A stretch of DNA of 27,408 nt, taken from positions 1 through 27,408 of IMG/VR virus record IMGVR_UViG_3300033484_000012. The stretch is one strand, 5' to 3'. Within the stretch, counting starts at the first letter, position 1, and each line of letters starts with the position of its first letter. The notes beneath the pieces are model-generated. The model worked only from the letters and a program-made list of their open reading frames with translations. It was not told the DNA's origin and did no database searches. The DNA comes from a virus. Shown here piece after piece: positions 1 through 27,408 of this stretch. A program made the position numbers and the translations under genes.

Positions 1-321
1 TCAGGCGCTCGCCGGTTCGGTCTCGGCGGCGGCGGCCTGCGTGTCGTCGGGGAAGGCTGCGTCCAGGCTGTCGACTGCGGCCTTCACGCGCGCGAAATCC
101 TCGGCGCTGATGAGGCTGCCGCTTTCGGCGCGCGCGGCGAGGCGGTCGACCTCGGCCTTGAGCTCGGTCGTCTGGCGGCCGACGTCGGCGATGGCAGCAG
201 TGGCGGTGGCGAGCGCCTCGTCACGGCGCGTGTCGGCGCCGGTGTTCGCGTCGAGATCGGCGCGGAGGTTGCCCGACAGCGCGTCGAGCGCGGTGCGGAT
301 GCGGGTACCGAGGTTCGTCAT
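1..321 (-). CDS. Small coiled-coil protein of unknown function, leftward gene at the left edge
   Basis: This 106-aa protein is not a family I recognise. It is acidic and Ala-rich, with a heptad-like stretch around residues 40-70 (TTELKAEVDRLAARAES) that suggests a short coiled coil. The C-terminal end is a low-complexity Ala/Glu tail. The start is supported by a GAAGGA Shine-Dalgarno element about 8 bases upstream of the ATG at 321. It is the only gene besides the repressor on the minus strand. Its probable promoter region, around 545-572, overlaps inverted repeats that look like repressor operators. It could therefore be a gene expressed or regulated during lysogeny, or a leftward accessory gene of the phage. 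There is no transmembrane segment and no catalytic motif. The gene call is fairly secure because of the SD and the codon pattern; the function is unknown. Confidence 0.7.
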   Translation of the reverse strand: MTNLGTRIRTALDALSGNLRADLDANTGADTRRDEALATATAAIADVGRQTTELKAEVDRLAARAESGSLISAEDFARVKAAVDSLDAAFPDDTQAAAAETEPASA

Positions 322-544
322 GGGGCGTCCTTCGTCGGAATGGAAATGGGGAGGGATCGCGGAGGCGAGCCCGCCCGGGCCCCGACTGCCTCCTGGATTG
401 GCAGAGCCTCACGGGGGCGCGGAGCCTGAACACCGAGCGGGACAGCTCTTGCGGCAGGATCACGGCGGCCCCTCGGGCGCGTGGGCTTTTCGAAACCTGT
501 GTTGGCGATCCTCCCCAGCCGCCCACCAGAGGGCGACGCTGTGC

Positions 545-572
545 ACGATACACAGTGTTTCTAGCAATGCAA
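545..572 (-). promoter_or_regulatory. Candidate leftward promoter overlapped by operator-like repeats
   Basis: Read on the minus strand, TTGCAT (572-567) and TATCGT (550-545) are separated by 16 bases, an imperfect match to sigma70 -35 and -10 boxes. The -35-like box overlaps the repeat at 571-585 by two bases, and the -10-like box overlaps the repeat at 547-561. Binding of a repressor there would be expected to silence this promoter. The boxes are weak matches, so this rests mainly on the arrangement. Confidence 0.3.
547..561. promoter_or_regulatory. Operator-like inverted repeat, degenerate copy
   Basis: GATAC-ACAGT-GTTTC matches the pattern AATAC-N5-GTATC found at 571-585 and 1734-1748, with one change in each half-site. 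It also contains the perfect 9-base palindrome ACACAGTGT (550-558). It starts 24 bases from the start of the next copy. Confidence 0.4.
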
Positions 573-585
573 TACCGGATGTATC
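571..585. promoter_or_regulatory. Operator-like inverted repeat AATAC-N5-GTATC
   Basis: AATAC-CGGAT-GTATC is an inverted repeat that extends outward to TGCAATAC/GTATCGCA (568-588) with a single mismatch between arms. The same half-sites with the same 5-base spacing recur at 1734-1748, between the repressor and Cro-like genes. This makes it a candidate binding site for one of those two DNA-binding proteins. Confidence 0.5.
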
Positions 586-664
586 GCAATTTCACGATGG
601 TTTGCGCGCTCGCCGATACGCTGGGCCTATTCGGCGGGGTAAGGCGACGTGCTAAGCGCAGGCG

Positions 665-1135
665 ATGGTCGCCCGCGCTTCACAGCTCTTCCGGTCGGCA
701 TGGCTGAACACCAGGTCGGTTTACGCCGGGCTGGCACGGGTCTGGGCGACACGGGCAACGGGGACCAAGATCGGGCTGATTGTCGGCCCAGCGATCCTGA
801 TCGAGGTGTTCGCACGCACCAACTCCAACTCTGCGCCGGTCAATCGCCGAGCGATTTTCGACGTCTCCACCGTCGCGGGATGCCCAAGCCTGCTCGGCGA
901 AGCGGTTGGCAATCACCTGATCGACGAGCCGCGCGGTACTGAGATCGTCGCCGACGAGCGCCGGTGGCTGGATTATCGCTGGGACTACAAGCAGTCGCTG
1001 ATGCGCTGCGTCGCCGTCAGCGCCTACGACGCCGGCGAGGACAACCCCATGGTCGTCGTCAAGGGCGCCTATGGCGGCCACACGCTGGCAACCGCGCTGC
1101 CCGCGATGGACATTTACGTTCCCGGCGGGTTGTGA
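665..1135 (+). CDS. Putative membrane-anchored protein of unknown function
   Basis: The 156-aa product is not a family I recognise. Near residues 34-47 it has a hydrophobic stretch (TKIGLIVGPAILIEVFA) that could be a membrane segment or signal anchor, preceded by an Arg-rich N-terminus. The rest is a mixed, globular-looking sequence with two Cys residues (in VAGCPSLL and MRCVAV). The frame is closed just upstream by a TAA at 653-655, so the first ATG at 665 is the natural start; its Shine-Dalgarno is weak. It lies alone between the operator-like repeats and the repressor gene, in the position where temperate phages often carry superinfection-exclusion or lysogenic accessory genes. That role is only a guess from position and the possible membrane anchor. 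Confidence 0.65.
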   Translation: MVARASQLFRSAWLNTRSVYAGLARVWATRATGTKIGLIVGPAILIEVFARTNSNSAPVNRRAIFDVSTVAGCPSLLGEAVGNHLIDEPRGTEIVADERRWLDYRWDYKQSLMRCVAVSAYDAGEDNPMVVVKGAYGGHTLATALPAMDIYVPGGL

Positions 1136-1200
1136 CCTGTTGGCGGCCTTGCGAACGCCGCCGCATTCGCGTTCTCTATCCGTTCTCGCGGGAAGGGAAC

Positions 1201-1395
1201 ATGACCTCAATCACCAGAACGCTCACCGAAATCGCGCTCAGGAGGCTAGCCGCCGCCGACGCAAGGCTATCGTCCGAGTTACCACACCTGAGTGGGAAGG
1301 ATCGTCGCCGAGCGCTTGATCTTCGCCTAGAGCTTCGAGCGTCTCTCGCACGATCCCGGCAACTTCTTGAAGAAGCGGGAGGCTCGGGGGCTTGA
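1201..1395 (+). CDS. Small helical protein overlapping the repressor gene antisense
   Basis: This would be a 64-aa protein that begins MTSITRTLTEIALRRLAAAD and is predicted to be mostly amphipathic helix, rich in Arg, Leu and Ala. It has no recognisable domain. The ATG has a good upstream GGAAGGGA Shine-Dalgarno. Its last 158 bases overlap, on the opposite strand, the 3' end of the XRE repressor gene (1238-1684), so either the two genes truly overlap tail to tail or one of the annotations is wrong in this stretch. The codon pattern is less GC3-biased than in the structural genes, so it does not decide the matter. I keep it as a tentative gene because of the start context. Confidence 0.4.
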   Translation: MTSITRTLTEIALRRLAAADARLSSELPHLSGKDRRRALDLRLELRASLARSRQLLEEAGGSGA

Positions 1396-1684
1396 TTCCC
1401 GCGACTCGCATCGCGGCCGCCAGCACCTCGGTCATCGCCTCGACGCTGGGCTGCCTCACGATCGACAGCTGTGGATCGGCGGACAACCCCAGCAGCCAGT
1501 GCAGCGGCACGCGGAACGCCTTGGCGTAGCGCTCGGCGTCGGCGATATCGAAGAACGAGCGCGCGCCGTTCTCGTGGCTCCGGTAGGTCGGATCGGGCCA
1601 GCCGAATCGTTCGGCAGCAGATCGCGCGTGTTGGAAGCCCGCGGCGATCCGCGCCTGACGCAACCGTTCGTTGGGCGTGCTCAT
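1238..1684 (-). CDS. XRE-family phage repressor (CI-like)
   Basis: The 148-aa product starts MSTPNERLRQARIAAGF and has an XRE/Cro-CI type helix-turn-helix over about residues 5-66, ending in the typical FRVPLHWLLGL helix. The C-terminal 80 residues form a helical region (SVEAMTEVLAAAMRVAG) and lack the S24 peptidase Ser/Lys signature, so it is not a RecA-cleavable LexA-type repressor. I chose the ATG at 1684 because the HTH begins right after it; no clear Shine-Dalgarno lies upstream, and the mRNA may be leaderless as with lambda cI. It runs divergently from the Cro-like gene at 1757, the usual lysogeny switch layout. Candidate targets are the RATAC-N5-GTWTC repeats at 1734-1748 and 547-585. 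The family call is solid; the role as master repressor is inferred from position. Confidence 0.85.
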   Translation of the reverse strand: MSTPNERLRQARIAAGFQHARSAAERFGWPDPTYRSHENGARSFFDIADAERYAKAFRVPLHWLLGLSADPQLSIVRQPSVEAMTEVLAAAMRVAGIKPPSLPLLQEVAGIVRETLEALGEDQALGDDPSHSGVVTRTIALRRRRLAS

Positions 1685-1733
1685 CGATGCACAGCGTAGC
1701 GGCACCACCGACGCGTGACGGGTTGCATCTTCC

Positions 1734-1748
1734 AATACGTGGCGTATC
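1734..1748. promoter_or_regulatory. Operator-like inverted repeat in the repressor/Cro intergenic region
   Basis: AATAC-GTGGC-GTATC has the same half-sites and spacing as 571-585, and the core ATACG-TGG-CGTAT (1735-1747) is a perfect dyad. It ends 8 bases before the GTG proposed as the start of the Cro-like gene and lies about 50 bases upstream of the repressor start, so it is well placed to control both. Confidence 0.55.
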
Positions 1749-1756
1749 ACGGGCGC

Positions 1757-1990
1757 GTGGACACCTTCGAGCGCGTCTTCCAGCTTTGGCCGACGGTGGC
1801 CGACTTCGCGCGCGCGATCGACGAACAGCGCGGCACGGTGCAGCAATGGCGCAATCGCGGCCGTATCCCATCGGAATATTGGGTGAAGGTCCGCGACGCC
1901 ACGGCGCTCACCGGCCATGCGATTTCGATCGACGAGCTCGCCGCGGCTGAGGCGGAGACATTTTTGCGGTCGCGGGAAACGCAAGCATGA
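1757..1990 (+). CDS. Cro-like small HTH regulator (YdaS / carph-isopro type)
   Basis: From the GTG at 1757 this gives 77 aa beginning MDTFERVFQLWPTVADFARA. Residues about 5-45 form a helix-turn-helix whose recognition part reads TVQQWRNRGRIPSEYW. The W-x2-RG-x-IP-x2-YW pattern is typical of small Cro/YdaS-like phage regulators that NCBI often names carph-isopro proteins. The frame stays open upstream to a GTG at 1715, but the family normally begins a few residues before this motif, and the later start leaves the operator-like repeat in noncoding DNA. It is the first gene of the rightward early operon and overlaps the next gene by ATGA. Its role as the antirepressor of the switch is inferred from its divergent orientation to the XRE repressor. 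Confidence 0.8.
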   Translation: MDTFERVFQLWPTVADFARAIDEQRGTVQQWRNRGRIPSEYWVKVRDATALTGHAISIDELAAAEAETFLRSRETQA

Positions 1991-2256
1991 AGGATCACGC
2001 TGCCGAGCTTAGCCACGACGGGCAGCCGCAGTCCGGGGCAATGTCGCCCGCCACTTGCCCCGAGCCGCCGTCGGCGCTGGTCGACTTGTGCAAGGCCTAC
2101 GCGGTCGTGGACGGGGCCACCTTACCGGAAATCGCCAAGCGGTTGGCCAAGCTGTCGAACACGGTCCTGCGGGGCGCTAGCGCTCGCCTCGCGCTCTTCG
2201 AGCAAGCCCACGGTGGCGATCGGATCGACATCGAGCTGAGGGTTCAGCTCCGGTGA
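1987..2256 (+). CDS. Early-operon protein of unknown function
   Basis: The 89-aa product starts MKDHAAELSHDGQPQ. The N-terminal third is polar and Pro-rich. The rest looks helical (ALVDLCKAYAVVDGATLPE followed by IAKRLAKLSNTVLRG) and could carry a weak helix-turn-helix, though I cannot assign a family. It is joined by ATGA to the Cro-like gene and by GTGA to the next gene, so it is almost certainly translated as part of the early operon. A role in regulation or replication would fit the position but is not shown by the sequence. Confidence 0.7.
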   Translation: MKDHAAELSHDGQPQSGAMSPATCPEPPSALVDLCKAYAVVDGATLPEIAKRLAKLSNTVLRGASARLALFEQAHGGDRIDIELRVQLR

Positions 2257-2708
2257 GCCCCGAACCGCGTCACGGTCTCATCGCGCCGCACGCGCTGACC
2301 CACGCGATGGCGCGCGCGATCCGGCTGCACACGGCCGTTCAGAAGGCGCAGACGATCGACGAACTGGCAGGCGACGCAGGGCTCGATTCCGCGCGCCTCT
2401 ACAAGCTGATGACGGGGGAGAAGCGCTGGCGCGGCGACGAGCTGCTGTCTGTGCTGGCCGTCATGGGGCCGCAGGCCGCGACCATCGGAGCCCTGCGGCT
2501 CGCGGGGCTGAGCGCGTCGGCGGTGGGAGAAGCGGCGAACGGCGTGAGCCTTCCCGCTCGGGGCGCAGAGGTGGTGAGGGCGGTGGCAGTGATGCTCGCC
2601 GCCGCAGCAGACGGGCGCGTGGATCATACGGAGAAACCGCAATGCGAAGCAGCGCGCGCGAATATCGAGGAACATCTGCCCCACCTCAGCGGCGACGCCG
2701 TGCCCTAG
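2253..2708 (+). CDS. CII-like helix-turn-helix regulator
   Basis: The 151-aa product starts at a GTG overlapping the previous stop (GTGA). Residues about 33-65 form a helix-turn-helix (TIDELAGDAGLDSARLYKLM followed by a tGEKRWRGDELLSVLA segment) of the kind found in phage CII-like and related transcription factors. The C-terminal half is Ala-rich and helical. The position, third in the early operon just before the replication genes, is where lambdoid phages keep cII. The last 67 bases overlap the start of the next gene in another frame. The HTH is clear; the CII-like role is inferred from size and place. Confidence 0.7.
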   Translation: MSPEPRHGLIAPHALTHAMARAIRLHTAVQKAQTIDELAGDAGLDSARLYKLMTGEKRWRGDELLSVLAVMGPQAATIGALRLAGLSASAVGEAANGVSLPARGAEVVRAVAVMLAAAADGRVDHTEKPQCEAARANIEEHLPHLSGDAVP

Positions 2709-3028
2709 CGGCATCGCTGCGGCGCTGGGCCGACCGGCTGGCGCCTCCGCCCGCACCGGTGCGCCACGAGTTGCGCGACGCGCCGCCCAGCGCGATCCAA
2801 CAGCTGGCATCCGACGAGACCAAAGCGCTGGCGCTGCATCTGTGCGCGGGCCATCCCGAACGGCTGGCGATCGCCTGCGTGATCGTCGCCGACCGCGACG
2901 ACCTGCTGGCAGCCGGATGCACCCGCGTCTGCGGCGCGCGCGGTCCTCTACGCGCTGGCGCCGAGCTGATGACCCGAAGCGCCGGCTTCTGGGCCGAGGC
3001 GATGCGCGCGCGCGAGGTCGGGCGGTGA
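2642..3028 (+). CDS. Early-operon protein of unknown function
   Basis: The 128-aa product has an Arg-rich, basic first 30 residues and a more ordered rest (AIQQLASDETKALALHLCAG, then RLAIACVIVADRDDLL). The ATG is supported by GGAGA about 7 bases upstream, inside the end of the CII-like gene, giving a 67-base overlap. It ends in a GTGA junction with the replication gene. I recognise no family. The basic N-terminus and the position directly before the O-like gene suggest a DNA-related accessory function, but this is inference only. Confidence 0.65.
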   Translation: MRSSAREYRGTSAPPQRRRRALAASLRRWADRLAPPPAPVRHELRDAPPSAIQQLASDETKALALHLCAGHPERLAIACVIVADRDDLLAAGCTRVCGARGPLRAGAELMTRSAGFWAEAMRAREVGR

Positions 3029-4131
3029 CGCTGGGCGACCTGGTGCGCGCGCTCGTCGGCGAGGGTGCGTGCGACCGCACGATCGAGGCGGCGGTGCGCG
3101 CCGCGCAATCGAGGACCGCGCGCTTCGCTCAGCTCTACCGCGAGCTGGCGTCGGCGGGGGTCGACCGGGCGCTGATCGCGCGCGCGGTCGAGCTTGCCGA
3201 CCAGGCGCGCGACCACCGCATGGCAGAGCAGGCGGCGCTTCAACAGGCGTTTCATGAAACGCTTGAAACGGGTGCGCACGCGCAGGGCTCGCTGCCGATG
3301 GGATTCGCGGCGGGACAGGAAAAATGGCGCAATCCCGCGACGATCCGCACGCAGCGGCGGCGCGAGCGGCTGAAGGCGGTGCAGCGGATCGAGGCGCGCT
3401 TGAGCGTTTCAGGCGTTTCACTGAAACCTTTCCCCCACACCCCCAATCAGGATATTACACACACACACACACACACACACGAGGCTTCGGACGAGGAAAC
3501 GGGTGTTGCTGCGATGTTGGCGAAGTGGCGCAGCCACCAGGGGGATGGGCGCGGCAGCCTCTTCCCGCAGCACGGGCCGATCACGGCGGGCGCCTATGCC
3601 GACGCGGCGCGCGCCATCCGCCAGTACGGGCTGGACGAGTGCGTCAAGCTGATCGACCGCGCCGCCGCCTCGCCGCTCGTCACCGGCCAGACGCAGTCGG
3701 GCATCCGGATGAGCTTCGCCGCACTCATCAAGCCCGACAATCTGGGGCGGCTGGCGAACGGCGAGTATAACCAGGTCCGCGAGCGCGAGCTGCCGCTGGT
3801 GGGCGTGGTGCGTACCGAGCCCGGGCCAGCCCCCGCAGCCGACGGAGCCGACGCAGCGCCGCCTGCCGAGGTGCGCCGCGTCATCGCAGCGGCGACGGCC
3901 GTGGTTTCGACCGAGCGCTTTCCAAGCGGATCGCTGCGCTGGGGCAGCTCGGCGCTGGGCGACAAGCTGCTCGCGGTGGCGCGCGCCGCAGCGCCGGGCC
4001 TCGATCCCGATTATCTTGCCGAAACCTTCCGCGACCGGCTGGGGATCGGTGTCTACGGCCTGAAGCCGGCCGAGGCGCTGCGCCGCTTCGAGGGCTGGTG
4101 CCGGGGGTTCGCCGAGCGGCGGCGCGCGTGA
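3025..4131 (+). CDS. O-like phage replication protein with internal repeats
   Basis: The 368-aa product starts at the GTG at 3025 that overlaps the preceding stop. The N-terminal 120 residues are helical and basic. Next comes a poorly conserved linker including a Thr-His run (residues 145-152) encoded by an (AC)12 tract. The middle part holds GIRMSFAALIKPDNLGRLAN followed by GEYN, which resembles the C-terminal motif of phage O/primosomal replication proteins (pattern W-L-F/K-P-D-N-F-x-K-I-L-x-G-x-Y). The C-terminal 90 residues are a separate helical domain (LGDKLLAVARAAAPGLDPDY). Two clusters of GTTTCA repeats lie inside the coding sequence at 3247-3269 and 3404-3427, the way lambda's origin lies in O. 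I infer an initiator or helicase-loading role; no ATPase or polymerase motif is present. Confidence 0.65.
   Translation: MTLGDLVRALVGEGACDRTIEAAVRAAQSRTARFAQLYRELASAGVDRALIARAVELADQARDHRMAEQAALQQAFHETLETGAHAQGSLPMGFAAGQEKWRNPATIRTQRRRERLKAVQRIEARLSVSGVSLKPFPHTPNQDITHTHTHTHEASDEETGVAAMLAKWRSHQGDGRGSLFPQHGPITAGAYADAARAIRQYGLDECVKLIDRAAASPLVTGQTQSGIRMSFAALIKPDNLGRLANGEYNQVRERELPLVGVVRTEPGPAPAADGADAAPPAEVRRVIAAATAVVSTERFPSGSLRWGSSALGDKLLAVARAAAPGLDPDYLAETFRDRLGIGVYGLKPAEALRRFEGWCRGFAERRRA
3247..3269. repeat. Iteron-like cluster 1: GCGTTTCA palindrome plus an extra half-site
   Basis: GCGTTTCATGAAACGC (3247-3262) is a perfect 16-base palindrome built from two GCGTTTCA octamers, followed by a third TGAAAC copy at 3264-3269. 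A low-GC motif repeated this way stands out in a coding region this GC-rich. It is one of two clusters inside the O-like gene. Confidence 0.6.
3404..3427. repeat. Iteron-like cluster 2: tandem GCGTTTCA copies plus inverted TGAAAC
   Basis: GCGTTTCAG (3404-3412) and GCGTTTCAC (3413-3421) are back-to-back 9-base direct repeats, followed by the inverted copy TGAAAC at 3422-3427. The cluster lies about 30 bases before the (AC)12 tract and the short AT-rich stretch GATATTA, an arrangement reminiscent of a phage origin with iterons next to an unwinding element. Confidence 0.6.
3457..3480. repeat. (AC)12 dinucleotide microsatellite within coding sequence
   Basis: Twelve uninterrupted AC units run from 3457 to 3480 and are read as alternating Thr and His (residues 145-152) in the O-like protein. 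Dinucleotide tracts this long are rare in bacterial coding DNA and are prone to slippage. A change of one or two units would shift the frame; a change of three units would not. Confidence 0.95.
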
Positions 4132-4412
4132 TTCCGGGGAGCGTGCGGCAGGCCGATTGCCTCGCTGCGATTCGCGCGCATTATGCCGAGCACGGCCGCC
4201 CGCCGCTGTTGAAGGAGATCGCAGCGCGGCTGGGCGTCGGCGTCGGGCGCGCGTGGCAGTTGTCGCGCTCGCTGAAGGCGCTGAAGCTGATCGCGATCGA
4301 GCCGATCGACGCGCGGCGGCATGTGCTGCGGCTGCTCAATCCGCTCGCCGAGCTGCCGACCGACGGCCTGCAGGCCGAGCTCGACGAACGACTGCGCGAC
4401 GGCCGAGCATAA
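4128..4412 (+). CDS. Winged-helix DNA-binding protein
   Basis: Starting at the GTG at 4128 (overlapping the previous TGA) gives 94 aa. Residues about 6-56 form a LexA-N-like or MarR-like winged helix: helix 1 (ADCLAAIRAHYAEHG), a PPLLKEIAARLGVGVGRAWQ helix-turn-helix, then SLKALKLIAIEP leading into a wing with RRHVLRLL. The C-terminal 25 residues are an acidic helix. The frame is open upstream to an ATG at 4098, but the GTGA coupling and the start of the domain favour 4128. It is the last gene of the tightly coupled early run; about 150 bases without a confident gene follow. It may regulate late genes or assist replication; the sequence supports only DNA binding. Confidence 0.75.
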   Translation: MIPGSVRQADCLAAIRAHYAEHGRPPLLKEIAARLGVGVGRAWQLSRSLKALKLIAIEPIDARRHVLRLLNPLAELPTDGLQAELDERLRDGRA

Positions 4413-4561
4413 CGCAAGGGGAATCATCGCGTTCCCGTAACGGCGAAAACGGTTGCTTAACGGGTGTTTGGTTCCTGGCCTGAAACTTGGCTGCATGGAT
4501 TACCGGGCCGGAACGCTCCAATCTGCACCGTGCCGGATGGGGGTCCGGCAACGGGGGGCGA

Positions 4562-4780
4562 ATGCAGGGAGGGGAGGCCGGCGCGGCCTGCCCGCGCGTG
4601 CCGGGGGGCGCGCGTGGGGGTGGAGCGTCGGACAGCGGCGCCGCTGACGGCAGCGGGCTGAGCGGTCCAGATTCGGCGCCGGGCGCCGCGGGGCCCGTCC
4701 CCGCGGGCGGGGCAGCTTGCGCCGATCGTGCCGTGAAGCTCGACGCGCTGGCCGACTGCCTGAGGCGGGCGTTCGGATGA
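4562..4780 (+). CDS. Possible small Gly/Ala/Pro-rich ORF upstream of the kinase-HNH gene
   Basis: This would encode 72 aa that are mostly Gly, Ala, Pro and Ser, with a more normal C-terminus (VKLDALADCLRRAFG). The evidence for a gene is the ATGA overlap with the next gene, whose start at 4777 would then be translationally coupled, and a G-rich stretch before the ATG. An earlier TTG start at 4487 is possible. Against it are the low-complexity composition and the very stable hairpins at 4674-4706, which suggest that part of this stretch could be a structured noncoding element. Confidence 0.35.
   Translation: MQGGEAGAACPRVPGGARGGGASDSGAADGSGLSGPDSAPGAAGPVPAGGAACADRAVKLDALADCLRRAFG
4674..4706. 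other. Paired GC hairpins upstream of the packaging genes
   Basis: CGGCGCC-G-GGCGCCG (4674-4688) is a perfect palindrome, and CCGCGGGG (4686-4693) pairs perfectly with CCCCGCGG (4699-4706) around a 5-base loop. The two structures overlap by three bases and would be alternatives. No T-tract follows, so this is not a standard terminator. It may be an RNA structure, a DNA site used in packaging, or a by-product of GC-rich coding sequence. Confidence 0.45.
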
Positions 4781-5592
4781 GCGCTGCCGAGAAGTTCGGG
4801 GCGGCGTTCCCCGACTGGCTGCCGCAGCCATCATGCCCGGCCATCGTGCTGTGCGGCCCGCCGTGCGCGGGCAAGTCCACCGCTGCCGCGACGATCGCTG
4901 CACCCGGCGACATCATCATCGACCTCGACGGCATCGCAGCCGAGCTGTTCGCCACGCCGCTCCACGCGGCGCTGTCCGAGCCTCAGATCGCAGCCGCGTT
5001 GCGCGAGCGCAACGCGCGGCTGGCGCAGCTCGACCTGGTGACGCAGGCGACCGCCATCCTGATCGTCAGCGCGGGCCACCCGGCCAAGCGCCGCTGGTGG
5101 GCGCTGAAGATGGGCGGCGCGCGCGTGCAGCTGGTCGATCCGGGCCGCGACGTCTGCCTCGACCGCGCTGCCAGCCGCCCCGACCCCGAGCGCACGCGCG
5201 CCGCGATCGAGGGCTGGTACGACGAGGCGCGAGGCGCGCAGCGCTGGATGCCACCCGCGATGCACGCCGAAGAGCGCGGCGGCACGCAGTACAACGAGAA
5301 GTGGCGCAAGGCGCGCCGCACCTTCCTGTCGAAACCCGAGCGCCGCTGGTGCGCGATGTGCGTGGCGGACGGGCGCGCGCAGCCGAGCGCGGCGAGCGTC
5401 GTCGATCATGTCCGGCCGCACCGCGGCGACAGCAAACTGTTCTGGGACAAAGCGAACTGGCAGCCGCTGTGCGCCAGCCACCACAGCTCGGCCAAGCAGC
5501 GCCTCGAGCGCGGACGCGGCGGCGGTGTCGACGCCGACGGCCGCCCGACCGACCCTAACCATCCAGCATACAACCTGAGGGGGCAGCCATGA
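4777..5592 (+). CDS. Fusion of a P-loop kinase-like domain and an HNH endonuclease
   Basis: The 271-aa product has two parts. Residues about 20-160 are a P-loop NTPase: Walker A GPPCAGKST at 27-35, then IIIDLDGIA with Asp49/Asp51, and a kinase-like RWWALKMGG and QLVDPGRDVCLDRA arrangement, as in small AAA or polynucleotide/Zeta-type kinases found near phage terminases. Residues about 170-250 are an HNH nuclease: C192-x2-C195, VVDHVRPH with His211, NWQPLCASHH with Cys232 and His235/236. HNH proteins next to terminase genes are known to take part in DNA packaging in HK97-like phages. The two functions are normally separate genes. The start at 4777 overlaps the upstream ORF by ATGA and sits just before the domain; the next gene also overlaps by ATGA. 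Domain calls are firm; the joint role in end processing during packaging is inferred. Confidence 0.85.
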   Translation: MSAAEKFGAAFPDWLPQPSCPAIVLCGPPCAGKSTAAATIAAPGDIIIDLDGIAAELFATPLHAALSEPQIAAALRERNARLAQLDLVTQATAILIVSAGHPAKRRWWALKMGGARVQLVDPGRDVCLDRAASRPDPERTRAAIEGWYDEARGAQRWMPPAMHAEERGGTQYNEKWRKARRTFLSKPERRWCAMCVADGRAQPSAASVVDHVRPHRGDSKLFWDKANWQPLCASHHSSAKQRLERGRGGGVDADGRPTDPNHPAYNLRGQP

Positions 5593-5765
5593 AGTCTTTC
5601 GAGGTGCGGACGGCCGATGGCCGCACGAAGACGCATTATGCCGACGCGCTGCGCGTGGAGAACGGCGTGGCGATGATCGTCAGCCTGGGCGAGGTCATCG
5701 CGGTCTACGCCGCGCCGATCAGCATCGAGACGAAGTACATCAGCACCGCGGCGGCAGCGGAATGA
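5589..5765 (+). CDS. Small protein of unknown function
   Basis: This 58-aa protein starts MKSFEVRTADGRTKTHYADA. It looks like a compact beta-rich fold, with strands SFEVRTA, ALRVENGVAMIVS and EVIAVYAA. Small proteins of this shape, in which a modified-residue or sequence context is read as VRTADG..HYAD, are common between HNH and terminase genes, but I cannot name a family. It overlaps the kinase-HNH gene by ATGA at its start and the methyltransferase-like stub by ATGA at its end, which is good evidence that it is translated. Confidence 0.7.
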   Translation: MKSFEVRTADGRTKTHYADALRVENGVAMIVSLGEVIAVYAAPISIETKYISTAAAAE

Positions 5766-5905
5766 GCGACTGGCGGCTGACGCACGGCGACGCGTGGGAG
5801 GCGCTGGCGGCGCTGGATCCCGAGTCGGTCGACGCGATCGTCACCACGCACAGCGCGGGCTGCCCAAAGCAGCGCCAGGCGGGGCTGAACGGTGATCGGG
5901 CATAA
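5762..5905 (+). pseudogene. Truncated N-terminus of a DNA methyltransferase
   Basis: The 47-aa reading frame starts MSDWRLTHGDAWEALAALDP and continues ESVDAIVTTHSAG. This closely follows the N-terminus of phage DNA methyltransferases of the DPPY type (typical pattern W-x-L-x-HGD-x3-L-x-L-P-x-x-SVDA-I-V-T-D-P-P-Y). The match stops at IVT, exactly where the catalytic DPPY motif should follow; here it reads THSAGCPKQ, and the frame ends 20 codons later. No SAM-binding or later motifs are found before the small terminase, which begins 14 bases inside this frame. It therefore looks like the stump of a deleted methyltransferase gene, although the ATGA coupling means the short peptide is probably still made. 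Confidence 0.6.
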
Positions 5906-6308
5906 CATCCCGCCGCCCGCCTGGGGGATTTACGGCTTCAGCGCCGACGAGGCCGAGCTGGCTGCGCGGCAGTGGGCGGCGATCACCGCTGCGCTCGCTG
6001 CCGAGGGCCGCCTCACCGCCGTCACCGCGCACCCGGCCGAGCGGCTGGTGATCGCGCGCGTGCTCTACGCGCGCGCGGCCGCGCTGGCAGCGAGCGGCGA
6101 GCTGGTCGAACAATCGGAAAAGGGCGGAGCCTACCAGGCGGCAGCCGTCACCGTCATGAACGCGCAGTCGGCGGCGGCGAGCCGCCTGGAGGCCGAGCTG
6201 AAGCTCAGCCCCAAGGCGCGTGGAGCTTACGGCGCGGACGCGAAGGAGGGCCCGAGCGCCCCCGCGAGCCGCGCCACCCAATCGCGAGGCGGCCTTGGCA
6301 TCGCCTGA
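5892..6308 (+). CDS. terS: Terminase small subunit, P27-like
   Basis: The 138-aa product starts at GTG 5892. The small terminase binds the phage DNA packaging site and hands it to the large subunit. The helical sequence ends with AASRLEAELKLSPKARGA, resembling the C-terminal L-x-L-S/T-P-x-x-R motif of P27-family small terminases. The place directly before the large terminase supports the call. The first 60 residues (FSADEAELAARQWAAITAAL) show no obvious HTH, so the N-terminus diverges from better-known members. It overlaps the methyltransferase stub by 14 bases and the large terminase by 14 bases. Confidence is moderate to good because of position and the C-terminal motif. Confidence 0.75.
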   Translation: MIGHNIPPPAWGIYGFSADEAELAARQWAAITAALAAEGRLTAVTAHPAERLVIARVLYARAAALAASGELVEQSEKGGAYQAAAVTVMNAQSAAASRLEAELKLSPKARGAYGADAKEGPSAPASRATQSRGGLGIA

Positions 6309-8304
6309 GCACGCCCACCTCCACGCGCCCGTCCGCGCGCCCGACGGCCTGGCGCTGCCGTGCAGCTTCGCCGACTGGCTGGCGGCGCGCGCGGCCGAGG
6401 CCGAGCTGCTGCCCTATGAGGCGTGGGTGGAAGCCGAGCTGCCGCCGACGCAGCTTCTGGACCGCACCACCGAATATGCGCGCTGGGTGATCGCGGGCGG
6501 CCGCGTAGCGGGGTGCATCGAGCGAGGCAGCTGCGCGCGGCACCTGGCCGACCTTGAGGGCGGCGACGAGCGCGACCTCGTTTGGCGGCCCGACGAGGCC
6601 GAGCGCGTCATCGATTTCTACCCGCAGCACTTCTCGATCACCGATGGCCCTGCGGCGGGCCAGCCGTTCGCGCTTCTGCCGTGGATGCTGTTCACCAGCG
6701 GATCGCTGTTCGGCTGGGCGAAGCACGGCGCGCCGAGCAAGGCGGGCGAGCGCAAGCTGCGCTGGCGCTTTCAGAACGCATGGCTGGAAACGGGCAAGGG
6801 CCAGGGCAAGTCGCCCTATCTCGCCGCGACCGGGATCCTTGCGATCAGCGCCTTCGCCCGCCGCCGCGCCGAGGCCTTCGCGGTGGCGCCCAAGGAAGAC
6901 CAGGCGATGGTGGTGCTGCGCGACGCGGCCGCCTTCCTGCGCGGCCCGATACCGCACGAAGACGAAGGCGTCACGTGGGAGGGGCTGGGCAAGTTCAAGA
7001 TCTACGGCCTCAACAACAACGCCGACAACATCATCCACAACGCGTCGAAGAGCTTCTTTTTGGCGCAGGGCGGCAATGCGCTGAAGGTTTCGGGCCCGCG
7101 CCCGGTGTTCGTGAGCATCGACGAGGTGCACGAGCTGCCCGACGGGCGGCTGATCGACATGTGGCTGGCTGCGGTCGAGAAGGTGGCCGAAGGCGGTATC
7201 GTCCTCGAAGCGACCAACACGCCCGCGCTCGACCAGGCCTATGCCACCGCGCGCGCGGCCGAGCGCCACGCGATTGCGCTGGGCGAGGCGCACGACGACA
7301 GCGTGTTCGTGTTCGCGGCGCGCGCCGACGACGCCGACGGCAAGGTCGACCCCGAGACGGGGCTGCCGCGCATCGTCACCAGGCCCGAGCTGTGGGGCAA
7401 GGCACTGCCCGCGCTCGCTGACAGCTTCCCGCTGGAGAACGCCTATGCCATCTGGGCGAAGGCGCGCGCATCGAGCAGCGACCGCGCGCGGGCGCTGAGG
7501 CTCTATGGCGGCCTCTCCGCCGGCGCGATCGACTTCTGGATGGAGGATGCGAGCCTGTGGGAGGCCGCGCGCGAGCCCGTCGACGAAGCGAAGCTGGTCA
7601 ACCTGCCCTGCTATCTGGCGCTCGACCTCAGTTCGAAGAACGACCTGACCGGCCTGTCGGCGTGCTGGGTCGACGCCGCGCCCGGGCAGTCGCCCGACGA
7701 GGCGCGGCGCATCACCAAGGATTGGGGCTGGACCGTCGAGGAGCGGCTGGCCGAACGCGCCAAGGCCGACCGCGCGCCCTATGAGGCGTGGGTCCGCGAC
7801 GGCCAGCTGACCGCGGTGCCCGGCGGCGCGATCGAGTATGAGTATGTGGCGGGCCAGGTGGCCGCGCTGGTGGCGACGCACGACGTCCAGCTGCTGGCGG
7901 TCGATCCGCACAAGCTCGGCGACTTCATCAAGGCGTGCGAGCGGATCGGGCTGAAGGTGTGGCTGTGGCAGGGCCCCGACCAGCCGCGCGGCCAGGGCCT
8001 GAAGATCGTCAAGCACGCGCAGGGCACGCGCGTGGTGTTCGAGGGGCTGCAGCTGTGCATGCCGCGCTCGATCGAGAAGCTTGAGGATCTGCTGCTGCGG
8101 CGCGCGATCGTCGTCGACCGCAATCCAGTCAGCAACGCCTGCGCCTACAACGCCGCGATTGAGCGCGACGCCAAGGAAAACCGCGCCTTCGACAAGAAGC
8201 GCAGCCGCGGGCGCATCGATCTGCTCGTGTCAAAGACGATGGCCGTCGGCGCGAGCTTCGGGGAAGCCAAGAAGAAAGGACCGGCTCGGCTGAGCATCCT
8301 GTGA
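6295..8304 (+). CDS. terL: Terminase large subunit, HK97-type
   Basis: The 669-aa product (TTG start at 6295) is the ATPase and nuclease that pumps DNA into the prohead and cuts concatemers. The ATPase domain has Walker A GKGQGKS at residues 168-173, preceded by AWLETG, and Walker B VFVSIDEVHEL with Asp276/Glu277. The nuclease domain has the expected acidic residues in YLALDLSSKNDLTGL (Asp444), LLAVDPHKLGDF (Asp537) and RIDLLVSKTMAVG (Asp642). The frame is open upstream to a GTG at 6220; I prefer the TTG at 6295 because GAGG lies 5 bases upstream and the overlap with terS is then short, but the start is uncertain. It ends in a GTGA junction with the portal gene. The family assignment is secure. 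Confidence 0.93.
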   Translation: MASPEHAHLHAPVRAPDGLALPCSFADWLAARAAEAELLPYEAWVEAELPPTQLLDRTTEYARWVIAGGRVAGCIERGSCARHLADLEGGDERDLVWRPDEAERVIDFYPQHFSITDGPAAGQPFALLPWMLFTSGSLFGWAKHGAPSKAGERKLRWRFQNAWLETGKGQGKSPYLAATGILAISAFARRRAEAFAVAPKEDQAMVVLRDAAAFLRGPIPHEDEGVTWEGLGKFKIYGLNNNADNIIHNASKSFFLAQGGNALKVSGPRPVFVSIDEVHELPDGRLIDMWLAAVEKVAEGGIVLEATNTPALDQAYATARAAERHAIALGEAHDDSVFVFAARADDADGKVDPETGLPRIVTRPELWGKALPALADSFPLENAYAIWAKARASSSDRARALRLYGGLSAGAIDFWMEDASLWEAAREPVDEAKLVNLPCYLALDLSSKNDLTGLSACWVDAAPGQSPDEARRITKDWGWTVEERLAERAKADRAPYEAWVRDGQLTAVPGGAIEYEYVAGQVAALVATHDVQLLAVDPHKLGDFIKACERIGLKVWLWQGPDQPRGQGLKIVKHAQGTRVVFEGLQLCMPRSIEKLEDLLLRRAIVVDRNPVSNACAYNAAIERDAKENRAFDKKRSRGRIDLLVSKTMAVGASFGEAKKKGPARLSIL

Positions 8305-9572
8305 AGGCACTATCACGCATCGGACAGGCGTTTGGCCTTAAGGGCACGGTCGAGCGACCGTCGATCACCGGCGGCCCGTTCGGCCTGGCATCCGCCGAGT
8401 TCCTCGCGTTCGTGAACGGCCTGCAATCGAAGTCCAGCGTTCCCGTCACGTTTGAAACGGCGATTCGCGTCGCGACGATCCTCGCCTGCGCGCGTGTCCG
8501 CTCGCAGAGCCTGGCGTCGGCGCCGCTGCGGCTGATGCAGCGGCAGGGCCGATCGGTCGTCCAGGTCGACAGCCACCCGGCTGCCGAGCTGATCCGCCAC
8601 CCCAACAGCTGGATGGGCCAGTTCGACCTTGTCGAGACCGCCGAGCTGCACAACGCGCTCGCCGGGCGCAGCTTCTGGCTGAAGACACTCGACGCACGCG
8701 GCGAGGTGGCCGAGCTGCTGCCGCTCGATCCACGCTGGGTGAGCGTGCGCATCGTCGACGGGTGGCGCTGCATGTACGACGTCAGCGTGCCGACGCTGGG
8801 CGGGATCAACAATCTCGGGCCCAAACAGATCTGGCATTATCGCGGGCTCGGCTGGAACGGCGTCCAGGAGTGGGAGCCGCTGAGCCTCGCGCGCGAGGCC
8901 ATCGGGCTGTCGGTCGCGTCCGAGCAGTATGCAGCCCAGCTGTTCGCGCAGGGCGTGCGCCCCAGCGGCGCGTTCACGCTGCCCGACGGCGAGAGTTTCA
9001 GCGAGGAACAGAAGCGGGAGTTCAAGGAAGTCATCGCGCAACTCTACAGCGGCGTATCGAACGCCGGGCGCGCGCTGCTTCTGGAAAACGGCATGAAGTG
9101 GACGTCGATGGCGATGACCGCCGATGACGCGCAGACGATCGAACAGAGGAAGTTCGCAGTCGAGGAGGCGTGCCGCTTCATGGGCGTTGCGCCGATCATG
9201 GTCTATTCGTCGGACAAGACCGCGACGCACGCGAGCGCCGAGGCCTTCTTCGCGCAGCACGACCAGCAGACGGTGCTGCCCTCGGCGCTGCGCTTGGAGC
9301 AGTCCGCCGACCTGGCGCTGCTGTCGGCTGGTGACCGCGCGCGCGGGCTGCACTTCAAGTTCAACCTGTCGGCACTGGCGCGCGCCAGCCTTGAAGCGCG
9401 GGCGAAGTATTTCTCGATCGCGCTGGGCGCGGGCGGCCACGAGCCGTGGATGACGGTGAACGAGGTCCGCGAGGCGCAGGATTACGGCCCGCTCAGCTGG
9501 GGCGACGAGCGCGTGCAGCGCGCGGGTGTGGCGAACGACGCGGCGGGGGCCGCTGCAACGGGGGAGGGATAA
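8301..9572 (+). CDS. Portal protein, HK97 family
   Basis: The 423-aa product begins MKALSRIGQAFGLKG and shows the typical HK97 portal features: VTFETAIRVATILACARVRS near residues 49-68, PLRLMQRQG, the HPAAELIRHPNSWM region, WHYRGLGWNG and a long GVRPSGAFTLPDGESFSEEQ segment. It forms the dodecameric ring at the head vertex through which DNA enters and to which the tail attaches. It is joined to terL by GTGA and is followed 4 bases later by the protease gene. Length is usual for the family. Confidence 0.93.
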   Translation: MKALSRIGQAFGLKGTVERPSITGGPFGLASAEFLAFVNGLQSKSSVPVTFETAIRVATILACARVRSQSLASAPLRLMQRQGRSVVQVDSHPAAELIRHPNSWMGQFDLVETAELHNALAGRSFWLKTLDARGEVAELLPLDPRWVSVRIVDGWRCMYDVSVPTLGGINNLGPKQIWHYRGLGWNGVQEWEPLSLAREAIGLSVASEQYAAQLFAQGVRPSGAFTLPDGESFSEEQKREFKEVIAQLYSGVSNAGRALLLENGMKWTSMAMTADDAQTIEQRKFAVEEACRFMGVAPIMVYSSDKTATHASAEAFFAQHDQQTVLPSALRLEQSADLALLSAGDRARGLHFKFNLSALARASLEARAKYFSIALGAGGHEPWMTVNEVREAQDYGPLSWGDERVQRAGVANDAAGAAATGEG

Positions 9573-9576
9573 GCAC

Positions 9577-10290
9577 ATGCGGGCGAACGAACTCAGCCAC
9601 CTGCCGCTGCTGGAACTGAAACTGATCGACGGCGGCGGGGACAGCGCGGCGCAGGGACTGTTCGAAGGCTATGGCGCGGTGTTCAACAATGTCGATCTCG
9701 GCGGTGACCAGATCCTGCCCGGCGCCTTCAGGCGCGCGGTTCAGGCGGCGGCGCGCAAGATCGATCCACAGTTTCCGCTGATGCTGCTTGAACACGGGCT
9801 AGGCATGAGCGGGGTAGCTACGCTACCGATTGGCGTATGGACCTCGCTGTCGGAAGACGAGCGGGGGCTGCGCGTTCAGGGACAGCTCGCGCATACTTCG
9901 ACCGGCAGGGACGTACTGGCCCTCCTCAAGATGCAGCCCCGGCCTGCGGTCGCTGGGCTGTCGATCGGCTATCGCGTGCGCGACGCGAAGACCAACCCGC
10001 GCCCGAAGACCGGCGAACCCGACCGCATCATCAAGGATCTGGAGCTCATCGAAATCTCGCTCGTCACCCGGCCGATGAACCCGCGCGCGCGGATCGACGC
10101 CGTCAAGGGCGAGGCCGCGCAGCGGGCGCGCGCTGCGCTGATGCAGGCGGGGTTCGGGCGGCATGAGACCGAGACGCTGCTGCAGAACGGCTTCAAGGCG
10201 CTCGACCCGGCAAGCGGGGAGGCCGCCGCCGCGCGCGAGGCTGCCGCGCGCGCCGCGCTCGAGCGGCTGAACTCCCTCGCCCTCGCCTGA
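9577..10290 (+). CDS. HK97-family prohead protease
   Basis: The 237-aa product starts at the ATG at 9577, which has a strong GGGGGAGGGA Shine-Dalgarno upstream; an earlier in-frame ATG at 9526 lies inside the portal gene and is less likely. The core reads LFEGYGAVFNNVDLGGDQIL and PGAFRRAV, with the catalytic His in MLLEHG (His73) and Ser in AGLSIGYR (Ser129). It closes with LELIEISLVTRPMNP. This serine protease cleaves the scaffold-like delta domain of the capsid protein during head maturation. A helical C-terminal tail of about 60 residues follows. The place between portal and capsid is standard. Confidence 0.93.
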   Translation: MRANELSHLPLLELKLIDGGGDSAAQGLFEGYGAVFNNVDLGGDQILPGAFRRAVQAAARKIDPQFPLMLLEHGLGMSGVATLPIGVWTSLSEDERGLRVQGQLAHTSTGRDVLALLKMQPRPAVAGLSIGYRVRDAKTNPRPKTGEPDRIIKDLELIEISLVTRPMNPRARIDAVKGEAAQRARAALMQAGFGRHETETLLQNGFKALDPASGEAAAAREAAARAALERLNSLALA

Positions 10291-10296
10291 CCGCGC

Positions 10297-10312
10297 GGGG
10301 GCTTCCACCCCC
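10297..10312. other. Small hairpin between protease and capsid genes
   Basis: GGGGG (10297-10301) pairs with CCCCC (10308-10312) around a 6-base loop, just upstream of the capsid Shine-Dalgarno. No T-tract follows, so it is not a convincing terminator. It might set capsid mRNA stability, which is commonly boosted over that of neighbouring genes. Confidence 0.3.
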
Positions 10313-10326
10313 ACGAGGACAGACGA

Positions 10327-11781
10327 ATGGCACAAAGCATCACAATCGACGCAGGCGGGGCCGAACTGGCGCAGAGCGACATGGCCGCGCTGATCGCAGC
10401 CGCTGCCGGAGCGAGCCGTGGCTTCGAGGTCAAAAGCGAAGGCGGTGGGGAGGATCCGAGGGCCGATCCCACCGCCGAACTGATCACGAAGATGGGCAGT
10501 CTCGTCGAGCGCCAGGCGAAGGCACACGAGGAGCTGAAGTCAAAGGTCGACAAGCTTGCCGGCCAGGAGGCGAAGGGCGGCGGCGACGCGGTCACCAAGG
10601 CCGAGATCGCCAAGCTCGACGAGGCGCTGACGACGATCAGCGCCGAACTGAAGAGCCTGCACGCGCAGGCCGCGCGGCCGCGCGCCGAGGCTCCCACGCC
10701 CGACGCGGCGGCGCAGCTTTCGCTCAAGAGCTTCAACGCCGCGCGCGCGGCGTTTGGCGGCGAGCCCGTCGATCACAAGGGCTATGCCGACTATAGCGCA
10801 GCGATCGAGCGCTTTTTCCGCAAGGGGAAGGAGGCCTTCACCCCTGAGGAGGTGAAGGCCGTGGCCGTCGGCATCGACCCGGCCGGTGGCGCGCTGCTGG
10901 CGCCGACCGAGGTTGACACGATGATCACGCGCGTTCTCGCCCGCTATTCGGGCCTGCAGGCGGTTGCGGGCAGCGTGACGACGGGCGGTCGCAGCTACAC
11001 CAAGCTGGTCAACCTTTCAGGGATGAGTTCGGGTTGGGTCGGCGAGACCGAGGCGCGGCCCGAGACCGGAACGCCGCAGTTCGATTCGATCGAGATCCAG
11101 CTGAAGGAAGTCTACGCGCGGCCCTATGTCAGCCAGCTCGCGCTGGAAGACTCAGCGTTCGACGTGGCCGGGATCGTCGCGTCGGATGGCGGCATCGAGT
11201 TCGGCGAGCGCGTCGGAGCGGCAGTCATTTCGGGCGACGGCGTCACGCGCCCGCGCGGCCTGCTGAGCTACCCGACGGTCGCGAACGCCAGCTACGCCTG
11301 GGGCAGCATCGGCTTCGTCGGGTCGGGCAGTGCGACGGGCATCGCCGACGCGAACAACATCCTCAGCCTCATCCACGCGCTGCGCCGCCAGTACCGTGCG
11401 AACGGAGCGTTCATCATGAACGACCTGTCGCTGTCGGTCGTGCGGCAGCTGCGCAGCGCGCAGGGCGAGTATTATTTCCTGCCGAACGGCGGCACGCTGT
11501 CGACTGCGGACAATCCCATGATCCCGCGCGCCGAGGGCACGATCTTCGGATACCCGGTCTATACCGACGATTTCATGCCGGATTTCGCAGCGAATGCTTT
11601 CCCGATGGCGTTCGGAGACTTCGCGCAAGCCTACCTGGTCGTCACCAAGGCCGGGACCGACTTCACGCTGCGCGACCCGTACAGCCTCGCGAACCAGGGC
11701 CAGGTGGTGTTCCACATGCGACGGCGCGTCGGCGGCGGCGTCGTCAACTTCGAGGCCGTGAAGCTGCTCCGCGCGGCCTGA
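10327..11781 (+). CDS. Major capsid protein, HK97 fold
   Basis: The 484-aa product has an N-terminal scaffold-like delta domain of about 130 residues, including a coiled coil (LVERQAKAHEELKSKVDKLA), and then the HK97-fold domain. Recognisable stretches are GGALLAPTEVDTMITRVLAR, SGWVGETEARPETGTPQFD, VYARPYVSQLALEDSAFDV and ISGDGVTRPRGLLSYP; the end includes AQAYLVVTKAGTDFTLRDPY. It forms the icosahedral shell, and the upstream protease presumably removes the delta domain. GAGGA before the ATG is a good Shine-Dalgarno. I do not see which Lys/Asn pair, if any, would form HK97-type crosslinks. Confidence 0.95.
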   Translation: MAQSITIDAGGAELAQSDMAALIAAAAGASRGFEVKSEGGGEDPRADPTAELITKMGSLVERQAKAHEELKSKVDKLAGQEAKGGGDAVTKAEIAKLDEALTTISAELKSLHAQAARPRAEAPTPDAAAQLSLKSFNAARAAFGGEPVDHKGYADYSAAIERFFRKGKEAFTPEEVKAVAVGIDPAGGALLAPTEVDTMITRVLARYSGLQAVAGSVTTGGRSYTKLVNLSGMSSGWVGETEARPETGTPQFDSIEIQLKEVYARPYVSQLALEDSAFDVAGIVASDGGIEFGERVGAAVISGDGVTRPRGLLSYPTVANASYAWGSIGFVGSGSATGIADANNILSLIHALRRQYRANGAFIMNDLSLSVVRQLRSAQGEYYFLPNGGTLSTADNPMIPRAEGTIFGYPVYTDDFMPDFAANAFPMAFGDFAQAYLVVTKAGTDFTLRDPYSLANQGQVVFHMRRRVGGGVVNFEAVKLLRAA

Positions 11782-11845
11782 CGCCCTGCCCCACCCAACG
11801 TGACGCGCGCGGGCCGCGGTCCTCGCCAAGCAACCGGAGACGATC

Positions 11846-12289
11846 ATGATCATGGATATCATCAACCGGATTTCGGCAGCGATCAGCCTGGCGCCGCTTG
11901 TCCGGACCGCGACCGCAGTCGGCGTGGCCGTCGACATGCAGGGGAACGCCGCCGGCGGGCTCCTCATCTACGGCGGGGTCGGCGGCATCACCTTCGACGC
12001 GAACAACCGCATCGACCACGTGCTGGAATACAGCCAGGACGGATCGACGTGGACGCAGGTCTCGCGCGGCGACGTCTATCGCCAGGGCGAGAAAGACCCG
12101 TTCGCGATCACGAACGGCGTAATCGAAAGCTATAGCGCGGCGCGCGCGGCTGCTGGCTTCACCGCCTACCACTTCAACCGTCTGGCGCGCTACTGGCGGC
12201 ATACCGCAACCTATGTCGGCACGCACGGCACCGGCACGCTGGTGCAGTCGATCATCGTGCGCGGCAGCAAACACCGGCTGAGCCAGTAA
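11846..12289 (+). CDS. Probable capsid-associated / decoration protein
   Basis: The 147-aa product begins MIMDIINRISAAISLAPLVR and seems beta-rich, with FDANNRIDHVLEYSQDGSTW and VSRGDVYRQGEKDPFAIT. It resembles small proteins that lie right after the capsid gene in many alphaproteobacterial siphophages and are thought to decorate the head; the pattern of a strand followed by DGSTWTQV is common in these. The ATG at 11846 has GGAG 6 bases upstream, while ATG 11852 is an alternative. Its stop overlaps the next start (TAATG). The head-decoration role is an inference from family resemblance and position. Confidence 0.65.
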   Translation: MIMDIINRISAAISLAPLVRTATAVGVAVDMQGNAAGGLLIYGGVGGITFDANNRIDHVLEYSQDGSTWTQVSRGDVYRQGEKDPFAITNGVIESYSAARAAAGFTAYHFNRLARYWRHTATYVGTHGTGTLVQSIIVRGSKHRLSQ

Positions 12290-13026
12290 TGGAACGCAAG
12301 TTCATGGGGGCGTTGAACGCCCCCACCGCGCCGCTGTGGACGCCGCGCGGACCGCTGCGGCCCGAGACGATCGCGCTGCTGAAGCGGCTCGATATCGATC
12401 CGGCGCTGCTGACGGCGCCCGAGACGAAGGGCATCAACCCCAGCGGCAAGAACGTCGCGCTGACGGCGCTGCTGGCGGCGATCACGCATGTGAGCGCGCA
12501 CTCGGCCTTTCCGGGCACCGCTGGCAGCAGCGAGCTTTCGGGCGGCACCTACGCGCGCCAGCCCGTCACGTGGGGGACGGTGGCGGGCGGCATCGGAGCG
12601 CTTTCCGCTGCGGCGACGCTGCCGATTCCCTCGGGCGCCACGGTGCGCTGGATCGCGGGCTTCACGGCGCTGACGGGCGGCACCTGCCACGCGACCGTCC
12701 CGGCGGGCGGCTTCGATCCGCTGGAATATACAGTCGACACGACCGGCTCGCTCATCCAGCTGCCAGCACACGGCTTCGCGGCGGATACCACGATTGCCTT
12801 CCACGGCGGCACCCCGCCGGGCGGGCTGACCGAGGGCGTCACCTACTTCGTGCGCTCGCCGACCGCCAACAGCTTCGCCGTCGGCGCGACTGCGGGCGGT
12901 GCCGCGATCACGCTGACGACCGTCGGTGCCACCGGCTGCTTCGTGCAGCAGATCGCCGAGCAGCCCTTCGCCACCGCCGGGCAGTACCAGCTGACGACCG
13001 GCACGCAGTTCAGCCTGAACTTCTAG
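12289..13026 (+). CDS. Fibre-like structural protein with an inserted beta domain
   Basis: The 245-aa product has an N-terminal region (about 1-75) that is helical and basic, followed by a fibre-associated domain: HSAFPGTAGSSELSGGTYAR, QPVTWGTVAGG, then SGATVRWIAGFTALTGGTC, ending in EQPFATAGQYQLTTGTQ. This order matches a family generally annotated as phage tail fibre protein. Between residues about 142 and 224 the domain is interrupted by an insert (LIQLPAHGFAADTTIAFHGG, VTYFVRSPTANSFAVG) that looks like a separate small beta domain common in other phage structural proteins. It overlaps the previous gene (TAATG). Its position, between capsid and connector, is unusual for a fibre gene. Confidence 0.7.
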   Translation: MERKFMGALNAPTAPLWTPRGPLRPETIALLKRLDIDPALLTAPETKGINPSGKNVALTALLAAITHVSAHSAFPGTAGSSELSGGTYARQPVTWGTVAGGIGALSAAATLPIPSGATVRWIAGFTALTGGTCHATVPAGGFDPLEYTVDTTGSLIQLPAHGFAADTTIAFHGGTPPGGLTEGVTYFVRSPTANSFAVGATAGGAAITLTTVGATGCFVQQIAEQPFATAGQYQLTTGTQFSLNF

Positions 13027-13033
13027 GGCCACC

Positions 13034-14188
13034 GTGGCGCACGTCACCGCAGACCGCGTCAGCGAGACGAGCGCCACGACGGGGACGGGCGCCTACGCGC
13101 TCGCCGGAGCCGAGGCGGGTCGGCAGGCCTTCGGCACGGTGCTTGCGACGGGCGACACGGCGCTGTGCGTGGCGGAGGCGATCGATGCCAACGGCAACGC
13201 GAGCGGCGCGTGGGAGGCGTTCCTCGGCACGATGCAGGCAGGCGGCGGCCTCGCGCGCACCACGATCCTCGCCAGCTCGAATGCGGGCGCCGCGGTCAAC
13301 TGGAGCGCGGGCACCAGGCGCGTCTTCATCGGCCAGGTGGCCGGGCGCGCCAAGCCGCTGACGCAGGTTTTCAGCTCCAGCGGCACCTACAGCGTGCCAC
13401 CCGACGCGTCGGCGGTGGAGGTGTTCGTCTGGGGCGGCGGCGGCGGCGGCGGTTCCGGCCAGCGCGCTGGCTCGGGCACGCAGGCGGGCGGCGGCGGCGG
13501 CGGCGGCGGCGGCGGCTTCAGCTGGGCGCGGCTCGATCCGGCGGCGCTGGGCAGCAGCGTCAGCGTGACGGTCGGCGCGGGCGGCAGCGGCGGCGCCGCC
13601 GCGTCGACCGACAGCACGTCGGGCGTCAACGGCAGCTCGGGCAGCGCCTCGTCGTTCGGTGCCTTCGTGGCAGCGGGCGGCGGGGCCAACGGCACCGGCG
13701 GCTTCGGCGCGTCGAGCACCGGCGGCAACGGCGGCGGCGGCATGTCGGGCTACCAGACCGGCGGCGCTGGGGGCGTCAGCAACAATGTCGGCGCGCGCGG
13801 CCAGTCGTTCGCGGCGGGCGGCGGCGGCGGCGGCGGCCCGATCACCTCATCCGATACCGCGCTCGGCGGCCAGGCGGGCGGCGGCGATTCCTATGGAGCG
13901 ACCGGCAACAACTTCACCGCTGGCGGCGGCGGCGGCGCGGGCGGCACGTCGGGAGTCAATGGCACCTCGCCTGCTGCGCGCGCGAGCAGCGATCGTCGCG
14001 GCGGCCAGGGCGGTGGCGGAGGCGCTGCGGGCGGTGGCTCGTCGGGTTCGACGCCGAGCGCGGGCGGAGCGGGCCAGCTGCCCGGCGGCGGCGGCGGCGG
14101 CGGCGGCGGATCGCGCAACGGCACGCTTTCGGGCGCAGGCGGGGCCGGAGGAAACGGCCTCGTCATCGTGGTCACGCACTTCAATTGA
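13034..14188 (+). CDS. Polyglycine-rich fibre or adhesin
   Basis: The 384-aa product starts at GTG 13034 with AGGG upstream. Residues 1-105 are a fibre N-domain of a type seen in many phages (DRVSETSATTGTGAYALAGA, then ARTTILASSNAGAAVNWSAG). From residue about 112 comes TQVFSSSGTYSVPPDASAVE, the entry to a glycine-rich domain, then several runs of 7-10 consecutive Gly separated by short loops, ending in AGGNGLVIVVTHFN. Glycine-rich modules of this type in phage adhesins (for example S16 Gp38) pack into polyglycine II helices whose loops decide receptor specificity. Here the loops (QRAGSGTQA, TSGVNGSSGSASSF, TSSDTALGGQA) would be the variable surface. The Gly runs are coded largely by GGC repeats, which may slip without breaking frame. 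Host receptor binding is inferred from the family. Confidence 0.75.
   Translation: MAHVTADRVSETSATTGTGAYALAGAEAGRQAFGTVLATGDTALCVAEAIDANGNASGAWEAFLGTMQAGGGLARTTILASSNAGAAVNWSAGTRRVFIGQVAGRAKPLTQVFSSSGTYSVPPDASAVEVFVWGGGGGGGSGQRAGSGTQAGGGGGGGGGGFSWARLDPAALGSSVSVTVGAGGSGGAAASTDSTSGVNGSSGSASSFGAFVAAGGGANGTGGFGASSTGGNGGGGMSGYQTGGAGGVSNNVGARGQSFAAGGGGGGGPITSSDTALGGQAGGGDSYGATGNNFTAGGGGGAGGTSGVNGTSPAARASSDRRGGQGGGGGAAGGGSSGSTPSAGGAGQLPGGGGGGGGGSRNGTLSGAGGAGGNGLVIVVTHFN
13428..13516 (+). repeat. GGC trinucleotide-rich stretch coding for polyglycine
   Basis: Two long runs of mostly GGC codons (around 13432-13452 and 13488-13516) encode Gly8 and Gly10 within the fibre gene. Further shorter runs follow at 13819-13840 and 14089-14109. 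Such triplet tracts can gain or lose units in frame. Confidence 0.85.
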
Positions 14189-14201
14189 CGGGAGAACAGC
14201 A

Positions 14202-14555
14202 ATGGACAGGTTCGCATTCATCGAGCTTTCGACGCTGAAGGTCACGCAGATCACCGATGGCCCGCAATCGGGCTTCGACGAATCGAAGTTCGCTCAGAAG
14301 CAGCTGGGCGCTGACGAGGCGTGCCAGGTCGGCTGGCTGTTCAACCCGACGACCGGGCAGTTCATGGAGCCAGACCCGGCCTTCGCGCCGCCGCCGACGC
14401 TCGCCGAGCAGCTCGACGCGCTGAAGGGCCAGATCGCGAGCATGAAGGACTCGCGCGACCATCTGACCTCGCAGGTGTCGTTGCTGTCGACGAAGATCGA
14501 CGAGGCCGAGGCGACGCAGTCCGCGATCAAGGCGCAGATCGGGCTGCAGGGCTAG
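14202..14555 (+). CDS. Fibre-associated small protein with C-terminal coiled coil
   Basis: The 117-aa product has a compact N-terminal part (FAFIELSTLKVTQITDG, then CQVGWLFNPTTGQFMEPDP) and a long helix over about residues 68-115 (LAEQLDALKGQIASMKDSRD, SLLSTKIDEAEATQSAIK) that should form a coiled coil. Proteins in which VGWxFN-x-TGQF-x-P precedes a helix are common next to fibre genes, as fibre chaperones or connectors. The ATG is supported by GGGAGA. It lies directly after the polyglycine gene, consistent with a folding or trimer-linking partner. The exact function is not shown. Confidence 0.65.
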   Translation: MDRFAFIELSTLKVTQITDGPQSGFDESKFAQKQLGADEACQVGWLFNPTTGQFMEPDPAFAPPPTLAEQLDALKGQIASMKDSRDHLTSQVSLLSTKIDEAEATQSAIKAQIGLQG

Positions 14556-14561
14556 CGAGCG

Positions 14562-15371
14562 GTGTTCGGTGGCGCACCCGTTGCTGCCGTGCCGTTCGGA
14601 GCGGCGCCCCGGCTGGCCGCCGCCGCCGCCGCTGCCATCACCGTGGCGTCACGCTTCGGCAGCGGCATCGGCGCACGTGGCGCGGCGGTGGCGTCGATCG
14701 CTCCGCGCCTGCGCCTGGGCACGGGCGCGGCCTCGCGCGCGAGCGCGGTGCCGGTGGCAGCAGGCGGCGGGCGCGGCGGCGCGGGGCCGGGCGCGCGAGG
14801 CTCGGCAGTGCCGCTCGCGCCTGTGCCGGCACGCGGCGGCAGCGGAGCTGCGGCGCGCGGCGTTCCCACTCCGCTCGCCGTCGTGCCCGGGCGCGGCGGC
14901 AGCGGTGCGGGTGGGCGCGGCGTGCCGGTGGCGCTGACTCCCGTCGGCGGACGCGGCGGAAGCGGCGCGGCAGCACGCGGCACGGGCAGCCCGGCCGTTG
15001 CGGTCGGAGCGCGTGGCGGCAGCGGGTCGGCGGGGCGCAGCAGCGGCTCGGCGATCGTCGCGGCGCTGCGCTTCGCGGCTGGCGTCGCGCTGCGCGTCGT
15101 CGGCTCGCCGCGCATCGTCACCGGCGCGCGCGGCAGCGGCGGCGGCGCCGCAAAGGCCCCGGCCCGGCCGGTCGTCAGCCTCGCAGCGCGAGGGGGCAGC
15201 GGCGCTGCGGGCGCGGCGCGCGTGTCGCCGATCCTGCGCGCAGCGGCGCGCACCGGCGCAGGCACCGTCCTCATCGCGATCGTGCTGGCGGCGGCGGGGT
15301 ATCGCCCCAGCCGCATCAGGGCGCGGCTCATCGATCTGCGCCGCAAAAGCCACGCGCGGAGAAGTTCATGA
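14562..15371 (+). CDS. RGGSG 20-residue tandem-repeat protein of unknown function
   Basis: The 269-aa product (GTG start) is made largely of tandem 20-residue units that alternate a loop of the form RGGSGAAARG with a hydrophobic beta-like strand (VPLAPVPA, PTPLAVVP, VPVALTPV, SPAVAVGA). Clear units start at Arg71, Arg91, Arg111, Arg131 and Arg151, with decayed ones before and after. The C-terminus has a hydrophobic helix (TGAGTVLIAIVLAAAGY) followed by an Arg-rich tail (RPSRIRARLIDLRRKSHARR), possibly a membrane- or protein-docking end. The product is strongly basic. I know no family with this layout. The ATGA overlap with the connector gene argues that it is translated. The regular strand-loop pattern suggests a fibrous or solenoid protein; a role in head, neck or fibre is inferred from position. 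Confidence 0.6.
   Translation: MFGGAPVAAVPFGAAPRLAAAAAAAITVASRFGSGIGARGAAVASIAPRLRLGTGAASRASAVPVAAGGGRGGAGPGARGSAVPLAPVPARGGSGAAARGVPTPLAVVPGRGGSGAGGRGVPVALTPVGGRGGSGAAARGTGSPAVAVGARGGSGSAGRSSGSAIVAALRFAAGVALRVVGSPRIVTGARGSGGGAAKAPARPVVSLAARGGSGAAGAARVSPILRAAARTGAGTVLIAIVLAAAGYRPSRIRARLIDLRRKSHARRSS
14771..15190 (+). repeat. 60-bp tandem repeat (20-codon unit)
   Basis: The motif CGCGGCGGCAGCGG and variants recur with exact 60-base spacing at about 14772, 14832, 14892, 14952 and 15012, with decayed copies near 15127 and 15187. The units encode the RGGSG loop of the host gene. Divergence between units is moderate, so the array is not a recent expansion. Confidence 0.8.
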
Positions 15372-16180
15372 TCCTCCGCAGCGCCAACGACGCGATCGAC
15401 GTTGTCAACGAATGGCTGCTCGACACCGGCGTCACCATCACCGGGTCGAGCTGGTCGATCGACCCGGGCGGGCCCGGCGCGCCGGTGCTGCAGGCGGCAC
15501 AGCTGCCGATCGACGGCAGCTTCACTGCGATCATCCCCGTCGGCGGCACGCCGGGCGGGCGCTACACGATTTCGAACACCGTCACGCTGTCGAACGGGCT
15601 GGCCGACACGCACACCGACACGCTGCTGATCGAGGGCGGCACCGTCGTCGCGATCGACGAGGCGAAGGCGGCCCTGGGGATCGCGGCCGAGGTTGAGGAC
15701 CACGACGCCGAAATCCATAACCTGATCCTCGCAGCCGAGGCGCGCGCCGAGCAGCTGAGCGGGGTCGCGGGGCTGCTGCGCACGGCGACCTACGCCTTCC
15801 GCGCGCCCGCCGCCGCAGAGCTGCGGCTTCCGGTGCGCCCCGTGCAGGCGGTGACCGGCGTCAGCGTCCGCGCTCCGGGTGGTGAGCAGAGCGCGTGGAC
15901 CGACTGGCGCCTCGCCGCTGCGAACGGCGTCGCGCGCCTGCGCGCCCGAGCAGGCACCGCGTGGCCGTCGGTTGAGGATGCGCCCGACGCCTATGAAGTG
16001 ACGGCACAGGTCGGCCACGCCGATCGCGGGCTGGTGCCCGAGGCGTGGCGGCGCGCCGTGACGGCGCTGGTCGTCCACTGGTTCGACCATCGCGGTGCGC
16101 TGGCGATGGCCGATCAGGCGCGCTCGCTGCCCGATGGCCCGGCGGCGCTGCTGCGCTCGCTTCGGCGGCCGACGCCCTGA
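15368..16180 (+). CDS. Fusion of a fibre-adaptor-like domain with a gp6-like head-tail connector
   Basis: The 270-aa product has two parts. Residues 1-98 (DVVNEWLLDTGVTITGSSWS, then TAIIPVGGTPGGRYTISNTV) look like the small beta protein that in many HK97-like phages is a separate gene near the connector and is often annotated as phage fiber-tail adaptor. From about residue 99 follows a gp6-like connector: AIDEAKAALGIAAEVEDHDA, EIHNLILAAEARAEQLSGVA, which forms the ring below the portal. A C-terminal tail (EAWRRAVTALVVHWFDHRGA) ends the connector part. The start at 15368 overlaps the repeat-protein gene by ATGA. The frame is continuous, so the fusion is not a frameshift artefact. The connector call is solid; the adaptor assignment is by resemblance. 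Confidence 0.8.
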   Translation: MILRSANDAIDVVNEWLLDTGVTITGSSWSIDPGGPGAPVLQAAQLPIDGSFTAIIPVGGTPGGRYTISNTVTLSNGLADTHTDTLLIEGGTVVAIDEAKAALGIAAEVEDHDAEIHNLILAAEARAEQLSGVAGLLRTATYAFRAPAAAELRLPVRPVQAVTGVSVRAPGGEQSAWTDWRLAAANGVARLRARAGTAWPSVEDAPDAYEVTAQVGHADRGLVPEAWRRAVTALVVHWFDHRGALAMADQARSLPDGPAALLRSLRRPTP

Positions 16181-16551
16181 TGCCGCCGCGCACCCCGACA
16201 CCCGGCGATCTGCGCGAGATCGTCACGCTTGAGCAGCCGCCGTCGCTCGACGACGGCGCGGGCGGGCGCACGGGCACGTGGCAGCGCGTGGCGCGCCTAC
16301 CCGCGATGGTCGAGGCCGAGCAGGGGTCGCTCGCGGTCGAGGGTTCGCTGGCGACTGGCGCGACCCGCTTCCGCGTGACGATCCGCCCGCGCGCGCTCGG
16401 CACCGGCTGGCGGCTCGGCTGGACCGACACGGTGGGGCAGAGCTGGCGGCTGATCGTGCGCGCGCAGCTGCCGATGGGCCAGCGCCCGCTGTTCCTGCAA
16501 CTGATCTGCGAGGGCACGCTGCTCGCCGACGGGGAGCCGGGCAATGGCTAG
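16180..16551 (+). CDS. Head-closure / head-tail adaptor protein
   Basis: The 123-aa product starts at the ATG that overlaps the connector stop (TGATG). It reads PGDLREIVTLEQPPSLDDGA, GGRTGTWQRVARLPAMVEA, and then RFRVTIRPRALGTGWRLGW, in the order of the phage head-tail joining family (SPP1 gp16-like). It binds below the gp6-like ring and closes the filled head before tail joining. Length and position are standard. Confidence 0.85.
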   Translation: MPPRTPTPGDLREIVTLEQPPSLDDGAGGRTGTWQRVARLPAMVEAEQGSLAVEGSLATGATRFRVTIRPRALGTGWRLGWTDTVGQSWRLIVRAQLPMGQRPLFLQLICEGTLLADGEPGNG

Positions 16552-17158
16552 GCTGCACCCGGTCCGCGCCACAGCCACGTTCGGCGAGGTGGCGACCGTC
16601 GTCGCGGCGCTCGGCCCCGCGATCGAACGCTCGTTCGTGAGCGAGCTCGAGGCGCTCGCCGGGCCCAGCCTTGCGCGCGCGCGGCAGGGCGTGCCGGTGC
16701 GGCAGGGCCCCCGCCAGGCGACGTTCCGCCACGACGGCAGCCCGCGCCCGGTCGGCGGCCTCGTCTCGCTGCTGTCGAGCCGTGTGCTGCAGGACCGCAA
16801 GGAGCTGCGCATCGGCCTCCTGACCGGCAAGGCGCTGAGCGACGGCTTCTATATCATCCCGCTTGAGTTCGGGCGCGGGCTGACCGCGTCGCGGTCGCGA
16901 CCGCGCCGCCGCTATATCGGCACGCAGCAGGTCGTCGGCCGCCGCGCGGGCGGGGCGAAGCGCGTGCTGACGCTCGGCCGCTACACGCGGCCCTACAGCC
17001 GCGCCATCAGCCCGATCAGCCCCGATCGCTATGACATCGTGGTCGGCCGCGCGCGCGACGATATCCAGGCCGCCGCGGGAGCGCGGCTGATCGCGGTCTA
17101 CGATGACGCGCTGCGGCTGTCGGGCTGGGACATCCTCGCCGATGCGGTGCGCGGCTGA
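16544..17158 (+). CDS. HK97 gp10-like neck/tail-completion protein
   Basis: The 204-aa product overlaps the head-closure gene by 8 bases and has GGGGAG upstream of its ATG. It contains VSLLSSRVLQDRKELRIGLL and SDGFYIIPLEFGRGLTA, typical of the gp10-like family in which a basic N-terminus precedes a G-x-x-L-x-x-S-L core and F-Y-x-x-x-L-E-x-G. An Arg-rich insertion (ASRSRPRRRYIGTQQ) makes it longer than most family members. It is expected to join the neck to the tail. Confidence 0.8.
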   Translation: MARLHPVRATATFGEVATVVAALGPAIERSFVSELEALAGPSLARARQGVPVRQGPRQATFRHDGSPRPVGGLVSLLSSRVLQDRKELRIGLLTGKALSDGFYIIPLEFGRGLTASRSRPRRRYIGTQQVVGRRAGGAKRVLTLGRYTRPYSRAISPISPDRYDIVVGRARDDIQAAAGARLIAVYDDALRLSGWDILADAVRG

Positions 17159-17565
17159 TGGCGGCGTTCAGCGAAGCAATCCGCGCGGCGGTGATCGTCG
17201 CCCTGAAGGCTGCGCCCGCGCCCGATTGGGCGGTGTGGTCCAGCCCGCCGGTCGACCAGGATTTGCCCGTCGTCGCGGTCGGCCAGATCCTATTGGACGA
17301 GCGACTGGCCAAGGGCGCCCCCGACGGGTTCTATCTCGTCGGCGTCGAGCACTGGGCGCCTGCCGACAGTCCGCGCGCGCTCGACCGCATGGGCGCATCG
17401 AGCGTCGCGCGGCTGGACGCCCAGCCGCTGCCCAGCGCAACCGCCGACCTGTCGCCGCCGACGCTCACCAGCGAGGCCGAGCAGCAGATCCTCGATTACC
17501 CGAAGGGCCCCGCGCTGGTGCGGACCCACACATACCGGCTGCTCGCGCAGCCGAAGGAGGCATGA
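17158..17565 (+). CDS. Tail terminator, DUF3168-like
   Basis: The 135-aa product begins AFSEAIRAAVIVALKAAP and continues with VGQILLDERLAKGAPDG and a final region TRTHTYRLLAQPKEA-like (VRTHTYRLLAQP), in keeping with the DUF3168/tail terminator family that caps the tail tube at the head side. It starts at a TGATG junction with the gp10-like gene and ends in an ATGA junction. Assignment is by pattern and by its place before the major tail protein. Confidence 0.72.
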   Translation: MAAFSEAIRAAVIVALKAAPAPDWAVWSSPPVDQDLPVVAVGQILLDERLAKGAPDGFYLVGVEHWAPADSPRALDRMGASSVARLDAQPLPSATADLSPPTLTSEAEQQILDYPKGPALVRTHTYRLLAQPKEA

Positions 17566-17780
17566 TGCCAAAGACCAATCTGCAGACCGCGTTCGCCGCG
17601 CTGCTGCGCGCGGCGTTCCTCGCGCCCGCGGGGCAGGTGACCGACGCGCTCGCGGCTGCCGCACGCGCGCTGGGCGACCGCCTGGACGAGGAGGGGCACC
17701 CGGCGCTCGCCGCGGCGGCACGCGGATTTGCAAGCGAGATCGCGGCCCCCGCCGAGACCGACACAGCACAGGAGAAGTAA
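17562..17780 (+). CDS. Small helical protein of unknown function
   Basis: The 72-aa product (71 if the second ATG at 17565 is used) is Ala-rich and helical (LQTAFAALLRAAFLAPAGQV, then LAAAARALGDRLDEEGHP). A strong AGGAGG Shine-Dalgarno at 17555-17560 fits the second ATG (spacing 4) slightly better than the first. It lies between the tail terminator and the major tail protein. No family is recognised; it may be a tail assembly accessory. Confidence 0.65.
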   Translation: MMPKTNLQTAFAALLRAAFLAPAGQVTDALAAAARALGDRLDEEGHPALAAAARGFASEIAAPAETDTAQEK

Positions 17781-17783
17781 GTC

Positions 17784-18218
17784 ATGGCAAAGAAGCTCGG
17801 CAATAATTACCGGCTGTGGATCGAAAGCGCCACCGCTGGCACCTTCAACGAGGTCAAGGGTCAGCAGTCGCTCAGCTACTCGCAGTCGACGCAGCTGATC
17901 GACACCTCGGACAAGACGAACAGCCCCTACGGTACGTCGGTTCCGGGGCTGATTTCGGTCCAGATCAGCGCCGACCTCATCCCAGATCTGCCCGATACGA
18001 ACGGCTTCACGCGGCTGGAAAGCCAGTTCGTGAACCAGCTCCCCACCAACTTCCAGATCCGCAAGGGTGGATCGAGCGGTGCGGCACCGGCCGACGTGGT
18101 CTATGAGGGCGCGCATTATGTCACCCAGCTCAACAAGAGCTTCGGCCTTAACGACGCGGTGAAGGTGCAGGCGCAGCTGGCGCCCGCGTCGGCCCCCACC
18201 ACCAACACGCTGGCCTGA
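17784..18218 (+). CDS. Major tail tube protein
   Basis: The 144-aa product starts MAKKLGNNYRLWIESATAGT, with AGGAGAAG upstream of the ATG. Other recognisable parts are SQSTQLIDTSDKTNSPYGTS, GLISVQISADLIPDLPDTNG and YVTQLNKSFGLNDAVKVQAQ. This is the pattern of TP901-1-type and GTA-type major tail proteins, whose stacked hexamers form the tube of non-contractile tails. Its place between the terminator and the chaperones is standard. No Ig-like extension is present. Confidence 0.92.
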   Translation: MAKKLGNNYRLWIESATAGTFNEVKGQQSLSYSQSTQLIDTSDKTNSPYGTSVPGLISVQISADLIPDLPDTNGFTRLESQFVNQLPTNFQIRKGGSSGAAPADVVYEGAHYVTQLNKSFGLNDAVKVQAQLAPASAPTTNTLA

Positions 18219-18223
18219 CGCCG

Positions 18224-18667
18224 ATGCGCACCAAGGCAAGCGCGCCAGCCGAGGCGTCCGCCGTCGACGCGCGCGGCGAGATCGCGATCGAGCTTGATGG
18301 CGTGGAGTATGTGCTGCGCCCCAGTTTCGAGGCGGTCGGCGCGATCGAGAGCGCTTGCGGGAAGACCCTGCTCGAGCTGGCGCAGGCTGCCGAGAGCGGG
18401 ACGCTGTCCGCTGCGCACCTGGCCGAGGTCGTCGCACAGTGCATCAAGGCACAGGGCCGCGCCGTCGGCGATGACAACCTGCGCGCGGTGACGGCCAAAC
18501 GCATCGGCGCGCTGCTCTACGAGGCGGATGGCGGGCTGATGTGGGCGATAACGCAAGTGGTCATGCGCCTGCTCTTCCGCGCGGTCACCGGCGGCTACAC
18601 CGCGCTGGGGGAAGCGAAGGGGGCGGGGACGCGTTCGACGACCTCCGCCCCCGGCTTCGTCAACTGA
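18224..18667 (+). CDS. Tail assembly chaperone, GTA gp10-like
   Basis: The 147-aa product contains GEIAIELDGVEYVLRPSFEA, VGAIESACGKTLLELAQAA and LAEVVAQCIKAQGRAV, matching the Phage_TAC_11 / GTA gp10 family. These chaperones coat the tape measure protein during tail tube polymerisation and are not in the virion. The C-terminus from about residue 110 is a hydrophobic helix (GLMWAITQVVMRLLFRAV) and a low-complexity tail. Its stop TGA at 18665-18667 overlaps the next ATG (TGATG). A second chaperone frame, in -1 relative to this one, is open back to at least 18541, so a frameshifted longer product is possible. Confidence 0.85.
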   Translation: MRTKASAPAEASAVDARGEIAIELDGVEYVLRPSFEAVGAIESACGKTLLELAQAAESGTLSAAHLAEVVAQCIKAQGRAVGDDNLRAVTAKRIGALLYEADGGLMWAITQVVMRLLFRAVTGGYTALGEAKGAGTRSTTSAPGFVN

Positions 18668-18807
18668 TGAGCTACGCGATCGGCGGACTGGGCTGGACCC
18701 CGGCCGCCTTCTGGGCCGCGACCTCGCACGACCTGATGGCCGCAGCCGAATGGCACCAACTGCAGGCGGAGCTGCGCCGCCAGAAGGAGGAGGCGAACGA
18801 TGGCTGA
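18667..18807 (+). CDS. Second tail assembly chaperone (TAC_6-like)
   Basis: From the ATG at 18667 this is a 46-aa protein: MSYAIGGLGWTPAAFWAATS, then HDLMAAAEWHQLQAEL. The G-x-L-G-W-x-P-x-x-F-W-x-x-T-x-x-E/D-L pattern is the core of the small Phage_TAC_6-like chaperones that follow the gp10-like chaperone in alphaproteobacterial phages and GTAs. It overlaps the tape measure gene by 8 bases. The same frame is open upstream and reads FDDLRPRLRQL just before the Met, similar to what other family members have at their N-terminus. So either translation starts upstream or it is reached by a -1 frameshift from the previous gene. Confidence 0.75.
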   Translation: MSYAIGGLGWTPAAFWAATSHDLMAAAEWHQLQAELRRQKEEANDG

Positions 18808-21478
18808 CCGCAAGACGCTCTACCTCGCCATCCAGGCCGAGACCGAGATCACGCGCGAACAGCTGAAACAGCTCGGCGTCAGCCTCCGGCAGGCTGGGGT
18901 CGACGCCGACGCCAGCCTCGACAAGATCGAGCGGCGCTTCGATCAGTTTGGCGGCAGGACGAAACAGTCGCTCGGCTCGGCCTTTGCCGGCGGTTTTATC
19001 GGCGGGCTAGTCTCGCAGCTTTCGACCGGGCTGCTGGCGGCGGTGGAAGCATCGGGCAAGTTCGGCGAGAAGCTGAAGCAGACCGCCGCCAACACGGACC
19101 TGTCCACGCGCGCTATCCAGGAGTTCCGCTTCGCCGTCGGCCAGAGCGGCGGCGATGCGGGCAAGGCCGAAGAGGGGCTGATCAGTCTTAACCAGGCAGT
19201 AGGAAAGGCGCGGAACGGCAACAAGGAGTACGCCGACACCTTCAAGGAGCTTGGTGTGCGGCTGACCGACAGCCGCGGGCGTGCGCTGCCGCTTGAGCAG
19301 ATCCTGCGCCAGACCGCCGACGGCTTCGCCAATTTCGGCAACAAGGCACAGGCCGCCGAGGCGGCGCAGCTGCTGTTCCAGGGCGCGGCGACCGCGATCG
19401 TGCCCGCGCTGCAGCGCGGATCACAGGGCCTCGACGATTTCGCCGCCAGCGCTGCCAAGCTCGGCGTCGTACTTTCCGAAGGCGAGGTCGAACGGCTCGC
19501 AGAGTTCGGGCAAAAGTCCGAGGCGCTGAAGCAGGTGCTGAGCCTCGAGCTCGCCGCGGCGGTCGGCGCCAATTCCGACGCGCTGCTGAAGCTGGCGAGC
19601 GCCCTGTTCAAGGCGGCCGGCGGCTTGGCCGAGTTCGCATCGCAGGATCCCGACCGTATCCGCGAGATCGCGGGGGCGGCGGCTGGCGCGCTGGTCGGCA
19701 GCCGCGTGGCCGGTTTGCCCGGCGCGGCGATCGGCGCCGCAATCGGGAACGCAGGTGCCGCCGACGCCCAGCTCGCAGGCACGAGCGCCATCTACGGCAA
19801 GGACCGCGAGCGCTACGGCCTCATCGGCGGTACCATTGCGGGGACGTTCGACGTGCTCACCTCGAGTCGGCAGACGCTCATCAAGGCGGCGAAGGAGGCA
19901 GAGGCGGTGCGGATGCGGGGCGCGTTGCCGACGCCGGTTGAGCAACAGCTCAGCAAGAACTTCCCGCTCTCGCGATTCAGCGCCGGCAGCGGCACGGTCA
20001 GGAACCGGCGGGCGCAGGAGGTGATCGACCAGCTGCTTTCGAAGGCCGCCGCCGACGGCGATCCGCGCAAGCTCGCCATCGCCGCGGCGTTGCAGCAGGC
20101 CGGGGTCGAGCCCGGATCAGCCGAGGGCAAGCGCATCTCGATGCTCGCCGGGCAGGTCTACGATGCCGGACCGGGCGCGCAGAAGGCCGAAGCGGATGCG
20201 CGCAAGGCGGCGGCGAAAGCCAAGGCCGACGACCGCGCGCGGCTGGCCGCGTCGCGTGCCGAGGCAGCGGGCGACAAGGCCGTCGACCGTGCGCGGCTGG
20301 GGCTGCTCGCCGCGCAGGCAGACGCGACCGGCGACCCCGCCGCGCGCTTTGCGGTGGAGAAGGAGCGCATCGAAACCGCGCGCGACACCCTGAAGGAAGA
20401 GACCGCGCAGCGCGTGGCGAACAAGCAGCTGACCGCAGCGCAGGGACGGAAGCTCGCAGCGCTCGCCGACCAGACCGCCGCCGCCGAGCTGACCGCGCTG
20501 TCCAATCGCGAGGAGGCGCGCAAGGCCGACGAGGCGTTCCAGCTGCTGCAGACGCGGCTGGCGGGCCAGCGCGACGAGCTGCAGGCCGAGCTCGAGCTTG
20601 CAACCAACCGCCGCGACCGCCAGCGCATCGAGGAGCAGCTGCTCGATCTGAAGCTCCAGCAGCTGAAGGCCGAGGTCGACAACCTGAAGGCGCTGCAGAA
20701 GCTGGGGCAGGCGACGCAGGGGCAGGTCGACGCAGCGCAGGCGCGGGTGGATCAGGCGAACGCCACCGCGCCGCTGCAGCGCCAGTCGATCGAACGCCAG
20801 AACGAGGGGCCGCTGGCGCGCTACCGCCGCCAGCTCGAAACCGAGGGCGCGAACATCGAGGACGCGTTCGAGCAGATCGCTGTCAACGGCTTCGGCCGCG
20901 TCGACAGCGCGGTCGAGCAGTCGATCGGCAAGATCAGAGTGTTCGGCGGTGTGATCGACGACATCCTCAATGGCATCCTGCAGGACTTCACCAAGCTGGC
21001 GACGCACCAGCTGTTCCGTTCGCTGCTGGGCGGCGGTGGCGGTGGCGGCGGCGGCGATATCTTTTCCAGCCTGCTCTCGGCGGGGATCAGCGCGTTCGGC
21101 GGCGCCGGTGGCCCCAGCGTCGACGCCGCGAGCTCGTTCTTCGCGAGGAACAGCGCGTCGGTGTTCTCGGGGCTGCGCTTCGCGGCCGGCGGCGATCCGC
21201 CAGTCGGCTTGGCCAGCCTGGTCGGCGAGGAGGGGCCCGAGCTGTTCGTCCCGAGGTTGCCGGGCACGATCATCCCCAACCACCGGCTGGGCGGGTTGGG
21301 CGGCGGCGGCGACTATTTCGATCTGCGCGGCGCGGTCGTCACCGAAGAGCTGCTGAACCAGGTCAACCGGCGGGTCGCGGCTGGCGCGGTCGCATCGATC
21401 AGCGGCGGCAAGCTCGGCGGGCGCGCCGAAGTCAACCGCGTGACACGGCCGCGCCTGCCCGGCAGCCGCGCGGCCTGA
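18800..21478 (+). CDS. Tail tape measure protein
   Basis: The 892-aa product starts with a helical part (QAETEITREQLKQLGVSLRQ) and a hydrophobic region around 60-80 (FAGGFIGGLVSQLSTGLLAA). The stretch LKQTAANTDLSTRAIQEFRF is typical of tape measures. Residues about 450-690 are a long Ala/Arg/Glu/Lys coiled coil (ARFAVEKERIETARDTLKEE). The C-terminus has a Gly run and the motif SLVGEEGPELFVPRLPGTII, seen at the end of lambda-like tape measures. It sets tail length and may help DNA pass into the cell. At roughly 1.5 angstrom per residue, the length rule for this family, the tail would be about 130 nm (inference). No lysozyme or peptidase domain is visible. Confidence 0.93.
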   Translation: MADRKTLYLAIQAETEITREQLKQLGVSLRQAGVDADASLDKIERRFDQFGGRTKQSLGSAFAGGFIGGLVSQLSTGLLAAVEASGKFGEKLKQTAANTDLSTRAIQEFRFAVGQSGGDAGKAEEGLISLNQAVGKARNGNKEYADTFKELGVRLTDSRGRALPLEQILRQTADGFANFGNKAQAAEAAQLLFQGAATAIVPALQRGSQGLDDFAASAAKLGVVLSEGEVERLAEFGQKSEALKQVLSLELAAAVGANSDALLKLASALFKAAGGLAEFASQDPDRIREIAGAAAGALVGSRVAGLPGAAIGAAIGNAGAADAQLAGTSAIYGKDRERYGLIGGTIAGTFDVLTSSRQTLIKAAKEAEAVRMRGALPTPVEQQLSKNFPLSRFSAGSGTVRNRRAQEVIDQLLSKAAADGDPRKLAIAAALQQAGVEPGSAEGKRISMLAGQVYDAGPGAQKAEADARKAAAKAKADDRARLAASRAEAAGDKAVDRARLGLLAAQADATGDPAARFAVEKERIETARDTLKEETAQRVANKQLTAAQGRKLAALADQTAAAELTALSNREEARKADEAFQLLQTRLAGQRDELQAELELATNRRDRQRIEEQLLDLKLQQLKAEVDNLKALQKLGQATQGQVDAAQARVDQANATAPLQRQSIERQNEGPLARYRRQLETEGANIEDAFEQIAVNGFGRVDSAVEQSIGKIRVFGGVIDDILNGILQDFTKLATHQLFRSLLGGGGGGGGGDIFSSLLSAGISAFGGAGGPSVDAASSFFARNSASVFSGLRFAAGGDPPVGLASLVGEEGPELFVPRLPGTIIPNHRLGGLGGGGDYFDLRGAVVTEELLNQVNRRVAAGAVASISGGKLGGRAEVNRVTRPRLPGSRAA

Positions 21479-21481
21479 ACC

Positions 21482-22108
21482 GTGGCGGTCATTCCTTGGC
21501 CTTCGACGGTGCCGATCCGGCGCACCGACTGGACCCCGCCCGAGGCCGACGTGCTGAGCCGTTCGATGTGGACCGGCGCCAGCCAGGTCAACACGCTCGC
21601 CGGACCGGCGCGGTGGCGCTGCAAGGTCGAGCTGCCGCCGCTGTCGGCCGCCGCGCAGCTTGCGTGGCGCGGGTTCAACGCGGCGCTGCGCGGCCGCGCG
21701 AACGCGTTCCGGCTGGTGGCGGTCGAGGCGGCGCAGCGCACACCCGCCGGCGTGCTGCTGGGTCAGGCGCGCGTCTATGGCGACGGGCAGACGGGTTTTC
21801 AGCTGATCCTCGCAAACCTGCCCGCCAACCAGACCGTCATGAAGGCGGGGCAGAAGCTGACCGCCGTGCACCCCGACGGTGACGAACAGCTGGTCGAGCT
21901 CGCGGCCGACCTCGTGAGCACCGCCGACGTCGGGACCGCGCTCCTCGGCTCGCCGCTGCGGCGCACCTACAATACCAGCACGACCGCGAGCATCGAGCTC
22001 GGCAGCCCGTGGGCGCTGATGCGCAAGATGCAGCCGGTCGGCTGGGGCGTCGGCCCGCTCACCACACGCTACGACGCTGCGACCGTAGACTGCGAAGAAT
22101 ATTTCTGA
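21482..22108 (+). CDS. Distal-tail-like (Dit/gp12-like) protein
   Basis: The 208-aa product (GTG start) begins AVIPWPSTVPIRRTDWTPPE and contains VNTLAGPARWRCKVELPPLS and AAAQLAWRGFNAALRGRANA, a pattern seen in the protein directly after the tape measure in GTA-like and sphingomonad phages. In the gene transfer agent order that slot is gp12, the distal tail protein. The C-terminus is a plausible beta-domain (LVSTADVGTALLGSPLRRTY). Placement supports the role, while sequence alone would allow only 'minor tail protein'. Confidence 0.7.
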   Translation: MAVIPWPSTVPIRRTDWTPPEADVLSRSMWTGASQVNTLAGPARWRCKVELPPLSAAAQLAWRGFNAALRGRANAFRLVAVEAAQRTPAGVLLGQARVYGDGQTGFQLILANLPANQTVMKAGQKLTAVHPDGDEQLVELAADLVSTADVGTALLGSPLRRTYNTSTTASIELGSPWALMRKMQPVGWGVGPLTTRYDAATVDCEEYF

Positions 22109-22821
22109 TGGCGAACGAAGTCACCGACAGCCAGCTCAGCCAAGGCTACGTGCAGGCGGCGCTGCTGCTCTACCTGGCGTTCGCCAGCGCGCCGGTGCGC
22201 ATCGCGATGGGGCCGATGGAGGTGAAGACGCCCGCAGGCCTCAGCGGCGACGACGACCTCGACAGCCAGAGCTGGATGCTCGGCAACAGCCGCGTGCTCT
22301 CGGTCGGCGCGGTGGAGCAGGGCGCGTCGGGATCGGACAGCTGGACCGTCACCCTCTCGGCGATCCCGACCGAGGCCGAGAACGTCGCAGCGATCGACAA
22401 CGTCGCCGAATATGCCGGCAGGCTGGCGCGCTGCTGGCTCGTGATCCTCAACAACAGCGGCACCGCCATCGCGTGGCAGCACGTGGCGACCGGCTATATG
22501 AGCCAGGTCATCGCCGACGTGTCGCCAGAGGGCATGATCGCGACGCTGACAATCGAGAACTACACGGCGCTGTTCGCGGCTGCGCCCGCGCGGACCTATC
22601 TCTCGCAGGCCGATTTCGATCCGGGCGATCTGTCGGCTGCGGCGACGCTGTCGATGGGTCAGGGCGCGTTGCCCGATTTCCAGCGCGGCGACCGCGGCGA
22701 AAGCCGCGGCGTGCCGCCCGAATATTATGGCAGCGGCTACGGGTTCGGCGGCTCCGACCTGCCGATCGCGGCGGGCGGCGTGCTGCCCTTCTTCGACATC
22801 CAGGAGGTCAAGACCAAATGA
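22108..22821 (+). CDS. Tail hub-like minor tail protein
   Basis: The 237-aa product starts at the ATG overlapping the previous stop (TGATG). It reads LLLYLAFASAPVRIAMGPME, SDSWTVTLSAIPTEAENVAA, then ARCWLVILNNSGTAIAWQHV and MIATLTIENYTALFAAAPAR. Its position corresponds to GTA gp13 / lambda gpL, between the Dit-like and NlpC-like genes. It lacks the Cys set of lambda L, so no Fe-S cluster is expected. Its function is inferred from position; the beta-rich sequence is consistent with a hub component. Confidence 0.7.
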   Translation: MANEVTDSQLSQGYVQAALLLYLAFASAPVRIAMGPMEVKTPAGLSGDDDLDSQSWMLGNSRVLSVGAVEQGASGSDSWTVTLSAIPTEAENVAAIDNVAEYAGRLARCWLVILNNSGTAIAWQHVATGYMSQVIADVSPEGMIATLTIENYTALFAAAPARTYLSQADFDPGDLSAAATLSMGQGALPDFQRGDRGESRGVPPEYYGSGYGFGGSDLPIAAGGVLPFFDIQEVKTK

Positions 22822-23318
22822 TCGGCGCGCCCGTCCACCCCGACTGGGACGCGCGGCTGACCGCGATGATCGCGGCGCGGACGCTTCGCCCGTTCGAATG
22901 GGGGCGGCAGGACTGCGTCACGCTCGCCGCCGCCGCTGCGCTGGCGATGAGCGGCACGCGGCCGCCGCTGCTCCAGGGGCTAAGCTGGCGAAGCGGCGCC
23001 GGAGCCGGGCGGGCCTTGCGGCAGCTCGGCTGCGCGGACCTGCTCGCCGCCGCCGATGCGGCATTCGGCGCGCGGCACGGGCCGCTGTCGGCGGGAGCCG
23101 GATGGATCGTCGCTGCGCCCGCGACCGAACTCCCCTGCCCCGCCGACGATGATCCGGGCGGAGCGTTCGGCCACGCGCTCGGCGTGATGTGGCGGGGCCA
23201 TGCGCTGTTCGCCGGAGCAGACGGGCTGGTCGCGCAGCCGCCGCGCAACCTGGTCGCCAGCTGGCAGCCGTGGGGCCACCGGCTGGCAAGATCGGGAGAG
23301 GCGGCGTGCCGCAGCTAA
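22818..23318 (+). CDS. NlpC/P60-like tail peptidase candidate (GTA gp14 position)
   Basis: The 166-aa product has [20 protein letters not shown] near its N-terminus, with Cys33 in the WGRxDC motif, and [20 protein letters not shown] further on, with His119. A Cys followed by a distant His is the layout of NlpC/P60-like cysteine peptidases; this WG-x-x-D-C variant matches the DUF6950 family common in alphaproteobacterial phages. In GTAs and lambda (gpK) the equivalent protein locally opens peptidoglycan during DNA entry. Here the third catalytic residue is not obvious, so activity is uncertain. It overlaps neighbouring genes at both ends. Confidence 0.78.
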
Positions 23319-26284
23319 TCCCACTCGGCGCGGCTGCGATCGCAACCGCTGCGGGGGCCACCGCCACCGTCGTCAGCCTGGTCGCGACCGCTGCCAGCGT
23401 CGTCACCAGCCTCGCCTTCGGGGGCAGCGCCAAGCCCAGGCTTTCGAACTTCGACCCCAAGAGCGTCAGCCTCGACGCAGCCACCCCGCGCAAGTTCCTG
23501 CTGGGGCGCGGCGTCTTCGTGTCGGACCTGCGCTATTTCGAGGCGTCAGGGGCGAACCAGGAATATATCGACTACGTCTTCGTGCTCGCCGCGCACAAGT
23601 CGGACGCGGTCGAGCAGATCTGGATCGACGACAAGCTGGCGTGGGACAACGGCTACATCCCCGGCACCTACGCCGGGGTGCTCAGCGTCGAGATCATCCT
23701 CGAGGCCGGACCGGGCGCGTACCACACCGTCAACAGCAGCGGAGCGTGGGGTGCAGCGCAGCGGCTGACTGGCTGCACGACCGCGAAGCTGCGCGTGAAG
23801 CGCACCACCAGCGGGCGGTTCAATGGCGGGCTGCAGAATAAGGTGACCTTCGTGGGGCGCGGGATGCCGCTCTACGATCCGCGCTTCGACAGCACGAATG
23901 GCGGCACGGGCAGCCAGCGGCCAGACGACTGCTCGACCTGGGTGTGGAGCGACAACGCCACTGCGGCGGCGCTGTCGCTGATGCTCGGCTGGCGCATCAC
24001 CAACCCGTCGACGGGCGCGAAGAAGGTGAGCGTCGGCTACGGCGTGCCGTGGTCGCGCATCCGCGGCGACCGCGCGCGCTGGGCGGCAGCGAACGCAACG
24101 TGCGCCGAATCGGTCACCACGCGCGACGGCCTGACCGAGCCGCGCTTCCGCGTCAGCGCGACGCGGAGCGACTCCGACGATCCGCTCACCTGTCTCGGCC
24201 TGCTGACCGCGGCGGCAGCGGCGGAGCTCGACGATTCGACGGGTTCGATCGGCATCCGCGTGGCGCAGAACGACCTGGCCGGGCCGCTGCCCGCGTTCAC
24301 CGACGCGGACATCACGGGCGCGGTGCGCTGGACGCCGCAGCCGCCGATCGCCGAGCAATATACCGTCGTGCGCGGCCGCTATCTCGAGCCAGCCGCGCCG
24401 ACACTTTACAACCCTGTCGACTTCGCCGAGCAGGCGGTGCCCCGGCCGACTGCGGGCGGCGAACGGCCCCTGGCCGAGGAGCTGCTGGCCGTGCCGAGCC
24501 GCAGCCAGGCCGAGCGGCTGGCGAAGATGGCGGGCCAGCGCAGCCTCTATTCGGGCGTCGCCGAGCTGCCGATGAACCTGCGCGCCAGCCGCCTGAAGGT
24601 GGGCGACCCGTTCACGCTGAGCTTCGCGCCCCGCAACTGGACGAACAAGCTCGTGCGCGTGCGGCGCAAGCGCTTCGAGGTGAGCGACGGCCGCCTGAAC
24701 GTCGTCATCACCGCGCGCGAGGAGAACGCCGCGATCTATGCGTGGGACCGCGAGGAGTCGCCCAAGATCACCGCGACGACGCCAAACGCCTACGACGCAA
24801 GCAACAACCCGATCGTGCGCGCAACGGCGGCTGCGGCGACGACGGCGACGTGGGCGGCGATCACGGGCGCGCCGCAGAACACGCAGAACCTCGTCCGCAC
24901 GATCTCGGCCGCCGACGGCGTCGGCACGTGGGTGGCAGCGGTCGGCGCGATCAGCTCGGTCGCGGTTTCTGGCCGGCCCTATTCGCGCGCCTTCCAGCTG
25001 ACGACGCCCGACGCGAGCAGCTATGCATTCGCCGACGACACGCCGCGGCGCGCGATCCCGGTAACGCCGGGCGAGACGCTTTACATCTCGGCCGAGTGCG
25101 ACACCACCGGTGCACCCGGCGGCGCGTTGTTCTACACCAATATCTACGACAAGACCGGCACGCAGATCGACAGCTCGGGCCGGGTGAACTTCGCGGGCGG
25201 GCAGGCATGGAGCGCTGGCGCGGCGGTGCCCTATGTGGTGCCGGCGGGCGGCGCGACGATGGCCGCGTCGATGGCGGTTGTGCCGGGCGGCGGCGTGGTC
25301 GGCACTGCGCGCTTCGCCCAGATGTCGATCGCGCGCTTCCAGCCCGGTGCGACCACCAACGTGCCGCGCGGCGCGTGGGTATCGGGCGGCGGCTATCAGC
25401 TCGGCGATTTCGTCACGCGCAGCGGCAACGGCTGGATCTCCATCGTCGCGCACAGCGGCGTGACGACTCCGCCCGAGAGCGATCCGACGCGCTGGGCGGG
25501 GCCGTATGGCGTGCAGGGCTCGCCGGGCGCTCCGGGCGCGACGGGCCCGACCGGGCCGACGGGCTCGCCGGGCGCTCCGGGCCCGACCGGGCCGACCGGG
25601 CCGACGGGCTCGCCGGGCGCTCCGGGCCCGACCGGGCCGACGGGCTCGCCGGGCGCTCCGGGCCCGACCGGGCCGACCGGGCCGACGGGCGCGACCGGGC
25701 CGACCGGGCCGACCGGGCCGACGGGCGACAGCACGCGCGTTATCTACCAGCGCGCAGCGACGCAGCCCGCGACGCCGTCGGCGGGCAGCGGCACGCCCTC
25801 GGGCTGGTACAGCACGGTCGCCTCGGTGCCCGCGGCGGCTGCACCGATGTGGGCGTCGATCGGCACGCTTTCGGGCGGCACGATCACGTGGCAGTCGCCG
25901 GTGCGCATCGAGGCGCTGACGACGGTTGCGGGCTTCCAGGGCGCAGCGCAGATCACCGGGTCGGGCAGCACACCGTTCACGATCGCGGTGGCTGCCGGCG
26001 CATCGGTGCCGATCAGCGCTGCGGTTTCGGTCACGTCGTCGAGCGGCAGCGGCACGGTCTATGTCGACATCAACTACGGGCCGGTCGGCGGATCGGTGAC
26101 GACGGTCGCGGACGCGACCGGCACGCCGGTCACTCCGACAGAGCCGGGCCAGACATCGAACAGCGCGACGATCTTCAACGGCGGGTCCGCGCGGGTGCTG
26201 TATCAGGTCTACGCCTCTGTGCGGCGGCTCGGCTCGCCCACGCTCAGCTACTCGCCGTCGCAATCGGTCATCACTGCGGGGTAG
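23306..26284 (+). CDS. Tail tip / host-specificity protein with collagen-like stalk
   Basis: The 992-aa product starts at GTG 23306 with GGGAGAGG upstream. The N-terminus is hydrophobic ([20 protein letters not shown]), typical of J-like/GTA gp15 tail-tip proteins. Residues about 50-510 are the conserved tail-tip core: [38 protein letters not shown], and later [20 protein letters not shown]. At about 689-731 lies a module of the [15 protein letters not shown] type resembling a chitin/carbohydrate-binding fold. Residues 735-809 are 25 collagen-like Gly-X-Y triplets, many GPT. The last 180 residues ([36 protein letters not shown]) form a beta-rich tip. It likely binds the host surface. The fusion of central tail tip and fibre in one gene is unusual in length but not unique. 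Confidence 0.88.
25508..25732 (+). repeat. Collagen-like Gly-X-Y repeat
   Basis: Twenty-five uninterrupted G-X-Y triplets run from GVQ to GDS, mostly GPT with GSPGAP modules. At DNA level the GSPGAP module starts at 25517, 25562, 25607 and 25643, spacings of 45, 45 and 36 bases, which suggests unit-scale recombination. Such repeats in phages form triple-helical trimer stalks. Confidence 0.95.
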
Positions 26285-26288
26285 GTCC

Positions 26289-26477
26289 ATGACTATTCAC
26301 GAATTCGCATTCGATCTGGGCGCAGCAGTCGTTTGGGAGATCGCGGCCCAGGCCGGGACGGTCACGGCGTGGTTCGTCGACCAGGGGCGCACGCTCTACC
26401 TGTTCCAGCCCGACGACGCGCCCGAGCCGCGCTGGCTGGCGGCGGCCGAGTTAAGCGCAGCGGGAGGGCCGACGTGA
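26289..26477 (+). CDS. Small protein of unknown function after the tail tip
   Basis: The 62-aa product starts MTIHEFAFDLGAAVVWEIAA and is a compact beta-looking sequence (GTVTAWFVDQGRTLYLFQPD). I recognise no family. Small proteins of this size often follow J-like genes. It ends in a GTGA overlap with the holin candidate. Its start is 4 bases after the tail-tip stop, so translation would depend on reinitiation or the weak upstream TAGG. Confidence 0.6.
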   Translation: MTIHEFAFDLGAAVVWEIAAQAGTVTAWFVDQGRTLYLFQPDDAPEPRWLAAAELSAAGGPT

Positions 26478-26812
26478 CCGAGGCCGAGCTCGTCGAGCTG
26501 TGGGCGCGCTGTCTCGCAGCGGCGGCGGCAGGAGCGGCCGCGCGCATCGGCCGGTCGCTGTGGGGCGACGAGGCATCGTCGCCGCCCGCCGAGGGCGAAG
26601 CGCGGCGCGCGTGGATCTGGCGGCGGAACGCAATCGTGCTCGGCTACGTCGCGGCGCTGCCCGCCGTCGCGTGCATCGCGGCCCTAGGGATCGACCACGG
26701 GCTGTGGGAGCGCACCGTCGCCGAGCTGGGATCGGTCGTTATCGGCGTGCTTGGCCCGTCGTGGGCGCGCGACCGGTTGCGCGACTGGGCGGAACGGAGG
26801 ATCGGCGAATGA
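26474..26812 (+). CDS. Putative holin
   Basis: The 112-aa product (GTG start overlapping the previous stop) has an amphipathic N-terminal helix, a charged middle, one clear transmembrane segment (IVLGYVAALPAVACIAALGI, about 54-73) and a weaker second one near 82-95 (VAELGSVVIGVLGP). It ends in a charged tail (RDRLRDWAERRIGE). Placed directly before the endolysin and overlapping it by ATGA, it fits a small holin with one or two membrane segments. I cannot assign a holin class. It might instead be a lysis regulator. Confidence 0.65.
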   Translation: MTEAELVELWARCLAAAAAGAAARIGRSLWGDEASSPPAEGEARRAWIWRRNAIVLGYVAALPAVACIAALGIDHGLWERTVAELGSVVIGVLGPSWARDRLRDWAERRIGE

Positions 26813-27408
26813 TCGAACTGGTAGTGGCAAGCGGGGCTGCGAGCGCGGTTGCGGCCGGCGCGCTCTATTATGCGGCGGGGTTCGGGCGCGGTGCGCGCTA
26901 CCAGCACAAGGCGCTGCCTCCGGGGACGCCGGTAGCCTTGCCGCCGATCGTCGGCGCTGATCGACTGAAGGGCGTGCACCCAAGCCTTGTGGGCGTGGTG
27001 CAGCGCGCCGCCGCGATGGCGCCGCCGGCGTTCCACGTCATCGAGGGTGTGCGCTCGCGTGAAACGGCGTGGGCGAACTGGGGCAAGGGCCGTACCGTGG
27101 CACAGCTGCGCGCAGCGGGCGTGCCCGATCGCTATGCCCGGCCGGGCGTGGCAGCGGTGACGTGGCTGCGTCATCCGCTGGCATCGAAGCACCTCGTGCA
27201 GCCCGACGGCTGGGGCCACGCCGTCGACCTGTTCCCCGAGCCCTATGACTGGCAGGCGCTGTGGGCGTTCGACCGGCTGGCGAAGCTGATGTTCGCCGCA
27301 GCGGGCGAGTTGGGGATCGGCCTGCGCTGGGGCGCCGACTGGAACAGCAACGGCCGCCCGCGCGAGCGCGGCGAAAGCGACAGCCCGCATTTCGAGCTGA
27401 TGCTGTGA
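26809..27408 (+). CDS. Signal-anchored M15-type endolysin
   Basis: The 199-aa product has an N-terminal hydrophobic segment (LVVASGAASAVAAGALYYAA, residues about 4-23) that could be a signal anchor. The rest is a D-Ala-D-Ala carboxypeptidase / L-Ala-D-Glu endopeptidase-like M15 domain: GVHPSLVGVVQRAAAMAP, FHVIEGVRSRETAWANWG, SKH (His128), GHAVDLFPEP (His137, Asp140), LRWGADWNSNG, and SPHFELML (His194). Likely zinc ligands are His128, Asp140 and His194. It would cut peptidoglycan peptide bonds to release progeny. The start at 26809 overlaps the holin stop. A signal anchor would make it a SAR-type enzyme exported by the host Sec system and activated when the membrane depolarises, which is inference. 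No Rz/Rz1 pair is visible in the window. Confidence 0.85.
   Translation: MIELVVASGAASAVAAGALYYAAGFGRGARYQHKALPPGTPVALPPIVGADRLKGVHPSLVGVVQRAAAMAPPAFHVIEGVRSRETAWANWGKGRTVAQLRAAGVPDRYARPGVAAVTWLRHPLASKHLVQPDGWGHAVDLFPEPYDWQALWAFDRLAKLMFAAAGELGIGLRWGADWNSNGRPRERGESDSPHFELML

Follow-up and report, generated by a model that had tools for sequence, protein, structure and literature searches.

A fibre gene cassette in a viral head module, next to a head-tail adaptor fused to a Gp77-type domain: a possible neck-anchored fibre

The window, by which we mean the whole virus record of 27 kb (27,408 nucleotides) analysed here, carries a small set of fibre genes between the genes for the capsid and for the head-tail adaptor (connector), and the connector itself has a fibre-anchor domain of the Gp77 family fused to its N-terminus. 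The best reading of this arrangement is that the set encodes a fibre anchored at the neck and held through the Gp77 domain, for which we estimate a probability of roughly three in four. It draws on domain identities, on the adjacency of Gp77 and connector genes in other loci, on the sizes of the gap between capsid and connector, on other fusions of Gp77, and on repeats. Fibres at the neck had been proposed in an earlier note on this DNA, and the proposal now appears best supported by sequence comparison, through two matches to the same solved structure (PDB 8JOU), adjacency in 45 of 51 loci, and fusions of Gp77 to two connector families and to repeat shafts.

Genes between capsid and connector

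The gene order in the window is TerL, portal, protease, HK97-type capsid (10327-11781), five ORFs, connector (15368-16180), head completion protein, tail genes, tape measure and tail-tip hub. The five ORFs described before are tightly packed; the intergenic distances after the first of them, connector included, are -1, 7, 13, 6 and -4 nt. All window genes whose coordinates follow lie on the plus strand. Queried against phage records at the nucleotide level, the region gave no matches, and scans of viral contigs with the single sequences of connector, capsid and terminase did not find relatives, which were retrieved only once alignment-based searches replaced the single-sequence queries. Connector and fibre behaved alike in searches of the PDB: phmmer gave no match, but profile searches did.

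The first gene (11846-12289) encodes a capsid-associated, decoration- or cement-like protein of 147 aa (phrog_5707, E 6.8e-8). Its AF2 model is all-beta (pLDDT 85), and its structural matches to jellyroll capsid proteins, from the phages 7-7-1, BPP-1 and Carin1, are weak (no E below 0.001). Homologues are found directly after the major capsid protein (MCP) gene in many phages that have no cassette. We therefore rejected it as a member of the fibre set and regard it as probably a separate, capsid-associated neighbour. The earlier description of a five-gene cassette thus stands for the later four genes and not for the first.

The second gene (12289-13026) encodes a fibre protein of 245 aa, placed by its sequence in the Gp80 fibre-I family of Ralstonia phage GP4 (PF23140, aa 54-137, E 1.6e-6), at 28.9 bits against a cut-off of 27, a narrow margin. 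A profile of the Gp80 domain (A4) matches chain 8jou_a of the GP4 structure 8JOU (E 3.8e-7). A second module (aa about 145-222) matches tail fibre families, also in PHROGs, and occurs elsewhere as an insertion in the connectors of four loci (L111-L113 and L117). PHROGs labels the Gp80 family 'head protein'.

The third gene (13034-14188) encodes a glycine-rich fibre protein of 384 aa, in which a docking-type N-terminal domain precedes Gly_rich_2 (PF21722, E 2.1e-9; phrog_863, E 2e-16). The N-terminal 110 aa match the N-termini of tail fibres. The two domain assignments fit the earlier calls of a fibre protein and of a polyglycine adhesin. A homologue of the glycine-rich protein (L249_7, phmmer 3e-9) sits just upstream of a Gp77 gene. 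The small protein that follows (14202-14555, 117 aa) gives coiled-coil matches only, all of them weak and below cut-off (Pfam, PHROGs, NCBIfam); with its position after the fibre gene, it is possibly a fibre chaperone or partner.

The last gene before the connector (14562-15371) encodes the RGGSG repeat protein, 269 aa in about 10 units of 20 aa. The repeat named in the earlier note has a genuine 20-residue period: identity at lag 20 is 0.365, well above a maximum of about 0.25 in shuffled sequences. This ORF is the least certain gene of the set, because it has no family match (Pfam, PHROGs, NCBIfam) and a weak codon pattern. Its stop overlaps the connector start at 15368 by 4 nt.

The connector and its Gp77 domain

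The connector gene (15368-16180) encodes a fusion protein of 270 aa, with the Gp77 collar or fibre-tail adaptor domain (aa 11-83, about 15398-15616) followed by a head-tail adaptor of the gp6/Rcc01688 type (aa 94-267, about 15647-16168). The N-terminal domain is assigned by its sequence to PF23148, the fibre-tail adaptor family of GP4 (E 5.8e-10, 40 bits against a cut-off of 27, model positions 12-80 of 84), and a Gp77 profile with the window sequence first matches chain 8jou_D (E 1.4e-15). Anchor and fibre domains thus match different chains of the same solved complex. The body is placed among the gp6/Rcc01688-type adaptors by sequence family (PF05135, E 2.8e-5; TIGR02215, E 1e-14, 54.7 bits against a cut-off of 39; also a head-tail adaptor in PHROGs) and by predicted fold. 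Its profile matches the adaptor 6tba_2A of the gene transfer agent (GTA) RcGTA along the full length (E 9e-16), and Foldseek with the AF2 model returns RcGTA neck adaptors (E 2e-8, probability 1.00). In this model, most of the adaptor body has a pLDDT above 90, but most of the N-terminal domain stays below 60, a consequence of the small number of Gp77 sequences that could be supplied. The fusion that had been suspected from a resemblance to the fibre-tail adaptor family is therefore confirmed at the level of domain families.

Downstream lie the head completion (stopper) protein (16180-16551; PF05521, E 6.8e-10), which forms the next ring below the adaptor, and a tail-tip hub or fibre with collagen-like repeats (23306-26284; phrog_5616, E 1.6e-62; Collagen, E 4e-13). 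The latter had been called a tail-tip adhesin, consistent with a second, ordinary adhesion site.

Gp77 in other loci

Six connectors without the fusion, taken from phage records, all lack the N-terminal 95 residues. Among 160 loci collected by related capsid proteins, most connectors begin near the adaptor domain, none has the fusion, and in two (L095, L165) Gp77 is a gene of its own immediately before the connector gene. Long N-terminal extensions in stop-to-stop frames of some connectors (L041, L066, L075 and others) looked, on visual inspection, like non-coding sequence ahead of the gene.

Gp77 is present in 92 of 396 Sphingomonadales genomes, and in 7 of 385 sampled Alphaproteobacteria, where several of the hits are weak or lie within much longer ORFs. 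Gp80 was found in only one of the 396 Sphingomonadales genomes. Gp77 and Gp80 are thus not obligate partners, since the latter is almost absent where the former is common. With about 50 neighbourhoods from this genome survey, 51 Gp77 loci were examined in all, mostly related Sphingomonadales clusters and not independent cases. In 45 of the 51, the next gene after Gp77 is a gp6-like connector. The usual order is TerL, portal, a protein of about 105 aa, a protease of about 130 aa, capsid, a protein of 400-1570 aa, often a small protein, Gp77 and connector. The large proteins include a spike of the peptidase S74 type (L225), a pectate-lyase-like protein (L229) and the glycine-rich relative mentioned above (L249). 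In the sizes and order of their genes the Sphingomonadales clusters are similar to that of RcGTA, and they may be GTAs.

The median distance between capsid and connector is 2.7 kb with Gp77 and 0.53 kb without it, and a distance of at least 1.2 kb is found in 40 of 42 loci with Gp77 versus 17 of 143 without, the Gp77 loci being mutually related in both comparisons. The large gaps without Gp77 that were inspected hold serine proteases on the opposite strand, a transposase, and in L124 a protein of the esterase or lectin type. The earlier note had asked whether the cassette is missing, too, where the domain is absent; the figures favour this, with L124 and the two Gp77 loci of short gap (L218 and L258, under 0.6 kb) as exceptions.

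Gp77 occurs alone, fused to gp6-like connectors (the window and L214), fused to Mu gp36-like connectors (PF07030; L208 and L212, and by eye also L209-L211), and at the C-terminal end of long repeat proteins, in frame (L215, L217). The Gp77 score of L212 is below the Pfam cut-off, and four of the five Mu-like cases were above it in the genome search. No fusions were found in cultured phages at 80% query coverage.

Podophages and prophages encode repeat proteins with a period of 20-22 residues upstream of Gp77 (BcepMigl, DSL-LC06, L215-L217, L221). In Itty13, lag 20 ranks top without exceeding shuffles, and the protein shares phrog_19041 with that of BcepMigl. Gp80, repeat protein and Gp77 occur together in Itty13, DSL-LC06 and BcepMigl. 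In L214, a repeat-like ORF of 562 residues runs into the beginning of the gene for the fused connector. Searches of the PDB with the L216 repeat protein and with the repeat and pectate-lyase-like proteins of BcepMigl gave no match. Homology among the repeat proteins is not demonstrable, because the sequence is of low complexity. Since repeat proteins of similar period precede Gp77 elsewhere, the RGGSG protein is, by its period and position, a candidate for the rope (shaft) of GP4.

A model of the fibre and its alternatives

In the proposed arrangement, the head-tail adaptor would form a ring of 12 subunits under the portal, as expected from its RcGTA relative, and the Ig-like Gp77 domains at its N-termini would present attachment points all round the neck. 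The repeat protein may bind these domains and act as a rope, on which the Gp80-domain protein could sit as beads. The glycine-rich protein, helped by the coiled-coil protein, would serve as a second adhesin or as the terminal one. Neck fibres of this kind might bind the cell envelope first and reversibly, leaving the final contact to the tail-tip hub.

The position of genes does not by itself fix the position of their products in the virion, because Gp77 and Gp80 genes lie among the minor tail genes in mycobacteriophages, and a related module of phage LSH1 follows the lysis genes. The cassette proteins could be tail-tip or side fibres whose genes stand in the head module by chance, with the fused Gp77 domain serving as a structural collar only, which stiffens the neck or touches the capsid. 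This reading, which we think unlikely, would fit the mycobacteriophage gene order, the occurrence of the glycine-rich protein's N-terminal domain type in tail fibres beside tail adaptor and chaperone genes, the collar without fibres in phage Milano (PMC10491603), and L218 and L258, which have Gp77 but no room for a cassette. It sits poorly with the roughly 40 loci in which fibre or spike genes closely accompany Gp77 at this position, with the fusions of Gp77 to repeat shafts, and with the matching Gp77/Gp80 pair in GP4.

The cassette might instead encode head spikes, attached to capsid vertices by the decoration-like protein as in RcGTA, with an unrelated Gp77 domain. The gene for that protein is directly upstream, the PHROGs name of the Gp80 family would agree, and RcGTA does carry head spikes with flexible fibres on its capsid pentamers (PMC7296036). 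However, many relatives have the decoration-like gene without any fibre cassette, PDB sequence searches with the fibre returned no RcGTA spike protein (base and fibre, Rcc01079/Rcc01080), RcGTA entries included, and Gp77 and Gp80 pair across phages. We consider head spikes distinctly improbable. It seems scarcely credible that the cassette is the remains of a decayed one, with neither the repeat ORF nor the glycine-rich ORF being a gene: the sequence is GC-rich and of low complexity, long antisense ORFs cross the stretch and the codon signal of the RGGSG ORF is weak, but packing is tight, starts overlap stops, the frame is unbroken, the 20-residue repeat is clear and the glycine-rich ORF has domain matches.

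More broadly, rope and Gp77 may form a general plug-in module for neck fibres, shared by podophages, siphophages, Mu-like prophages and GTA-like clusters of Sphingomonadales, with Gp77 independently fused to at least two unrelated adaptor families; we put this tentatively, at slightly less than even odds. If true, the fusion would couple collar and 12-fold adaptor and thereby remove a 15:12 mismatch, and the GTA particles of Sphingomonadales, in contrast to RcGTA, would bear receptor-binding spikes on their necks. The tail tip is where one normally looks for the receptor-binding proteins of long-tailed phages. An anchor domain that adjoins or is fused to the neck adaptor could offer a simple sequence test for neck fibres. 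Reading Gp77 as an anchor would explain fibre and tailspike genes inside head modules, and predicts spikes on the GTA-like particles of Sphingomonadales. The fusion would also provide a clean system for the question of how collars handle symmetry mismatch.

Comparison with known systems

Ralstonia phage GP4 (PDB 8JOU; Zheng et al. 2023, J Mol Biol 435:168258) and its relative BcepMigl have a Gp77-type anchor and a Gp80-type fibre protein, as in the window. In BcepMigl, a protein with 20-residue repeats (phrog_19041) lies between the two, and the genes are placed with respect to the capsid gene much as in the window. In GP4, the Gp77 domain builds the fibre-holding collar. The tail of GP4 reportedly has a 15-fold adaptor and five fibres I, each of five gp80 dimers on a rope. 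By sequence, the window likewise has Gp80-type and Gp77-type genes in a short cassette, with a candidate rope between them. GP4, a podophage, has Gp77 as a protein by itself, whereas in the window, where it is fused in frame to a siphophage-type adaptor, Gp77 does not exist as a free protein that could assemble into a 15-fold ring. The fibre protein of the window also contains an additional module, and its cassette includes two more genes, for a glycine-rich fibre and a coiled-coil protein.

Pseudomonas phage DEV has a 15:12 mismatch of collar and adaptor 'like in the podophage GP4'; 15 N-terminal domains of its gp53 surround the 12-fold head-tail adaptor as a collar that bears five fibres (PMC10925440). 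The anchor of DEV is part of the fibre, and that of the window is part of the adaptor. In the RcGTA adaptor Rcc01688 (PDB 6TBA), which the connector body of the window matches over its full length and in predicted fold, there are 197 residues and no Gp77 domain. RcGTA fibres are at the head vertices and the baseplate, with no neck fibre reported (PMC7296036).

The Alishewanella siphophage LSH1, described in 2026, has a three-protein virion module (gp34-gp36), one protein of which matches 8JOU_g; in the working model for it (virion, Ig protein, fibril, payload), the Ig-fold protein is proposed as the anchor (PMC13243795). It differs from the window in that the module follows the lysis genes and the proposed anchor is a protein apart from any connector (PMC13243795). 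No family or PDB match pointed to lactococcal neck passage structures or to T4 whiskers. The papers searched held no description of the adaptor fusion or of the recurrent adjacency of Gp77 and connector.

The myophage A-1(L) of Anabaena has neck fibres in the form of bead chains, five of them anchored by a pentadecameric gp5 ring (PMC10966104). The proposed fibres of the window would resemble them, but the proteins are different. Neck fibres of other kinds are known from A-1(L), T4 and XM1, and the module in a siphophage from LSH1, so that neither is new. Nor is the cassette arrangement unique, for GP4-like podophages, LSH1 and mycobacteriophages have related modules. Because its Gp77 domain is fused in frame to the adaptor, the window represents a variant, rather than a plain member, of the GP4-type cassette.

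The connector (head-tail adaptor) ORFs of four comparison loci (L111 and L113, both at 6650-7504; L112, at 7329-8183; L117, at 2699-3553) carry an insertion of about 80 residues, which matches the second fibre-type module of the window's 245-residue fibre protein (12289..13026, + strand; residues about 145-222). These connectors are a further example of an adaptor that incorporates a fibre-type domain. At L208-L212, a Mu gp36-type connector is preceded in the same protein by an N-terminal domain resembling Gp77 (PF23148, the GP4 fibre-tail adaptor or collar domain), a fusion that involves a second, different adaptor family.

In some loci the interval between capsid and connector holds other genes. 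In Rhizobiales clusters (L053, L063 and L081; Bosea, Nitrobacter), these are opposite-strand genes for trypsin-like serine proteases, and L124 has a 481-aa protein (4009-5451), by appearance an SGNH esterase/lectin, with no Gp77 nearby. In the public record MW202613, the major capsid gene (L009:5638-7290) is not annotated, and an opposite-strand ORF is listed over the same stretch instead.

In the RcGTA-like clusters of Sphingomonadales genomes (L220-L259 and L095), the g5-like capsid gene is followed by a fibre/spike gene and Gp77, and then by the g6-like adaptor. If these clusters are gene transfer agents, their particles may bear neck spikes, in contrast to RcGTA, for which no neck fibre is reported.
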